A DNA stretch of 64,000 nucleotides from Streptomyces sp. CA-278952. GTDB lineage: Bacteria; Actinomycetota; Actinomycetes; Streptomycetales; Streptomycetaceae. This document shows, one piece after another, positions 1 to 64,000 of the stretch. The stretch lies in contig NZ_CP112880.1 in the NCBI RefSeq assembly GCF_028747205.1, positions 6,607,501 to 6,671,500 of the forward strand. Direction: 5' to 3'. The translations under genes were made by a program, and so were the position numbers. How positions within the stretch are numbered: position 1 is the first letter of the stretch; every line of letters starts with the position of its first letter. The notes below the pieces were generated by a model. The model was given only the letters and a program-made list of their open reading frames with translations, ran no database searches and was not told where the DNA came from.

Positions 1-2285
<2,285 letters not shown>

Positions 2286-2396
2286 TCAGTTGCTCGCGTC
2301 CACTGTGTTGTTCCCGGGTTGCGAACAGTTATCGCACCGGTTGAACAGTTTCACTACTTAATTGAAGAGTGTGCTTGTTCGCTAGAACCCGATAGG

Positions 2397-2516
2397 GTTT
2401 CGGTGGTCATTGCGTTAGGGAAACGCCCGGTTACATTCCGAACCCGGAAGCTAAGCCTTTCAGCGCCGATGGTACTGCAGGGGGGACCCTGTGGGAGAGT
2501 AGGACGCCGCCGAACA
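2397..2516 (+). rRNA. 5S ribosomal RNA
   Basis: A 120-nt stretch beginning GTTTCGGTGGTCATTGCG, with the internal CCGAACCCGGAAGCTAAG (loops B/C) and ending GGACGCCGCCGAAC, is the typical actinomycete 5S. It follows the 23S gene after a spacer of about 110 nt, the usual 16S-23S-5S order. The spacer holds no tRNA that I can see. Confidence 0.96.
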
Positions 2517-2523
2517 ATCTTTC

Positions 2524-2568
2524 AAGGACCCCTGGTCCCAGCGTTCAACGCTGGGACCAGGGGTCCTT
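2524..2568 (+). terminator. rRNA operon terminator
   Basis: Perfect 20-bp inverted repeat (2524-2543 with 2549-2568) around a 5-nt loop, followed by TTGTTTTT. It lies 8 nt after the 5S gene. A stem this long plus a U-rich tail is a strong intrinsic terminator and ends the rrn operon. Confidence 0.93.
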
Positions 2569-2643
2569 TTGTTTTTCCCGAAGCGCGTCGACTGGTCGGC
2601 TGCGCGAGAATGTCTGTGGTACCCGAAGACAGGAGTCACACCC

Positions 2644-4815
2644 ATGTCCACCAACTCTCCCGACGATCGTCCGGAGCGCGAGCCGCGTCGCCGGGACGGC
2701 GGTGACAGGGGCGGTTACCGCGGTGGTCGTGACGACCGGTCCGGTTCCGGCGCACCTCGACGCGACAACGACCGTGGCGGCTTCCGCCGCGACGACAACC
2801 GGCCTTCCGGCGCCGGCACCGGTGGCGGTACTGGCGGTGGCTTCCGCCGTGACGACCGTGACCGCGACCGGGGCCCGCGTCGTGACGACAGCCGGCCGAC
2901 CGGTGGTGGGTTCCGTCGTGACGACAGCCGTGGCGGTGGCTCCGGCGGCGGTCAGTTCCGTCGCGATGACAACCGTGGCGGGGAGCGTGATCGTGGGCCC
3001 CGTCGTGATGACGACCGTGGTGGGTACCGGGGCGGTCAGCAGCGTGACGACCGTGGTGGCCGTCCGAGCGGTGGCTTCGAGCGCCGTGACGACCGGCCGC
3101 GCGGTCCGCGCCGTGACGACGACCGGCCCTCCGGCGGTGGCTTCCGCCGTGACGACAGCCGTGGTGGTGGCTCCGGCGGCGGTCAGTTCCGTCGCGATGA
3201 CAACCGATCTGCCGGTGGCGTCGAGCGTCGTGACGACCGGCCGCGCGGTCCCCGTCGTGACGACGACCGGCCCTCCGGCGGTGGTTTCCGCCGTGACGAC
3301 AACCGTGGCGGTGGCTCGGGCGGTGGTTTCCGTCGTGACGACAACCGGCCTGCCGGTGGTGGGTTCCGTCGTGATGACAACCGTGGTGGGGACCGTGATC
3401 GTGGGCCCCGTCGTGATGACGACCGTGGTGGGTACCGGGGCGGTCAGCAGCGCGATGACCGTGGTGGCCGTCCGAGCGGTGGCTTCGAGCGCCGTGACGA
3501 CCGGCCGCGCGGTCCCCGTCGTGACGACGACCGGCCCTCCGGCGGTGGCTTCCGCCGTGACGACGACCGGCCTGCCGGCGGTGGTTTCCGCCGTGACGAC
3601 AGTCGTGGCGGTGGCTCCGGCGGCGGTCAGTTCCGTCGCGATGACAACCGGCCTGCCGGTGGTGGGTTCCGTCGTGATGACAACCGTGGTGGGGACCGTG
3701 ATCGTGGGCCCCGTCGTGATGACGACCGTGGTGGGTACCGGGGCGGTCAGCAGCGCGATGACCGTGGTGGCCGTCCGAGCGGTGGCTTCGAGCGCCGTGA
3801 CGACCGGCCGCGCGGTCCCCGTCGTGACGACGACCGGCCCTCCGGCGGCGATTTCCGCCGGGACGACAACCGTGGCGGCGACAGGGACCGGGGCGGATAC
3901 CGCGGCGGTCCGCGCGACGACCGGGACCGTGGTGGTTTCCGGGGACGCGATGACCGGGGCGGCGACCGCGATCGTGAGCCGATCAAGCGGCTGCCGATTC
4001 CGGACGACGTCACGGGCCACGAGATCGACAAGGACGTACGCCAGGAGCTCATGAGCCTGCCGAAGACCCTTGCCGAGGACGTCGCGCGCAACCTGGTCAT
4101 GGTGGCCCGGCTGATCGACGAGGACCCCGAGGAGGCGTACGCGTACGCCCGTATCGCTCTCCGGCTCGCGTCCCGCGTCGCCGCGGTGCGTGAGGCGGCC
4201 GGGTTCGCGGCATACGCGACGCAGAAGTACGCCGAGGCGCTCGCCGAGTTCCGGGCGTCCCGGAGGATGACCGGGTCCGTGGACCTGTGGCCCGTCATGG
4301 CGGACTGCGAGCGTGGGCTCGGGCGTCCCGAGCGGGCGATGGCCATGGCCGGCGAGCCCGAGGTGCAGAAGCTGGACAAGGCCGGACAGGTCGAGATGCG
4401 ACTGGTGGCCGCCGGGGCACGTCGTGACATGGGCCAGATCGACGCCGCCATCGTGACGCTCCAGGGCCCCGAGCTCGCGTCCAACTCGGTGCAGTCGTGG
4501 ACGCCGCGACTTCGCTACGCGTACGCGGACGCCCTGCTGGAGGCGGGGCGCGAGGACGAGGCGCGGGAGTGGTTCGAAAAGGCGCTGGAGGCCGACAAGG
4601 ACGGTTCCACCGATGCGTCGGACCGGCTCGCCGCGCTCGACGGCGTGGAGTTCGTCGACGTCCTCGGTGACGACGAGACGGCCGAGGAGGACGCGGCCGA
4701 CGAGGTCGCGCCCGGAGACCTCGACCACGAGGACGACGCCCGTGGCGACGTCGACCTCGATGACGAGCAGGACGAGGACGAGGACGGTTCCGGGGACGGT
4801 TCGGCCAAGGCTTAG
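2644..4815 (+). CDS. RDD/RGG-repeat protein with C-terminal TPR domain
   Basis: 723 aa. The ATG at 2644 is chosen because AGGAG (2631-2635) lies 8 nt upstream and the protein then starts MSTNSPDDRPERE; an upstream in-frame extension would run through the rrn terminator. Residues about 15-444 are low-complexity, built from RRDD, DDRGG, GGGFRRDD and DRPSGGGF units and extremely rich in Arg, Asp and Gly, resembling RGG-box RNA-binding or phase-separating segments. Residues about 445-680 form helical TPR-like pairs (EEAYAYARIALRLASR, YAEALAEFRASRRM, DALLEAGREDEAREWFEKAL). The tail (about 680-723) is strongly acidic. Streptomyces genomes commonly annotate homologues as tetratricopeptide repeat proteins; the role is unknown. 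The repeat region is encoded by long near-identical DNA repeats, so length probably varies between strains. Confidence 0.88.
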   Translation: MSTNSPDDRPEREPRRRDGGDRGGYRGGRDDRSGSGAPRRDNDRGGFRRDDNRPSGAGTGGGTGGGFRRDDRDRDRGPRRDDSRPTGGGFRRDDSRGGGSGGGQFRRDDNRGGERDRGPRRDDDRGGYRGGQQRDDRGGRPSGGFERRDDRPRGPRRDDDRPSGGGFRRDDSRGGGSGGGQFRRDDNRSAGGVERRDDRPRGPRRDDDRPSGGGFRRDDNRGGGSGGGFRRDDNRPAGGGFRRDDNRGGDRDRGPRRDDDRGGYRGGQQRDDRGGRPSGGFERRDDRPRGPRRDDDRPSGGGFRRDDDRPAGGGFRRDDSRGGGSGGGQFRRDDNRPAGGGFRRDDNRGGDRDRGPRRDDDRGGYRGGQQRDDRGGRPSGGFERRDDRPRGPRRDDDRPSGGDFRRDDNRGGDRDRGGYRGGPRDDRDRGGFRGRDDRGGDRDREPIKRLPIPDDVTGHEIDKDVRQELMSLPKTLAEDVARNLVMVARLIDEDPEEAYAYARIALRLASRVAAVREAAGFAAYATQKYAEALAEFRASRRMTGSVDLWPVMADCERGLGRPERAMAMAGEPEVQKLDKAGQVEMRLVAAGARRDMGQIDAAIVTLQGPELASNSVQSWTPRLRYAYADALLEAGREDEAREWFEKALEADKDGSTDASDRLAALDGVEFVDVLGDDETAEEDAADEVAPGDLDHEDDARGDVDLDDEQDEDEDGSGDGSAKA
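2989..3849 (+). repeat. Long in-frame coding tandem repeats
   Basis: Three copies of a long unit start at equivalent bases 2989, 3397 and 3700 (offsets 408 and 303 bp, both multiples of three). By direct reading 3340-3545 and 3643-3848 are identical over about 206 bp. They encode the DRGPRRDDDRGGYRGGQQRD-type unit of the RDD/RGG protein. Such identity predicts recombination-driven length change and is also a place where short-read assemblies collapse. Confidence 0.85.
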
Positions 4816-4821
4816 CAGCTG

Positions 4822-4865
4822 GTGAAGAGGGGCGGCACTCCGGTCGGAGTGCCGCCCCTCTTCAC
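4822..4865. terminator. Bidirectional terminator
   Basis: Perfect 20-bp stem (4822-4841 with 4846-4865), 4-nt loop GGTC, lying between the convergent RDD/TPR gene and the DUF1015 gene. Confidence 0.88.
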
Positions 4866-4904
4866 GTTCCGGGCAGGTCGAACGTCCCCGCGTGGCTCTG
4901 CGGA

Positions 4905-6185
4905 TCAGTCGAGGGCGAGGCTCCGCATGACCAGGCCCGTGGCCGGCTTCGGGCCGAACGACGTCGACTTGCGGGGCATGGTGACGCCCTGCCGGGCCAG
5001 GTCCCGGACGACCTCTTCGCGTACGGGATGCATCAGGACCGCCGTGGCGTCGAGCCGTTCCGCCTGCTCCACGGCTGCCGCGGTGTCGTGGATGTAGCCG
5101 ATGTGTTCCGGTGCGTCCGGGATGCGCCACACGTCGTCGAGCAGCGCGGAGTGCAGGACCGTCGCGTCCAGGGTGCGCCAGGCGTCGGGGCGGTCCGTCC
5201 GAATGGTGCGGGCCAGCAGGGCGGGGTCGGGGCGGTCCACCAGGTGGAAGCCGCCGTCGCCGGCGAGGAGGAACGCGTTGCCGTCGGCCGCCGCTCCGGC
5301 CAGCGCGTCGAGGGCCCGGGGGAGTGGCCCCTCGACCGGTCGGACGCGGAAGAGGCCGGTCAGCGCCTTCAGGGCCCGGGAGACCGGCAGCCCGCGCAGC
5401 AGCCGGTGGATGGCGCGGACCTGGAGGGGATGGCGGGCCGTGTCGACGAGGAGGACGAGGCCGTGGTCCCACGGCCCGGGCGCGGTCTGTTCCCGCTGAA
5501 GCCGGAGATAGGTGGCCCAGCGGTGGTGGCCGTCCGCGATGAGCGCCTGGTGCCGGGCGAGGTCCGTCGCGATCCCGCTCCGTTCGGCCGGGTCCGTCAC
5601 GGCCCAGAGGCGGTGCCGGAAGCCGTCCTCCGTCGTGGTGGCGAGCAGCGGTTCCCGCAGGACCGTGCGCTCGATCACCGCTGCCGCCCCGGCCGGTTCG
5701 CCCGTCTCGCCGCGGTAGGTCAGCAGCAGCGGCTCCAGGTGGGCCCCCGTCGTACGCATCAGCTCCGCGCGGTCCGCGACGACGTCCTCCATGACGTCCT
5801 CGTGGGGCAGCACGATGCCCTCGGAGGCGGGGGAGAGGGCCAGGGCGCCGATCAGGCCCCGCTGGAGGATCTCGTCGTTGCGCTGCTCGTAGACGTACAG
5901 CACCGGGTCCGGGTCCGGGGCGATGACGCCCTCGGCCAGCCAGCGGTCCAGTGTGGCGGCCGCCTGCCGGTGCCGGTCCCGGGCGGTGTCGGCCTGGGGG
6001 AGGATGAGGCGCACGATGTTGTGCGGATCCGCGGACTCCAGGTGGTGCAGCCCGTCGGGCCTCACGACCACGTCGTACGGGGGCGAGGTCACGGCGGCAA
6101 GGCTGCCGACCCGCTCGGGGACGTAACGCAGTCCGCGGAACGGGGAAAGCCGCAGTCCCCGGTCGACGGGGCCTGAAGTGTTCAT
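4905..6185 (-). CDS. DUF1015 family protein
   Basis: 426 aa from the ATG at 6185, the usual family length (about 410-430). The N-terminus reads MNTSGPVDRGLRLSPFRGLR followed by SPPYDVV, a hallmark of DUF1015, and the middle contains LIADGHHRWATYLRL, the conserved DGHHR motif. An in-frame extension to 6404 exists but would run into the divergent HAD gene and has an Arg-rich, non-conserved composition, so I rejected it. Function is uncharacterised; homologues are cytoplasmic and often called HTH-type or SpoOJ-like proteins without experimental support. It is divergent from the HAD gene, the start codons being 71 bp apart, so the two promoters must share this gap. Confidence 0.88.
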   Translation of the reverse strand: MNTSGPVDRGLRLSPFRGLRYVPERVGSLAAVTSPPYDVVVRPDGLHHLESADPHNIVRLILPQADTARDRHRQAAATLDRWLAEGVIAPDPDPVLYVYEQRNDEILQRGLIGALALSPASEGIVLPHEDVMEDVVADRAELMRTTGAHLEPLLLTYRGETGEPAGAAAVIERTVLREPLLATTTEDGFRHRLWAVTDPAERSGIATDLARHQALIADGHHRWATYLRLQREQTAPGPWDHGLVLLVDTARHPLQVRAIHRLLRGLPVSRALKALTGLFRVRPVEGPLPRALDALAGAAADGNAFLLAGDGGFHLVDRPDPALLARTIRTDRPDAWRTLDATVLHSALLDDVWRIPDAPEHIGYIHDTAAAVEQAERLDATAVLMHPVREEVVRDLARQGVTMPRKSTSFGPKPATGLVMRSLALD

Positions 6186-6256
6186 CAGGGCATCGTATGT
6201 GTGCAGAGGGCATACGCGATGATCGGGGCAGAACGCGTGGAAGAGGAGCGAGTCAT

Positions 6257-7288
6257 ATGAGCCACCAGCAGGACAGGTCCCGGCCGTCGGGGAGCAGCAC
6301 GCCGCTGAGCGAGGCGTACGACACGGCTCTCCTCGACCTCGACGGGGTCGTGTACGCGGGCGGCGAGGCCATCGGCCACGCCGTGGAATCGCTGGCCCGG
6401 GCACGGGCCGGGGGCATGCACCTCGCGTACGTCACCAACAACGCGCTGCGCACGCCGGACGCCGTGGCGGACCACCTGACGGAGCTCGGGGTGCCCGCCG
6501 AACCCTCCGACGTGATCACCTCCGCCCAGGCCGTCGCCCGGCTGGTCGCCGATCAACTGCCTCCCGGGGCACGGGTGCTGGCGATCGGCGGCGAAGGGCT
6601 GCGGGTCGCGCTGCGCGAGCGCGGGCTGGTGCCGGTGGAGTCGGCGGACGACGACCCGGCGGCGGTGGTCCAGGGCTACGGCGGACCGGACATGGCGTGG
6701 GGGCGGTTCGCCGAGGCGAGCTACGCGATCCGGCGCGGGCTGCCGTGGTTCGCGTCCAACACCGACCTGACCATCCCGGGCGCCCGGGGCATCGCGCCCG
6801 GCAACGGGGCCGCGGTCGAGGTCGTCCGGATCGCCACCGGGGCGGAGCCGCAGGTCGCCGGGAAGCCGTTGCCGCCGATGCACCGCGAGACCGTGCTGCG
6901 GACCGGGGCCAAGCGGCCGATCGTCGTCGGGGACCGGCTGGACACGGACATCGAGGGCGCGTTCAACGGGGGCGTGGACTCGCTGCTGGTGCTGACCGGG
7001 GTGACCGACGCGGCGCAGCTGCTGGCCGCCCCGCCGCAGCACCGGCCGACCTATGTGGACCGGGACCTGCGGGGGCTGCTGACCGGGCAGCCCGAGGTGA
7101 CGCCCGCCGGTGACGCGTACCGGTGCGGGGGCTGGACGGCTGCCGTGCGCGGGGGCCGGCTGGTGCTGGAGGGCGAGGGCGAGGCGCTCGACGGGCTGCG
7201 GGCGCTCTGCGCGGCGGCCTGGGCCTTCGCCGGTCCGGGTGTGTGCGGGCTGGAGACGGGGAAGGCCCTCGCCGGGCTCGGGCTCTGA
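6257..7288 (+). CDS. HAD-superfamily IIA hydrolase (NagD/phosphoglycolate phosphatase-like)
   Basis: 343 aa. ATG 6257 is preceded by GAGGAG (6243-6248). HAD motif I is LLDLDGVVYAG at about residues 25-35, with the double Asp nucleophile/acid; motif II lies in YVTNNALRTP (about 61-70); motif III/IV appear as the GKPLPPMH Lys region and IVVGDRLDTDIEGAFNGGVDSLLV. The cap is of the C2 type, which places it with NagD/PNPase-like sugar and nucleotide phosphatases in subfamily IIA. The precise substrate cannot be read from sequence. Transcribed divergently from DUF1015. Confidence 0.88.
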   Translation: MSHQQDRSRPSGSSTPLSEAYDTALLDLDGVVYAGGEAIGHAVESLARARAGGMHLAYVTNNALRTPDAVADHLTELGVPAEPSDVITSAQAVARLVADQLPPGARVLAIGGEGLRVALRERGLVPVESADDDPAAVVQGYGGPDMAWGRFAEASYAIRRGLPWFASNTDLTIPGARGIAPGNGAAVEVVRIATGAEPQVAGKPLPPMHRETVLRTGAKRPIVVGDRLDTDIEGAFNGGVDSLLVLTGVTDAAQLLAAPPQHRPTYVDRDLRGLLTGQPEVTPAGDAYRCGGWTAAVRGGRLVLEGEGEALDGLRALCAAAWAFAGPGVCGLETGKALAGLGL

Positions 7289-7424
7289 ACCGCCCTCGGC
7301 GCAGCCCGACGGACCGCCCCCTGGGCGCCCCGCGCACCGGGCCCCGGCGCGGCCCGACGCCCTCGGCACGTGAAGGTGTTGAGCGTGGGGGCGGTGGCCC
7401 GGGACCCGTGGCCCGAAGAGGAAG

Positions 7425-7443
7425 ATAGGTTAACCTAACCTGG
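7425..7443. promoter_or_regulatory. Iron box (DmdR/IdeR operator)
   Basis: ATAGGTTAACCTAACCTGG matches the DtxR-family consensus TTAGGTTAGGCTAACCTAA at about 14 of 19 positions, including both GGTTA and CTAACC half-sites. It lies 69 bp upstream of the siderophore-type ABC ATPase start. In Streptomyces the iron repressor DmdR1 binds such boxes when Fe(II) is plentiful. Confidence 0.8.
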
Positions 7444-7511
7444 TCCTGCTCGGTGGTCGGCCCGTGCCCCGCGCCGTGCCGCTCCACCTCACCGACTCCG
7501 GGAGTACGACC

Positions 7512-8315
7512 ATGCAGCGCCTCACCGCGGAATCGGTGACCCTCGGCTATGACCAGCGGGTCATCACCGAAAACCTCTCGGTGGAGATTCCCGACCACTC
7601 CTTCACCGTGATCGTCGGTCCCAACGCCTGCGGCAAGTCGACCCTGCTGCGCGCCCTCGCCCGGATGCTGAAGCCGAGCCGGGGGCAGGTGCTGCTGGAC
7701 GGGCAGGCCATCCACCAGCTGCCGGCGAAGAAGGTCGCCCGGACGCTGGGGCTGCTGCCGCAGTCCTCCATAGCTCCCGACGGGATCACCGTCGCCGACC
7801 TCGTCGCCCGCGGCCGCTACCCCCACCAGGGGCTGCTGCGGCAGTGGTCGCCGGAGGACGAGCGGGTCGTCGACGCGTCCATGGAGTCCACCGGCGTCGC
7901 GGAGCTGGCCGATCGCTATGTCGACGAACTGTCCGGTGGGCAGCGCCAGCGGGTCTGGATCGCCATGGCGCTGGCCCAGCAGACGCCGCTGCTGCTGCTC
8001 GACGAGCCGACGACGTACCTCGACATCCAGCACCAGATCGATGTCCTCGACCTGTGCGCGGAGCTGCACGAGACGCAGGGCCGCACGCTGGTCGCGGTGC
8101 TCCACGACCTGAACCACGCCGCGCGGTACGCCACGCATCTCATCGCGATGCGGGACGGGGACATCGTCGCGGAGGGACCGCCCTCGGAGGTGGTCGACGC
8201 GGCGTTGGTGGAGCGGGTGTTCGGGATGCGGTGCCAGGTGATCGACGACCCGGAGACGGGTACGCCGCTGGTGGTGCCCGCCGCCCGTAAGGCTCGGAAG
8301 GCCGCCGCCGCGTAG
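7512..8315 (+). CDS. Ferric-siderophore ABC transporter ATP-binding protein (FepC/FhuC-type)
   Basis: 267 aa, ATG 7512 with GGGAG at 7500-7504. Complete ABC ATPase: Walker A GPNACGKSTLL (about residues 37-47), Q-loop LPQSS, signature LSGGQRQRVW, Walker B LLLLDEPTTYLD, H-loop VLHDLNHAARY. The TYLDIQHQ stretch after Walker B and overall length are typical of FecE/FepC ATPases for iron-siderophore import. The iron box directly upstream supports iron repression. No permease or binding-protein gene is adjacent on either side, so this is an orphan ATPase in this strain that would have to serve permeases encoded elsewhere. Confidence 0.93.
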   Translation: MQRLTAESVTLGYDQRVITENLSVEIPDHSFTVIVGPNACGKSTLLRALARMLKPSRGQVLLDGQAIHQLPAKKVARTLGLLPQSSIAPDGITVADLVARGRYPHQGLLRQWSPEDERVVDASMESTGVAELADRYVDELSGGQRQRVWIAMALAQQTPLLLLDEPTTYLDIQHQIDVLDLCAELHETQGRTLVAVLHDLNHAARYATHLIAMRDGDIVAEGPPSEVVDAALVERVFGMRCQVIDDPETGTPLVVPAARKARKAAAA

Positions 8316-8373
8316 GGGGTGGGCCGGGGGTGCGGTGGCGGGTGCGGGGTGCGCCCCGGTGCGCGCTCTGTCC

Positions 8374-8394
8374 TCAACCGCCGGACGGGCTTGA
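8374..8394. repeat. REP-like palindromic intergenic motif
   Basis: TCAACCGCCGGACGGGCTTGA is an imperfect palindrome (TCAA...TTGA, CCGCCGGACGGG). Closely similar short motifs recur between genes in Streptomyces chromosomes; that recurrence is from general knowledge, not visible in this window. It lies between the convergent ABC ATPase and SCP2-like genes and could serve as a terminator. Confidence 0.4.
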
Positions 8395-8445
8395 TGGTGC
8401 CGTCGCTCGTCCGTGACAGTGCGGGCCGGGACGGGCTCGAAACAC

Positions 8446-8792
8446 CTACAGCAGCGATCTCAGTTTCAGCAGGTCGCGGAAGCCCGCCTCCAGGCGTACG
8501 CGGCCCGAGCCCCACGCCTTCGCGAAGTTCAGGTCGCCGTCCACCAGCGCCACCAGGTCGTCGCCCGTCATCGCGAGCCTGATCTCGGCCTTCTCCCGGG
8601 GCGGGCCCTCGACCGTGTCCCGCACCTGGATCCGGCCGTCGGACAGCCTGCCGGTGAACGTGATGTCGAGGTCCTTGATGTGACAGCTCAGCGAGCGGTC
8701 GAGGGCGCTGTGCCGCGCACGTCGCCCTCGGCGGCTGCGAGGTTGTCGGAAAGTCGTGTCAGTGCGCTGCGGCACTCAGCCATGGTCGCCAT
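8446..8792 (-). pseudogene. SCP2-like sterol-carrier-domain protein, frameshifted
   Basis: Two overlapping frames on the minus strand together make one conserved Streptomyces protein. From ATG 8792 the first frame reads MATMAECRSALTRLSDNLAA and EGDVRG, then stops at 8688. The continuation ALDRSLSCHIKDLDITFTGR ... LVDGDLNFAKAWGSGRVRLE to the stop at 8446 lies in the other frame. The switch needs one extra base (or a -1 shift) around 8709-8717. The second half is the ligand-binding end of an SCP2-type alkyl-sterol-binding fold. There is no long homopolymer at the junction. Either the gene is broken by a 1-bp deletion or the assembly has an error. About 115 aa if restored. Confidence 0.75.
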
Positions 8793-8834
8793 CGTGCTCG
8801 ACGGTACACCGGCCCGTCGATGTAGCGTTTCGGC

Positions 8835-9119
8835 ATGAGCGACTGGACGCCGGAGGCGGGGACACCGCCCGTGAGCACGCCCGCCGAGCCCGTACCCCTG
8901 GGGGTCGTGCGCACCCCCACCGGCCATGGAGCGGTGGACGTCCGGCTGGAGCGCCTGGCCGATGCGGACCACCTCCCGGCGGACGGGCACATTGAGGTGT
9001 ACGAGGATGTACACCGTGGGCTGCGGGCCGAGCTGACCTCGCTGGACACCCGTCCGGCCGCCGTACCCGGTCCCGTACCCACGTCTTCGCAGCACACGCA
9101 TCACGACAACAGGAGCTGA
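8835..9119 (+). CDS. Small conserved hypothetical protein upstream of tlyA
   Basis: 94 aa from ATG 8835. Acidic, proline-rich, no cysteine, no membrane segment. The middle segment GHGAVDVRLERLADADHLPA and GHIEVYEDVHRGLRAELTSLD has regular helical character; the C-terminus is disordered (VPGPVPTSSQHTHHDNRS). It ends 7 nt before the tlyA start, so it is probably co-transcribed with tlyA-nadK-recN. Function unknown; I recognise only the position, which is common in Streptomyces. Confidence 0.72.
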   Translation: MSDWTPEAGTPPVSTPAEPVPLGVVRTPTGHGAVDVRLERLADADHLPADGHIEVYEDVHRGLRAELTSLDTRPAAVPGPVPTSSQHTHHDNRS

Positions 9120-9126
9120 ACCGAAC

Positions 9127-9942
9127 GTGGCAGGAGTGGCACGTCGCCGCCTCGACGCCGAGCTGGTACGCCGCAAGCTCGCGCGCTCGCGCGAGCACGC
9201 GAGCCAGCTGATCGCCGCGGGGCGCGTCACCGTCGGCCGCACCACCGCGACCAAACCCGCCACCCAGGTCGAGACGGCCGCCGCGATCGTCGTCACCGAG
9301 GACGACGGCGACCCGGACTACGTCTCGCGCGGCGGCCACAAGCTCGCCGGGGCGCTCGCCGCCTTCGTGCCGCTCGGGCTGACCGTTCAGGGGCGGCGGG
9401 CGCTGGACGCCGGCGCCTCGACCGGTGGGTTTACCGACGTGCTGCTGCGGGCCGGGGCCCGGCAGGTCGTCGCCGTCGACGTCGGCTACGGGCAGCTCGC
9501 GTGGTCGTTGCAGTCCGATGAACGAGTCGTCGTCAAGGACCGTACCAACGTGCGGGAGTTGACCTTGGAGGCCATCGACGGCGAGCCGGTCGACCTGGTG
9601 GTGGGGGACCTGTCCTTCATCCCGCTGGGCCTCGTGCTGCCCGCCCTCGCCCGCTGCGCCGGGCCCGAGGCCGACCTGGTCCTCATGGTCAAGCCGCAGT
9701 TCGAGGTGGGCAAGGAGCGGCTCGGCAGCGGCGGAGTGGTGCGGAGCCCGGAGCTGCGCGCCGAAGCCGTGCGCGAAGTGGCGCGCCGGGCCTGGGGGCT
9801 CGGTCTCGGTGTACGGGGGGTGACGGCCAGTCCGCTGCCCGGCCCGTCGGGGAACGTCGAGTACTTTCTGTGGCTGCGGGCCGGCGCACCTGAGCTGGAT
9901 CCCGCGGATGTCGACCGTGCAGTGGCGGAGGGGCCCCGTTGA
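9127..9942 (+). CDS. tlyA: TlyA family rRNA 2'-O-methyltransferase
   Basis: 271 aa, GTG start at 9127 with AGGAG at 9111-9115. Residues about 6-65 are an S4 RNA-binding domain (RRRLDAELVRRKLARSREHA, then GRVTVG). The rest is an FtsJ/RrmJ-like Rossmann methyltransferase: SAM motif DAGASTGGFTDVLL, acidic strand end VVAVDVGYGQ, VVGDLSFIPL, and LVLMVKPQFEVG with the catalytic Lys. TlyA homologues methylate cytidines in 16S and/or 23S rRNA (the basis of capreomycin sensitivity in mycobacteria). Its stop overlaps the nadK start (TTGA). Confidence 0.93.
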   Translation: MAGVARRRLDAELVRRKLARSREHASQLIAAGRVTVGRTTATKPATQVETAAAIVVTEDDGDPDYVSRGGHKLAGALAAFVPLGLTVQGRRALDAGASTGGFTDVLLRAGARQVVAVDVGYGQLAWSLQSDERVVVKDRTNVRELTLEAIDGEPVDLVVGDLSFIPLGLVLPALARCAGPEADLVLMVKPQFEVGKERLGSGGVVRSPELRAEAVREVARRAWGLGLGVRGVTASPLPGPSGNVEYFLWLRAGAPELDPADVDRAVAEGPR

Positions 9943-10856
9943 CGACGAATGTGACCACGAATGCGGCACGAACTGTCTTTCTTCTGGCGCACACCGGCCG
10001 GCCGGCCGCGATCCGCAGCGCGGAGCTCGTCGTGCAGGGGCTGCTGCGCAACGGGCTCGGCGTGCGGGTCTCGGCGACCGAGGCGGCCGATCTGCCGCTG
10101 CCGGACACCGTGGAGACGGTCACCGACACCAGCCCCTCCGCCGTGGACGGCTGCGAGCTGCTGATCGTCCTCGGCGGTGACGGCACCCTGCTGCGGGGCG
10201 CGGAGTTCTCCCGGGCCTCCGGGGTGCCGATGCTCGGTGTCAACCTGGGACGCGTCGGCTTCCTCGCCGAGGCAGAGCGCGACGACCTCGACCAGGTGGT
10301 CTCCCGGGTCGTCACCCGCGACTACGAGGTCGAGGAGCGGATGACCATCGACGTCGTCGTGCACAGCAACGGCGACGTCGTGCACACCGACTGGGCGCTC
10401 AACGAGGCGGCCGTACAGAAGGTGTCGCCCGAACGGATGCTCGAAGTGGTCCTGGAGATCGACGGCCGTCCGGTCACCGGGTTCGGCTGCGACGGGATCG
10501 TCTGCGCGACCCCGACCGGTTCGACCGCGTACGCCTTCTCGGCGGGCGGGCCCGTCGTCTGGCCCGAGGTCGAGGCGCTGCTGATGGTCCCGATCAGCGC
10601 CCACGCGCTGTTCGCCAAGCCGCTGGTGACCTCGCCCACGTCCGTGCTCGCGGTCGAGGTCCAGCCGCACACCCCGCACGGGGTGCTCTGGTGCGACGGG
10701 CGGCGGACCGTGGAGCTGCCCGCCGGGGCGCGGGTCGAGGTGCGGCGCGGTGCGGTGCCCGTACGGCTGGCACGGCTGCACCAGGCCTCGTTCACCGACC
10801 GGCTGGTGGCGAAGTTCGCGCTGCCCGTCTCGGGCTGGCGGGGCGCCCCTCACTGA
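9939..10856 (+). CDS. nadK: NAD kinase
   Basis: 305 aa, converts NAD to NADP. The TTG at 9939 is favoured over the in-frame GTG at 9951 because GGAGGGG (9927-9933) sits at ideal distance from TTG, and the start overlaps the tlyA stop. Family motifs: GGDGTLLRGAEFS (active-site GGDG, about residues 70-82), NLGRVGFLAEAE, and GSTAYAFSAGGPVVWPE (NE/D and GSTAY region). Length is that of the actinobacterial ATP/polyphosphate-dependent family (PpnK). Confidence 0.95.
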   Translation: MTTNVTTNAARTVFLLAHTGRPAAIRSAELVVQGLLRNGLGVRVSATEAADLPLPDTVETVTDTSPSAVDGCELLIVLGGDGTLLRGAEFSRASGVPMLGVNLGRVGFLAEAERDDLDQVVSRVVTRDYEVEERMTIDVVVHSNGDVVHTDWALNEAAVQKVSPERMLEVVLEIDGRPVTGFGCDGIVCATPTGSTAYAFSAGGPVVWPEVEALLMVPISAHALFAKPLVTSPTSVLAVEVQPHTPHGVLWCDGRRTVELPAGARVEVRRGAVPVRLARLHQASFTDRLVAKFALPVSGWRGAPH

Positions 10857-10957
10857 CGGTTCCGAGGACGCGCCGCGGCCCCCGCGACCCTCGGGAGAGT
10901 GAATCCGGGAGCGGGGGCCGTCGCGCGCCCGGCCCGGGACCTCGTAAGGTCATGTCC

Positions 10958-12694
10958 GTGCTGGAGGAGATGCGGATACGGTCGCTCGGAGTCATCGACG
11001 ACGCGGTGGTGGAGCTGTCACCCGGTTTCACCGCGGTCACGGGTGAGACCGGCGCGGGCAAGACCATGGTCGTCACGAGCCTCGGGCTGCTGCTCGGCGG
11101 GCGCGCGGACCCCGCTCTCGTACGGGTCGGGGCCAAGGCCGCGGTCGTCGAGGGCAGGATCACGGTGTCCGAGGGCGACGCGGCGGCGCTGCGGGCCGAG
11201 GAGGCCGGGGCGGAACTCGACGACGGCGCGCTGCTCATCAGCCGTACGGTCTCGGCGGAAGGACGCTCACGGGCCCATCTCGGCGGCAGATCCGTGCCGG
11301 TGGGGGTCCTGACCGAGCTGGCGGACGAGCTCGTCGCCGTGCACGGCCAGACCGACCAGCAGGGCCTGCTCAAGCCCGCGCGGCAGCGGGGGGCGCTCGA
11401 CCGGTACGCCGGGGACGGCGTGGCGGTCCCGCACGCCGCGTACACGGCGGCCTACCGGCGGCTGCGGACCGTCGCCGCGACCTTGGAGGAGCTGACCACC
11501 CGGGCCCGGGAGCGGGCCCAGGAGGCGGATCTGCTGCGCTTCGGCCTGAACGAGGTCGCCGCCGTCGAGCCGCTGCCGGGTGAGGATGTCGAGCTGGCAG
11601 CCGAGGCGGAGCGGCTCGGGCACGCGGAGGCCCTCGCCTCCGCCGCCTCTCTCGCGCACACCGCGCTGGCGGGGAACCCGGAGGATCCGGAGAGCGTCGA
11701 CGCGACGAGCGTGGTCGCCGCCGCCGGGCAGGCCCTGGAAGCGGTGCGGGCCCACGACCCGGCGCTGGCCGCGCTGGCCGACCGGATCGGGGAGATCTCC
11801 ATCCTGATCGCCGACGTCTCCGGCGAGCTGGCCGGGTACGCCGACCAGCTGGAGGCCGACCCGCTGCGGCTGTCCGCCGTGGAGGAGCGCCGGGCCGCGC
11901 TGACCACGCTGACCCGGAAGTACGGCACGGACATCACGGCCGTGCTCGCCTGGGCCCAGGAGGGCGCGGGCCGGCTCACCGAGCTGGAGGGCGACGACGA
12001 GCGCATCGGGGAGCTGACCACCGAGCGTGACGGGCTGCGGGCCGAACTCTCCGTGCTCGGACAGGCGTTGACCGACGCGCGCACGGAGGCGGCGGCCCGG
12101 TTCGCCGAGGCGGTGACGGGCGAGCTGGCCTCGCTCGCCATGCCGCACGCCCGGGTCTCCTTCGCCATCCGGCAGACCGAGGCCGCGGACGAGGCGTCCG
12201 GCATCGACATCGGCGGGCGCAGCGTCGCCTACGGCCCCTCCGGAGCGGACGAGGTCGAGCTGCTGCTCGCCCCGCACCCGGGCGCCCAGCCCCGGCCGAT
12301 CGCCAAGGGCGCTTCGGGCGGTGAGCTGTCCCGGGTGATGCTCGCGGTCGAGGTCGTCTTCGCGGGCTCCGACCCCGTACCGACGTATCTCTTCGACGAG
12401 GTCGACGCGGGCGTCGGCGGCAAGGCGGCCGTCGAGGTCGGCCGGCGGCTCGCCAAGCTCGCCCGGTCCGCCCAGGTGGTGGTCGTGACCCATCTGCCGC
12501 AGGTGGCGGCCTTCGCCGACCGGCAGCTGCTGGTCGAGAAGACCGTGGACGGCTCGGTGACCCGCAGCGGCGTCACGGTCCTGGAGGGCGAGGACCGGGT
12601 CCGGGAGCTGTCCCGGATGCTGGCGGGCCAGGAGGACTCCGAGACGGCCCGCGCCCACGCCGAGGAGCTGCTGGCCACGGCCCGCGCCGAGTAG
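10958..12694 (+). CDS. recN: DNA repair protein RecN (SMC-like ATPase)
   Basis: 578 aa from GTG 10958, with AAGG at 10946-10949 at 8 nt; ATG 10952 is too close to that site to be preferred. Walker A GETGAGKTMVV is at about residues 29-39, then a long central coiled-coil region (about 150-360, with repeated Glu/Arg/Ala heptads), signature KGASGGELSRVMLAVE, Walker B TYLFDEVDAGVGGKAA and the D-loop/H-switch VVVVTHLPQVAAFAD. RecN acts early in double-strand-break repair, tethering DNA ends. It follows nadK by about 100 bp in the conserved actinobacterial tlyA-nadK-recN order. Confidence 0.95.
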   Translation: MLEEMRIRSLGVIDDAVVELSPGFTAVTGETGAGKTMVVTSLGLLLGGRADPALVRVGAKAAVVEGRITVSEGDAAALRAEEAGAELDDGALLISRTVSAEGRSRAHLGGRSVPVGVLTELADELVAVHGQTDQQGLLKPARQRGALDRYAGDGVAVPHAAYTAAYRRLRTVAATLEELTTRARERAQEADLLRFGLNEVAAVEPLPGEDVELAAEAERLGHAEALASAASLAHTALAGNPEDPESVDATSVVAAAGQALEAVRAHDPALAALADRIGEISILIADVSGELAGYADQLEADPLRLSAVEERRAALTTLTRKYGTDITAVLAWAQEGAGRLTELEGDDERIGELTTERDGLRAELSVLGQALTDARTEAAARFAEAVTGELASLAMPHARVSFAIRQTEAADEASGIDIGGRSVAYGPSGADEVELLLAPHPGAQPRPIAKGASGGELSRVMLAVEVVFAGSDPVPTYLFDEVDAGVGGKAAVEVGRRLAKLARSAQVVVVTHLPQVAAFADRQLLVEKTVDGSVTRSGVTVLEGEDRVRELSRMLAGQEDSETARAHAEELLATARAE

Positions 12695-12710
12695 CCGCTC
12701 GTGGCGGCGG

Positions 12711-12758
12711 CCGTACGGGGTACGGGCGGGGGATTCCTCCCGCCCGTACCCCGTACGG
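12711..12758 (+). terminator. Terminator after recN
   Basis: Perfect 20-bp inverted repeat (12711-12730 with 12739-12758) with an 8-nt loop, 17 nt after the recN stop. There is no U-tract, as is usual in Streptomyces. Confidence 0.87.
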
Positions 12759-12963
12759 CCGTACGGGCCGCCCCTACGTGCTTCCGGTGGGCGGGCGTCG
12801 ACAACTTCGCGCCTCGGGATTCACCCGTGAGGGTGGTGCGGTGCGGTCGGTTGTCGCCATGAGTGCGGCAGCAACGTTACGCCGGTCCCGGAACGTGCGT
12901 ACGGGCTGGCATCCTTGGCGCTGTACTTTCCGCCGACTCCGGAGCCCCGGGGAGCCAATCAAC

Positions 12964-14061
12964 GTGTCACAACTGCGTACGGTCCAAGTCCTGGGCGGCG
13001 GCAGTGCGGGCAGCAGCGCGCACGTCGGTTCGCTGGCCGCCGGGCTGGTGGCGCGTGGGGTGCGGGTGACCGTCTGCGCCCCGTCCGCGGTGGACCGCGC
13101 CTACGACTTCACGGCGACAGGCGCCCGCTTCCTTCCGGTGCCCCGGCGCAGCGACCCGGCCGCCGTCGCCGCGCTGCGGGCCGCCTGCGCGGGTGCGGAC
13201 GTCGTCCACGCCCATGGGCTCCACGCGGCCGCCCGCACCGCCCTCGCGCTGCGCGGCCGTGCCGTGCCCCTGGTGATGACCTGGCACACGCGGCGGTACG
13301 CGGAAGGCGCCCGCCGCCAGATCCTGCACCTGCTGGAACGGCGCGCCGCACGGGCGGCGGCCGTGGTCCTCGCCCCCTCGTCCGACCTGGTGGACCGGGC
13401 CCGCGAGCGGGGCGCCCGCGATGCCCGGTTCGCCCCCGTCGCGGTTGCGCACCCGCGCCCCGCCGCCGTCGGAGACGAGGACAAGGCCCGGTCCGAACTG
13501 GGGGCGGTGGACCGGCCGTTGCTGATGGCAGTCGGCAGTCTCGTACCGCATCACGGCTTCGACGTCCTGCTGGACGCGGCCCGCGTCTGGCGGTGCCTGG
13601 ACCCCGTCCCGCTGCTCGTCATCGCGGGGGAGGTGCGCGACCGGGGTGCTCTGCAACGGCGGATCAGGGCCGAGGAATTGCCCGTCACCCTCATCGGAAG
13701 CCGGGACGGAGCCGGGGAGTTGCTGGCCGCCGCCGATCTGGCCCTGCTGCCGAGCCGGTGGGAGGGCCGCGCCCTGCTGGCGCAGGAGGCGCTGCGGGCC
13801 GGGGTGCCGCTCGTCGCCACGGCGGTCGGCGGGGTGCCCGAACTGGTCGGTCCGGCAGCCGCATTGGTGCCCTATGGCGACGCCGAGGCGCTCGCCCGTA
13901 CGGTCGTGAGGCTGCTCGGCGACCCGGCGGAGCGCGCCCGGCTCGCCGAGGCCGGGCGGGTGCAGGCGGCGGGCTGGCCCACCGAGGACGACACGATCGC
14001 CCATGTGCTCAGCGTCTACGACGAGTTGGCGCAGCCGCTGGCGACAGGGCGGGTGCGCTGA
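12964..14061 (+). CDS. GT4-family glycosyltransferase
   Basis: 365 aa, GTG start 12964 preceded by GGGGAG (12949-12954). GT-B fold: N-terminal GGGSAGSSAHVGSLAAGL with DVVHAHGLHAAAR, and C-terminal donor site LPSRWEGRALLAQEALRAGV followed by ATAVGGVPELV, with the E-x7-E signature of GT4 retaining enzymes. The linker HTRRYAEGARRQ and LMAVGSLVPHHGFDVLLDAA are usual for the family. Acceptor and donor are unknown; no polysaccharide cluster surrounds it. An in-frame extension to 12778 has no ribosome-binding site. Confidence 0.88.
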   Translation: MSQLRTVQVLGGGSAGSSAHVGSLAAGLVARGVRVTVCAPSAVDRAYDFTATGARFLPVPRRSDPAAVAALRAACAGADVVHAHGLHAAARTALALRGRAVPLVMTWHTRRYAEGARRQILHLLERRAARAAAVVLAPSSDLVDRARERGARDARFAPVAVAHPRPAAVGDEDKARSELGAVDRPLLMAVGSLVPHHGFDVLLDAARVWRCLDPVPLLVIAGEVRDRGALQRRIRAEELPVTLIGSRDGAGELLAAADLALLPSRWEGRALLAQEALRAGVPLVATAVGGVPELVGPAAALVPYGDAEALARTVVRLLGDPAERARLAEAGRVQAAGWPTEDDTIAHVLSVYDELAQPLATGRVR

Positions 14062-14094
14062 AGCGGCCGGCTCCGGGGCCCGGTCCGCCCGCTC

Positions 14095-15720
14095 TCAGGA
14101 GGTGTGGCGGCGGGCCCGCAGTGCCAGGCTCAGCGCCAGGACCGTCTGCGGGTCGTCCAGGTCCGTGCCCAGCAGTTCGCCGATCCGGGCCAGGCGGTTG
14201 TAGAGCGTCTGGCGGTTGAGGTGCAGCTCGCGGGCGGTCTCCGCCTTGCGGCCCGCGTGCGCCAGATACGCCTGGAGCGTCGGGAGCAGCGGCGGGCGCG
14301 AGGTGCGGTCGTGCTCGCGCAGCGGACCGATCGCCCGGTTGACGAACGCCGCCAGGTCCGGATGGTCCCGCAGCCGCCACAGCAGCAGGTCGATGTCGAG
14401 GCGCCGGGCGTCGTACCAGGGCCGGTCGTCCAGGCCCTGCGCGGCCGTCGCCGTCTCCGACGCGTGCCGCAGCCCCGCGCCCACCGCGGCCCAGCCGCCC
14501 GCGACGCCGGCCACGACCACCGGCGGCCGCGATCCGGCGCGGTCGAGGCCCGCCCGCTCCACCCCTGCCCGCAGCGCCGCCGCCACCCGGTCCGCGACCG
14601 CGGTGCGCTCGCCCTCCGAACGCAGCCCGACCAGCAGCGGAACCCGCCCCTCCACGGGCCGTACGCCGAGCAGCACCGGCACCCCGACCGAGGCCAGCTC
14701 CTCCAGGACCGCACGGGCCAGCACCGCCCAGTTGCCCGACGGGGACAGCTCCGGGGCCAGCCGCATCACCACCGGGAGCAGCGGGGTGTCGCCGGGCCGG
14801 AAGCCGAGCACCCGGGCCTGGGCGGGGGCGTCCTCCGGGGCGATCCGGCCCTCCGCGAGATCGGTCAGGAAGTCGCCCCGGCCCCGGGCCGCCAGCTCCT
14901 CCTCCTGCCGGGCCTGCATCAGCACGACGGCGAGGAGGCCCGCCGCGCGCTCCACCGCCATCCGGTGCACGGTCGCCAGCGGACCGGCCACCGCGAGCAG
15001 CACCAGCCGGGCCCGTACCGCACCGGTCTCGGGCCCGCCGCCGGGAACGTCCACCAGCACCGCCCCGGCCGGCGGGCTCTCCCGGGCCGCCCGGTCGCCG
15101 CGCATGCCCTCCCAGACCTGGAGCGGGTCCGCGCCCACCGGGCCGGTCCCGGTGGACGCCGCGTACAGGAGCCGGCCGTCGGGCGTCTCCAGGAAGACCG
15201 GGTTGGCGGTGAAGTCGGCGAGGATCCCGAGGACCTGCGGCACCCCGCCGCCGTCGAGCAGTGCCCGGGTGGCGCGCCGGTGCACCTCCTCCGCCTGCTG
15301 GAGCAGCGCGTAGTGCCCGTTGACGATCTCGGTGTGCACCTCCTCGGTCACCGCGACGAACGGCACCTCGCGGTGCAGCTGGACCAGCGGGAGCCCGGCC
15401 GCGCGGGCGGCGTCCACGATGGAGGCGGGGAGCCGGCCGAAGCGTGGGCCGAGCTCCACCACCAGGGCCGCGATGGATCGGTCGGCGAGGCGGCGGACGA
15501 AGGCGCGCTGTTCTGCGGGGCGGGCGCCCAGGCCCAGACCGGTGGTCAGGAGCAGCTCGCCGCCCTTGAGGAGGGAGGCGATGTTCGGAACCTCTCCCGC
15601 GTGCACCCAGCGCACCGTACGGTTCAGCCGGTCGGCGCCGGCCACCACCTCCGGGAGCCCGGCGCGCAGCCCCGGCAGCTCCAGCGCCCGCTGCACGGTG
15701 ATTCCGCTGTGGCTCTCCAC
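14095..15720 (-). CDS. PucR family transcriptional regulator
   Basis: 541 aa, GTG start at 15720. Residues 1-130 are the PucR-like N-terminal domain (ITVQRALELPGLRAGLPEVV, VHAGEVPNIASLLKGGELLL), the middle is a GGDEF-like/CdaR-type domain, and the C-terminus (about 480-541) is the PucR helix-turn-helix (RKAETARELHLNRQTLYNRL followed by ARIGELLGTDLDDPQTVLAL). Family members control purine catabolism, nitrogen use or proline/GABA genes. It is convergent with the glycosyltransferase. The target is not evident here: no purine genes are nearby. Confidence 0.93.
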   Translation of the reverse strand: MESHSGITVQRALELPGLRAGLPEVVAGADRLNRTVRWVHAGEVPNIASLLKGGELLLTTGLGLGARPAEQRAFVRRLADRSIAALVVELGPRFGRLPASIVDAARAAGLPLVQLHREVPFVAVTEEVHTEIVNGHYALLQQAEEVHRRATRALLDGGGVPQVLGILADFTANPVFLETPDGRLLYAASTGTGPVGADPLQVWEGMRGDRAARESPPAGAVLVDVPGGGPETGAVRARLVLLAVAGPLATVHRMAVERAAGLLAVVLMQARQEEELAARGRGDFLTDLAEGRIAPEDAPAQARVLGFRPGDTPLLPVVMRLAPELSPSGNWAVLARAVLEELASVGVPVLLGVRPVEGRVPLLVGLRSEGERTAVADRVAAALRAGVERAGLDRAGSRPPVVVAGVAGGWAAVGAGLRHASETATAAQGLDDRPWYDARRLDIDLLLWRLRDHPDLAAFVNRAIGPLREHDRTSRPPLLPTLQAYLAHAGRKAETARELHLNRQTLYNRLARIGELLGTDLDDPQTVLALSLALRARRHTS

Positions 15721-15851
15721 GTACCGGCCCGCTTCCCTCGTGCCCCGCCCGTCGATCGGGCGGTCGTCCTGTTCAGGACGCTACCGCCCGGGGTGCGGGG
15801 CGCGCACCGCAGGGGAGGAGCGCGGACGCGCTACCGCACCGGGCCCGCCGG

Positions 15852-16345
15852 TCAGGGCTTCGTCAGCAACCCCGCGAGCGCGCCCCGGCTCAGCCGCAGC
15901 GACTCGATCCGCTCGTCCATCACCGCCAGCTCCCCGCCGAGGATCTCCCGCAACTCCGCGCACCAGTCGAACGCGGGCCCCTAAGGGCTGTCCCGCAATT
16001 CCCGGCGGGCGCACGACGACAGCTACGGCACCTCGCCGCGTTGTCGGAACATCCACATACATCCAGTATGCGGACGTCCCTCCGCCTTGCGATGCACCGC
16101 ATCTGACGCCGCGCGCTGATCCACCGGGAATTGCGGGACAGCCCTTAGCCCCGGGCACACGGCAGCACCTGGGCGATCACCTCGGTGGACAGGCCCGCCC
16201 GCAGCAGCGCGCGGATCTGCGTGACGGTCACCACGGCCTCCTCGCCGTAGGCGCGATAGCCGTTCGCGCCCCGCCCGGCCGACAACAGCCCCTGCGCCTC
16301 GTAGTACCGCAGCGACCGCGCGCTGACGCCCGTCCGCCGGGACAA
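15852..16345 (-). pseudogene. MerR family regulator, split by a MITE
   Basis: The 5' fragment (16145-16345) encodes the MerR winged helix: LSRRTGVSARSLRYYEAQGL, then GYRAYGEEAVVTVTQIRALL and GLSTEVIAQVLPCARG, and stops at the MITE junction. Beyond the element, 15852-15980 continues as AFDWCAELREILGGELAVMD and ERIESLRLSRGALAGLL, a typical MerR effector/dimer helix, to a TGA at 15852. Upstream of TTG 16345 the frame stays open for 13 codons (HTLIGELSRR) without an ATG or GTG, so the true start is unclear. The gene faces away from the aminotransferase gene and its MerR-type promoter, which it probably controlled before disruption. Confidence 0.82.
15981..16148. mobile_element. 168-bp MITE with 25-bp perfect terminal inverted repeats
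   Basis: The ends, CTAAGGGCTGTCCCGCAATT and its continuation CCCGG (15981-16005), and their exact reverse complement (16124-16148) form perfect 25-bp terminal repeats. The interior (about 118 bp) has no ORF of note. TA dinucleotides at 15982-15983 and 16146-16147 fit a TA target duplication, as in IS630/Tc1-type elements. Similar short elements with this GGGCTGTCCCGCAATT end are, to my knowledge, scattered in Streptomyces genomes. It has inserted into a MerR-family gene. Confidence 0.88.
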
Positions 16346-16381
16346 CTCCCCGATCAGCGTGTGCCCGTGCCCCGTTCCCTC

Positions 16382-16413
16382 TTGACCTTGTCACCGGTGT
16401 CAGGCCCTAACGT
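16382..16413 (+). promoter_or_regulatory. MerR-type promoter with long spacer and dyad
   Basis: TTGACC (16382-16387) and CTAACG/TAACGT (16407-16413) are separated by 19-20 bp, the over-long spacing seen in MerR-controlled promoters. The spacer holds the dyad CCTTGTCAC-CG-GTGTCAGG. The predicted start falls on or next to the ATG at 16421, so the transcript may be leaderless. Confidence 0.6.
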
Positions 16414-16420
16414 CCCGACC

Positions 16421-17227
16421 ATGAACCAGGATTCCCCGTACATCGTGCAGGTGAACGGCCGGACGGCCACCACCGGCGACCTCGCGCCGCTCGCCTTCGC
16501 GGGCCACGCCCACTTCACCGCGGTACAGATCCGCGGCGGCCGGGCCCGGGGCCTCGACCTCCACCTGGAGCGGCTGCGGACCGCGTCGGTCGAGCTGTTC
16601 GGCCGGGCCCTGCCCGAGGAGCTGGTCCGGTCCCACCTGCGTACCGCACTCCGGGACGGGCCTGCCGACCTCTCGCTGACGGCCACGGTCTCCTCCACGG
16701 CCGGAGAGTTCACCGCGGCCGACGCGGAGCTGGCACTGCTGGTACGGACCGGGCCGCCGTCCACCGGCCCCCGCGGTCCGCTGGCGCTCGCCGCCGTCGA
16801 GCACGAGCGGTACCTGCCGCACGTCAAGCACGTCGGCGAGACAGCCAAGACCCACCTCCTCCGGCAGGCCGTCGCCGAGGGCTTCGACGACGCCGCGTTC
16901 CTGGACCGGGAGGGCCGCTTCAGCGAGGCGACGATCTGGAACCTGGCCTTCTGGGACGGCGAGGCGGTGGTGTGGCCCCGGGCCGAGGTCCTGACCGGGA
17001 CCACCATGAGCATCGTCCGCCGGCAGCTGGACCGGCTCGGGGTCCGGCAGCGGACCGCCGCGATCACCCCCGACGACCTGCCGGCCTTCGCCGGAGCGGT
17101 CGTCATGAACTCCTGGACGCCGGGCGTGGCCGTCCACCGGATCGGCGCGGTCGAGCTGCCCGCCGCGCCCCGGTTCCTGGCGGAGCTCCACCGGGCGTAC
17201 GAGGCGGAACCGCTCGCCGCACCCTGA
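16421..17227 (+). CDS. Aminotransferase class IV family protein
   Basis: 268 aa, ATG 16421. Fold-type IV PLP enzyme features: HVKHVGETAKTHLLRQAVAE, where the Lys before THLL is the likely PLP lysine, then FDDAAFLDREGRFSEATIWN (the Glu-containing SEATIWN motif) and VLTGTTMSIVRRQL near the phosphate cup. Family members are branched-chain aminotransferases, D-amino-acid transaminases or ADC lyases (PabC-like); sequence alone does not settle which. There is no Shine-Dalgarno motif in the few bases between promoter and ATG, which supports leaderless translation. The adjacent MerR regulator is disrupted. Confidence 0.87.
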   Translation: MNQDSPYIVQVNGRTATTGDLAPLAFAGHAHFTAVQIRGGRARGLDLHLERLRTASVELFGRALPEELVRSHLRTALRDGPADLSLTATVSSTAGEFTAADAELALLVRTGPPSTGPRGPLALAAVEHERYLPHVKHVGETAKTHLLRQAVAEGFDDAAFLDREGRFSEATIWNLAFWDGEAVVWPRAEVLTGTTMSIVRRQLDRLGVRQRTAAITPDDLPAFAGAVVMNSWTPGVAVHRIGAVELPAAPRFLAELHRAYEAEPLAAP

Positions 17228-17233
17228 GACGCG

Positions 17234-17269
17234 CGGTGGCTGCCCCCGGAAGAGAAGGGGCAGCCACCG
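17234..17269. terminator. Bidirectional terminator
   Basis: 13-bp stem CGGTGGCTGCCCC/GGGGCAGCCACCG (17234-17246 with 17257-17269) between the convergent aminotransferase and GH15 genes. Confidence 0.82.
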
Positions 17270-17286
17270 TCAGGACGATCCGGGCC

Positions 17287-19113
17287 TCAGCCGACGTACG
17301 CGCCGCTCGCCGTCAGCCGCAGAGCCGTGTCGATCAGCGGGACGTGGCTGAACGCCTGCGGGAAGTTCCCCACCTGGCGCTGGAGGTTGGAGTCCCACTC
17401 CTCGGCCAGCAGGCCCAGGTCGTTGCGGAGCGCCAGCAGCTTCTCGAACAGCTGGCGTGCCTCGTCGACCCGGCCGATCATCGCGAGGTCGTCGGCCATC
17501 CAGAACGAGCAGGCCAGGAACGCGCCCTCGTCGCCCGCCAGACCGTCGACGCCCGCGTGCTCGCCCTCCGTCGGGTAGCGCAGGATGAAGCCGTCCTCCG
17601 TGGACAGCTCCCGCTGGATCGCCTCGATCGTGCCGATGACCCGCTTGTCGTCCGGCGGCAGGAAGCCCATCTGCGGGATGAGCAGCAGGGAGGCGTCCAG
17701 CTCCTTCGACCCGTAGGACTGGGTGAAGGTGTTGCGCTCCTTGTCGTAGCCGCGGTCGCAGACGTCCCGGTGAATGTCGTCGCGGAGCTGGTACCACCGC
17801 TCCAGCGGACCTTCGACGTCCCCGGACTCGACCAGCTTGATCGTCCGGTCGACCGCGACCCACGCCATCACCTTCGAGTGCACGAAGTGCCGGCGCGGCC
17901 CGCGCACCTCCCAGATGCCCTCGTCGGGCTCCTCCCAGTGCTTCTCCAGATACTCGATCAGCTTGAGCTGGAGGCCCATGGCGTAGTCGTTGCGGGTCAG
18001 CCCGGTCATGTGCGCCAGGTGCAGTGCCTCGGTGACCTCGCCGTACACATCGAGCTGGAGCTGGTTGGCCGCGCCGTTGCCGACCCGGACCGGGCCGGAG
18101 TTCTCGTAACCGGGCAGCCAGTCCAGCTCAGCCTCGCCGAGCTCGCGCTCGCCGGCGATGCCGTACATGATCTGGAGGTTCTCCGGGTCGCCCGCCACCG
18201 CCCGCAGCAGCCACTCGCGCCAGGCGCGGGCCTCCTCCCGGTATCCGGTGCGCAGCAGCGAGGAGAGGGTGATCGCGGCGTCCCGCAGCCAGGTGTAGCG
18301 GTAGTCCCAGTTCCGTACGCCCCCGATCTCCTCGGGCAGCGAGGTGGTCGGGGCCGCGACGATACCGCCGGTCGGTGCGTACGTGAGGGCCTTCAGCGTG
18401 ATCAGGGAGCGGACGACCGCCTCCCGATAGGGCCCGTGGTACGTACACTGATCGACCCATTCGCGCCAGAACAGCTCGGTCGCCTCCAGAGACCCCTCGG
18501 GTTCGGGGAGGGCGGGCGGCCCGTGGTGCGAGGGCTGCCAGCTGATCGTGAACGCCACCCGGTCGCCGGGGCCGACGGTGAAGTCGGAGTAGGTGGTCAG
18601 GTTCTTGCCGTACGTCTCCGTCTCGGTGTCCAGCCAGACGGAGTCCGGACCGGCGACGGCGACCGTGCGGTTGTCGACCTTGTGCACCCAGGGCGTCACC
18701 CGGCCGTAGCTGAAACGCATCCGCAGTTCCGAGCGCATCGGCACCCGGCCGCTGACGCCCTCCACGATCCGGATGAGCTGCGGCGCGCCATCACGCGGGG
18801 GCATGAAATCGGTCACCCGTACGGTGCCGCGCGGCGTGTCCCACTCCGATTCCAGGACGAGGGAGTCACCGCGATAGCGCCGCCGGTCGGCGAAGGCCGG
18901 CTCCGTTCCTTCCGCTCTCGCGGGGCTCATGCGCCAGAAGCCGTGTTCCTCGGTGCCCAGAAGCCCCGCGAACACGGCATGCGAGTCGAAGCGGGGCAGG
19001 CACAGCCAGTCCGCTGTGCCGTCCCGGCAGACCAGGGCTGCGGTCTGCATGTCTCCGATGAGTGCGTAATCCTCGATGCGCCCGGCCACGTGCGTCTCCA
19101 GTCGAACGGCCAT
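17287..19113 (-). CDS. Glycoside hydrolase family 15 protein (glucoamylase/trehalase-like)
   Basis: 608 aa from ATG 19113. The N-terminal beta-sandwich begins IEDYALIGDMQTAALVCRDG and has WLCLPRFDSHAVFAGLLG; the (alpha/alpha)6 barrel follows with GGVRNWDYRYTWLRDAAITL, the general-acid region, and IWEVRGPRRHFVHSKVMAWV. This is the standard architecture of bacterial GH15 proteins, several of which hydrolyse trehalose or alpha-glucans in the cytoplasm. There is no signal peptide, so it is intracellular. The exact substrate cannot be assigned from sequence. Confidence 0.93.
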   Translation of the reverse strand: MAVRLETHVAGRIEDYALIGDMQTAALVCRDGTADWLCLPRFDSHAVFAGLLGTEEHGFWRMSPARAEGTEPAFADRRRYRGDSLVLESEWDTPRGTVRVTDFMPPRDGAPQLIRIVEGVSGRVPMRSELRMRFSYGRVTPWVHKVDNRTVAVAGPDSVWLDTETETYGKNLTTYSDFTVGPGDRVAFTISWQPSHHGPPALPEPEGSLEATELFWREWVDQCTYHGPYREAVVRSLITLKALTYAPTGGIVAAPTTSLPEEIGGVRNWDYRYTWLRDAAITLSSLLRTGYREEARAWREWLLRAVAGDPENLQIMYGIAGERELGEAELDWLPGYENSGPVRVGNGAANQLQLDVYGEVTEALHLAHMTGLTRNDYAMGLQLKLIEYLEKHWEEPDEGIWEVRGPRRHFVHSKVMAWVAVDRTIKLVESGDVEGPLERWYQLRDDIHRDVCDRGYDKERNTFTQSYGSKELDASLLLIPQMGFLPPDDKRVIGTIEAIQRELSTEDGFILRYPTEGEHAGVDGLAGDEGAFLACSFWMADDLAMIGRVDEARQLFEKLLALRNDLGLLAEEWDSNLQRQVGNFPQAFSHVPLIDTALRLTASGAYVG

Positions 19114-19531
19114 GTCGCCCTGTCGAAGGGCGCTTACTGCTGGTCAAGGGGGTCGTAGGGTCTTTCACCCGGGAAGATCCGACGAGTCCTGTACCGGTGG
19201 GCGGCCTGGGTGGCGCCGCCGCCCGGCCGTCTCGGCAGCGAGTGTTTGAGCAGGATACGACGCGCCGCGAAGATCCGCGCGACGGTCTCCGCAAGATCTC
19301 CCAGCTGACCGAGTGGGACGTGGAGTGGCTGGGGTGAAGGTGTGACGCCCCTGTGCAGGGTGTGGCCGGAAGCAGCCTCCCGCCGTCGCTGTTACCCTGG
19401 TAGCCCGTGGACCGGTGGTCGTTCGCGACAGCGCACGAGGCCCCCGAACCGCAGCGACGGCGCCCCCGGAATCCCCGGTTGGGCGGCCGGTACGCACCTC
19501 AGAATCGCGACCACGGGAGCCCCCTTTGGCT
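19114..19531. other. 418-bp gap upstream of pyrG
   Basis: No convincing gene. A plus-strand frame ending REDPRDGLRKISQLTEWDVE at 19337 looks protein-like only at its end and lacks a start with a ribosome-binding site. The gap must hold the divergent promoters of the GH15 gene and pyrG; I cannot place either with confidence. Confidence 0.5.
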
Positions 19532-21199
<1,668 letters not shown>

Positions 21200-21287
21200 C
21201 GCCGAGGCATTACGGTTGACCGGGGTACGGATCCTGCGCGGATCGGTACCCCGGTTTCCGTTGGTTCGTGGGAGGACGTGGACGTAC

Positions 21288-21914
21288 ATGGGTATCCAGG
21301 ACAAGCCCGAGGAGTGGCAGGTCACCGCGACCGCGACCCCCTTCACCGGCGCCAAGACCAGCGTCCGCACCGACCAGGTGGTGATGCCCGACGGATCCGT
21401 CCACGGCCGTGACTACCAGGTCCACCCCGGCTCCGTGGCCGTCCTCGCGCTCGACGACGACGACCGGGTCATCGTGCTGCGCCAGTACCGCCACCCGGTG
21501 CGCCACCGGCTCTGGGAGATCCCGGCCGGACTGCTCGACGTCCCCGGCGAGAACCCCCTGCACGCCGCTCAGCGCGAGCTGTACGAGGAGGCGCACGTCA
21601 AGGCCGAGGACTGGCGGGTGCTGGCCGACGTCTACACCACGCCCGGCGGCTGTGACGAGGCCGTGCGCGTCTTCCTCGCCCGCGATCTCTCCGAGGCGGA
21701 GGGCGAGCGGTACGCGGTCTCCGAGGAGGAGGCCGACATGGAGCACGCCCGGGTGCCGCTGCCCGAGCTGGTCCGCTCGGTGATCGCGGGGGACGTGCAC
21801 AACAACTGCCTGGTCGTCGGGGTGCTCGCGCTCTCCGCCGTACGCGCGGGCGACGGCGTCGACTCCCTGCGCCCCGCCGAGGCGCCCTGGCCGGCCCGGC
21901 CCTTCGAGGCCTGA
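21288..21914 (+). CDS. NUDIX hydrolase (ADP-ribose pyrophosphatase type)
   Basis: 208 aa, ATG 21288 with GGAGG at 21271-21275. The Nudix box region is AGLLDVPGENPLHAAQRELY followed by EEAHV; the metal-binding REL-x-EE core is intact, but the Gly of the usual EExGU is His. RVIVLRQYRHPVRHRLWEIP upstream is typical of ADP-ribose and nucleoside-diphosphate-sugar pyrophosphatases. It follows pyrG by about 90 bp in the same direction and is probably co-transcribed, a known neighbour of pyrG in Streptomyces. Confidence 0.9.
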   Translation: MGIQDKPEEWQVTATATPFTGAKTSVRTDQVVMPDGSVHGRDYQVHPGSVAVLALDDDDRVIVLRQYRHPVRHRLWEIPAGLLDVPGENPLHAAQRELYEEAHVKAEDWRVLADVYTTPGGCDEAVRVFLARDLSEAEGERYAVSEEEADMEHARVPLPELVRSVIAGDVHNNCLVVGVLALSAVRAGDGVDSLRPAEAPWPARPFEA

Positions 21915-22103
21915 CGGGCAGTCTGGACCCCTGCCCCACCCCCCGGTCGGTCATTAAAAATGAAGAAATGCTGATCCGATCGGGGGATGTTCCCCGCGCT
22001 CCGCCCCACTCCGCAGTGATCGTCGTCACCGCTGAACTACGCTCGAAAAGCACCCGACCGGAGTTCCGGCGGGCACCGCGTGCAGCGAAGTGGAGCGTGG
22101 CTC

Positions 22104-24236
22104 GTGACCGATCAGGCGGTGGACACCAGCGGCCCGGCAAAGGCCCCGGGGGCCGAGGAGCCGTCCGGCACCGCCCCGCCCCGATTCTTCGGCCGCGAAC
22201 GTGAGTTGAAGGCCCTGCGGGCGGACATCGAGCGGGCCGGCCTCGACACCCTGGCCGGCCGTAAGACCCCCCGCGCCCGAGTCCTGCTCATCGCGGGCCG
22301 GCCCGGCTCCGGTCGCAGCGCACTCGCCGAGGAGCTGGCCGGAGCGCTCACCGGAACAGACGCCGCCGGGGCCGCCGCCACCGCCCCGGGCGTACTGCCC
22401 TGGGCCGTTCCCGGCACGGGCTCCGGCGACTACCCCGACGGGGTGCTCCGGGTCGGCCTCACCGACCCCGGCGGCGGACGCGTCCCCACCGAACGCACCG
22501 CGGGCGAGATCCTCGGCCTCCTCGGGGTGGCGGTCCCGCCCGGCGCCGATCAGGACGAACTCTCCGAGATGGTCCGCGAGGCCCTCGCCGTACGCCGGCT
22601 CGTCCTGGTGCTCGACGACGCGGCCGACGCCGAACAGGTCGACCCGCTCCTCCCGGAGAACCCGGACTGCCTGGTCCTCGCCACCGCGACCGGACCGCTG
22701 ACCGGCATCCCCGACGTACGGCCCTGCACCCTCGGCGGACTGGAGGCGGGGGCGGCGGTGCGGCTGCTCGCCCGCGTCATCGGACAGGTCCGCATCACCG
22801 TCGACCCCCGCACCGCGGAGAGCCTGGCCGAGGAGTGCGGGGGGCAGCCCGCGGCGCTCGCCCTGATGGGCGGCCTGCTCGCCGCGCACCCCATGGCCTC
22901 GGTCGCCGACGTCGCCAAGCAGTTGCACGATCTCCCCGACCCCGGCGAGCAACTGCCCACCGGCGCCCGCCCGCTGGCCCGCGCGCTCCGGCTCGTCCAC
23001 GACTCCCTGCCCCAGGCCGCCGCCCGGATACTGCGTCTGCTGGCCCTCGCCCCCGCCGGGCTCGCCGACGCCCACACGGCCTCCGCGCTGGCAGGCTGCT
23101 CGGTCTCCGCCGCCCGCTCCACCCTCGACGACTTCGTGAAGCTCGGGCTGCTGCGGACGGACAGTGCGGCCCACCCCCAGTACGCGGTGCCCGGCTGCCT
23201 CGCCCCGATGCTGCTGGCCCTCCTGGAGGACCGGGACCGGCCGGCCGAGATCCAGCTCGCCCGCGCCCGGATGCTGGAGCGGACCGTGCGCCGGCTCCAG
23301 TCCTGCCGGGCGGTCACCGAGCCGGAGAGCTCCACGGCCCGCCGCAAGCTCGCCGGCCTGCCCCGCTCGCTGCGTTTCCCGAACGCGGACGAGGCGGGCG
23401 CGTGGCTGCGGGTCCGCCAGCCCGCCCTGCTCGCATCGGCCCGGCTCGCCGTGGCGGACGGCGAGCTCGACACCCTGGCGCGGCGACTGGTGGCGGCCCT
23501 GGTGCGGGCGCTGGCCGCGCACCGGGGGACGGAGCAGGCCGCCCCCGAGCTGTACGGGCTGCACGGCCTCGTCCTGGACGTGGCGCTCCGCCGCGAGCTG
23601 CCCCGCGAGCAGGCGGCCGCCCTGCTGAACCTCGCGGACCTGGACGCCCGCACCGGCCGCACCCGGCACGCGCTGACCCGCTACCGGGCCGCGCTGGACG
23701 CCGGAAAGGCGGCGAAGGACCTGTACGCCACCGGCCGCGCGATGGAATCCGTGGGCGGCGCGTACGAGGAGCTGGGGGACTACCACCGGGCCGCCGACTG
23801 GTACGGCCGGGCGCTCGCCCAGCGGCTGACCCAGGGGGAGCGCGCCGACGAGGCCCGGCTGTACGGGCGGCTCGGCGCGGTCCACACGTACGCCGGTCGC
23901 TACGGCGAGGCGCTGCGGAACTGGCGGGCCGCCGCCGCGGGCCACCGCAGGCTCGGCGATCCGGCGGCCCAGGCGCGGGCGCTCAGCGAGGCCGCCCGGG
24001 TCCAGGAGTACGCGGGCCGGCCGCACGACTCGCTCCAGACCTGCAAGGAGGCCGTCGACCTGGCCAGGCGCGCCGGTGACGTGCGGCTTCAGGCGGCGCT
24101 CCAGCTGCGGCTTGCCGACACGCTGGACCGGCTCGGGGACCCCGCGGCGGCCGGGTTGCACCGGAGCGCGGCCGATAGATTGCTGGGCGAGGAGGCTCCT
24201 GCCTACGAAATCCGTAGTGCTTCGTTGGAAAGTTAA
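22104..24236 (+). CDS. STAND-type ATPase with C-terminal TPR repeats
   Basis: 710 aa from GTG 22104 (TGGAG upstream). RFFGRERELKALRADIE introduces an AAA/STAND module: LLIAGRPGSGRSALAEEL at about 61-78, where the Walker A lysine is Arg, and Walker B LVLVLDDAADAEQVDPLLPE. A winged-helix-like region follows (about 270-370). Residues about 510-700 are TPR hairpins: GRTRHALTRYRAALDAGKAA, GGAYEELGDYHRAADWYGRA, YGEALRNWRAAAAGHRRLGD. The architecture resembles AfsR/LuxR-type signal-transduction ATPases without an obvious N-terminal DNA-binding domain. The ligand is unknown. It is conserved in position between pyrG and ald in Streptomyces. Confidence 0.85.
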   Translation: MTDQAVDTSGPAKAPGAEEPSGTAPPRFFGRERELKALRADIERAGLDTLAGRKTPRARVLLIAGRPGSGRSALAEELAGALTGTDAAGAAATAPGVLPWAVPGTGSGDYPDGVLRVGLTDPGGGRVPTERTAGEILGLLGVAVPPGADQDELSEMVREALAVRRLVLVLDDAADAEQVDPLLPENPDCLVLATATGPLTGIPDVRPCTLGGLEAGAAVRLLARVIGQVRITVDPRTAESLAEECGGQPAALALMGGLLAAHPMASVADVAKQLHDLPDPGEQLPTGARPLARALRLVHDSLPQAAARILRLLALAPAGLADAHTASALAGCSVSAARSTLDDFVKLGLLRTDSAAHPQYAVPGCLAPMLLALLEDRDRPAEIQLARARMLERTVRRLQSCRAVTEPESSTARRKLAGLPRSLRFPNADEAGAWLRVRQPALLASARLAVADGELDTLARRLVAALVRALAAHRGTEQAAPELYGLHGLVLDVALRRELPREQAAALLNLADLDARTGRTRHALTRYRAALDAGKAAKDLYATGRAMESVGGAYEELGDYHRAADWYGRALAQRLTQGERADEARLYGRLGAVHTYAGRYGEALRNWRAAAAGHRRLGDPAAQARALSEAARVQEYAGRPHDSLQTCKEAVDLARRAGDVRLQAALQLRLADTLDRLGDPAAAGLHRSAADRLLGEEAPAYEIRSASLES

Positions 24237-24379
24237 TGCTTTGTAAGGCTAGACAGCGCGAAGTCCTTCATTAGACTGGCTCTGCCGCGTTCCTCCGTGG
24301 CGTCTCCATTTATGCTGTATATGTCCGGGTGTGCACCGTTCTGCCCGGATGACCCTCCGAGCCAAGGACCGTGATCGAC

Positions 24380-25495
24380 GTGAAGGTCGGCATCCCCCGC
24401 GAAGTCAAGAACAACGAGTTCCGGGTGGCGATCACCCCCGCCGGAGTGCATGAGCTCGTCCGCCACGGCCACCAGGTCGTCATCGAGCACGACGCCGGTG
24501 TCGGCTCGTCCATCCCGGACGAGGAGTACGTCGCCGCCGGCGCGCAGATCCTCGCCACCGCCGATGAGGTCTGGGCCGCCGCCGACCTGCTGCTGAAGGT
24601 CAAGGAGCCGGTCGCCGAGGAGTACCACCGCCTCCGCAAGGACCAGACCCTCTTCACGTACCTGCACCTCGCCGCCTCCCGCGAGTGCACCGACGCGCTG
24701 CTGGCCTCCGGCACCACCGCCATCGCCTACGAGACGGTCGAGACGGCGAACCGCGCCCTCCCGCTGCTCGCCCCGATGTCCGAGGTCGCGGGCCGCCTCG
24801 CCCCGCAGGTCGGCGCGTACCACCTGATGCGCTCCGTCGGCGGCCGCGGCGTGCTGCCCGGCGGCGTCCCCGGCACCGCGGCGGGCAGGGCCGTCGTCAT
24901 CGGCGGCGGTGTCTCCGGCTGGAACGCCACGCAGATCGCCGTGGGCCTCGGCTTCCACGTCACGCTGCTCGACCGCGACATCAACAAGCTGCGCGAGGCC
25001 GACAAGATCTTCGGCACCAAGGTGCAGACCGTCGTCTCCAACGCCTTCGAACTGGAGAAGGCCGTCGTCGAGGCCGACCTCGTCATCGGCGCCGTGCTGA
25101 TCCCCGGAGCCAAGGCCCCGAAGCTGGTCACCAACGAGCTCGTCGCCAAGATGAAGCCCGGAAGTGTACTTGTCGACATTGCAATCGACCAGGGTGGCTG
25201 CTTCGAGGACTCGCGTCCGACGACCCACGCCGAGCCGACCTTCCAGGTCCACGACTCGGTCTTCTACTGCGTCGCCAACATGCCCGGCGCGGTGCCCCAC
25301 ACCTCCACCTACGCGCTCACCAACGCGACGCTGCCCTACATCGTGGAGCTCGCGAACCGCGGCTGGGCCGACGCCCTGCGCCGCGACGCCGCGCTCGCCA
25401 AGGGCCTCAACACCCATGAGGGCCAGGTGGTTTACCGTGAGGTGGCCGAAGCGCACGGACTCCCGCACGTCGAGCTGAGCACGCTCCTCGGCTGA
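24380..25495 (+). CDS. ald: Alanine dehydrogenase
   Basis: 371 aa from GTG 24380, the exact length of well-studied Ald enzymes, with AAGGA (24364-24368) 11 nt upstream; GTG 24371 would add three residues but leaves only 2 nt to that site. Interconverts L-alanine and pyruvate + NH3 with NAD. Substrate Lys/His are in KVKEPVAEEYHRL and FTYLHLAAS; the Rossmann motif is VVIGGGVSGWNATQIAVGLG; DIAIDQGGCFEDSRPTTHAE and NMPGAVPHTSTYALTNATLP are family signatures. Cytoplasmic hexamer in studied relatives. Confidence 0.95.
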   Translation: MKVGIPREVKNNEFRVAITPAGVHELVRHGHQVVIEHDAGVGSSIPDEEYVAAGAQILATADEVWAAADLLLKVKEPVAEEYHRLRKDQTLFTYLHLAASRECTDALLASGTTAIAYETVETANRALPLLAPMSEVAGRLAPQVGAYHLMRSVGGRGVLPGGVPGTAAGRAVVIGGGVSGWNATQIAVGLGFHVTLLDRDINKLREADKIFGTKVQTVVSNAFELEKAVVEADLVIGAVLIPGAKAPKLVTNELVAKMKPGSVLVDIAIDQGGCFEDSRPTTHAEPTFQVHDSVFYCVANMPGAVPHTSTYALTNATLPYIVELANRGWADALRRDAALAKGLNTHEGQVVYREVAEAHGLPHVELSTLLG

Positions 25496-25523
25496 CGGGT
25501 CAACTCCCTCCGTCAACATCGCG

Positions 25524-25562
25524 CGTCCGGCCGGACCTTGCCGAGCAAGGTCCGGCCGGACG
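25524..25562 (+). terminator. Terminator after ald
   Basis: Perfect 17-bp stem (25524-25540 with 25546-25562), 5-nt loop CCGAG, 28 nt after the ald stop, without a U-tract. Confidence 0.88.
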
Positions 25563-25716
25563 TGTATCGGGCCCTGTGGGGCCCTTGCGCAACTCGTGCC
25601 GAACGTAGCCCTTTACCCGTTTCGTGCTGCGGTGAAATGTGCGGCTTGGTCGCTGTGCACCCTTGACAGCGAGGCGTTCGATTGCCGACACATCGGGCCG
25701 GGTCCGGCGGATTGTG

Positions 25717-25746
25717 TTGCTGCGGACCGGTGACACGCCATAGAGT
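25717..25746 (+). promoter_or_regulatory. Possible vegetative promoter of the parA-like operon
   Basis: TTGCTG (25717-25722), 18-bp spacer, TAGAGT (25741-25746), fitting the Streptomyces HrdB pattern TTGACN-16/18-TAGRRT. It predicts a leader of about 70 nt. Confidence 0.4.
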
Positions 25747-25821
25747 CGCCAATCGTCGGCATGGTGCCACGCTGACCTATCGATAAGTTTCCTGGTCACG
25801 TCCAAGGAGGTAAGACGACTT

Positions 25822-26982
25822 GTGAATGAGTCGACAATTACTCCCGGGGGTGGTCAACCAGGGATGCCTGCACGGGGTCTGAGCCCGATCGGGCTCGAAG
25901 CTGTCGGCTCCGTCGCTGTCCGCACCTTCGCCACCCAACAGCACATGACGACAGCCCCCCAGATGATGGACGGCCTACACGTGAACGCCACGGCCGGCAA
26001 CGAGAGCAGCCGGGACACCGACCGCTTCGCCGACTTCGCCGAGGTGCCCGAGGGGCACTTCTACGACCCCGACGCCGAGTACGAGCCCGATCCGGAGTAC
26101 GCGGCCACCCTCGCGCCCGACGCCGCGCGTCAGCGCCGCGAGCGCATCGGCCCGACCGGGCGGCCCCTGCCGTACTTCCCGATCCCGGGCCCCCTGACCG
26201 ACCACGGCCCCGCGAAGATCATCGCGATGTGCAACCAGAAGGGCGGCGTCGGCAAGACCACGTCGACCATCAACCTGGGCGCCGCGCTCGCGGAGTACGG
26301 ACGCCGGGTCCTGCTCGTCGACTTCGACCCACAGGGCGCGCTCTCCGTCGGCCTCGGGGTCAACCCGATGGAGCTGGACCTCACCGTCTACAACCTGCTG
26401 ATGGAGCGGGGGATGACGGCCGACGACGTCCTGCTCAAGACCGCGGTCCCCAACATGGACCTGCTGCCCAGCAACATCGACCTCTCCGCGGCCGAGGTGC
26501 AGCTCGTCAGCGAGGTGGCCCGCGAGTCCACGCTCCAGCGCGCCCTCAAGCCGCTGATGGCCGACTACGACTACATCGTGATCGACTGCCAGCCCTCGCT
26601 CGGCCTGCTCACCGTGAACGCCCTGACGGCCGCTCACAAGGTCATAGTGCCGCTCGAGTGCGAGTTCTTCGCCCTGCGCGGGGTGGCGCTGCTCACCGAG
26701 ACCATCGAGAAGGTCCAGGAACGGCTCAACCCGGAGCTGGAGCTCGACGGCATCCTCGCCACCATGTACGACTCCCGTACGGTGCACAGCCGCGAGGTCC
26801 TGGCGCGCGTCGTCGAGGCCTTCGACGAGCACGTCTACCACACGGTCATCGGCCGCACGGTCCGCTTCCCGGAGACCACGGTCGCCGGCGAGCCCATCAC
26901 CACCTACGCCTCCAACTCGGTCGGCGCAGCCGCCTATCGTCAGCTCGCCAGGGAGGTGCTCGCCCGGTGTCACGCCGAGTGA
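25822..26982 (+). CDS. ParA/Soj-like ATPase with N-terminal extension
   Basis: 386 aa, GTG 25822 with a perfect AAGGAGGT. Residues 1-130 are a poorly conserved acidic/Pro-rich extension absent from chromosomal ParA. The ATPase follows: IIAMCNQKGGVGKTTSTINL (deviant Walker A, Lys140 and Lys145), VLLVDFDPQGALSVGLGVNP, YDYIVIDCQPSLGLLTVNAL and PLECEFFALRGVALLTETIE. It is distinct from the oriC-linked ParA; no parS or parB is here. The next gene overlaps it by 16 nt and encodes an RHH-like protein, a plausible DNA-binding partner, followed by scpA-scpB. Role in chromosome organisation is inferred from this context. Confidence 0.9.
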   Translation: MNESTITPGGGQPGMPARGLSPIGLEAVGSVAVRTFATQQHMTTAPQMMDGLHVNATAGNESSRDTDRFADFAEVPEGHFYDPDAEYEPDPEYAATLAPDAARQRRERIGPTGRPLPYFPIPGPLTDHGPAKIIAMCNQKGGVGKTTSTINLGAALAEYGRRVLLVDFDPQGALSVGLGVNPMELDLTVYNLLMERGMTADDVLLKTAVPNMDLLPSNIDLSAAEVQLVSEVARESTLQRALKPLMADYDYIVIDCQPSLGLLTVNALTAAHKVIVPLECEFFALRGVALLTETIEKVQERLNPELELDGILATMYDSRTVHSREVLARVVEAFDEHVYHTVIGRTVRFPETTVAGEPITTYASNSVGAAAYRQLAREVLARCHAE

Positions 26983-27545
26983 GTCTGCCGGGGGCCGACG
27001 AGCTGTTCCGTACCACCGGAGGCGGGATGGGCCTCCAGCCGTCCTCGCCGGCGGAGCGGCGGCGCAGGGCGAACGGCGAGCCGCGGGTGCCCGCGCCCGC
27101 CGGGGAGAGCGACCCCTCCGGCCAGGCCCCGCCGGCCGACCGTGAGGAGCACGCGGCGGCCGACGCCGACGGCGGCGACTCGCGGGGCCGCGGCGGCGAG
27201 GGCGAGCGCCCCCCGTCCGCCAGGGCCGCCTCCGGCGAGCGCCCCGCGCCCTCCGCCGCCCCGGCCGAGCAGCCCCCGGCGGTCCAGCAGCAGCGCAGAC
27301 GCGGCGGCGGACGCGGCGCGAACCGCCGCCCCAGCGGCCGGGAACGCCACGACGAGAAGATCACGGTCTACGTCTCCGCCGAGGAGCTGATGGACCTCGA
27401 ACACGCCCGGCTCGTCCTGCGCGGCGAACACGGCCTCGCCGTCGACCGCGGCCGCATCGTCCGCGAGGCGGTGGCGGTGGTCCTGGCCGACCTGGAGTCC
27501 CGGGGCGACGCGAGCATCCTCGTACGGCGGCTGCGCGGCCGCTGA
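26967..27545 (+). CDS. Disordered protein with C-terminal ribbon-helix-helix-like domain
   Basis: 192 aa, GTG 26967 with GGGAGGTG (26951-26957), overlapping the end of the parA-like gene. Residues 1-125 are low complexity (Pro, Ala, Arg, Glu). The C-terminus DEKITVYVSAEELMDLEHAR and GRIVREAVAVVLADLESRGD has the strand-helix-helix pattern of RHH DNA-binding proteins such as the small centromere-binding partners of ParA-type ATPases. Its overlap with the ParA-like gene makes translational coupling likely. No experimental function is known to me. Confidence 0.75.
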   Translation: MSRRVSLPGADELFRTTGGGMGLQPSSPAERRRRANGEPRVPAPAGESDPSGQAPPADREEHAAADADGGDSRGRGGEGERPPSARAASGERPAPSAAPAEQPPAVQQQRRRGGGRGANRRPSGRERHDEKITVYVSAEELMDLEHARLVLRGEHGLAVDRGRIVREAVAVVLADLESRGDASILVRRLRGR

Positions 27546-27628
27546 GCGGCACGGCGCGGGTAGCCTGCACCGCAGGTCCCGCCGGCCGGCGGGACCCGCC
27601 CGCGCCGCCGCCCCACCCCTGGACCACC

Positions 27629-28603
27629 ATGCCCACGCCCGACGACCCCGCCACCCCGCGCCGCCGCGCCCTGGGGCGGGGGCCGGGTGCGGTGGCGCCC
27701 CCGGTGGAGGCGGCTCCCGTACAAGAGCCTGGGCCCGTACCCGTGCGAGACGCTGTGCCGGAGCGGGCGCCGGGGCCGGAAGCGGACGACAAGCGCTTCA
27801 CCGTCCGGCTGGTGAACTTCGAGGGCCCCTTCGATCTGCTCCTCCAGCTGATCTCCAGGCACAAGCTGGATGTGACCGAGGTCGCCCTGTCGAAGGTCAC
27901 CGACGAGTTCATGGCGTACATCCGCGCCATGGGCCCCGACTGGGACCTCGACCAGACCACCGAGTTCCTCGTCGTCGCCGCCACGCTGCTCGACCTCAAG
28001 GCCGCCCGGCTGCTGCCCGCCGCCGAGGTCGAGGACGAGGCGGACCTCGCGCTCCTGGAGGCGCGGGACCTGCTCTTCGCGCGGCTGCTCCAGTACCGCG
28101 CGTACAAGCGGATCGCCGAGATCTTCCAGGGCCGCCTGGAGTCGGAGGCCCGCCGCCACCCCCGTACGGTCGGCCTGGAGGACCAGCACGCGGCGCTGCT
28201 GCCCGAGGTGGTCATCAGCATCGGGCCCGAGGGCTTCGCCCGGCTCGCGGTGAAGGCGATGCAGCCGAAGCCCAGGCCCCAGGTGTACGTGGACCACATC
28301 CACGCCCCGCTGGTCAGCGTCCGGGAGCAGGCGGGCCTCGTGGTGGAGCGGCTGCGCCGGGCCGGGGCGGCGGTGAGCTTCGCGGTGCTGGCCGGGGACG
28401 CGCCGGACACCCTGACCGTGGTGGCCCGGTTCCTGGCCCTGCTGGAGCTGTACCGCGAGAAGGCCGTCACCCTCGACCAGGACGAGGCGCTGGGCGACCT
28501 GCTGGTGACCTGGTGCGGCGGGGCGGAAGCGGAACCGGGGGTGACGGACGAGTTCGACCGGGAGCTCAACGGGCGCGCTGACGAGGAGGACGTACGGGAA
28601 TGA
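27629..28603 (+). CDS. scpA: Segregation and condensation protein A
   Basis: 324 aa, ATG 27629. Kleisin subunit of the bacterial SMC condensin. Family features: FTVRLVNFEGPFDLLLQLIS (about residues 55-74), HKLDVTEVALSKVTDEFMAY, EFLVVAATLLDLKAARLLPA, and a C-terminal winged helix near RFLALLELYREKAVTLDQDE. The first 50 residues are a Pro/Ala-rich variable extension. The stop overlaps the scpB start (ATGA). Works with ScpB and Smc in nucleoid compaction and segregation. Confidence 0.94.
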   Translation: MPTPDDPATPRRRALGRGPGAVAPPVEAAPVQEPGPVPVRDAVPERAPGPEADDKRFTVRLVNFEGPFDLLLQLISRHKLDVTEVALSKVTDEFMAYIRAMGPDWDLDQTTEFLVVAATLLDLKAARLLPAAEVEDEADLALLEARDLLFARLLQYRAYKRIAEIFQGRLESEARRHPRTVGLEDQHAALLPEVVISIGPEGFARLAVKAMQPKPRPQVYVDHIHAPLVSVREQAGLVVERLRRAGAAVSFAVLAGDAPDTLTVVARFLALLELYREKAVTLDQDEALGDLLVTWCGGAEAEPGVTDEFDRELNGRADEEDVRE

Positions 28604-29256
28604 GCGAGCAGCCGACGCGGGAGACCGACGAGGGCGCGGTCGCCGCGCTCGATCTGAAGCCCGCCCTGGAGGCGGTCCTCATGGTCGTCGACGAGCCCGC
28701 CACCGTCGACCACCTGGCCAAGGTGCTCCAGCGGCCCCGCAGGGCCGTGGCGGACGCGTTGCGGGAGCTGGCCGACGAGTACACCGTGCAGCGCCGGGGC
28801 TTCGACCTGCGGCTCGTCGCGGGCGGCTGGCGGTTCTACACGCGCCCCGCGTACGCGGCGGCCGTGGAGGGCTTCGTCCTGGACGGCCAGCACGCCCGGC
28901 TCACCCAGGCCGCGCTGGAGACCCTGGCGGTGGTCGCCTACCGGCAGCCGGTGAGCCGCTCGCGGGTCTCGGCGGTGCGCGGAGTGAACTGCGACGGCGT
29001 CATGCGGACCCTCCTCCAGAGGGGCCTGGTGGCGGAGGCGGGCGCGGAACCCGAAACAGGTGCGATCCTGTACAGGACGACGAACTACTTTCTGGAGCGA
29101 ATGGGCCTGCGAGGCCTGGACGAGCTCCCGGAACTCGCGCCCTTCCTCCCCGAGGCGGACGCGATCGAGGCTGAGACGCTAGAGGGTGTGCCGTCGTTCG
29201 ATCCGGACGCACCGGACACCCCGGATACTCACGCAGACGACAAGACGGAATTTTGA
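28600..29256 (+). CDS. scpB: Segregation and condensation protein B
   Basis: 218 aa, ATG 28600 overlapping the scpA stop. Two winged-helix units: LKPALEAVLMVVDEPATVDH and FDLRLVAGGWRFYTRPAYAA, then LTQAALETLAVVAYRQPVSR, the family signature, and VMRTLLQRGLVAEAGAEPET. The acidic C-terminal tail is variable. Dimeric partner of ScpA in the condensin complex. The stop overlaps the next start (TGATG). Confidence 0.94.
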   Translation: MSEQPTRETDEGAVAALDLKPALEAVLMVVDEPATVDHLAKVLQRPRRAVADALRELADEYTVQRRGFDLRLVAGGWRFYTRPAYAAAVEGFVLDGQHARLTQAALETLAVVAYRQPVSRSRVSAVRGVNCDGVMRTLLQRGLVAEAGAEPETGAILYRTTNYFLERMGLRGLDELPELAPFLPEADAIEAETLEGVPSFDPDAPDTPDTHADDKTEF

Positions 29257-30680
29257 TGCGAAGCAGTGGCAGGAACAGCGGAAGCGGCAGCGGCGGCAGC
29301 GGCCGGAGTGGCGGAGGCGCGGGCAGCGGCGGCCGCAGTGGCGGCGGCTCCTCCCGCCAGGGCCAGGGCGGCGGCGGCCAGGGCGGCCGTCCCGGCGGCC
29401 AGGGCGGCGGACGCGGCGGCAGCAGCAGCCAGGGCGGGCGGCCCGGAGCCCCGGGCGGCCGTCCCGGCGGTCAGGGAGGTCGTCCCTCCGCTCAGGGCGG
29501 GCGCGGCGGCAGTCAGGGCGGCCGTCCCGGCGGCCAGGGTGGGCGTCCCACCGGCCAGGGCGGGCGCCCGGGCTCCCAGGGCGGACGCCCGGGCTCTCAG
29601 GACGGGCGTTCGAGCTACCAGGACGGACGTCCGAGCTACCAGGGCGGCCGTGACGAGGAGCAGCGCCCCCGCCGTCCCCGCCCGGAGGAGCGCCGCTACG
29701 ACGTCGGCAACGACGCCCCCGGAGCCCGCGAGGCCCGCGAGCAGGAAGGCCCCCGCAAGGGCCGTGGCTCGGCCGCCCGCGGCGGGGCCAAGGGCGGCCC
29801 GAAGCCCGCACAGGGCGGCAGCGGCCGCACCGGCGGTTTCCGCCGCGCAGCCCCCTCGCGCCCGCGTGAGCTGGACGCCAAGATCGAGCAGCGCAACCGC
29901 GACCGGTATGCGAACAAGCCCGTGATCAACCTCCCCAAGACCCACCCGGGAGCCGAGGAGGAGGGCGAGCGGATCCAGAAGGTCCTCGCCCGGGCCGGCA
30001 TGGGCTCGCGCCGCGCGTGCGAGGAGCTGATCGAGCAGTCCCGCGTCGAGGTCAACGGCGAGATCGTCGTCGAGCAGGGCAAGCGCGTCGATGTGCACAA
30101 GGACGAGATCAAGGTCGACGGTCTGACCGTCGCCGCCCAGTCCTACCTGTTCTTCGCGTTGAACAAGCCCGCGGGCGTCGTCTCCTCGATGGAGGACCCG
30201 GACGGCCGCCAGTGCCTCGGCGACTACGTGACCAACCGCGAGACGCGGCTGTTCCACGTCGGCCGGCTGGACACCGAGACGGAGGGCATCATCATGCTCA
30301 CCAACCACGGTGAGCTGGCCCACCGCCTGACCCACCCCAAGTACGGCGTCAAGAAGATTTACCTGGCCGCCATCCAGGGCCCCCTGCCGCGCGACCTCGG
30401 CAAGCGGCTCAAGGACGGCATTCAGCTGGAGGACGGCTACGCCCGCGCCGACCACTTCCGCGTCGTCGAGAACACCGGCAAGAACTACCTGGTCGAGGTG
30501 ACCCTCCACGAGGGCCGCAAGCACATCGTGCGCCGGATGCTGGCCGAGGCCGGCTTCCCGGTCGAGCGCCTCGTGCGGACGTCCTTCGGGCCGATCCCGC
30601 TGGGCGACCAGAAGTCCGGCTGGCTGCGCCGCCTCACCAACACCGAGGTCGGCATGCTGATGCGCGAGGTCGGCCTCTAG
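29256..30680 (+). CDS. RsuA/RluB-family rRNA pseudouridine synthase with long Gly/Arg/Gln-rich N-terminus
   Basis: 474 aa, ATG 29256 overlapping the scpB stop. Residues 1-200 are low complexity (GRSGGG, QGGRPGGQGGRP repeats, then basic). Then an S4 domain (ERIQKVLARAGMGSRRACEE, SRVEVNGEIV) and the catalytic domain: LFFALNKPAGVVSSMEDPDG, HVGRLDTETEGIIMLTNHGE with the catalytic Asp, GVKKIYLAAIQGPL, and TLHEGRKHIVRRMLAEAGFP. Isomerises a uridine in 23S (RluB-type) or 16S rRNA; actinobacteria usually carry this single scpB-linked member. Confidence 0.93.
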   Translation: MRSSGRNSGSGSGGSGRSGGGAGSGGRSGGGSSRQGQGGGGQGGRPGGQGGGRGGSSSQGGRPGAPGGRPGGQGGRPSAQGGRGGSQGGRPGGQGGRPTGQGGRPGSQGGRPGSQDGRSSYQDGRPSYQGGRDEEQRPRRPRPEERRYDVGNDAPGAREAREQEGPRKGRGSAARGGAKGGPKPAQGGSGRTGGFRRAAPSRPRELDAKIEQRNRDRYANKPVINLPKTHPGAEEEGERIQKVLARAGMGSRRACEELIEQSRVEVNGEIVVEQGKRVDVHKDEIKVDGLTVAAQSYLFFALNKPAGVVSSMEDPDGRQCLGDYVTNRETRLFHVGRLDTETEGIIMLTNHGELAHRLTHPKYGVKKIYLAAIQGPLPRDLGKRLKDGIQLEDGYARADHFRVVENTGKNYLVEVTLHEGRKHIVRRMLAEAGFPVERLVRTSFGPIPLGDQKSGWLRRLTNTEVGMLMREVGL

Positions 30681-30700
30681 CCCGTATCCGTACCCACGCG

Positions 30701-30755
30701 AAGGCCCGCGGCCGGTTCTGTTCGGAAAGTTCGAACAGAACCGGCCGCGGGCCTT
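30701..30755 (+). terminator. Terminator after the scpAB operon
   Basis: Perfect 24-bp stem (30701-30724 with 30732-30755), 7-nt loop, followed by TT. Its end touches the -35 region of the NAD-salvage promoter, so the two transcription units are packed directly together. Confidence 0.92.
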
Positions 30756-30782
30756 TTGCCGTCCCCGTCCAGCCTTTATAGT
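30755..30782 (+). promoter_or_regulatory. Promoter of the NAD-salvage operon
   Basis: TTTGCC (30755-30760), 16-bp spacer, TATAGT (30777-30782). The -10 box lies within the left arm of the palindromic operator, so repressor binding would block polymerase directly. Confidence 0.55.
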
Positions 30783-30797
30783 CAGAGTGACTATAAA
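30775..30797. promoter_or_regulatory. Probable NrtR operator
   Basis: Perfect 10-bp inverted repeat TTTATAGTCA-GAG-TGACTATAAA. It stands out as an AT-rich palindrome in a GC-rich region, overlaps the -10 box and ends just before the pnuC ribosome-binding site. The operon encodes an NrtR-type Nudix/winged-helix repressor; such regulators bind palindromes of this shape and release on ADP-ribose or NAD. Identity of the regulator is inferred from context. Confidence 0.75.
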
Positions 30798-30810
30798 GAA
30801 GGAGGCGGGA

Positions 30811-31467
30811 GTGAGTCTCGCGGACGTACTCGATCCCCTGCAACAGCCCCTGGTGACGATCCTGGACACCCCGGTCAGCTGGACCGAGGTGCTGGGCTTC
30901 GGAAGCGGGGCGCTGTGCGTCTGGCTCGTGGCCCGCCAGCACCTCGCCAACTGGCCGATCGGCATCGCCAACAACCTCTTCTTCATCCTGCTGTTCGCCC
31001 AGTCCGGTCTGTACGCCGACGCCGGCCTCCAGATCGTCTTCATCACCCTCGCCGCGTACGGCTGGTGGACCTGGACCCACGGGGGTGGACCAGGAACCGC
31101 CGTCCTGCCGGTGCGCAGAACGACCCGCACCGAATGGACCTGGCTGCTCGCGGCGGGGGTGGTGGGGACCCTCGGGATCACTCTGCTGCTGTCCCGGGCC
31201 ACCGACTCCACCGTCCCGTTCTGGGACGCAGCTACGACGTCCCTGTCGCTGATGGCGACGTACGGACAGTGCCGGAAGCGGCTGGAGTCCTGGTGGCTGT
31301 GGATCGCCGCCGACGTGGTCTACATCCCGCTGTACGCGCACAAGGGGCTGTATCTGACCTCGCTCCTGTACGCCGGGTTCCTCGCGCTCTGCCTCGTCGG
31401 CCTGCGTAACTGGCACCGCGACCTGACCGCACGCGACACCCGGACCCCGGAGGTGGCCGCGGCATGA
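30811..31467 (+). CDS. pnuC: Nicotinamide (riboside) transporter PnuC
   Basis: 218 aa, GTG 30811 with GGAGG (30801-30805); the GTG at 30787 lies inside the operator. About seven hydrophobic segments, with family features SGALCVWLVARQHLANWPIG, NLFFILLFAQSGLYADAGLQ, YGWWTWTHGG and the C-terminal KRLESWWLWIAADVVYIPLY. PnuC proteins are inner-membrane facilitators for nicotinamide riboside; uptake is driven by phosphorylation in the cytoplasm, here presumably by the next gene product. The stop overlaps the nadR-like start. Confidence 0.92.
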   Translation: MSLADVLDPLQQPLVTILDTPVSWTEVLGFGSGALCVWLVARQHLANWPIGIANNLFFILLFAQSGLYADAGLQIVFITLAAYGWWTWTHGGGPGTAVLPVRRTTRTEWTWLLAAGVVGTLGITLLLSRATDSTVPFWDAATTSLSLMATYGQCRKRLESWWLWIAADVVYIPLYAHKGLYLTSLLYAGFLALCLVGLRNWHRDLTARDTRTPEVAAA

Positions 31468-32543
31468 AGCGCTACGAACACGGCTTGGTCCTCGGCAAGT
31501 TCTACCCGCCGCACGCCGGCCACCACCACCTCGTCGAGACCGCCCGGGACCGCTGCGAACGGCTGACCGTGCTGGTCTGCGCCGCCTCCGTGGAGTCCGT
31601 CGCGCTCGCCGACCGCGTCGCCTGGATGCGCGAGGTCCACCCGGACGTCACCGTGGTGGGCGCGGTCGACGACACGCACATGGACGTGGCCGACCCGGCC
31701 GTCTGGGACGCGCACATGGCGGTCTTCACCGCGGCCGTGCCCGAGCGGGTGGACGCCGTCTTCACCTCGGAGGCGTACGGGGAGGAGCTGGGCCGCCGCT
31801 TCGGCGCGGCGTCCGTCCTCGTCGACCCCGACCGCACCCTCTTCCCGGTCTCCGGCACCGCCGTGCGCCGGTCCCCGGCCGACTGCTGGGACTTCCTCCG
31901 GCCGCCGGTGCGGGCCGCCCTCGCCCGCCGGGTCGTCGTCCTCGGCGCGGAGTCCACCGGCACCACCACCCTCGCGCGGGCGCTCGCCGCCCGCTACCGC
32001 GCACGCGGCGGCGTGTGGGCGCGCACCGGCTACGTCGCCGAGTACGGGCGCGAGTACAGCGAGCACAAGCTCGCCGCCCTGCGCGCACGGTGGCCCGGGG
32101 CCGCCTGGGAGGACGTCAGCTTCACCACCGACGACTTCCCGCTCATCGCGCAGGCCCAGAACGACCGGGAGGAGGAGGCCGCCCGCGCCGGGTCCCCCGT
32201 GCTCTTCTGCGACACCGACTCCTTCGCCACCACCGTCTGGCACGAGCGGTACGTCGGCGGCCGCAACCCGCTCGTCGAGGAGATCGCCGACCGCGCCGCC
32301 CACCACCTGTGGCTGCTCACCGACCACGAGGGCGTGCCCTTCGAGGACGACGGACTGCGCGACGGCGAGGAGCTGCGCCCCTGGATGACCGACCGCTTCC
32401 GCGCCGAACTCACCCGCACGGGAAGGCGGTTCATCGAGGTCACCGGCCCGCCCGAGGCGCGGCTCGCCGCCGCCGTCGCCGCCGTCGACGAACTCCTCGC
32501 CACCGGCTGGGACTTCGCCGCACCCCTTCCGGAGAAGCGATGA
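31464..32543 (+). CDS. NadR-like bifunctional NMN adenylyltransferase / ribosylnicotinamide kinase
   Basis: 359 aa, ATG 31464 (ATGA overlap). The N-terminal nucleotidyltransferase domain has LVLGKFYPPHAGHHHLVETA (GxFxPxHxGH, about residues 8-27) and FPVSGTAVRRSP (the SxTxxR motif). The C-terminal kinase-like domain begins VVVLGAESTGTTTLARALAA; the Walker A lysine, usual in GxESxGKS/T, is Thr here. FCDTDSFATTVWHERYVGG is the Walker B/Asp region. No N-terminal HTH, unlike enteric NadR, consistent with regulation by the separate NrtR. Whether the kinase half works without the P-loop Lys is open. Confidence 0.87.
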   Translation: MKRYEHGLVLGKFYPPHAGHHHLVETARDRCERLTVLVCAASVESVALADRVAWMREVHPDVTVVGAVDDTHMDVADPAVWDAHMAVFTAAVPERVDAVFTSEAYGEELGRRFGAASVLVDPDRTLFPVSGTAVRRSPADCWDFLRPPVRAALARRVVVLGAESTGTTTLARALAARYRARGGVWARTGYVAEYGREYSEHKLAALRARWPGAAWEDVSFTTDDFPLIAQAQNDREEEAARAGSPVLFCDTDSFATTVWHERYVGGRNPLVEEIADRAAHHLWLLTDHEGVPFEDDGLRDGEELRPWMTDRFRAELTRTGRRFIEVTGPPEARLAAAVAAVDELLATGWDFAAPLPEKR

Positions 32544-33289
32544 GCACCCCCGTACCCGAGGGCTACGACCCGCATGCCTTCGCCCCGTTCGCGGTCACCG
32601 TCGATCTCGCGGTCTTCACCGTCCGTGAGGCCCGGCTGCACGTGCTGCTCGTCGAACGCGGCCAGGAGCCCTTCCGGGGCCGGTGGGCGCTGCCCGGCGG
32701 CTTCCTGCTGCCCCGCGAGTCCGCCGAGGACGCCGCCCGCCGCGAACTCGCCGAGGAGACCGGCCTCGGCCAGGGCGCCGTCGGCGCCCTCCACCTCGAA
32801 CAGCTGCGCACCTACACCGCCCCGGACCGCGACCCGAGGATGCGGGTCGTCTCCGTCGCGTACGCCGCACTCCTGCCGGACCTGCCCGAACCGCGCGGCG
32901 GCGGCGACGCGGCGAGCGCCCGGTGGTGGGACGCGGACTCCACCGGACCGCTGGCCTTCGACCACGACCGGATCCTCGCCGACGCCCACGACCGGATCGG
33001 CGCCAAGCTCGAATACAGCTGCCTGGCCACCGCGTTCTGCCCCGCCGAATTCACCCTCGGCGAGCTCCAGCAGGTCTACGAGACCGTCTGGGGCGTCGAG
33101 CTCGACCGCCCCAACTTCCGGCGCAAGGTCCTGAACGCGCCCGGCTTCGTCCAGGCCGTCGAGGGCCCGCCGCGCCGCACCGGCGGCCGGGGCAAACCGG
33201 CCGCCCTCTACCGGGCGGGCGACGCCACCGCCCTGCACCCGCCGCTCCTGCGCCCGCCACGACCGGACGCCCCGGGGGACCCGTTGTGA
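32540..33289 (+). CDS. nrtR: NrtR-type Nudix/winged-helix transcriptional regulator of NAD metabolism
   Basis: 249 aa, ATG 32540 overlapping the nadR stop. The N-terminal Nudix domain reads RWALPGGFLLPRESAEDAAR followed by RELAEETGL, an intact GX5EX7REUXEEXGU box. The C-terminal winged helix has CPAEFTLGELQQVYETVWGV and ELDRPNFRRKVLNAPGFV, the signature of NrtR regulators. NrtR represses NAD biosynthesis/salvage genes and senses ADP-ribose or NAD. An intact Nudix box means residual ADP-ribose hydrolase activity is possible. It is the likely repressor acting at 30775-30797. Confidence 0.88.
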   Translation: MSTPVPEGYDPHAFAPFAVTVDLAVFTVREARLHVLLVERGQEPFRGRWALPGGFLLPRESAEDAARRELAEETGLGQGAVGALHLEQLRTYTAPDRDPRMRVVSVAYAALLPDLPEPRGGGDAASARWWDADSTGPLAFDHDRILADAHDRIGAKLEYSCLATAFCPAEFTLGELQQVYETVWGVELDRPNFRRKVLNAPGFVQAVEGPPRRTGGRGKPAALYRAGDATALHPPLLRPPRPDAPGDPL

Positions 33290-33392
33290 CCCGCGGCCCC
33301 GTCGTCATGCGCAGACCCGCGCGCGATCCGCAGCTCCGCGCGTACGCGTAATCCGCAGCCCCGTCGCACTCCGTACCGGAAGGACGAGACAG

Positions 33393-34418
33393 ATGACCAT
33401 CGCCACCCCGCCCCTCACCAAGCAGGCCGCCACCGGCGTGCTGACCGGACTCGCGCTCGGCGACGCCCTCGGCTTCCCCACCGAGTTCAACGACGTGCCC
33501 GCCATCCTCGCCCAGTTCGGCCCCTGGCGGCAGCTTCCCCTCCTGACACCCGCCGTCGTCTCCGACGACACCCAGATGACGATCGCCCTGGGCCGGGGCA
33601 TCCGCACCGCCATGGACAGCGGACTGCTCACCCCCGAACGGCTGGTGGACCCGGTCCGCGCCGAGTTCGTCGCCTGGTACCACTCACCGGACAACAACCG
33701 GGCCCCGGGCAACACCTGCCTCACCGCCTGCCGCCTGCTCGAACACACCCGGGTCTGGCAGGAGGCCAGCCAGACGCACTCCAAGGGCTGCGGCGCCAAC
33801 ATGCGGGTCGCCCCCATCGGCCTGGTCCCCGGCCTCAGCGAGGAACAGCGCGCCGGGGCCGCCCAGCTCCAGGCCGCCCTCACCCACGGCCACCCCACCG
33901 CGCTCGCCGCCTCCGACCTGCTGGCCCGCGCGGTGTTCCTGCTCGCCCAGGGCGCCGAACCTCTCGGCCTGATCGGACAGCTGCGCAGCTACGCCTACGA
34001 GAACCGGGGCCGCTACCACACCCGCTGGCTCGGTGACCTCTGGCGCCACGCGGGCGACGCCACCCCGCAGGGGTACATCCAGCGAGGCTGGGACGAGTGC
34101 CTGACCGCGCTGGGACGCGTCCAGGACGCGCTGCGCGATCCGTCACCGGAGACCGACCCGTGCGAGCGGACCGGGGACGGCTGGATAGCCGAGGAGGCCC
34201 TCGCCACCGCGTTGCACTGCTTCCTGCTGTTCCCCGAGGAGCCCGTCACCGCCCTGCGCCGGGCCGCCTGCACCCGGGGCGACTCCGACTCGATCGCCTG
34301 CCTGACCGGGGCGCTGGCCGGGGCGCACCTGGGCGCGGCGGCCTGGCCCAAGGAATGGTCCGAGCGCATCGAGTACCGCAGCGACCTGCTCTCCCTCGCC
34401 GCGCTCTGGGACGCCTGA
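33393..34418 (+). CDS. ADP-ribosylglycohydrolase (DraG family)
   Basis: 341 aa, ATG 33393 with GGAAGGA upstream. Metal-binding motifs of the dinitrogenase-reductase-activating glycohydrolase family are visible: GLALGDALGFPTEF (about residues 14-27), SDDTQMTIALGRGI, and ACTRGDSDSIACLTGALAGA (the second DxD site). Removes ADP-ribose from Arg-modified proteins or related conjugates. It lies 103 nt after nrtR in the same direction, linking ADP-ribose release to an ADP-ribose-sensing regulator. Confidence 0.9.
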   Translation: MTIATPPLTKQAATGVLTGLALGDALGFPTEFNDVPAILAQFGPWRQLPLLTPAVVSDDTQMTIALGRGIRTAMDSGLLTPERLVDPVRAEFVAWYHSPDNNRAPGNTCLTACRLLEHTRVWQEASQTHSKGCGANMRVAPIGLVPGLSEEQRAGAAQLQAALTHGHPTALAASDLLARAVFLLAQGAEPLGLIGQLRSYAYENRGRYHTRWLGDLWRHAGDATPQGYIQRGWDECLTALGRVQDALRDPSPETDPCERTGDGWIAEEALATALHCFLLFPEEPVTALRRAACTRGDSDSIACLTGALAGAHLGAAAWPKEWSERIEYRSDLLSLAALWDA

Positions 34419-34537
34419 GCCGTACCGGCCGGCGGGTGCGCGTCATCGCCGCTCCTGGCGGGAGTGCCCCGAGTGAGCGGAGGACGACCGGGTACGAGAG
34501 GGCGGACCTGTTCCCGTACGAAGGCCTGGTGGTATCC

Positions 34538-34981
34538 GTGTCCTCCTCACTCGTCGAGACCGTCGACATCAAGGCGCCCGTGGCCGTCACCTGGTCCCTG
34601 TGGAGCGATGTCACCCAGTGGCCGAGGTTTCTGAGCCACGTCCAGCGCGTCGATCCGATCGACGAGCGGCGCTTCGCCTGGCAGCTCTCGCTGCCCGGTG
34701 CGGACAAGCAGTTCGTCGCGGAGCTGACCGAGGTGGTCCCCGAGGACCGCATCGCCTGGAAGACGACCGAGGGAGTCCACCACGCGGGAGTGGTCACCTT
34801 CCACCGGCTCGACGAGACATCGAGCCGGGTCGCCCTGCAGATCGAGTACGACCCCCAGGGATTCATCGAGCACCTGGGGGCGCTGACCAACCTCGACTCC
34901 GCGCTGGCCAACTACGACCTGGGCGAGTTCCAGAAGCTGGCCGAGCTCACGGCCGCCTCGGGCGGGCCCCGTACGGTGTGA
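34538..34981 (+). CDS. SRPBCC family protein (polyketide cyclase/dehydrase-like)
   Basis: 147 aa from GTG 34538; an in-frame GTG at 34529 is possible and neither has a strong ribosome-binding site. The sequence ETVDIKAPVAVTWSLWSDVT, then WPRFLSHVQRVDPIDERRFA and GVVTFHRLDETSSRVALQIE fits the START/SRPBCC hydrophobic-cavity fold. Members bind or cyclise small lipophilic ligands; many are stand-alone stress-linked proteins. The ligand is not known. Its 3' end overlaps the convergent nucleotidyltransferase gene by 35 nt. Confidence 0.8.
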   Translation: MSSSLVETVDIKAPVAVTWSLWSDVTQWPRFLSHVQRVDPIDERRFAWQLSLPGADKQFVAELTEVVPEDRIAWKTTEGVHHAGVVTFHRLDETSSRVALQIEYDPQGFIEHLGALTNLDSALANYDLGEFQKLAELTAASGGPRTV

Positions 34982-35726
34982 GCGCGGTCGGTTCGGGCGG
35001 CCCGGTCGGCGCCTGATCGCGCGCCGCCGAGGCCCGCCGGGCCCGGACGAGGAGGTCCTCCACGGCCGCCCGGTCGGGTTCCGGCGGCAGCGGGGAGCGG
35101 GTCGCCGCCTCGTCGTTCTCCTCGCCGAGGCGGTTCATCCGGCGCTCCACCTCCGGCCAGGGAACCTCGCCCCGCTTCACCGCCAGCAGCTCCTGACGGG
35201 CCTCGCCGACGTCGATGCGCAGCTCGCCCGTGCGCAGCAGGTCCCGGCTGCTCGCCAGCAGCCGCAGCAGATGCATCGCGTGCTTCCAGCGTGGCGAGCC
35301 ATGGACCCGTACGTCGGCCTCCAGCTTCCTCCGTTGGCCCAGCGCGTACCGGACGAACGTGCCGTGCGCGAGGAGCGACAGGAACGCCCCGCGCAGTGCC
35401 AGCAGCTCGCGGCCGGTGTCGTCCACGGATTCCACCAGCGGGGAGTGCAGGCACTCCAGCACGTTCGGGTTGGCCCGCAGCGCCAGCTCGCAGAAGCGTT
35501 CCAGCTCCCAGGAGAACTGCTCCGGCGCGGGGCCCTCCACATGCGTCGGGGGCTTCTCGAAGCGCCAGAACAGCGGGGTGGGCGCGAGGAACACCCCGCG
35601 CCGGTCCGTATCGCTCTCCTCCGTGGCCAGTCCGAACGCGCGCGAACCCATCACGCAGGCGTAGACCGTGTGGTCGCGCACGAGTGTCTCGTCGTCTGTC
35701 TCGTCGGCGGCGGCGGCGGTGATCAT
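34947..35726 (-). CDS. Nucleotidyltransferase-fold protein (pol beta superfamily)
   Basis: 259 aa, ATG 35726. The N-terminal motif VMGSRAFGLATEESDTDRRG is the GS-x-DxD minimal nucleotidyltransferase core. It belongs to the large predicted nucleotidyltransferase group with C-terminal helical domain (FCELALRANPNVLECLHSPL, RWKHAMHLLRLLASSRDLLR). The Pro/Arg-rich tail overlaps the SRPBCC gene antisense by 35 nt. Substrate unknown; relatives are found both in housekeeping and in phage-defence settings. Confidence 0.82.
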   Translation of the reverse strand: MITAAAADETDDETLVRDHTVYACVMGSRAFGLATEESDTDRRGVFLAPTPLFWRFEKPPTHVEGPAPEQFSWELERFCELALRANPNVLECLHSPLVESVDDTGRELLALRGAFLSLLAHGTFVRYALGQRRKLEADVRVHGSPRWKHAMHLLRLLASSRDLLRTGELRIDVGEARQELLAVKRGEVPWPEVERRMNRLGEENDEAATRSPLPPEPDRAAVEDLLVRARRASAARDQAPTGPPEPTALTPYGARPRRP

Positions 35727-35781
35727 GCCCGCGAGCGTACGTGCGCGATGGCCGCCGCGCCTCGAAGATTCCCGCCCGCTC

Positions 35782-36255
35782 TCAGCCCAGCCGGATGGCG
35801 CCCCCCGATACGGTGATCCGCTCGGCGGGCAGCGGCCGGGTCGCCGGGCCGGCTTCGACCGCCGCGTCCGTGACGCTGTACTTGCTGCCGTGGCAGGGGC
35901 AGTTGATCGTGCCGTCGCTCACCGTCGAGACGAGGCAGCTCGCATGGGTGCAGACGGCGGAGAACGCTCTGAACTCGCCCTCCTCCGGCTGTGTCACCAC
36001 CACTTTGCGCTCCTTGAAGACGGTGCCGCCGCCGACCGGGATGTCCTCGGTCCTGGCCAGCTCCGCCCCGTCCGAGGCGCCCGGCGACGCCCCGTCCGAC
36101 GCCCGGTCCGACGCGGTCGGCGACGCCCCGTCCGATGCGGTCGGCGTCGGGCTCGCGTCCCCGTCGCCGTTCCCGTCGGAGGATCCGCAGCCGGTGGCCA
36201 GGGCCGCGGCGCCCGCCGCACCAGCGGCCAGCACCGTCCTTCGCCGTGCGTTCAT
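35782..36255 (-). CDS. Rieske [2Fe-2S] lipoprotein, Tat-exported
   Basis: 157 aa, ATG 36255 preceded by AAGGAGAG. The N-terminus NARRRTVLAAGAAGAAALAT ends in GCGSS: a twin-arginine signal with a lipobox cysteine at about residue 23. A Ser/Asp/Ala-rich linker (25-65) follows, then the Rieske cluster ligands CTHASCLV and CPCHGSKYSV (C-x-H ... C-x-x-H). Probably membrane-anchored on the outer face and folded in the cytoplasm before Tat export. The redox partner is not encoded nearby. Confidence 0.92.
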   Translation of the reverse strand: MNARRRTVLAAGAAGAAALATGCGSSDGNGDGDASPTPTASDGASPTASDRASDGASPGASDGAELARTEDIPVGGGTVFKERKVVVTQPEEGEFRAFSAVCTHASCLVSTVSDGTINCPCHGSKYSVTDAAVEAGPATRPLPAERITVSGGAIRLG

Positions 36256-36506
36256 GGGCTCTCCTTCGATGGCGGTGGGTCGGGGGCCATCGTGGCGGCG
36301 GCGCGCCCCCGGGCGAAGCAACCGCGCGGACCGTGCCCCCGACCGAGTGGCGGATGGGACTCCGACGGCTGCGGCCCGCCCGTCTCACGGACGGAACGCC
36401 GTGATCAGGTCCACCGCTGCCGATCTAGGCTGAGGTGAGCAGCCGGCCGCGCCACGGAGCGCCGGGCCGGAGGCGCGGACGATCGGCGAAGAGCGAGGAG
36501 CACGAC

Positions 36507-36869
36507 GTGGCGGTACGAGCGGTCCGGGGCGCCGTCCAACTGGACGAGGACGAGGCCGGGCACATGGGCCGGCGGGTCGGTGAGCTGCTGACGGCCGTCC
36601 TGGACCGGAACGAACTCGTCGCCGACGACCTGATCAGCATCTGGTTCACCGCCACCCCCGACCTGCACAGCGACTTCCCCGCGGCCGCCGCGCGCGGGCT
36701 GGGGATCGTCGACGTACCCCTGATCTGCGCCCAGGAGCTGGACATCGAGGGGGCCATGCCCCGGGTCGTCCGTATCCTCGTGCATGTCGAGACCTATCTC
36801 TCGCGCGCCGAGATCAGCCACGTCTACCTCGGCGCCACCGCCGCTCTGCGCAAGGACATCGCCCAGTGA
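36507..36869 (+). CDS. aroH: Chorismate mutase, AroH class
   Basis: 120 aa, GTG 36507 with GAGGAG 6 nt upstream. It matches the trimeric AroH fold: VAVRAVRGAVQLDEDEAGHM, then IWFTATPDLHSDFPAAAARG, VPLICAQELDIEGAMPRVVR and SHVYLGATAALRKD, with the active-site Arg and Glu. Converts chorismate to prephenate, the substrate of the next gene product (TyrA), whose start overlaps this stop. Confidence 0.94.
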   Translation: MAVRAVRGAVQLDEDEAGHMGRRVGELLTAVLDRNELVADDLISIWFTATPDLHSDFPAAAARGLGIVDVPLICAQELDIEGAMPRVVRILVHVETYLSRAEISHVYLGATAALRKDIAQ

Positions 36870-37951
36870 GAACCGCCCTCGTCATCGGAACCGGGCTCGT
36901 CGGCACCTCCGCCGCCCTCGCGCTGGCCGGCCGCGGCGTCCATGTGCACCTCGTCGACCACGACCCCGACTCCGCCCGCACCGCGGCCGCGCTCGGCGCC
37001 GGCACGGAGGAGGCGCCGGGAGGCCGCGTCGACCTGGCGATCGTCGCCGTGCCGCCCGCGCACACCGCCGCCGTCCTGGCCGGGGCCATGCGCGACGGGG
37101 TGGCCCGCGGCTACCTGGACGTCGCGAGCGTCAAGGGCGGCCCGCGCCGCGAGCTGGAGGCGCTCGGCCTCGACCTCACCCCGTACATCGGTACGCACCC
37201 GATGGCGGGCAAGGAGCGCTCGGGGCCGCTCGCCGCGACCGCCGACCTCTTCGAGGGCCGTCCCTGGGTCCTCACCCCGACCCGGGACACCGACACCGAG
37301 GTGCTCAACCTGGCGCTGGAGCTGGCCGCCCTGTGCCGGGCCGTGCCCGTCGTCATGGACGCCGACGCCCACGACCGGGCCGTGGCCCTCGTCTCGCACA
37401 CCCCGCAGCTGATCTCCTCGATGGTCGCCGCCCGGCTGGAGGAGGCCGACGAGACCGCCGTACGGCTGTGCGGCCAGGGCATCCGCGACGTCACCCGGAT
37501 CGCCGCGTCCGACCCCCGGATGTGGGTGGAGATCCTCTCCGCCAACCCCGGCCCGGTCGCCGACGTCCTCGCCGGGGTCGCCGCCGACCTTGCGGAGACC
37601 GTGACCGCGCTGCGCGGCCTGCACTCCGCCGACGAGGAGAAGCGGCGCGCCGGCACCGAAGCCATCGAGGACGTCCTGCGCCGCGGCAACGCGGGCCGCG
37701 TCCGGGTCCCCGGCAAGCACGGCGCGGCCCCCGCCGCCTACGAGACCGTGGCCGTCCTCATCGGCGACAAGCCAGGTGAGCTGGCCGCGATCTTCGCCGA
37801 CGCCGGCCGGGCCGGCGTCAACATCGAGGACGTCCGCATCGAGCACGCCACCGGCCAGCAGGCGGGCCTCGTCCAGATCATGGTCGAGCCCAGCGCCGCC
37901 CCGGTGCTCGGCGCGGCCCTCCAGGAACGCGGCTGGTCGATCCGCGACTGA
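36866..37951 (+). CDS. tyrA: Prephenate dehydrogenase with ACT domain
   Basis: 361 aa, GTG 36866 overlapping the aroH stop (GTGA). The NAD-binding motif is ALVIGTGLVGTSAALALAGR at the N-terminus, the catalytic segment THPMAGKERSGPLAA (with His), the helical dimer domain to about residue 285, and a C-terminal ACT domain VAVLIGDKPGELAAIFADAG then RAGVNIEDVRIEH for tyrosine feedback. Oxidatively decarboxylates prephenate to 4-hydroxyphenylpyruvate. Pairing with aroH gives the two committed steps to tyrosine. Confidence 0.94.
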   Translation: MRTALVIGTGLVGTSAALALAGRGVHVHLVDHDPDSARTAAALGAGTEEAPGGRVDLAIVAVPPAHTAAVLAGAMRDGVARGYLDVASVKGGPRRELEALGLDLTPYIGTHPMAGKERSGPLAATADLFEGRPWVLTPTRDTDTEVLNLALELAALCRAVPVVMDADAHDRAVALVSHTPQLISSMVAARLEEADETAVRLCGQGIRDVTRIAASDPRMWVEILSANPGPVADVLAGVAADLAETVTALRGLHSADEEKRRAGTEAIEDVLRRGNAGRVRVPGKHGAAPAAYETVAVLIGDKPGELAAIFADAGRAGVNIEDVRIEHATGQQAGLVQIMVEPSAAPVLGAALQERGWSIRD

Positions 37952-38109
37952 GCCCGGACCCGTACGACGGGGCGGCGCCACCCCCGCCCGGGTGGCCCGC
38001 CTCCCCCGTACGGGGTACAAGGGCCCGCCCGGTACTCGGTAACCTGGTACGAGGCCGTCTCCCAGGCCCGTCCGTCCCCGCACCGTGTACCAGGAAGGTG
38101 TCCACCACC

Positions 38110-38793
38110 GTGGAAACCGCACGCTCCTCCGTGATCGTCGCCATCGACGGGCCCTCGGGCACCGGCAAGTCGAGCACGTCCAAGGCCGTCGCCGCCAAGC
38201 TCGGCCTGAGCTACCTTGACACGGGCGCGCAGTACCGGGCCATCACCTGGTGGATGCTGAGCAACGGCATCGATGTGGGCAACCCGGCCGAGATCGCGAC
38301 CGCCGCCGCCAAGCCGGTGATCGTCTCCGGTACCGACCCCGCCGCCCCGACGATCACCGTCGACGGCGAGGACGCCTCCGGCCCGATCCGCACCCAGGAG
38401 GTCACCTCCAAGGTCAGCGCCGTCAGCGCGGTCCCCGAGGTGCGCACACTCATCACCGAGCTCCAGCGTTCCATCGCCGCGGCCGCGACCGGCGGCATCG
38501 TCGTCGAGGGCCGGGACATCGGCACCACCGTGCTGCCCGACGCCGACCTCAAGATCTTCCTCACCGCCTCCCCGGAGGCCCGCGCCGCCCGTCGCAGCGG
38601 TGAGGTCAAGGGCTCCGACCTGACCGCCACCCGTGAGGCCCTCATCAAGCGGGACGCCGCCGACTCCGGGCGCAAGACCTCGCCGCTCGCCAAGGCGGAC
38701 GACGCCGTCGAGGTGGACACCACCGAGCTGACCCTCCAGCAGGTCATCGAGTGCGTCGTCACCCTCGTCGAGGGGAAGCGGGTCGCCGCGTGA
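38110..38793 (+). CDS. cmk: (d)CMP kinase
   Basis: 227 aa from GTG 38110, with AGGAAGG (38092-38098) 11 nt upstream; GTG 38098 overlaps that site and is less likely. P-loop VIVAIDGPSGTGKSSTSKAV; YLDTGAQYRAITW (nucleoside-binding region), and VVEGRDIGTTVLPDADLKIF, then TASPEARAARR. Phosphorylates CMP and dCMP. The stop overlaps the plsC start (GTGA). Confidence 0.94.
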   Translation: METARSSVIVAIDGPSGTGKSSTSKAVAAKLGLSYLDTGAQYRAITWWMLSNGIDVGNPAEIATAAAKPVIVSGTDPAAPTITVDGEDASGPIRTQEVTSKVSAVSAVPEVRTLITELQRSIAAAATGGIVVEGRDIGTTVLPDADLKIFLTASPEARAARRSGEVKGSDLTATREALIKRDAADSGRKTSPLAKADDAVEVDTTELTLQQVIECVVTLVEGKRVAA

Positions 38794-39446
38794 GCGATGC
38801 CACAGGCGCGCCCACGCCGCGCGGAGCGGCCGTCGGGCGGTCCATCGGCATCGGCCTGATGTACGGGCTGTGGAAGCCCAGGGTCCTGGGCGCGTGGCGC
38901 GTGCCAGCCGCCGGACCCGTCATACTCGCGGTGAACCACTCCCACAACATCGACGGACCGATGCTGATGGGCACCGCACCCCGGCCGGTGCACTTCCTGA
39001 TCAAGAAGGAGGCGTTCGTCGGCCCCCTCGACCCGTTCCTGCACGGAATCGGGCAGATCGAGGTGGACCGCCGATCCGTCGACCGCACCGCCATCACCCA
39101 CGCGCTCGGCGTGCTGGAGGACGGCGGCGTCCTCGGGATCTTCCCCGAGGGCTCCCGGGGCGAAGGGGACTTCGCCTCGTTGCGGGCCGGACTCGCGTAC
39201 TTCGCGGTACGCGGCGGGGCTCCGATCGTCCCCGTGGCCGTTCTGGGAAGCACCGAGCGGCGCGGACGGTTGATACGGGGGCTGCCCCCGCTGCGCAGCC
39301 GGGTCGACGTCGTCTTCGGCGACGCGTTCGACGCGAGTGCGGGCGACGGGCGGCGGACGCGCAGGGCGCTGGACGAGGCGACCCTGCGGATCCAGGCGAA
39401 GCTGACCGCCCACCTGGAAAGTGCCAAGCGCCTCACCGGGCGATAG
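38790..39446 (+). CDS. plsC: 1-acyl-sn-glycerol-3-phosphate acyltransferase
   Basis: 218 aa, GTG 38790 overlapping the cmk stop. Acyltransferase motifs: NHSHNIDGPML (block I, H-x4-D), IKKEAFVGPLDPFLHGIGQI (block II), FPEGSRGEGD (block III), and GGAPIVPVAVLGS (block IV). Adds the second acyl chain in phospholipid synthesis at the membrane. The cmk-plsC-der order is conserved in Streptomyces. Confidence 0.9.
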   Translation: MSDATGAPTPRGAAVGRSIGIGLMYGLWKPRVLGAWRVPAAGPVILAVNHSHNIDGPMLMGTAPRPVHFLIKKEAFVGPLDPFLHGIGQIEVDRRSVDRTAITHALGVLEDGGVLGIFPEGSRGEGDFASLRAGLAYFAVRGGAPIVPVAVLGSTERRGRLIRGLPPLRSRVDVVFGDAFDASAGDGRRTRRALDEATLRIQAKLTAHLESAKRLTGR

Positions 39447-39514
39447 GCGAGACTTGAGTAGTGGACCACGCTGATCGCGGTCCATCGATGATGATGCAAA
39501 GAGGAACGGACTTC

Positions 39515-40984
39515 ATGAACGACCAGATTCACTCCGACGGCTCGGGCCACGAGCACGGAGCACTTGGCGATGCCGAGTTCGCGGAGTTCATGGAGCTCGC
39601 CGCGCAGGAAGGCTTCGATCCCGAGGAGGTCGAGGGCGCCCTCGACGAGGCCGGTCACGGCCCGCTCCCCGTGCTCGCCGTCGTCGGCCGCCCCAATGTC
39701 GGCAAGTCGACCCTGGTGAACCGGATCATCGGCCGCCGCGAGGCCGTCGTGCAGGACAAGCCCGGCGTCACCCGCGACCGCGTCAGCTACGAGGCCGAAT
39801 GGGCCGGACGCCGCTTCAAGGTCGTCGACACCGGCGGCTGGGAGCAGGACGTGCTGGGCCTCGACGCCTCCGTCGCCGCCCAGGCCGAGTACGCCATCGA
39901 GACGGCCGACGCGGTCGTCTTCGTCGTCGACTCGACCGTCGGCGCCACCGACACCGACGAGGCCGTCGTCAAGCTGCTGCGCCGGGCCGGCAAGCCCGTC
40001 GTCCTCTGCGCCAACAAGGTCGACGGACAGAGCGGCGAGGCGGACGCCAGCGCCCTGTGGTCGCTGGGCCTCGGCGAGCCCTATCCGGTCTCCTCGCTGC
40101 ACGGCCGCGGCACCGGCGACATGCTGGACGCGGTTCTGGAGGCCCTGCCCGACGCCCCGGCGCAGAAGTTCGGCACGGCGCTCGGCGGCCCCCGCCGCAT
40201 CGCCCTGATCGGCCGTCCGAACGTCGGCAAGTCCTCCCTGCTGAACAAGGTCGCGGGCGAGGACCGGGTCGTCGTCAACGAGCAGGCCGGCACCACCCGC
40301 GACCCGGTCGACGAGCTGATCAAGCTCGGCGGCATCACCTGGAAGTTCATCGACACGGCCGGCATCCGCCGCCGCGTCCACCTCCAGGAGGGCGCGGACT
40401 ACTACGCCTCGCTGCGTACGGCCGCCGCCGTGGAGAAGGCCGAGGTCGCCGTCATCCTGATCGACTCCAGCGAGTCCATCAGCGTCCAGGACCAGCGGAT
40501 CATCACCATGGCCGTGGACGCCGGGCGCGCCATCGTCGTCGCCTTCAACAAGTGGGACACCCTCGACGAGGAGCGCCGCTACTACCTGGAGCGCGAGATC
40601 GAGACGGAGCTCGCGCAGATCGCCTGGGCCCCGCGCGTCAACGTCTCGGCCCTCACCGGCCGGCACATGGAGAAGCTGGTCCCGGCGATCGAGACCGCGA
40701 TCGAGGGCTGGGAGACCCGGATCCCCACCGGCCGGCTCAACGCCTTCCTCGGTGAGATCGTCGCCTCCCACCCGCACCCGATCCGCGGCGGAAAGCAGCC
40801 GCGCATCCTCTTCGGCACCCAGGCGGGCACCAAGCCCCCGCGCTTCGTGCTCTTCGCCTCCGGCTTCCTGGAGCACGGCTACCGCCGCTTCGTCGAGCGC
40901 CGTCTGCGCGAGGAGTTCGGCTTCGAGGGCACCCCGATCCACATCTCCGTCCGGGTCCGCGAGAAGCGCGGCCGCAACAAGTAG
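39515..40984 (+). CDS. der: Ribosome-associated GTPase Der (EngA)
   Basis: 489 aa, ATG 39515 with GAGGAA. A 45-residue acidic N-terminal extension precedes two G domains: first [20 protein letters not shown] with DTGGW and NKVDG, second [20 protein letters not shown] with DTAGIRRR and FNKWDT. The C-terminal KH-like domain includes [20 protein letters not shown]. Essential for 50S subunit assembly. Confidence 0.96.
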
Positions 40985-41013
40985 CACCGGCGGGCGCGAC
41001 AAACAGCACCCGT

Positions 41014-41067
41014 ACACGGCGAAGCCCCGGGCCGCTCTCGCGAGAGCGGCCCGGGGCTTCGCCGTGT
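41014..41067. terminator. Bidirectional terminator after der
   Basis: Perfect 27-bp palindrome (41014-41040 with 41041-41067), the longest hairpin in the window, between der and the convergent gene ending at 41091. Confidence 0.92.
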
Positions 41068-41090
41068 CGTGCGGCTTCCGTCCTCGGGCC

Positions 41091-41480
41091 TCAGGAGTCC
41101 CGTGACCCCGGGGGCAGCGCCGCGGGCCGGGGGCGCCCCGCATGCCGCCCCACCCGCTGCCAGGAGCCGAGGCCCCCGGTGTGCTGGCTCTGCCCGCCAC
41201 TCCCGCCCTGGCCGTTGTGCCCACCGTTGCCGCTGTGCCCGGAGGGGGCGGGGTGGCCGCTCAGCGCGGTCCTGGAGGCGAAGAGACCGGCGCCGAAGGC
41301 CGGGAAACCGAGATTCTCCTCGCCGCTCCGGTCGCCCGGCAACGCCCGGAACGAGCGCCGGTACTCGGAGTACAGCGCGTCGTAGATCGGGGTGGGGGAC
41401 ACGCCCCCCGACGGATCCTGCGAAGGCCGCATGGCAGGGATCTGACTCTGATGCTGGCGGGAGGAGTCGTATGAGTGCAC
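41091..41480 (-). CDS. Conserved hypothetical protein with Gly/Ser/His-rich tail
   Basis: 129 aa if GTG 41480 is used; ATG within IPAMRPSQ is an alternative. The core GGVSPTPIYDALYSEYRRSF, then RALPGDRSGEENLGFPAFG looks like a short conserved Streptomyces segment; the tail is Gly/His/Gln-rich and disordered. No domain recognised. It follows the next gene on the minus strand by about 90 nt and is probably co-transcribed with it. Confidence 0.6.
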   Translation of the reverse strand: MHSYDSSRQHQSQIPAMRPSQDPSGGVSPTPIYDALYSEYRRSFRALPGDRSGEENLGFPAFGAGLFASRTALSGHPAPSGHSGNGGHNGQGGSGGQSQHTGGLGSWQRVGRHAGRPRPAALPPGSRDS

Positions 41481-41569
41481 GTAGGTGCCAACGACCTCAC
41501 CGCCCGTCGGATGCGGCTCCGCCGGAGAAATCGCTGTTCGGCGGGGGCGTCCGAGCCGGCCGGACACGA

Positions 41570-42352
41570 TCAGGTCCCGGCCAGCGGCATCGATGCGGCG
41601 ACCAGCAGCCCGTTGACCGCCGCCTTCTCCAGGGCGTCCCGGAGCAGGTCCTCGCGCGGCTGCTGGCCGATGGTGCCGGCCGGGGCGGCGAAGACGAGGA
41701 CCGTCTGCGACTTGTTGGCCGCGGCCCGCCAGCCCTCGGTCACCTGGAGCGGCTGGTGGGCCTGCCACCAGGCGACCGGGTTGCCGCCGCCGGCGCTCGG
41801 CTGCAGCACGGCGTGCAGCTGGCCCACCGCCAGCAGCACGGACCAGCCCGCGAGGACCTCCGGCAGCCGGTTCAGGTCGGGGGCGGTGCGGAAGCCCTGC
41901 TCCAGCAGCAGCTGGAGGAACTCGTCGCCCCCGCTGCCGGCGGTGCCGGGCCGGGCGACCGGACCGGTCGGCTCCACGACCAGGGCCGGGCGGAGATCGT
42001 CCTCGATGAGGACGAGTCCGCTGGTGATGCCGAGGACGGCCTGTTCGGGCATGCGCCCCTCCGTATCCTTCTGCTCGCTTCCGGTGATGCTGCGCACCGC
42101 GCCCTGGAGCTGGTCCTCGGCGACCTTGACGACCTGCGAGGGGATGCACGTCGCGTGGGCGAAGGCGAGAACGGCGGTCTCGTCGCCGATGAACAGCACC
42201 GTGCTGGTGCGTTCCTGGTCGGAGTCGCCGGGGGTGCGGCAGGAAGTGCAGTCGTAACTGCCCGGGGCGTTGTCGCCGACGAGCAGCCGGTCGGCTTCGT
42301 CGTCGCCGATCTCGGCGCGTACGTCCTGGCTGACGTCGAGCATGCGCGGCAC
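41570..42352 (-). CDS. Conserved hypothetical protein
   Basis: 260 aa from GTG 42352, 5 nt after GAGGAG; ATG 42343 is an alternative. It starts VPRMLDVSQDVRAEIGDDEA and contains one CxxC (YDCTSCRTPGD), then VLFIGDETAVLAFAHATCIP, LGITSGLVLIEDDLRPALVV and LVFAAPAGTIGQQPREDLLR. No transmembrane segment. Predicted to be cytoplasmic, alpha/beta. I recognise it as conserved in Streptomyces but not by function. Confidence 0.75.
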   Translation of the reverse strand: MPRMLDVSQDVRAEIGDDEADRLLVGDNAPGSYDCTSCRTPGDSDQERTSTVLFIGDETAVLAFAHATCIPSQVVKVAEDQLQGAVRSITGSEQKDTEGRMPEQAVLGITSGLVLIEDDLRPALVVEPTGPVARPGTAGSGGDEFLQLLLEQGFRTAPDLNRLPEVLAGWSVLLAVGQLHAVLQPSAGGGNPVAWWQAHQPLQVTEGWRAAANKSQTVLVFAAPAGTIGQQPREDLLRDALEKAAVNGLLVAASMPLAGT

Positions 42353-42839
42353 GGGGACTCCTCGAACTCGGTGCGTGGGCCGGGTGGTTCCCGGACTCCA
42401 TGAAGAGACAACGCGGCATCCGTGGCCGGGGTCACGCACCGGGGCGCACGGAAGTGCGGCACAGGTCGACACATCGGTACGTCGAGCAGTCGACGTACGG
42501 CTCCCGCGTTCCGCCGGGAAAGTTTTTACCGGGGCGCAGGCAACCCCGCGGCATTCTCCTACGTCAAGCTCGAAGGAAAGTCCTGGTGAACGGATGGCGG
42601 TAGCCGTCCGGGTTGCCACACCGGTGGCCCGCACACGCGGTCCCGTTACTTCCGGGGCCTGCCGCTATCCGGATTGAATGCCTCCAGATAGCCGCAGGTC
42701 AGCGGTGGTCCGACGCCGGGGCGGGCATACCGTGAGGGATGTCGCGGATGCTCCGGGATTTCCTGGTGTATTTCGGGCGGAAAATCGCCGGGAAGCGCAG
42801 ACTTGACAAGGCCGGGCCGACAGGGGAAACAGCGAAACC
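42353..42839. other. 487-bp gap, divergent promoters
   Basis: No gene seen. It holds a 9-bp inverted repeat at 42477-42498 (listed separately). Its GC content falls in the last 100 bp towards the glycosyltransferase start, as promoters in this genome do. Ribosome-binding sites are weak there. Confidence 0.5.
42477..42498. promoter_or_regulatory. Palindrome, possible operator
   Basis: GTACGTCGA-GCAG-TCGACGTAC, perfect 9-bp arms, about 125 bp upstream of the minus-strand gene starting at 42352. No regulator is assigned. Confidence 0.35.
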
Positions 42840-44123
42840 ATGCATATTTCTTTTCTTCTGCACAATGCCTACGGAATCGGAGGAACCATTCGGACGACGT
42901 TCACGCTCGCCCGTACGCTCGCCGAGCAGCACGACGTCGAGATCGTGTCCGTCTTCCGGCACCGTGACGCCGCCGCCCTCGGCGCGCCCGAGGGCGTGAC
43001 GCTGCGCCACCTCGTGGACCTGCGGAAGAAGAGCGCGACGTACGACGGCGGCGACGCCGAACACGCCCGGCCCGCAGCGGTGTTCCCGCGCGGGGACAGC
43101 AGGCACAAGCAGTACAGCAGGCTCACCGACGCCCGCATCGCCGACCATCTCCGGACGACCGAGGCGGACGTCGTCGTCGGCACCCGCCCCGGGCTCAACG
43201 TCCACCTCAGCCGGGGGACCCGCCGCGGACCGGTGCGCGTCGGGCAGGAGCATCTGACGCTCGACAGCCACAACTACCGGCTGCGCCGCGAGATCGCCCA
43301 CCGGTACACCCTGCTCGACGCGCTCACCACCGTCACTCGTGCCGACGCGGACGACTACCGAAGCCGGCTGAAGCTGCCGGGCGTACGGATCGAGGCGATC
43401 CCCAACGCCGTTCCCGAACCCGCCTGCCCGCCCGCGAGCGGCGACCTGAAGTGGGTCGTCGCGGCGGGCCGGCTGCACCGGGTCAAGCGCTACGACCTCC
43501 TGGTGCGGGCCTTCGCCCAGGTGTCCGCGGCCCGCCCGGACTGGCGACTGCGCATCTACGGCGGCGGGGACGCGACCGGCGACGAACAGGCGTCGCTGCG
43601 CACCCTCGTCGACGAACTCGGCCTGCACAACCACGTGTTTTTGATGGGCTCGGCCAACCCGATGGAAGCCGAGTGGCCCAAGGGGTCGATCGCCGCCGTC
43701 ACTTCGGACCGCGAGTCCTTCGGCATGACGATCGTCGAGGCGATGCGCGGCGGTCTGCCGGTCGTCGCCACCGACTGCCCGCACGGGCCGGCCGAGATCG
43801 TCGAGGACGGCGTCGACGGGCGGCTGGTCCCGGTCGGCGACCCGGACGCGATCGCCGCCGCGCTGCTCCAGCTGATCGAGGACGACGAACTGCGCCACCG
43901 GATGGGCGGGGCCGCGCTCACCGCCTCGGCCCGCTTCGACCCGGCGCGGATCGCCGAGCGCCACGAGAGCCTGTTCGCCGAACTGGTCGCCCGCGGCGCT
44001 CAGGGGCACGGGCACGGCGTCCTGCGCACCGCGCTGCACCGCACCCGGGGCAGCGTCCTCGACGGGGCCTACGCCCTGCGCTACAAAGCCGCCGACGTGC
44101 TCCGCAAGGGAAGGGCCGCATGA
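42840..44123 (+). CDS. GT4-family glycosyltransferase
   Basis: 427 aa, ATG 42840. N-terminal MHISFLLHNAYGIGGTIRTT (donor GT-B start), GTRPGLNVHLSRGTRRG, and C-terminal VVAAGRLHRVKRYDLLVRAF with DRESFGMTIVEAMRGGLPVV then CPHGPAEIVEDGVDGRLV, the GT4 E-x7-E site. The Streptomyces relatives are annotated simply as glycosyltransferases; a role in cell-wall glycopolymers is possible. The stop overlaps the next start (ATGA). Confidence 0.9.
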   Translation: MHISFLLHNAYGIGGTIRTTFTLARTLAEQHDVEIVSVFRHRDAAALGAPEGVTLRHLVDLRKKSATYDGGDAEHARPAAVFPRGDSRHKQYSRLTDARIADHLRTTEADVVVGTRPGLNVHLSRGTRRGPVRVGQEHLTLDSHNYRLRREIAHRYTLLDALTTVTRADADDYRSRLKLPGVRIEAIPNAVPEPACPPASGDLKWVVAAGRLHRVKRYDLLVRAFAQVSAARPDWRLRIYGGGDATGDEQASLRTLVDELGLHNHVFLMGSANPMEAEWPKGSIAAVTSDRESFGMTIVEAMRGGLPVVATDCPHGPAEIVEDGVDGRLVPVGDPDAIAAALLQLIEDDELRHRMGGAALTASARFDPARIAERHESLFAELVARGAQGHGHGVLRTALHRTRGSVLDGAYALRYKAADVLRKGRAA

Positions 44124-44965
44124 CCCCCGCCATAGCCACCGTACGGGCCGACTGCGTCGCCGATCCGGCCGGGACGCTCACCTTCGAGCTGACCGCCCCC
44201 ACCCCGTCCCCGGCCCCCACGCCCGCGTCCGTGCTGCTCCTGCGGCGCCGGGGCGCGGCCGGCGGCAGGCCCGGCGGCACGGTGCGGATCCCGCTCAGCG
44301 GGTCTGGCCCCGGGCGGCTGCGGGGGGTGCTCCCGGCCTCCACCGAACTGTCCGAGGGGCGCTGGGACGCCTATGTCGAGGAGCCGGGATCCGAGACCGC
44401 CCGGACCGTGGAGCCGGGGCTGCGGGACCTGCGGGCCCTCGTCGACCGCAGCCCGGACACCGGAGCCGCGAGCGTCAGCGCCCGGGTTCCCTACCCGACC
44501 ACCGACGGCCGGCTCGCCCTGCGCTGCTGGGTCCGCGCCCCGCACGCCGAGGCGGGAGCCGTCGTCGTCGGCCCGGCCGGCATGACGGTCGAGGGCGTGC
44601 TGTACGGCGTCACCGTGGGGGAGGGGGCCGCCGTGGAGGCCCGGCTGCCGGGGGACCAGGACCGGGCGCACCGCTTCCCGCTCACCCCCGCCGGAGGGGC
44701 GCCCGGCGCCTTCGCCTTCACCCTGCCCTACGGCCCGCCGGCCGGGGGACCGGTGGACGGGGCGCAGCTCTGGCAGCTGTGGCTGGTCCCGGCGTCGGGC
44801 GCGCCCGGGGTCAGGATCTCCCGCATCCTCGACGACGTCTGGTCCCGCGGCAAGTCCTTCGTCTACCCGACCCGGGCGCCGGTCCCCGGAGTGCTCGCCA
44901 CCCCCTGCTACACGGCGGACAACGACCTCTGCCTCCGGCTGGAGCCCGGACCGGCGGACCGCTGA
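44120..44965 (+). CDS. Conserved protein coupled to a glycosyltransferase
   Basis: 281 aa, ATG 44120 with AAGGGAAGGG, overlapping the glycosyltransferase stop. All-beta composition: repeated strands such as TLTFELTAPTPSPAPTPASV, GTVRIPLSGSGPGRLRGVLP, WDAYVEEPGSETARTVEPGL and VRISRILDDVWSRGKSFVYP. No signal peptide or membrane segment. It may be a substrate-recognition or transferase accessory protein of the upstream enzyme. Function unknown to me. Confidence 0.72.
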   Translation: MTPAIATVRADCVADPAGTLTFELTAPTPSPAPTPASVLLLRRRGAAGGRPGGTVRIPLSGSGPGRLRGVLPASTELSEGRWDAYVEEPGSETARTVEPGLRDLRALVDRSPDTGAASVSARVPYPTTDGRLALRCWVRAPHAEAGAVVVGPAGMTVEGVLYGVTVGEGAAVEARLPGDQDRAHRFPLTPAGGAPGAFAFTLPYGPPAGGPVDGAQLWQLWLVPASGAPGVRISRILDDVWSRGKSFVYPTRAPVPGVLATPCYTADNDLCLRLEPGPADR

Positions 44966-44968
44966 GAA

Positions 44969-45095
44969 AGGGGATCGCGGACGGAGAGGCTCGCTGAGGG
45001 AGGGGCTCACGGACGGAGGGATCGCGGACGGAGGGATCGCGGGGTGAGGGGTTGCAGCCGAGGGGATCGCGGCCGAGGCGATTGCGGACCGGAGC
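44969..45095 (+). repeat. Degenerate short tandem repeat
   Basis: Variants of GGATCGCGGACGGAG recur about seven times between the transferase-like gene and the WYL regulator (for example 45019-45033 and 45034-45046). It is noncoding and of unknown role; the unit is imperfect. Confidence 0.6.
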
Positions 45096-45124
45096 TGTCC
45101 TCAACCCCTGGCAGACTCACCCGC

Positions 45125-46090
45125 ATGTTGGAGACCTCGGCACGACTGCTGCGCCTGCTCTCACTGCTCCAGGCCCACCGGGACTGGTCCGGCGCCGATC
45201 TGGCCGACCGGCTCGGCGTCACCCCGCGCACCGTGCGCCGGGACGTCGACAAGCTGCGCGACCTGGGCTATCCGGTGAACGCCAGCAGGGGCACCGGCGG
45301 CGGCTACCAGCTCGGGGCCGGCGCCGAGCTGCCGCCGCTGCTGCTGGACGACGAGGAGGCCGTCGCGGTCGCCGTGGGCCTGCGCACGGCCGCCGGGCAC
45401 GGCATCGAGGGCATCGGCGAGACCTCCGTACGCGCGCTGGCCAAGCTGGAACAGGTGCTGCCGCACCGGTTGCGCCGCCGGGTGAGCGCGATCGGCGCGT
45501 TCACCGTGCCGATGCTGCACGGGGCCGACGACTCCGCCGTGGACCCCGCTGTGCTCACCGAGCTGGCGGCCGCCTGCCGCGACGCGGAGCGGCTCCGGTT
45601 CGCCTACCGGACCCACGGCGGGGAGGTCTCGCGCCGGACCGTGGAGCCGCACCGGCTCGTCTGCACCGAGCACCGCTGGTATCTGGTGGCCTGGGACCCG
45701 GACCGGGCGGACTGGCGCACCTTCCGGGTGGACCGGATCACTCCGACCCCGCCGCACGGCCCCCGCTTCACCCCCCGCCCCCCGCCGGCGGAGGATCTGG
45801 CGGCGTACGTCTCCCGGGGCGTCGCGGTCTCGGCGTACGCGGCCCGGGCCGTGATCCTGCTGAAGGCGCCGCTGGCCCAGGCAGCCCGGCGGGTGTCACC
45901 GTCCGCCGGGGTGCTGGAGGCCGTGGACGCGGACACCTGCCGGCTGACCGCGGGCGCGCCGGACCTCACCGTGCTGGTGATCCACGTGCTGATGATGGGG
46001 ATCGATTTCGAGGTGATCGAGCCGCCCGAGCTGATCGAGGTCATGCGGGAGGCGAGGGACCGGCTGACGCGCGCCCTTGACGGGCCGTGA
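45125..46090 (+). CDS. YafY-type WYL-domain transcriptional regulator
   Basis: 321 aa, ATG 45125 without an obvious ribosome-binding site, so it may be leaderless. N-terminal HTH_11: MLETSARLLRLLSLLQAHRD, then WSGADLADRLGVTPRTVRRD. The WYL domain has ACRDAERLRFAYRTHGGEVS, EPHRLVCTEHRWYLVAWDPD and RADWRTFRVDRITPT (the W-Y-L stretch is WYL at HRWYLVA). A C-terminal WCX segment follows. WYL domains sense nucleic acids or nucleotides and often repress stress or defence genes. Targets unknown. Confidence 0.9.
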   Translation: MLETSARLLRLLSLLQAHRDWSGADLADRLGVTPRTVRRDVDKLRDLGYPVNASRGTGGGYQLGAGAELPPLLLDDEEAVAVAVGLRTAAGHGIEGIGETSVRALAKLEQVLPHRLRRRVSAIGAFTVPMLHGADDSAVDPAVLTELAAACRDAERLRFAYRTHGGEVSRRTVEPHRLVCTEHRWYLVAWDPDRADWRTFRVDRITPTPPHGPRFTPRPPPAEDLAAYVSRGVAVSAYAARAVILLKAPLAQAARRVSPSAGVLEAVDADTCRLTAGAPDLTVLVIHVLMMGIDFEVIEPPELIEVMREARDRLTRALDGP

Positions 46091-46469
46091 GACTCCGGGT
46101 GTGGTGCCGGGCCGCCGTTCCGCACCTCGGCGGGCGGGTGGGGGAAGCGTGCGATCAAGGAAAGGCCGGTTTACGGGGGCGGGAATTCCCGGTGTCGCGG
46201 CCATTCGGGCGGTACTCCCCGCCGATGGGAAAAGAAGCAGGTCATCCCATGATTCCGGAAGCCTTCCGACACCCCCTCACGCCGGTGACCGGGGTTTCCC
46301 GTTAATACGCGCCGATGCTTCCGAACAGACCGTTCGAGTGAATAGGATCGCGTATAGACGTGTGGGGATCCTGTGACACAAGCGTGACCGTCACGGCATG
46401 TGGGGATGCAGGGGAACGTCCTCCCGGCCCGGCCTTCCGCCACCGTCCGGGGCCGCCTACGGTGAAGGC
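46091..46469. other. 379-bp gap
   Basis: No gene seen. AT-richer around 46300-46380, likely holding the promoter of the I78 inhibitor gene. It contains the perfect 13-bp palindrome CGTGACCGTCACG at 46383-46395. Confidence 0.5.
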
Positions 46470-46685
46470 ATGGCATCTCTACCGACCCCTCCAGCCCAGC
46501 CGGACGACGCCGCCGAGTCGTACGTCGGTCTCACCGCCGACGCCGCCGAACGACAGGCCAGGAGCCGCGGCTGGGACACGGTCCGGGCCGTTCCCCCGGG
46601 CGCGTTCCTCACCATGGAGTTCCGTCACGGCCGCATCAACTTCCAGGTCGAGGACGCCACGGTGACGCGCTGCTGGGTGGGCTGA
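46470..46685 (+). CDS. I78-family peptidase inhibitor
   Basis: 71 aa, ATG 46470. The core YVGLTADAAERQARSRGWDT then FLTMEFRHGRINFQVEDATV, ending TRCWVG, is the pattern of the I78 inhibitor family (GLxxxxAxxxAxxxGW ... DxRxNVxVEDGxVTR), small inhibitors of elastase/subtilisin-like serine proteases. There is no signal peptide, so this form would act inside the cell unless an upstream start is used. Single cysteine at position 68. Confidence 0.75.
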   Translation: MASLPTPPAQPDDAAESYVGLTADAAERQARSRGWDTVRAVPPGAFLTMEFRHGRINFQVEDATVTRCWVG

Positions 46686-46727
46686 CCCGGCTGACCCACC
46701 GGCCGCACCGGGCCGGGCCCCCGACGG

Positions 46728-46759
46728 CCGAAGGCCCCGACCGCGGTCGGGGCCTTCGG
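46728..46759. terminator. Bidirectional terminator
   Basis: Perfect 16+16 palindrome CCGAAGGCCCCGACCG/CGGTCGGGGCCTTCGG between the convergent I78 and PAP2 genes. Confidence 0.88.
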
Positions 46760-46840
46760 TGCGTGCGGGTGAGGATGAGGATGAGGATGCGTGCGGGGGA
46801 GGATGTGCGCCCCCGTCCCCGCGTTCGCGGGAAAGCGGGG

Positions 46841-47884
46841 TCAGCCGCCGGTCATCGGTCGCGCCGCACTGCCGGTGCCGGTGCCGCGCGCGCCCCGCTC
46901 CGTGTGCGGCGGCGGACGGCGGACGCCCGCCGGGGCGACCGGCATGGAGCCCGGACGCACGGGGTGCCCGCCGTGGGCCCGCGCTCTGGCGCCCGGGGCC
47001 GGATGTCCGGCGGGGAGCACCGGCTCGGCCGCGGCGGTCACGGTCTCGGCGGCGAGGCCGTCGGCGGCCATCGACTGCGTGAGCAGCACCGGCTGCGGTT
47101 CTGTCCCTGTCCCTGTCCCGGGACCGGTCACGGTTGCCGGACGGGCGCCGTCGCGACGCTCGCGCCACTGCTCGCGCATCGCGAAGATCCAGGCCTCGGT
47201 CCGGGCGATCAGCGGCTCGAACCAGGGCAGCGCCAGCAGGATGAGCAGCCCGGCCGCCCACCCCAGCACGACGTCGCTGAGCCAGTGCGTACCGATGTAC
47301 ACGGTGGTGAGGCCGACGCCCAGCGAGACCGTCGCGGAGACCGCCGACAGATAGCGCCTGGCGCGTGGCGTGGTGGCCAGATAGGCGAGGATTCCCCAGG
47401 TCACGACGGCGTTCGCGGTGTGCCCGGAGGGAAATATATCGCCGCCGGCGAACATCTCGGCCGAGCCGATCTGTGTCGCGTAGTGCGGGCCGAGCCGCCC
47501 GAGCCCCAGCTTGACCGCGCCCACCGTCACATTGAGCAGCAGCAGGGACGTGCCGAGGACCAGCAGCGGCCGGAGCGTGTGCTGGCGCCAGGAGCGCCAG
47601 CCCAGCCAGCAGGCGACCATCACCGCTGTGGGGCCGCGCTGGCCGAGCACGACGTAGTAGTCCAGGAAGGCGTGCAGTTCGGGCCACTGCTGGTAGGGCC
47701 GGAACAGCATGACCTTCCAGTCCAGGGCCACCAGCCAGGACGTGATCAGCACCGCCCAGACGATGGCGAGATAGAACGCCAACGTCCCGCCGAAGAGGGC
47801 GATGCGGTGACGGCTCATCCGCGGTGCCACTATCTTCGGCGGTTCCGGCTCCCGGTCCAGCCGGGCAAAGATGTCGGTACGCAC
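46841..47884 (-). CDS. PAP2-family phosphatase, membrane protein
   Basis: 347 aa from GTG 47884. Five to six membrane segments in residues about 30-240 (IALFGGTLAFYLAIVWAVLI, LLVLGTSLLLLNVTVGAVKL). Phosphatase motifs: KLGLGRLGPHY, DIFPSGHTANAVVTWG, and GVGLTTVYIGTHWLSDVVLG. The C-terminal 100 residues are a Pro/Ala/Gly-rich cytoplasmic tail. Acts on lipid phosphates such as undecaprenyl or phosphatidic acid species; the substrate is not fixed. Confidence 0.88.
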   Translation of the reverse strand: MRTDIFARLDREPEPPKIVAPRMSRHRIALFGGTLAFYLAIVWAVLITSWLVALDWKVMLFRPYQQWPELHAFLDYYVVLGQRGPTAVMVACWLGWRSWRQHTLRPLLVLGTSLLLLNVTVGAVKLGLGRLGPHYATQIGSAEMFAGGDIFPSGHTANAVVTWGILAYLATTPRARRYLSAVSATVSLGVGLTTVYIGTHWLSDVVLGWAAGLLILLALPWFEPLIARTEAWIFAMREQWRERRDGARPATVTGPGTGTGTEPQPVLLTQSMAADGLAAETVTAAAEPVLPAGHPAPGARARAHGGHPVRPGSMPVAPAGVRRPPPHTERGARGTGTGSAARPMTGG

Positions 47885-48382
47885 CCAATCGACGTTACAG
47901 CGAGTGAGTGTGCGAGCAGGCCAATCCGGGCTCTTTGTGATGACGATGTGATGTGGACTTTGTCTCGGAACGGCGTCTTTTCCGGGCGCGGAGAAGAATC
48001 TCCGTGATCTTGTGGCCAATTGCCCGCCGGTTCCGTTCGTAAGCGTGTTTGATCTCTCGGAAAAAGAGGCGCACCGGAATCCGCGGCAATTGATCCCGCC
48101 ATTCGGGGGAGGCGCGCGCCGTCGCGCCGCGCCCCCCGACGCCCGCCGGGACCCCCGCCACGGCGGGCGTCACGGCTCCTCGGACGGGAGCCCCCCGGCC
48201 GGTTCCGGAAGGGCGTGGGCCACACTGTGCGGCGGAGCGCGGTATGACGTGGACCACAGGTGACCTCGCCGGACTCGCGTACGCTGACGGCTCACTCGCC
48301 CGTCGATGCCGGGCCCCAGGGACGCGCACCCCACGTCACCGTCGGTCCGCCGAGCGCGAGGGACTCATCGGGAGGTACGTAG
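47885..48382. other. 498-bp gap, divergent promoters
   Basis: Lies between the minus-strand PAP2 gene and the plus-strand MFS gene. The left 180 bp are notably AT-richer than the rest. I see no convincing gene, RNA or repeat. Confidence 0.5.
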
Positions 48383-50176
48383 ATGTCCGGGACGACCACG
48401 GCCGGGGCCCGGCTGCGCAAGGCCGCCGACGACGCCAACCGCTGGGTCGTCCTCGTGGTCCTCTGCCTCAGTCTCCTGGTCGTCGCACTCGACGCGACCG
48501 TGCTCCACGTCGCCGTCCCGGCGCTCACCGAGGACCTGCGTCCCAGCGGCACCGCCCTCCTGTGGATCGTCGACGCCTACCCCCTCGTCTGCGCCTCGCT
48601 GCTCATCCTCTTCGGCACGCTGGGTGACCGGATCGGCAGACGTCGCGTGCTGCTCCTCGGCTACGCGCTGTTCGGCGTCGCCTCCGCGCTCGCCGCGACG
48701 GCCGACACCCCGGCCGTCCTGATAGCGGCCCGCGCCCTCCTCGGCGTCGGCGGCGCGATGATCATGCCCGCCACGCTGTCGATCCTGCGCCAGGTCTTCC
48801 CCGACCGCCGGGAGCGGGCGCTCGCCATCGGCGTGTGGACTGCGGTCGCCGCGGTCGGCGCCGCCACCGGACCGGTCGTCGGCGGCTTCCTGGTCGAGCA
48901 CTTCTGGTGGGGCTCGGTCTTTCTGATCAACATCCCGCTGATGGCCGTGATCCTGCCGCTGGGCCGCTGGCTGCTGCCCGAGTCGCGCGGCGGCGGCGAC
49001 GGCCCGTGGGACGTGCTGGGCGCGCTGACCGCCGCGGCGGGAGTGCTCGGCGTCGTCCTCGGCGTGAAGCGTCTGGGCAGCGGCGGGGGGCTCCTGGATC
49101 CTCTCTCGCTGGGCCCGTTGGCCCTCGGGCTCGCGCTCCTGATCCTCTTCGTACGCCGTCAGAAGCGCCGCAGGCATCCGCTGATCGACGTCTCGATGTT
49201 CGCCCGCCCGGCCTTCTCCACCGCCGTCGGCTGCATCGTGCTCGCCATGCTGGCGCTGGTCGGCCTCCAGCTGATCGCCGTCCAGTACCTCCAGCTGGTG
49301 CTGGGGCTCAGCCCGCTGGAGACCGGGCTGCGGCTGCTGCCGCTGACCTTCGCGGCGATGGCCGCGGGCGCCACCGGCTCGCACACCCTGCGCCGCGTCG
49401 GGCCGCGCCGGATGGTCGGCTGGGGCTTCGTCCTCACCGCGACCTCGGTGCTGCTGCTCACCTCGATGGGCCAGCACGACCGGCCCACCCTGCTGACCTG
49501 CGCTTTCGTCCTGCTCGGCTTCGGCCTCCAGACCACGCTCTTCGGGGCGTACGAGTCGATGCTCAGCGACGCCCCGCCGGAGCGGGCGGGTGGCGCGGCG
49601 GCCATAGGGGAGACCTCCTACCAACTGGGCGCGGGCCTCGGCATCGCCCTGCTCGGCAGTGTCATGAACGCCGCCTATGCTCCCGGCCTCGCCGGTCTGC
49701 GCGACAAGGGCGTCCCCGCCCGCGCCGGGGCGGAGGCCTCCCATTCGCTGGGCGAGGCCTATCAGGTGGCCGCGCAGCTGGGCGGCCCGATGGGCGACCT
49801 GCTGCGCTCCACGGCCCGGCACGCCTTCATCGGCGGACTCCACGTCACGCTGTTCGTCAGCGCGGGGCTGCTGCTGCTCGGGGCGCTGGCCGCCCTGCGG
49901 CTGCCGAAGGCCATGGAGTGTCCGCCGAAGGAGGCGTGGAGCCGGGGCGAGGCGGACGACGCCGTAACCACGGCCGTGCCCACAGCCCCCTTCGCGTCCC
50001 CGGCTGCCGCGTACGGGGCTTCCGCCCACGGGGCGGGCGAGCACCAGGTCACCGGCGCCCCCCGTCCGTCCGGGCTGGACCGCCCCGCCGGGCCGGACCG
50101 GCCGGCCCCGCGCCCGATGGTGCCCGCGCGGCGCGAGCCGGCCGAGGCGACCGGCTCTGGACGAGCGGCACACTGA
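48383..50176 (+). CDS. MFS transporter, DHA2 (EmrB/QacA) family
   Basis: 597 aa, ATG 48383 with GGGAGGT. 14 predicted membrane helices; motif A LFGTLGDRIGRRRVLLLGYA, motif D1 SLLVVALDATVLHVAVPALT, motif C GVWTAVAAVGAATGPVVGGF. The C-terminal 80 residues are a disordered Pro/Ala-rich cytoplasmic tail. Proton-driven exporters of drugs or natural products; the substrate is unknown and no TetR regulator is adjacent. Confidence 0.92.
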   Translation: MSGTTTAGARLRKAADDANRWVVLVVLCLSLLVVALDATVLHVAVPALTEDLRPSGTALLWIVDAYPLVCASLLILFGTLGDRIGRRRVLLLGYALFGVASALAATADTPAVLIAARALLGVGGAMIMPATLSILRQVFPDRRERALAIGVWTAVAAVGAATGPVVGGFLVEHFWWGSVFLINIPLMAVILPLGRWLLPESRGGGDGPWDVLGALTAAAGVLGVVLGVKRLGSGGGLLDPLSLGPLALGLALLILFVRRQKRRRHPLIDVSMFARPAFSTAVGCIVLAMLALVGLQLIAVQYLQLVLGLSPLETGLRLLPLTFAAMAAGATGSHTLRRVGPRRMVGWGFVLTATSVLLLTSMGQHDRPTLLTCAFVLLGFGLQTTLFGAYESMLSDAPPERAGGAAAIGETSYQLGAGLGIALLGSVMNAAYAPGLAGLRDKGVPARAGAEASHSLGEAYQVAAQLGGPMGDLLRSTARHAFIGGLHVTLFVSAGLLLLGALAALRLPKAMECPPKEAWSRGEADDAVTTAVPTAPFASPAAAYGASAHGAGEHQVTGAPRPSGLDRPAGPDRPAPRPMVPARREPAEATGSGRAAH

Positions 50177-50278
50177 GCCGTAACGTCAGCACGAAGCCCT
50201 GACTACCACTGCTAGTTTTCGGAGGGCGGGCGTCTCCCGGTCCCTCCGAGCACCGTGCGAGCCGCCGGAGGCACCCTC

Positions 50279-51499
50279 ATGTCCAGCACCGAGTCACCGA
50301 AGCCGTCGAAGCTCCCGCCGTTCGACGCGTCGGATCCCCTCGGCATCGACGACCTGCTCGGCGCGGACGACCTCGCGATCCGCGACACCGTCCGCACCTG
50401 GGCCGCCGACCGCGTCCTGCCGCACATCGCCGAGTGGTACGAGAAGGGCGAGCTGCCCGGAATCAGGGAGCTGGCCCGGGAGCTCGGCGCGCTGGGCGCG
50501 CTCGGCATGTCGCTGGACGGGTACGGCTGCGCCGGGGCGAGCGCCGTCCAGTACGGGCTCGCCTGCCTGGAGCTGGAGGCCGCCGACTCCGGGATCCGCT
50601 CACTCGTCTCCGTACAGGGGTCGCTCGCCATGTACGCGATCCACCGCTTCGGCTCCGAGGAGCAGAAGCGGCGGTGGCTGCCCGGCATGGCGTCCGGCGA
50701 GGTCATCGGCTGCTTCGGCCTGACGGAGCCCGACCACGGCTCGGACCCGGCCGGGATGCGGACGTACGCCAAGCGCGACGGCGAGGACTGGGTCCTCACC
50801 GGCCGCAAGATGTGGATCACCAACGGTTCGGTCGCCGGGGTCGCCGTCGTCTGGGCGAAGACCGGTGAGGGCGAGGACGGGCGGGGCATCCGGGGCTTCG
50901 TCGTGCCGACCGATGCCCCCGGCTTCTCGGCCCCGGAGATCCACCACAAGTGGTCGCTGCGCGCCTCGGTCACCAGCGAGCTGGTCATGGACGAGGTACG
51001 GCTGCCCGCCGACGCGGTGCTGCCGGACGCGAGCGGGCTGCGCGGTCCCCTCAGCTGTCTGAGCCATGCGCGCTACGGCATCGTCTGGGGTGCCATGGGG
51101 GCGGCGCGGGCCAGCTTCGAGTCGGCCCTCGACTACGCGAGGAGCCGGGAACAGTTCGGCCGGCCGATCGGCGGCTTCCAGCTCACCCAGGCCAAGCTGG
51201 CGGACATGGCCCTGGAGCTGCACAAGGGCATCCTGCTCGCCCACCACCTGGGCCGCCGCATGGACGCGGGCCGGCTCCGGCCGGAGCAGGTCAGTTTCGG
51301 CAAGCTCAACAACGTGCGGGAGGCGATCGAGATCTGCCGCACCTCGCGCACGATCCTCGGGGCCAACGGGATCTCGCTGGAGTATCCGGTGATGCGGCAC
51401 GCCACGAACCTGGAGTCGGTGCTCACCTACGAGGGAACGGTGGAGATGCACCAGCTGGTGCTGGGCAAGGCGCTCACCGGTCTCGACGCCTTCCGGTGA
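50279..51499 (+). CDS. Acyl-CoA dehydrogenase, glutaryl-CoA dehydrogenase-like
   Basis: 406 aa, ATG 50279 with CGGAGG. Features of glutaryl-CoA dehydrogenase: IRSLVSVQGSLAMYAIHRFG (with the substrate-carboxylate Arg), CFGLTEPDHGSDPAGMRTYA, WITNGSVAGVAVVWAK, and the catalytic Glu in LTYEGTVEMHQLVLGKALTG. Such enzymes oxidise and decarboxylate glutaryl-CoA in lysine/tryptophan breakdown. FAD-dependent, cytoplasmic. Convergent with the sepF-like gene. Confidence 0.9.
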   Translation: MSSTESPKPSKLPPFDASDPLGIDDLLGADDLAIRDTVRTWAADRVLPHIAEWYEKGELPGIRELARELGALGALGMSLDGYGCAGASAVQYGLACLELEAADSGIRSLVSVQGSLAMYAIHRFGSEEQKRRWLPGMASGEVIGCFGLTEPDHGSDPAGMRTYAKRDGEDWVLTGRKMWITNGSVAGVAVVWAKTGEGEDGRGIRGFVVPTDAPGFSAPEIHHKWSLRASVTSELVMDEVRLPADAVLPDASGLRGPLSCLSHARYGIVWGAMGAARASFESALDYARSREQFGRPIGGFQLTQAKLADMALELHKGILLAHHLGRRMDAGRLRPEQVSFGKLNNVREAIEICRTSRTILGANGISLEYPVMRHATNLESVLTYEGTVEMHQLVLGKALTGLDAFR

Positions 51500-51566
51500 G
51501 CGGGACGCGCCGGTACGCGCGCGCCGACCGGATGCGTTGACCGGATCCTTCCGGCGAGCGCCCTGC

Positions 51567-52010
51567 TCAGCTCTGGTTGAAGAAGCCGCCGGCCTTGCGG
51601 CCGGCGGCTTCGCCCGCCACCACCTGGGTGTCGGCGGGGGACAGCAGGAAGACGCGGGTGGCCACCCGGTCGATCGAACCGCGCAGGCCGAAGATCAGCC
51701 CGGCGGCGAAGTCCACCACGCGCTTGGCGTCGGCGGGGTCCATGGCCGTGAGGTTGACGATCACCGGGACGCCGTCCCGGAACAGCTCGCCGATGGCGCG
51801 TGCGTCCCGGAAGCTGTCCGGGGTCACCGTGGCGATCCGGCGGTCCTGCTCCTCGGCCGTCTCCGCGGCCACCTGCACCCGCGGGTCGGTGACCCAGGCC
51901 TGGTTGCCCGTACCGGTCTCCGCACCCTCGGCGTACTCGTCGTCGTAGTACCGCTCGTCGTTGTCCTCTACGAGGCCAAGCCAGGCACTCGCCTTGCGCA
52001 CCGATCCCAT
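51567..52010 (-). CDS. SepF-like cell-division protein
   Basis: 147 aa, ATG 52010. Starts [20 protein letters not shown], has an acidic linker, and the SepF core [40 protein letters not shown], and [20 protein letters not shown]. SepF links FtsZ to the membrane; Streptomyces carry one essential copy next to ftsZ plus extra SepF-like proteins (SflA/SflB), which act in sporulation septum control. This copy is not at the division cluster, so it is probably an Sfl-type paralogue. Confidence 0.9.
51582..51611. terminator. Hairpin inside the sepF-like 3' coding end
   Basis: 13-bp stem GAAGCCGCCGGCC/GGCCGGCGGCTTC with a 4-nt loop, encoding the [10 protein letters not shown] end of the SepF-like protein. 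It is placed to terminate the convergent acyl-CoA dehydrogenase transcript. Confidence 0.6.
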
Positions 52011-52318
52011 GGACGCCTCCTCTCACCGCGGTTCCTTGGTGTTCCGCATCTCTTTCGTATCCCTATGGTCGTCCATGATGCGGATACCGCGCCAAGTGGA
52101 TAGTCGGCTCGCAGGCGATTCGTGACGCTACTGGTGCAGAAGATGTGGCGATTCGTCAGGGTTCCTCCTACGTAAGGGGGCTTGTAGAAGGAAAATATGA
52201 TGCTCCGGCCGTACGGGTGATCCGGGGGACGTACGGGTGAACGGGTCACTCGATACGATGCACGACGCTCCGGTGCGCGAGCGTCGCGCACCGGCTGAAC
52301 GGCTCACGGGGGATCGTC
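52011..52318. other. 308-bp gap, divergent promoters
   Basis: No gene seen. AT-rich stretch at 52120-52200 and a direct repeat GTACGGGTGA at 52211-52220 and 52231-52240. TACGAT at 52254-52259 could be a -10 element for the DUF5685 gene, with only a poor -35. Confidence 0.45.
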
Positions 52319-53551
52319 GTGTTCGGAATCGTCAGGCCCTGTACCCATCGGCTCTCCGAAGGTCTCAAGGTCGAGTGGATGGCCCATCTCTGCGGTCTGT
52401 GCCTGGCCCTGAGGGCGGATCACGGACAGTTCGCCCGTATCGTTACGAACTATGACGGCCTGATCGTCTCCGTCCTGACGGAGGCTCAGACGGGGCGGGC
52501 GCCCGACGGCCGGCGCACCGCCGGGCCCTGCCCGCTGCGGGCCATGCGCACCGCGCCGGTCGCGACGGGGGAAGGGGCGCGGCTCGCCGCGGCCGTCTCG
52601 CTCGTCCTCGCCTCGGCCAAGGTCCGCGACCACGTCGCCGACCGGGACGGGCTGTTGGCCCGCCGCCCGGTCGCCGCCGCCGCCCGCCGGGTGGCCGCCG
52701 GGTGGGACCGGGCGGGCGCGCGGACCGGGGCGGCCCTCGGCTTCGACACCGCCCTCCTGGTCGACGCGGTCGACCGGCAGACCGGGATCGAGACGCTCGC
52801 CGGGCCCGGCACCCCGCTGCTGACGGTCACCGAACCGACCGAGACCGCCACGGCGGCCGCTTTCGCGCACACCGCCCAGCTCGCCGGGAAGCCGCAGAAC
52901 GCCGCTCCGCTCGCGGAGGCCGGCCGGCTCTTCGGGCGGCTCGCCCACCTCCTGGACGCCGTGGAGGACCAGGAGGCCGACGCCGCAGCGGGCGCCTGGA
53001 ACCCGCTCACCGCCACTGGCACCCCGCTGTCCGAGGCGCGCCGGCTCTGCGACGACGCGCTGCACGGCGTGCGGCTCGCACTGCGGGAGGCGGAGTTCAC
53101 CGACGGCAAGCTCGTCCACGTCCTCCTCGCCCATGAGCTGCGGCGCTCGGTCGACCGGGCGTTCGGCACCTCCTCCTGCTCCCATCAGGGGCAGCAGGGG
53201 CTTCAACTGCCCGAGGGCGCCTTCGGGCCGCCGCCGGGAAGTCCCTACGGCGCGCCGCCCGGTCAGCCGTACGGCCCGACGCCCGGACATCCGTACGGTC
53301 CGCCGCCCGGCGGCCCGGGCTCGCCGCCTCCGCCGCGCCCGCCCCGCGACCGGCGCGGGCTGATCGCCGGATGCCTCGTGTGGGCCGGGCTCGCCTGCAC
53401 CTGCCAGATGTGCTGCGGGAGCTTCGAGGACCCCTGGAGCCGGGAGCAGCGGCAGTCGCCGTGCCAGAGCTGCGGCGACTGCTGCGAAACCTGCAGCTGC
53501 TGCGGCGAGGGCTGCTGCTGTTGCGGGGACTCCTGCGGCTGCGACTGCTGA
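52319..53551 (+). CDS. DUF5685 family protein with Cys-rich C-terminus
   Basis: 410 aa, GTG 52319 after GGGGGAT. The N-terminus VFGIVRPCTHRLSEGLKVEW, MAHLCGLCLALRADHGQFAR (CxxC pair) and VTNYDGLIVSVLTEAQTG is strongly conserved in Streptomyces. The middle is helical Ala/Arg-rich (to about residue 300), followed by a Pro/Gly/Tyr segment (PYGAPPGQPYGPTPGHPYGP). A hydrophobic stretch LIAGCLVWAGLACTCQMCCG precedes a tail with about 17 Cys in the last 50 residues (CGDCCETCSCCGEGCCCCGD). Possibly membrane-associated; the tail suggests metal binding or heavy disulfide bonding. Function unknown. Confidence 0.85.
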   Translation: MFGIVRPCTHRLSEGLKVEWMAHLCGLCLALRADHGQFARIVTNYDGLIVSVLTEAQTGRAPDGRRTAGPCPLRAMRTAPVATGEGARLAAAVSLVLASAKVRDHVADRDGLLARRPVAAAARRVAAGWDRAGARTGAALGFDTALLVDAVDRQTGIETLAGPGTPLLTVTEPTETATAAAFAHTAQLAGKPQNAAPLAEAGRLFGRLAHLLDAVEDQEADAAAGAWNPLTATGTPLSEARRLCDDALHGVRLALREAEFTDGKLVHVLLAHELRRSVDRAFGTSSCSHQGQQGLQLPEGAFGPPPGSPYGAPPGQPYGPTPGHPYGPPPGGPGSPPPPRPPRDRRGLIAGCLVWAGLACTCQMCCGSFEDPWSREQRQSPCQSCGDCCETCSCCGEGCCCCGDSCGCDC

Positions 53552-53627
53552 ACGGGCGCCGCCCGCCGGTGCGGCGGGCGGCGCCGGCGTCAGGTCACTC
53601 CGGAGCCGGTATGGAAAGGTTGACCGC

Positions 53628-54449
53628 ATGAGCACAGACGCACAGCGGCAGGGGCAGGGCGGCGGGCCGGACCCCGCACAGGACTGGCAGCGGTGGCACG
53701 AAGGGCGCGTCGTCGCCGTCGCCGCCCCGTACGGCCCGCTCTCCCTGACCGGAACCCACTGGCTCTCCGACTACCCGGAAGGGCGAATTCCGGCCGTCCC
53801 GGGGCAGTGGCGCGAGGACGGCGACGAGGTGGTCCTCACGGCCGCCGCCGAGGAGGGCGTCGTCGTCGACGGCAAGCCGCTGACCGGCCAGGTCAGGCTG
53901 GGGGCGGACCGGGGGGCCGTCGACGACTCCCGGGTCGCGCAGAGGGAGCGGCGGCTGGTGGTGCTCCGCCGCGAAGGGCTCTGGGCGGTACGGGTCTTCG
54001 ACCCGGGATCACCGGCCCGGCACGCCTTCTCGACCATCGAGGCGACCCCGTACGACCCCCGCTGGGCGCTGCCGGGGATCTTCCGTCCCTACGGCGACGA
54101 CCGGACCGTGCGGGTGGTCAACGCGGACGGGGTCGAGCGCGGTCTCGGGCTCGGCGGTGAGATCGCCTTCGCGGTGGACGGCGACGAGCACACGCTCCAG
54201 GTCGCGGTCGAACCCGACGGGACGCTGTGGGCCGTCTTCGCCGACGCGACCAGCGGGAACGGTAGCTACCGCTTCCGTTTCCTGCGGCCCGCGGCGCCCG
54301 CCGCCGACGGCCGCGTGGAGGTCGACCTCAACCGCGCGCTGCTGCCGCCGTGCGCCTTCGCCGATCACTTCATCTGCCCGTTCCCGCCCCCGGGCAACAC
54401 GCTCTCCGCGGCGGTCCCGGCGGGGGAGCGGAACCGGATCGACGCCTGA
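53628..54449 (+). CDS. DUF1684 family protein
   Basis: 273 aa, ATG 53628. The C-terminal signature VEVDLNRALLPPCAFADHFI then CPFPPPGNTLSAAVPAGE is diagnostic of DUF1684. The N-terminal part is beta-rich (RLVVLRREGLWAVRVFDPGS). No signal peptide. Function unknown; a lone gene ended by the hairpin at 54463-54502. Confidence 0.88.
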   Translation: MSTDAQRQGQGGGPDPAQDWQRWHEGRVVAVAAPYGPLSLTGTHWLSDYPEGRIPAVPGQWREDGDEVVLTAAAEEGVVVDGKPLTGQVRLGADRGAVDDSRVAQRERRLVVLRREGLWAVRVFDPGSPARHAFSTIEATPYDPRWALPGIFRPYGDDRTVRVVNADGVERGLGLGGEIAFAVDGDEHTLQVAVEPDGTLWAVFADATSGNGSYRFRFLRPAAPAADGRVEVDLNRALLPPCAFADHFICPFPPPGNTLSAAVPAGERNRIDA

Positions 54450-54462
54450 CCCGCGAGCGGTC

Positions 54463-54502
54463 CCTCCGGCCCCGGCAGCCCCACGGCTCCCGGGGCCGGA
54501 GG
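54463..54502 (+). terminator. Terminator after DUF1684 gene
   Basis: 13-bp stem CCTCCGGCCCCGG/CCGGGGCCGGAGG (54463-54475 with 54490-54502), 14 nt after the stop. Confidence 0.8.
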
Positions 54503-54511
54503 CGTGTGTGA

Positions 54512-55579
<1,068 letters not shown>

Positions 55580-55622
55580 CCGGTCCCACCCAGGCCGGGT
55601 ACGGAGCAGTCCGTACAAACGT

Positions 55623-55650
55623 GCCCCCGTCCGGAATTCCGGACGGGGGC
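55623..55650 (+). terminator. Terminator after sprB
   Basis: Perfect 14+14 palindrome GCCCCCGTCCGGAA/TTCCGGACGGGGGC, 44 nt after the sprB stop. Confidence 0.85.
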
Positions 55651-55780
55651 TCCCGCTCGCCGGGGAGCTCTTGAGAGGATGTCGCCACGACGGGTCGCCG
55701 CTACGGGGCGACGGGGGGCGGGGCGACGGGGCGGGCGCGCCCCCGGCCGCGCTCCGCTGGCATCAGGGGGTAGCAGGTCC

Positions 55781-56260
55781 GTGAATCGCATCGGAGTGAC
55801 CGGTCACCGCTCCATCCCCGCCGAGGCCCAGGCCCATGTGCTCGCGGGTCTGCGGTCCGCGCTGTGCGGCCTCGACGGCGCGACGCACGCGCTCTCCAGC
55901 CTGGCGGTCGGCGCCGACCAGCTCTTCGCCGACCTCGCCCTCGCCTGCGGCGCCGAACTGACCGCCGTGATCCCCAGCGGCGACTACGAGGCCTGCTTCG
56001 AGAACGCCGTCGACCTCGCCCGCTACCGGATGCTCAAGGCGCGCGCGGCGCGGGAGGTCCGGCTCGACTTCCCGCACTCCACCGACGAGGCGTACTACGC
56101 GGCGGGCGCCTACATCGCCGACCACTGCGACCGGCTGCTCGCCGTCTGGGACGGTCTCCCGGCCCGCGGCCTCGGCGGCACGGGCGACATCGTGACGTAC
56201 GCCCGCACCCTGGGCCGCCCGGTCACCGTGATCTGGCGCGACGGAGTACTGCGCGGCTGA
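55781..56260 (+). CDS. SLOG-domain (Rossmann, LOG/DprA-like) protein
   Basis: 159 aa, GTG 55781. The N-terminus NRIGVTGHRSIPAEAQAHVL, then HALSSLAVGADQLFADLALA, ELTAVIPSGDYEACFENAVD, and WDGLPARGLGGTGDIVTYAR correspond to the SLOG fold: GxTGHR loop, SSLAxGAD, and GGTGD near the nucleotide site. SLOG proteins are predicted sensors or processors of nucleotide-derived signals and are often encoded beside SLATT membrane effectors. The neighbour at 56331-57257 is such a SLATT protein, in convergent orientation. Confidence 0.83.
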   Translation: MNRIGVTGHRSIPAEAQAHVLAGLRSALCGLDGATHALSSLAVGADQLFADLALACGAELTAVIPSGDYEACFENAVDLARYRMLKARAAREVRLDFPHSTDEAYYAAGAYIADHCDRLLAVWDGLPARGLGGTGDIVTYARTLGRPVTVIWRDGVLRG

Positions 56261-56280
56261 CCGGCGGGCGCCCGCCGAAC

Positions 56281-56322
56281 AGGCCGTACGGAGAGGGACG
56301 CTCCCGACCCCGTACGGCGGCC
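56281..56322. terminator. Probable bidirectional terminator
   Basis: AGGCCGTACGG (56281-56291) pairs imperfectly with CCGTACGGCGGCCT (56309-56322), around a loop with a small GGGA/TCCC stem, between the convergent SLOG and SLATT genes. Confidence 0.65.
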
Positions 56323-56330
56323 TCACCGGC

Positions 56331-57257
56331 TCACACGCGATGTCTGACCAGCCAGTCGGTGTGCTCGGGCGACACGATCCGCTCGGTCTCGAACACCGCC
56401 GCCGGCCAGTGCCGCTCGGTGAGGGTGGTCTCCATGGCGGCCTGCATCGACTCCAGGTCCTTCTCCACCAGCGAGTGCGCCGAGATCAGCGGATGGTGCC
56501 GGCGCATCTCGTTCCAGGCGAGACAGGCCGCCGCCGCCGCGGAGAACGCCCCGGTCAGGCCGAACGAGCGCCCCACCCCGAAGGTCTGGAACACGCTCAG
56601 CGCCAACGCCGGCAGCGTCAGCGCGACAATGGCGCCCGACCACAGGATCGCCCCGCGCCGGGAGGCCTGCTGACGTCTGCGGTACCAGCGCCGCTGTTCG
56701 ATGAGCCGGTCCCGTACATACGTTTCCTTGCGGACCGTGTAGGCCTTGTTCCGTAACGCGCGCATGGATTCCGTGATGAGGCCGCCGGAATCCGGCAGTT
56801 CCTCGCGCGGGTCGGCCCAGCCCACTTTTCGCAGCTCCTGGAGGCCGTCCTCCAGGCGATTGGCGAACAGCGCCTCCGGGTGCTCGGACGCGCTGTCGAA
56901 CGGCGCGCCGTGGACCGCGTAGCGCCAGCAGTTGGACTTGATGAACTCGGCCGCCGAGCGGTTCAGTTGCCAGTGCGACTTTGCTTTGCGGTGAGAGGCG
57001 AGGAAGGTCGCGAAGAGCACGCCCAGATAGGCCAGCACCGCGGCGCCGTACAGGGCACGGGCCGCCGGGCCGTCCTCGGTGTGCCAGGGGAGCGCCGCGG
57101 GCACCGTGCCCGCCACGAGCAGCGCGAGCTGCGCCCGGGTGGTGTTCACGGCCTCACGCTGGCGGGCCACGGCGACCGCGTCCGTGTGGTGGAACAGCGC
57201 CGGCAGGTCGTCGTTCCTGAAGACCATGGACCTCAGCGGCTCGGGCAACGCCGTCAT
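56331..57257 (-). CDS. SLATT/DUF4231 two-TM membrane protein
   Basis: 308 aa, ATG 57257 with GGAGG 5 nt upstream; a longer in-frame start at 57626 has no ribosome-binding site. Two pairs of hydrophobic segments: TRAQLALLVAGTVPAALPWH with AVLAYLGVLFATFLA (about 45-95), and AILWSGAIVALTLPALALSV with FSAAAAACLAWNEM (about 205-265). Long flanking helices include KSHWQLNRSAAEFIKSNCWR and EKDLESMQAAMETTLTERHW. This is the DUF4231/SLATT layout, predicted to act as a pore-like effector with SLOG or SMODS sensors. No direct experimental role for this member. Confidence 0.82.
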   Translation of the reverse strand: MTALPEPLRSMVFRNDDLPALFHHTDAVAVARQREAVNTTRAQLALLVAGTVPAALPWHTEDGPAARALYGAAVLAYLGVLFATFLASHRKAKSHWQLNRSAAEFIKSNCWRYAVHGAPFDSASEHPEALFANRLEDGLQELRKVGWADPREELPDSGGLITESMRALRNKAYTVRKETYVRDRLIEQRRWYRRRQQASRRGAILWSGAIVALTLPALALSVFQTFGVGRSFGLTGAFSAAAAACLAWNEMRRHHPLISAHSLVEKDLESMQAAMETTLTERHWPAAVFETERIVSPEHTDWLVRHRV

Positions 57258-57994
57258 GGACGCCTCCGTCTGCAGTTGTCGTATGACCCGGCCGGCCGTG
57301 GTGCCTGCCCCGCCCGGGCCACGAGAGTAGGGGGGAGCACCCGACGCGGCAAGAGCGTCCCGGCACCTCGGACGGTCACCACGACAGGGTTCGGCCACGT
57401 GCGGGCGGGTGTCCTTCCTCACATCGCGGGGCTGTGGCAAGGTGGTGCAACTGGGTTGAGCGAACAGTGAGTTGCGGCCCCCGTGCGGTGGGCGCGACCA
57501 CCTCCGTGCGGGGAGGGGCCATCGAGGGTGACCGGGATGGTGGGCGTCTGCTCGCAGCGGCGAGCCGAGCGGGTCGACGCACCGCGCGCCCGGGCCCGGG
57601 CCGCGGGTGCCGCGGGCGACGGCCACGAACCCGCCCCGGACCGCGTGCGCATGGCCCGGGACGGAACACGATCTCCCTGGCGAGAGGCTGGTGAACGGGT
57701 GAACCGCCGTCCCGCCGGAGCCTCCCGCCGCCCGCCGTCCGGGACCCGCGCGGTGCGCGCGCCCGGCACCTGTGCCGGCGGTCTCGCCGGTGGCGGGAAG
57801 CCTCTCACCTGCGCGGGCCGGCGGCAGCGAGGCCGGCCCCCGGGGCCGCCGGTTCCGCCGCTCGTCCCCCGCTCACCCGAGCGGCCGAGCGGAAGGTGCG
57901 TTTCGAGTTTCGAATCCAGGTGTGAAGGCCGCTCCGCCGGCATGTGGAAGAGCCTCCGCGGTAGTAAAGTGCGCGTGCCGGGACGTGTGATGAC
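57258..57994. other. 737-bp gap upstream of fxsA
   Basis: Divergent region between the SLATT gene and the Fxs cluster. Frames open on both strands here (for example plus 57483-58061, minus 57419-58000) but show random high-GC composition and no ribosome-binding site, so I do not call genes. The last 100 bp fall in GC and contain TAGTAA at 57962-57967, a possible -10 for fxsA. The unusual length leaves room for regulatory sites or a small RNA. Confidence 0.5.
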
Positions 57995-58222
57995 ATGCAA
58001 TCCGGCAGCGTTTCAATGTCCGGAAACAGACCCCTTCAGGATCCCCCTAGGACGGCCGTGAAGACCTACGGAACCACCCCCGCCTTCGCCTCCGCGAAGA
58101 CCCGCGCGACCCTCTCGGCGACCGACGTCCACAGCGCCGAGGCCGCCAGGAAGATCAACCGCGTATGCGGTGCGACAACGGCCAGGTCCACCCGCATCTC
58201 CACGTTCAATTCGGCTCTCTGA
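57995..58222 (+). CDS. fxsA: FxSxx-COOH peptide precursor (FxsA-type RiPP)
   Basis: 75 aa from ATG 57995 (ATG 58016 gives 68 aa; neither has a strong ribosome-binding site). The last five residues are FNSAL, the FxSxx-COOH motif that names the family, preceded by TARSTRIST. The upstream part SGNRPLQDPPRTAVKTYGTT then PAFASAKTRATLSATDVHSA is leader-like. A second Phe-x-Ser (F31-A-S33) lies internally. Ends 30 nt before fxsB. Maturation by FxsB would link the Phe ring to the residue at +2 as a three-residue cyclophane, as established for FxsB-type enzymes. Sequence apart from the C-terminus is not the most common FxsA type. Confidence 0.8.
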   Translation: MQSGSVSMSGNRPLQDPPRTAVKTYGTTPAFASAKTRATLSATDVHSAEAARKINRVCGATTARSTRISTFNSAL

Positions 58223-58252
58223 GTCGATGTCAGAAGCGGCTAGAATGGCGGG

Positions 58253-60595
58253 ATGACAGGACCCCTGGTCCCCTTCCGTGAATTCGTGCTGAAAGTGCAC
58301 AGCAGGTGCGATCTGGCCTGTGATCATTGTTATGTCTACGAACATGCCGACCAGAGCTGGCTGACACGCCCCAAGACCATCTCTGACGAGGCGATTTCCT
58401 GGACTGCCCGGCGCCTGGCCGAGCATGCGACGACTCATGCGCTTCCCTCCGTAACAGTGATCCTGCACGGTGGGGAACCGCTCCTGGCGGGGCCCGCGCG
58501 ACTGCGACGGGTCTGCGAGGAGCTCGGCTCGGCTCTGAACGGCATCGCTGAGCTGGACCTCAGGATCCACACCAACGGCGTCCAGCTCAGCCCCCGTTAC
58601 CTCGACCTCTTCGACGAGTTCCACGTCCGGGTCGGGATCTCGCTCGACGGCGACCGCGCGGCCAACGACCGCCACCGCCGATTCGCCGACGGACGCAGCA
58701 GCCACCCGATGGTGCTGCGCGCCGTCGAACTGCTCCGCGAGGAGCGCTACCGCCACCTGGACCTCGGCCTGCTGTGCACGGTCGACATCCACAACGACCC
58801 GGTGGCCGTGCAGGACGCTCTCGCCGGACTCGAACCCCCACTCGTCGACTTCCTGCTGCCGCACGCCACCTGGGACGACCCGCCCCCGCGGCCGGACGGA
58901 TCGCCCACCGCGTACGCCGACTGGCTCCTGACGGCCTTCGACCGCTGGACGGAGCAGGGCCGCCCCATGCCCGTCCGCTTGTTCGCCTCGGTGCTCTCCA
59001 GCCTGAACGGCGGCCCCAGCCTCACCGAGTCCCTCGGCCTGGCCCCCACCGACCTCGTCGTCATCGAGACCGACGGGCAGCTGGAACAGGTCGACTCGCT
59101 CAAGAGCGCCTACGAGGGTGCCGCCGCCACCGGGTTCGACGTCTTCCGCAACACCTTCGACGAGGTCGCGGCCCACCCCGGCGTCCGGGCGCGGCAGCTC
59201 GGTCTGGCCGGGGTCAGCGAGACCTGTCGCCGCTGCCCCGTCGTGCGCTCGTGCGGCGGCGGGCTCTACACCCACCGGTACCGCTCCGGCAGCGGCCCCG
59301 AAGGTCTCGACAGCGGCTTCGACAACCCGTCGGTCTACTGCGCCGACCTGGCCGCCCTGATCCGGGGCATCGAGGAGCGTACGGCCGCGGCCACCGAGTC
59401 GCCCGCCGTCCGGGCGCCGGACGAACTGCTCGCCGCCCATCAGGACCTGACCCGGACCCTGCTCGCGGCTCTCCACGACACCCTCGACGGGCAGGGCGGG
59501 GCCCTCTGGGACGAGGCCTGGCGGCTCGCGGCGACGCTGGAGGCGGACGCCCCGGGCGCCGAGGCGCTCGACACGGTGCTCGCCCACCCCTACACCCGCA
59601 CCTGGCTGGTCGACGCCCTGGCGGACGTGGAGGCGGGACGCGGCCTGGCGGAACCCGCCGCCGAACGGCTCGGCGCCACCGTGGCCGCCGCCGCCGTCCG
59701 CGCCGGACGCGACCTGGCCGTGCCGGTGGCGTACCGGGACGGAGGCCTGTACCTGCCCACCCTCGGCACCGTGGTCCTCGGCGGCCCGGGGGAGCGGGGA
59801 ACGGCCGTGGTGCGCGCCACGGGGGACGGATTCCTCGTCCGCCGGCCGCGGGACACGCCCGGCACGGAGCTGCGCATCGCCCCCGATGAGCCCGAGGGCC
59901 CGCACTGGCTGCCCGTACACGTCCTGCGCCGGGCACCCGCCCCCGTACTCCTGCTGGACGACCTCGACCCCCTCCGCGACTGCTTCGACGCCCCCGCGAC
60001 CGACCGCCTGGAAGCGGAGGAGGCCGACGCCTGGGCGCACCGGGTCGGCGAAGCCTGGTCGCTGCTGGCCGACGCCGTACCCGGCCAGGCGGCCGAGGCG
60101 GCCCTGACGTTGACCACGCTGACCCCGCTGTCCACCGGGGACGCCGAGCCGGGGCGCCACGGGCCCGGCGCGCTCGGCGTCGGGCCGTCGGTGGAGCCGA
60201 ACGAACTGGCACTCGGCCTGCTGAGCGGATTCCGCCGGGCGAAACTGCGGGCGCTCGGTGAAGTGACGGATCTTTACGCCTTGGACGGTACCTGGGAACA
60301 TCGGACGCCCTGGGGGAACGAACACGTGACGTTCTCCCGACTGCTGGCCGAGACATTCGAACGGGCGGGGCTCGGGCTTTACGACCCGCGCTTCCTCACG
60401 GGTGTTCCGGAAGCTCTCGACAAGATCGAAAACGCGGCGGAGGTGACGGTCGACGGAAAACAGCTGATCTCCGCTGTCCGCAAGGAGATCAGCGGAACAC
60501 GGAGTGCGACCGAGAAGAATCGCGGCAGGAGCTTCCCGCCGTCCGGTCATGCGGCGAACGTCCGGGGATCTGACCAGAAAGTGACGTTCGAATGA
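58253..60595 (+). CDS. fxsB: FxsB-type cyclophane-forming radical SAM/SPASM maturase with fused C-terminal domain
   Basis: 780 aa, ATG 58253. The radical SAM cluster is KVHSRCDLACDHCYVYEH (C-x3-C-x2-C, about residues 19-26), followed by ILHGGEPLLAGP and ISLDGDRAANDRHRRF. SPASM cysteines are at SETCRRCPVVRSCGGGLYTH and VYC (about 323-366). Residues about 385-760 are a fused domain like the HExxH-type (aKG-HExxH) unit of related maturases, but the expected HExxHxK reads SGFRRAK at 658-664, losing both His and the Glu, while downstream RTPWGNEHVTFSRLLAETFE is kept. It therefore probably binds peptide rather than catalysing. Acts on FxsA in the cytoplasm. Confidence 0.9.
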   Translation: MTGPLVPFREFVLKVHSRCDLACDHCYVYEHADQSWLTRPKTISDEAISWTARRLAEHATTHALPSVTVILHGGEPLLAGPARLRRVCEELGSALNGIAELDLRIHTNGVQLSPRYLDLFDEFHVRVGISLDGDRAANDRHRRFADGRSSHPMVLRAVELLREERYRHLDLGLLCTVDIHNDPVAVQDALAGLEPPLVDFLLPHATWDDPPPRPDGSPTAYADWLLTAFDRWTEQGRPMPVRLFASVLSSLNGGPSLTESLGLAPTDLVVIETDGQLEQVDSLKSAYEGAAATGFDVFRNTFDEVAAHPGVRARQLGLAGVSETCRRCPVVRSCGGGLYTHRYRSGSGPEGLDSGFDNPSVYCADLAALIRGIEERTAAATESPAVRAPDELLAAHQDLTRTLLAALHDTLDGQGGALWDEAWRLAATLEADAPGAEALDTVLAHPYTRTWLVDALADVEAGRGLAEPAAERLGATVAAAAVRAGRDLAVPVAYRDGGLYLPTLGTVVLGGPGERGTAVVRATGDGFLVRRPRDTPGTELRIAPDEPEGPHWLPVHVLRRAPAPVLLLDDLDPLRDCFDAPATDRLEAEEADAWAHRVGEAWSLLADAVPGQAAEAALTLTTLTPLSTGDAEPGRHGPGALGVGPSVEPNELALGLLSGFRRAKLRALGEVTDLYALDGTWEHRTPWGNEHVTFSRLLAETFERAGLGLYDPRFLTGVPEALDKIENAAEVTVDGKQLISAVRKEISGTRSATEKNRGRSFPPSGHAANVRGSDQKVTFE

Positions 60596-60699
60596 CCGAA
60601 CGGCAGGGGGGTGGAAAGCGGTCCGCTCCGGAATGATGAGTTCGCTTCCACTCCCTTCCTCCTTCCGGGATGCGAGTGCTCACACAGGACGGGGGTCGT

Positions 60700-62010
60700 G
60701 TGCACGCATCGACGCAACAGCGAGCGGTGGGCCATCGGCCGTATTTCTTTCTGAGTTACGCCCACACGCCGGGGTACGGCGGCGGCACGGACCCCGATAT
60801 GTGGGTCGAACGGCTTTTCCAGGACCTCTGCGGCCACGTGATGGCCATGACCGACTTACCCGCGGGCGCGCCGGCGGGCTTCATGGACCGGGAGATACGT
60901 TCCGGAGAGGGCTGGTCGGAACGGCTCGGCGATGTCCTCGCCACCTGCCGGGTCTTCGTCCCGCTGTTCTCGCCGCGCTACTTCGCCAGCGAGATGTGCG
61001 GCAAGGAGTGGTACGCCTTCGAACAGCGCGCCATCCACCACCGCGCCCGCTCCAACCAGCCCGCCGAGGCCATCGTCCCGGCACTCTGGGTACCGGTGCC
61101 GCCGAGCCAACTGCCCGGCTCCGCGGAGCGGTTGCAGTTCAACCACCGTGATTTCGGGGAACGGTACGTCAGCGACGGCCTGTACGGCCTGATCAAGCTC
61201 AGACTCTTCGCCGAGGAGTACGAACGGGCCGTCTACGAACTGGCCAAACGCATCGTGAGCGTCGCCGACTCGGTCCGCATCGACACCGGCCGGCCCGTCG
61301 ACTACCGCCTCGCGCCCAGCGCCTTCGGCTCCCCCAGCAGCGGAGTCGGCGCCCCCCGGCCGATGCAGATCACCATCGCGGCGCCGACGCGCCACGATCT
61401 GCCCGAGGGCCGCAACAGCGACCACTACGGCGACCACCCCCAGGACTGGAACCCCTACTACCCGGCCGCCGCGCGCCCGCTGGCCTATGTGGCGGAGGAA
61501 CTGGTCCGCTCCCTCAACTACCAGGCCGTCATCACCTCGTTCGACGAGGACCGGCACGACGGCAAGACCCCGCCCACCACCCCGGAGATCCTGCTCGTCG
61601 ACCGCTGGGCCCTCCGGGACGAGGACCACCGCCGCAGGCTCGCCGCCTTCGACGCGGAGAACCGGCCCTGGGTGACCATGGTCGTGCCGTGGAGCCGCGA
61701 CGACCACCAGAGCAGAGCGGCGGAGAGCGAGCTCACCCAGACGCTCGAAGCGACCATGCCGATCAAGATGGGCCAGGGCCGGGCCCTGTGCCGGGCCGCC
61801 GCGAAGGGAGTGCCCACCATGGAGGCGTTCGGTCAACTCCTGCCCCAGGTGGTCGAGGTGGCCGCCCAGCAGTACCTCAAGCACGCCAAGGCCTACCCTC
61901 CCGGATCCGGCGGCGGCTCCGGTGAGCGGACCCGGCTCACCGGCCCCATGGGCAGCACGAGTTACATCCCCGACCCGCACGACCCTGCGACGGAAGCGGA
62001 GGACCTATGA
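60700..62010 (+). CDS. fxsC: FxsC, TIR-like domain protein of the Fxs system
   Basis: 436 aa from GTG 60700 (GGACGGGGG upstream); ATG 60670 would add ten residues. N-terminal TIR-like domain: HRPYFFLSYAHTPGYGGGTD, FMDREIRSGEGWSERLGDVL, CRVFVPLFSPRYFASEMCGK followed by EWYAFEQRA, with a Glu in the place of the TIR NADase glutamate. A second alpha/beta region (about 230-400) includes EILLVDRWALRDEDHRRRLA and WVTMVVPWSRDDHQSRAAES, typical of FxsC proteins. Codon 53 (60856-60858) is TTA, so translation should need the bldA tRNA. The stop overlaps the fxsT start (ATGA). Confidence 0.88.
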   Translation: MHASTQQRAVGHRPYFFLSYAHTPGYGGGTDPDMWVERLFQDLCGHVMAMTDLPAGAPAGFMDREIRSGEGWSERLGDVLATCRVFVPLFSPRYFASEMCGKEWYAFEQRAIHHRARSNQPAEAIVPALWVPVPPSQLPGSAERLQFNHRDFGERYVSDGLYGLIKLRLFAEEYERAVYELAKRIVSVADSVRIDTGRPVDYRLAPSAFGSPSSGVGAPRPMQITIAAPTRHDLPEGRNSDHYGDHPQDWNPYYPAAARPLAYVAEELVRSLNYQAVITSFDEDRHDGKTPPTTPEILLVDRWALRDEDHRRRLAAFDAENRPWVTMVVPWSRDDHQSRAAESELTQTLEATMPIKMGQGRALCRAAAKGVPTMEAFGQLLPQVVEVAAQQYLKHAKAYPPGSGGGSGERTRLTGPMGSTSYIPDPHDPATEAEDL

Positions 62011-64000
62011 GTGCCGGTCGTGACGGGCGCATCGTCACCTTCTACTCGTACAAGGGCGGTACCGGGCGCACCATGGCGCTCGCCAACACCGCCTGGATCC
62101 TCGCGGCCAACGGCAAGCGGGTGCTGGCCGTCGACTGGGACCTGGAGGCCCCCGGGCTGCACCGGTTCTTCCACCCCTTCCTCGACCCGGCCACCCTCGG
62201 CGCCACCACCGGCGTGATCGACCTGATCACCGAGTACGCCTGGGCCGCGACCAGCCCCGCCCAGCGCCCCGAGGACTGGCACCGCGACTACGCCCGCATC
62301 CAGCCGCACGCCGTGTCGCTGACCCCGGAGTCGCTCGGCTGGGAGTTCCCGCAGGGCGGGACGCTCGACTTCGTCTCCGCCGGACGGCAGAACCGCGAAT
62401 ACTCCGCGACCGTCTCCACCTTCGACTGGGACAACTTCTACGACCGGTTCGGCGGCGGCCACTTCTTCGACGCGCTGCGCGACGACATGAAGGCCAACTA
62501 CGACTACGTCCTCATCGACAGCCGGACCGGCCTCAGCGACATCGCCGACATCTGCACCGTCCACCTCCCGGACGTGCTCGTCGACTGCTTCACCCTCAGC
62601 GACCAGTCCATCGACGGCGCGGCCTCCGTCGCCCGCCAGATCGCCGAGCGCAACACCGGCCGCCCCATCGCCCTCTACCCCGTCCCGATGCGCATCGACG
62701 AGGGTGAGAAGGAGAAGGCGGACGCCGGGCGGGCGCTGGCCCGGCTCAAGTTCGACCGGCTCCCGCGCGACCTGTCCGGCGACGAACTCACCGCCTACTG
62801 GGGCGCGGTGGAGATTCCCTACCGGCCCTACTACGCCTACGAGGAGACGCTCGCCACCTTCGGGGACGAGGCCGGGCTCTCCAACTCGCTGCTCTCCGCC
62901 TTCGAACGGCTCGTCGCGGTCATCACCGACCGGGAGATCACCTCGATGCCCCCGATCGGCGAGGAGGTCCGCCTGCGGATCCGCGACGCCTTCACCCGGC
63001 GCAGGCCCGCCCTGCCCGCCGATCTCTTCCTCAGCTATGTGGCGGAGAACCGGATGTGGGCCGACTGGCTCGAATCGATCCTCACCCGGGCCGGCTTCCG
63101 GGTGGTCCCGCGTGACGTCTCCGCCGAACGCTCCCCCGACGAGCCAGCCGACACCACCGCGGAGAGCGCCGCCCGCACCGTCGTGCTGCTCTCCAGCGCC
63201 TACCTGAAGTCCCAGCGCGCGGTCGAGCTGTGGGAGCGGACCGCCGCGGAGGCCGTCGGCAGCGGCCGCCGCCGACTGGTCCCCCTGCGGGTCGGGGACG
63301 TACGCCTGAGCGCCCCCTACATCGACCGCAACCCCGTCGACCTCTTCCGGCTGGACGAGGTGCACGCCACCACCGCCGTGATGCGGGCCCTGGATCGCCC
63401 GGTGCAGGTGGCGGACGGGGTCTCGCCCGGGCCCCGCTTCCCCGGCACCGTGCCGAGGATCTGGAACGCGCCGCCCCGCAACCCCGGCTTCACCGGCCGC
63501 TCGCTCGTCCTGGAGCGGATGCGCGACCAGCTCGGCGGCGGCCTGGCCGTCGTCCTGCCGCAGCCGCAGACCCTGTACGGACTCGGCGGCGTCGGCAAGA
63601 CCCAGGTGGCCCTGGAATACGTGCACCGCTTCATGGCCGACTACGACCTGGTGTGGTGGATATCGTCCGAGCAGACCGACGACGTGGTCGCCTCGCTCGC
63701 CGAGCTCGCCGTCCGGCTCGGCGCCCAGGGCGGCGACGACATGGCCGCCGCCTCCCAGGAGGCCGTCGACCTGCTGCGGCGCGGCGTGCCCTCGGACCGC
63801 TGGCTGCTGGTCTTCGACAACGCGGACGACCCCGAGCAGCTGCGCCGCTACTTCCCGCAGGGCGGCTCCGGCCACATCCTGGTGACCTCCCGCAACCAGA
63901 GCTGGTCCCAGCACGGGGACGCGCTGCCCGTGGACGTCTTCCTGCGCGAGGAGTCGATCGAACACCTCCAGCGCCGGGCGCCGGGGCTCAGCGACGAGGA
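62007..64000 (+). CDS. fxsT: FxsT-like protein: KGGxGR ATPase + TIR + NB-ARC (3' end outside window)
   Basis: At least 664 codons, ATG 62007, still open at 64000. Residues 1-320: ParA/MinD-like ATPase, VTFYSYKGGTGRTMALANTA (variant Walker A, KGGxGR with Arg21), VDWDLEAPGLHRFFHPFLDP and YDYVLIDSRTGLSDIADICT. Residues about 336-470: TIR-like, DLFLSYVAENRMWADWLESI, VVLLSSAYLKSQRAVELWER. Residues about 495-664+: NB-ARC, RNPGFTGRSLVLERMRDQLG, P-loop LYGLGGVGKTQVALEYVHRF, Walker B WLLVFDNADDPEQLRRYFPQ, GHILVTSRNQSW. Family members continue into TPR repeats. Overlaps fxsC; an NLR-like signalling architecture. Confidence 0.9.
   Translation, partial: MSAGRDGRIVTFYSYKGGTGRTMALANTAWILAANGKRVLAVDWDLEAPGLHRFFHPFLDPATLGATTGVIDLITEYAWAATSPAQRPEDWHRDYARIQPHAVSLTPESLGWEFPQGGTLDFVSAGRQNREYSATVSTFDWDNFYDRFGGGHFFDALRDDMKANYDYVLIDSRTGLSDIADICTVHLPDVLVDCFTLSDQSIDGAASVARQIAERNTGRPIALYPVPMRIDEGEKEKADAGRALARLKFDRLPRDLSGDELTAYWGAVEIPYRPYYAYEETLATFGDEAGLSNSLLSAFERLVAVITDREITSMPPIGEEVRLRIRDAFTRRRPALPADLFLSYVAENRMWADWLESILTRAGFRVVPRDVSAERSPDEPADTTAESAARTVVLLSSAYLKSQRAVELWERTAAEAVGSGRRRLVPLRVGDVRLSAPYIDRNPVDLFRLDEVHATTAVMRALDRPVQVADGVSPGPRFPGTVPRIWNAPPRNPGFTGRSLVLERMRDQLGGGLAVVLPQPQTLYGLGGVGKTQVALEYVHRFMADYDLVWWISSEQTDDVVASLAELAVRLGAQGGDDMAAASQEAVDLLRRGVPSDRWLLVFDNADDPEQLRRYFPQGGSGHILVTSRNQSWSQHGDALPVDVFLREESIEHLQRRAPGLSDE

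Follow-up and report, generated by a model that had tools for sequence, protein, structure and literature searches.

The locus raises the question of why a modified peptide should be encoded together with TIR and NB-ARC proteins, which resemble immune receptors of plants and animals. The first-pass annotation of the window, i.e. the whole analysed stretch of 64,000 nucleotides of the soil bacterium Streptomyces sp. CA-278952, had called this link unexplained, in agreement with PMC7159879, which in the passages considered here gives just "peptide toxin or signal". The reading we favour, with a probability of about 0.4, is that fxs forms the core of a larger immune-like locus, arranged as SLOG - SLATT (divergent) - fxsA-fxsB-fxsC-fxsT - alpha/beta hydrolase and acting through the cascade proposed below. 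Its features are listed in Table 1.

Table 1. Features of the fxs locus and its upstream region (window coordinates unless stated otherwise).
Feature	Position	Strand	Remarks
YpsA/DprA-like SLOG protein	55781..56260	+	159 aa, GTG start
SLATT protein (SLATT_3 + SLATT_1), two-TM	56331..57257	-	308 aa, divergent from fxs
Probable decayed 3' end of accessory membrane-protein gene	57567..57650	+	MAFFT intergenic alignment, by eye
TAAAGT, -10-like element	57965..57970	+	conserved block 5' of fxsA
fxsA precursor	58058..58222	+	54 aa from GTG, C-terminus ...TFNSAL-COOH
fxsB, FxsBH type, radical SAM/SPASM cyclophane maturase	58253..60595	+	780 aa, TIGR04269 + NF040587
fxsC, TIR-like protein + second alpha/beta domain	60700..62010	+	start GTG 60700 or ATG 60670
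fxsT	62007..64000	+	first 664 of 1311 aa; whole gene L002:7008-10943

The initial identification of an FxSxx-COOH gene set was borne out by profile HMM search of the translated genes, which matched all four members. They share the same orientation and all score over the curated NCBI model cut-offs (FxsT at full length); fxs systems are catalogued under NCBIfam TIGR04268, TIGR04269, NF040587, NF040588, TIGR04276 and NF040586. Intergenic distances of 30 nt, 104 nt and a 4-nt overlap, as annotated, were recovered on re-measurement, the second being 74 nt if fxsC starts at its ATG and 104 nt if it starts at its GTG. An SD-like AGGACGGGG upstream of the GTG makes 104 nt the likelier gap. The cluster is not complete within the window, as had been claimed, since fxsT extends ~ 1.94 kb beyond its end, and the functional neighbourhood likely reaches upstream to about 55781 and downstream beyond the window. 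In the whole source genome, a single match was obtained for fxsB (E ≤ 1e-60) and a single one over the cut-off for fxsA. The Fxs gene set is described in the passages of PMC7159879 considered here, as is a standalone variant whose AP-ATPase carries an inactive MinD/ParA-like domain, and the core is therefore not new. No paper reporting a phenotype for Fxs systems was found in the open-licence literature searched.

While the four-gene core stood, SLOG and SLATT genes located directly upstream had been overlooked. In its longer ORF (56331-57626), the SLATT protein matches Pfam PF18184 (122.6 bits) and PF18181 (114.5 bits), and it is predicted to be a pore-type effector. The AlphaFold model of the SLOG protein (pLDDT 92.5) has a SLOG fold with YpsA/DUF1273, DprA and ShosA as best PDB matches, the BcThsA SLOG with 3'cADPR appearing only at rank 26; a sequence search of PDB gave no match. 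From this modelled fold we propose that SLOG may be a sensor or processor of a nucleotide signal. According to the part of PMC9503650 considered, SLATT proteins are predicted ADPr-regulated membrane effectors, some YpsA-like SLOGs sense cADPr, and TIR and SLATT genes are reported as neighbours in phages. In this locus, SLOG would most likely sense a TIR signal and SLATT would most likely carry out the response.

To characterize the distribution of these genes, loci were fetched for 49 of the 55 best FxsB matches (E ≤ 1.4e-162); six were skipped, in G139 (two contigs), G033, G084, G097 and G041. SLOG is present in 36 of the 49 loci. Within 18 kb, 12 loci are without SLATT and 13 without SLOG (in L077, SLOG is further away), so the fxs core can exist without either gene. 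In a set of 150 genomes from the genus, 40 of the 42 close relatives of SLATT have an fxsB no more than 10 kb away, and none of the six remote SLATT matches does. A class-wide draw of 296 genomes disclosed close SLATTs (at least 44%) in nine, two of which are also in the genus draw; in all nine, FxsC is matched no more than 10 kb from SLATT, and close SLATTs were found in the genus only. Among five readable loci with remote SLATT relatives, three have TIR-WD40 proteins nearby, adjoining (L225, L228) or one gene off (L227); nine such loci were fetched (L220-L228), and the four in which SLATT was not gene-called were left out.

The SLOG-SLATT pair recurs beside two fxs subtypes, the second of them deeply divergent (L204, L216 and L229). 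Identity between L204 and L050 amounts to 74% for SLATT and 65% for SLOG, versus 50% for FxsB, 30% for FxsC and 42% for FxsT, while L050 and L055 share 70, 71, 79, 72 and 72%, respectively; L229 spans only part of its fxs locus, and its FxsC was left out of the comparison. A SLATT identity of 74% against 30% in FxsC suggests re-association, not only inherited order. In the SLATT tree, SLATTs beside the divergent subtype group with one FxsBH-linked clade (support 98/94); the tree comprises rows > 180 aa, i.e. 32 of the 37 SLATTs of fetched loci and 10 others, with a long-branch warning for the outgroup. No link of SLOG-SLATT to the standalone fxs core was found in the open-licence literature searched, which included passages of PMC7159879.

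Arguments of this kind bear on the likeliest alternative, according to which inherited gene order alone has kept SLOG-SLATT and the hydrolase next to fxs, the unit being the four fxs genes and SLATT-SLOG a separate system. Many SLATT-linked loci do occupy one common chromosomal site between protease genes, G057 keeps SLOG-SLATT with fxsB 464 kb distant, and neither SLATT nor SLOG was found in 18 fxs loci of other genera, as this alternative would have it; the 12 loci without SLATT fit it as well. However, the linkage persists in other flanks (L050, L055, L057, L071, L073-L075), it survives inversion of fxs in place between SLATT and hydrolase (8 of 49 loci), it is found beside the divergent subtype, and G005 has neither SLATT nor fxs any longer. 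We consider inherited order alone an unlikely explanation.

The alpha/beta hydrolase downstream of fxs has an intact catalytic triad in 47 of 47 proteins, and its linkage to fxs extends beyond the genus. As a guess, it could be a small-molecule or acyl hydrolase. In nine genomes chosen for a hydrolase apart from fxs, the gene adjoins one or two protease genes of the flanking type, and DUF1684 is nearby in eight of them, as an illustration in the order DUF1684-protease-hydrolase-protease (in L205-L207, DUF1684 is matched weakly or in part); this arrangement had at first pointed to a mere neighbour at the site. Within fxs-linked diversity, the fxs-free hydrolases make up one clade (99/98), which also takes in L064, a locus that has kept fxsB; the tree is midpoint-rooted, has open forks near its base and includes 64 of 65 rows (L203 was too short). 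Because the fxs-free clade is nested and the hydrolase stands beside fxs in other families too, loss of fxs fits better, and the hydrolase as a mere neighbour at the site was rejected.

We have also addressed the question of which TIR protein could generate a signal. FxsC is matched over both domains (on 60670-62010) by NF040588 with 238 bits (cut-off 130) and TIGR04276 with 262.6 bits (cut-off 55), as well as by Pfam TIR_2. Its predicted model is poor in the TIR part (mean pLDDT 61.8 overall), and with this weak model no PDB fold was found at E ≤ 0.001 (best E = 0.013, TIR matches of low probability); a sequence search of PDB gave three uninformative matches (E 0.39-0.51). FxsT reaches 1042.5 bits at full length with NF040586 (cut-off 300), 264.7 for the in-window part alone, and at full length 150.2 bits with the KGGVGR AAA model NF047398 (cut-off 90). 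Pfam domains in its in-window part are a KGGTGR ParA-like domain, a TIR domain without the catalytic Glu and the start of NB-ARC, and its TPRs lie beyond the window end. All 47 FxsT proteins carry the P-loop lysine of NB-ARC. The CGxE glutamate is kept in 46 of 47 FxsC proteins (Q replaces E in L079), and the position that corresponds in FxsT by our own motif matching is V or L in 44 of 47 proteins and never E. A NAD-consuming role had been suggested for both proteins; the sequence supports it for FxsC only, and for FxsT it was rejected on the motif. FxsC rather than FxsT is thereby the first candidate for an assay.

Compared with known systems, the locus shares with the standalone systems of Kaur et al. 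2020 (PMC7159879) an AP-ATPase with TIR and an inactive MinD/ParA-like domain, but its FxsB is without HExxH and an AAC(3)-like gene is absent; the passages compared mention no SLATT, SLOG or alpha/beta-hydrolase partner. In phage TIR-SLATT pairs, as presented in part of PMC9503650, the genes for TIR and the two-TM SLATT protein adjoin each other; the source locus additionally encodes a SLOG protein, an NLR-like protein and a RiPP of the cyclophane type. As in Thoeris, there is a Glu-bearing TIR protein and a SLOG protein, making a TIR-to-SLOG nucleotide axis plausible. Unlike Thoeris, there is no recognised SIR2-SLOG ThsA: SLOG is a separate gene without SIR2, nearer to YpsA/DprA than to the ThsA SLOG domain, the executor would be SLATT, and NLR and RiPP parts are added. 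PADLOC-DB 2.0.0 detected no full anti-phage system and no Thoeris ThsA effector (SIR2-SLOG or Macro-TM) among the seven locus proteins; it gave partial matches only, to pVip (FxsB, 30.2 bits) and PDC-M28B (FxsT, 77.8 and 42.6 bits). Inspection of L002 ORFs by eye recognised no vWA and MoxR genes of the VMAP/FtsH ternary systems.

The lack of a PADLOC system is one of the features that would suit a developmental or stress-signalling module, in which FxsT integrates a peptide signal in growing mycelium. Furthermore, fxsB is common in the genus (95 of 150 genomes), the locus in close relatives has a fixed chromosomal site and is not a mobile island, and TTA codons, associated with bldA-type timing, occur once each in SLATT and fxsC, suggesting such timing here. 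Against this, each of TIR, NB-ARC, SLOG and SLATT is a domain typical of conflict systems, and the distribution among genomes is patchy. This reading seems to us quite improbable.

Regarding the peptide, FxsA scores 32.9 bits with TIGR04268 (cut-off 28; ORF 57995-58222) and has the C-terminal FxSxx-COOH motif in the form FNSAL. This end had been annotated correctly, and the start at ATG 57995 probably not, since an SD-like AGGACGG and the GTG at 58058 are conserved in a 15-locus alignment. TAAAGT sits among 8 invariant columns of a 15-locus alignment and may be a promoter element. The accessory membrane-protein gene whose probable relic lies further upstream is intact in eight related SLATT-bearing loci and in L064; tblastn matched a relic in L043 (6e-8) and none in the source locus at E ≤ 1e-3.

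FxsB scores 601.6 bits with TIGR04269 (cut-off 370) and 523.9 with the "lost HExxH" model NF040587 (cut-off 225), its C-terminal part being a fused HExxH-type domain. CxxxCxxC and the four SPASM Cys are present in all 49 homologues, the source protein included, and HExxH in four. For relatives, the FxsBH-type label denotes score plus a long open frame, the fused domain being HMM-tested in the window's protein only. By analogy with family chemistry, Phe-Asn-Ser of the FxsA C-terminus is predicted to form a three-residue cyclophane. MscB of the triceptides, which we take to be a member of the FxsB family, is likewise a radical SAM/SPASM enzyme associated with a Phe-x-Ser motif, but FxsB differs in its fused C-terminal domain, and its cyclophane chemistry is predicted. 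MscB joins Phe C4 to Ser C-beta, as stated in a section of the review PMC11002830.

That FxsA is a secreted toxin, antibiotic or signal, with TIR/NLR proteins regulating or guarding its production, is the least probable reading: the part of PMC7159879 considered proposes release by a zincin-like peptidase and radical-SAM cross-linked peptides elsewhere include antibiotics (darobactin), yet the fused FxsB domain here lacks HExxH, those HExxH enzymes of RiPP pathways that have been characterised act as iron/alpha-ketoglutarate oxygenases (PMC13060819, in part) although one pair cuts the peptide backbone oxidatively (PMC12636437, in part), the flanking secreted proteases track the chromosomal site and not fxs, and no recurring peptidase, leader peptidases included, or peptide-exporter family was seen by eye in the 22 largest clusters across contexts of the 49 loci.

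For the favoured reading, an immune-like locus built around fxs, the following order of events may be envisaged. FxsB would close Phe-Asn-Ser of FxsA into the cyclophane, and the product would remain intracellular, as no recognised product of the locus would cleave or export FxsA, serving FxsT as a ligand or safety catch. FxsT would be an NLR-like switch composed of pseudo-ParA (KGGTGR), pseudo-TIR, an intact NB-ARC P-loop and TPRs; once tripped, possibly by some trigger, it would gather FxsC via TIR-TIR contacts. FxsC, the sole TIR here with the catalytic glutamate, could then make a NAD-derived nucleotide, which the SLOG protein would sense or clear, gating SLATT, which would damage the membrane. 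The data are compatible with the original suggestion, in which the peptide would control the state of an NLR-like module, and the fact that no peptidase or peptide exporter was seen by eye to recur counts in its favour. As a complete cyclophane-gated, Thoeris-like NLR cascade in one chromosomal locus, with release of a built-in ligand or catch on FxsT leading to an FxsC signal, the YpsA-like SLOG and a SLATT pore, the scheme is doubtful. In general, the SLOG-SLATT pair supplies Fxs systems with a predicted sensor and executor, which turns the role of the modified peptide into a testable question.

In addition, genes upstream of fxs in L052, which has no SLATT, were considered as alternative effectors and set aside, being metabolic by eye (SDR, amidohydrolase, acyl-CoA ligase, MaoC-like); L060, L069 and L084 have the same families upstream. 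Among the flank genes, an NCS1-type permease was seen in seven of the 49 loci and a YhgE-like membrane protein likewise in seven.

The window spans bases 6607501-6671500 of a genome assembled as one contig of 8.21 Mb. The four fxs genes that the first-pass annotation proposed in it are real, and they pass the curated NCBIfam cut-offs. This core set is the already known FxSxx-COOH system, which had been spotted correctly. The gene spacings also hold, provided that FxsC starts at GTG 60700, whereas for FxsA the proposed start at 57995 gives way to GTG 58058 with its conserved SD as the most likely one. The best named matches of FxsC are in Streptomyces, including S. anulatus at 98-99%. FxsT, cut by the window end, has 1311 aa when read from the genome and is comprised of a KGGTGR ParA-like domain, TIR, NB-ARC and TPRs.

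Upstream of fxs lies a divergent SLATT gene, whose product of 308 aa matches Pfam SLATT_3 and SLATT_1. The 159-aa protein encoded next has no Pfam match; its confident structural model (pLDDT 92.5) matches the folds of YpsA, DprA and ShosA, which assigns it, on modelled fold, to the SLOG superfamily. Downstream, a convergent alpha/beta hydrolase gene (Abhydrolase_1), with the catalytic triad kept in 47/47 homologues, lies about 2 kb past the window end. The stretch from SLOG to hydrolase has a streptogrisin-like serine protease gene on either side, the two being paralogues, and the order DUF1684-protease-hydrolase-protease occurs in several genomes without fxs at the site. In the 49 loci compared, serine proteases are part of the chromosomal site. 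SLATT and fxsC carry one TTA codon each, and five other genes checked carry none; bldA-dependent timing of these two genes is possible. Between SLATT and fxsA, an accessory membrane-protein gene has probably left a relic; the gene is intact at this position in eight relatives (L044, L045, L046, L047, L048, L058, L061, L065) and also present in the SLATT-less locus L064.

Coordinates of features in the window and in related loci (L, fetched loci; G, genomes; L002, the window's own locus extended)
Feature	Coordinates	Strand
Serine protease, first	window 54575-55579	
SLOG	window 55781-56260	+
SLATT	window 56331-57257	-
Relic of membrane-protein gene (probable)	window 57567-57650	
fxsC	window 60670-62010	
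Serine protease, second	L002:12114-13397	
AAC(3)-like acetyltransferase	L051:9222-9929	
Protein with AAC(3)-like part	L213:16077-17963	
Second FxsT-type protein	G000:C1:954166-956613 (L091:10155-14567)	-

Neighbours were counted in 49 loci, fetched from the 55 best FxsB matches in 150 genomes of the genus. FxsC together with FxsT is present in 47 of them, the hydrolase in 47, SLATT in 37 and SLOG in 36. Among the 150 genomes there are 42 close SLATT relatives (at least 43% identity). For 40 of them an fxsB is no more than 10 kb away; of the other two, the G028 copy sits on a broken contig and the G057 copy is unlinked. No fxsB lies near any of the six remote SLATT matches. When 296 genomes were drawn from the whole class, nine had a close SLATT (two of these nine also belong to the genus draw), in each case no more than 10 kb from an FxsC match; the five other matches, all remote (28-35%), are in genomes without FxsC. 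An AAC(3)-like acetyltransferase gene (Pfam Antibiotic_NAT in L051), absent from the window's locus, occurs in 28/49 loci, in fxs orientation in 26 of these and usually between fxsB and fxsC; its product may acylate the peptide. In the divergent locus L213, the AAC(3)-like part is the C-terminal portion of a 628-aa protein.

Three observations speak for a functional link of SLOG, SLATT and hydrolase with fxs over merely inherited order. First, the order SLOG-SLATT-fxs-hydrolase survives at about 50% identity in loci with different flanks, and persists for SLATT and hydrolase where fxs is inverted in place between them (8/49 loci: L066, L068, L076, L078, L082, L083, L086, L088). Second, the same SLATT-SLOG pair is common to two fxs subtypes, as it adjoins the divergent one in L204, L216 and L229 (FxsB, FxsC and FxsT exceed NCBIfam cut-offs in L204, FxsC and FxsT in L216; remaining assignments are by BLAST). 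Between L204 and L050, SLATT is 74% and SLOG 65% identical, but FxsC only 30% and FxsT 42%; at a similar SLATT distance (70%), L050 and L055 share 72% in both FxsC and FxsT. In the SLATT tree, the three divergent loci group with one clade linked to FxsBH, the FxsB fused to a HExxH-type domain (support 98/94). Third, SLATT and fxs are jointly absent from G005, where SLOG and hydrolase fragments are left side by side. Against the link, G057 retains SLOG-SLATT at the site, which there lacks fxs, SLATT is absent from 12/49 loci, and neither SLATT nor SLOG was found in 18 loci from other genera. As far as the literature searched shows, the SLOG-SLATT-hydrolase extension appears to be new, and so does the fact that it recurs with different fxs subtypes.

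The CGxE glutamate is kept in 46/47 FxsC, and by eye also in the divergent FxsC of L204, L216 and L213. At the corresponding FxsT column, matched by us on the motif, E occurs in 0/47, with flanking S in 47/47 and W in 45/47. TIR-WD40 proteins (over the cut-off for TIR_2 or ThsB_TIR) adjoin remote SLATTs in L225 and L228 and lie one gene away in L227; these loci, from other genomes of the genus, are three of the five in which the gene caller found the SLATT, out of nine fetched. TIR-SLATT neighbourhoods in phages, SLATT as a predicted ADPr-regulated membrane effector and cADPr sensors among YpsA-like SLOGs are described in PMC9503650. Taken together, this domain context suggests an axis in which FxsC would produce a signal, SLOG would read it and SLATT would act as executor. 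The mechanism as a whole is a testable proposal.

By likeness to MscB, presumably an FxsB-family enzyme, a cross-link of Phe C4 to Ser C-beta is predicted in FxsA. MscB forms this bond (PMC11002830). In many FxsA, by eye, the sequence varies except for R-VPL--ID in the middle and an exact FxSxx at the C-terminus. Actinobacterial standalone peptide-processing systems, with an AP-ATPase bearing an inactive MinD/ParA-like domain, are described by Kaur et al. 2020 (PMC7159879). In their proposal, a peptide toxin or signal is set free by a zincin-like peptidase, taken here as the HExxH domain. HExxH RiPP enzymes are described as iron/alpha-ketoglutarate oxygenases, mostly hydroxylases (PMC13060819), with oxidative backbone cleavage for one enzyme pair (PMC12636437). 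Because of this, and since the window's FxsB is without the motif, no cleaving enzyme is evident in its fxs operon. HExxH is present in 4/49 homologues (L042, L079, L080, L085), all in loci without SLATT and SLOG; their FxsA ends in FQSSV or FQSSL, not the FNSAL type. No recurrent peptidase or peptide-exporter family was seen by eye in the 22 largest clusters of the 49 loci; an NCS1-type permease and a YhgE-like membrane protein, in seven loci each, are flank genes. The modified peptide would be a putative intracellular ligand of FxsT, perhaps via its TPRs.

The hydrolase flanks fxs in 6/18 loci of other genera. In nine genomes picked for a hydrolase apart from an fxs locus, it remains near the protease genes. 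These nine hydrolases form one clade, with that of L064 within, nested in fxs-linked diversity (midpoint-rooted tree), consistent with a loss of fxs that spared the hydrolase. L064 (G054) is a half-decayed locus: it has kept fxsB, the hydrolase and a peptide like FxsA, and fxsC and fxsT were not found. A second FxsT-type protein (L091, 1470 aa) has no fxsB or fxsC match within the 18 kb around it. In this protein a SAV_2336 N-terminal domain replaces ParA/TIR (843.9 and 401.7 bits), and it is possibly a trans-acting or repurposed receptor.
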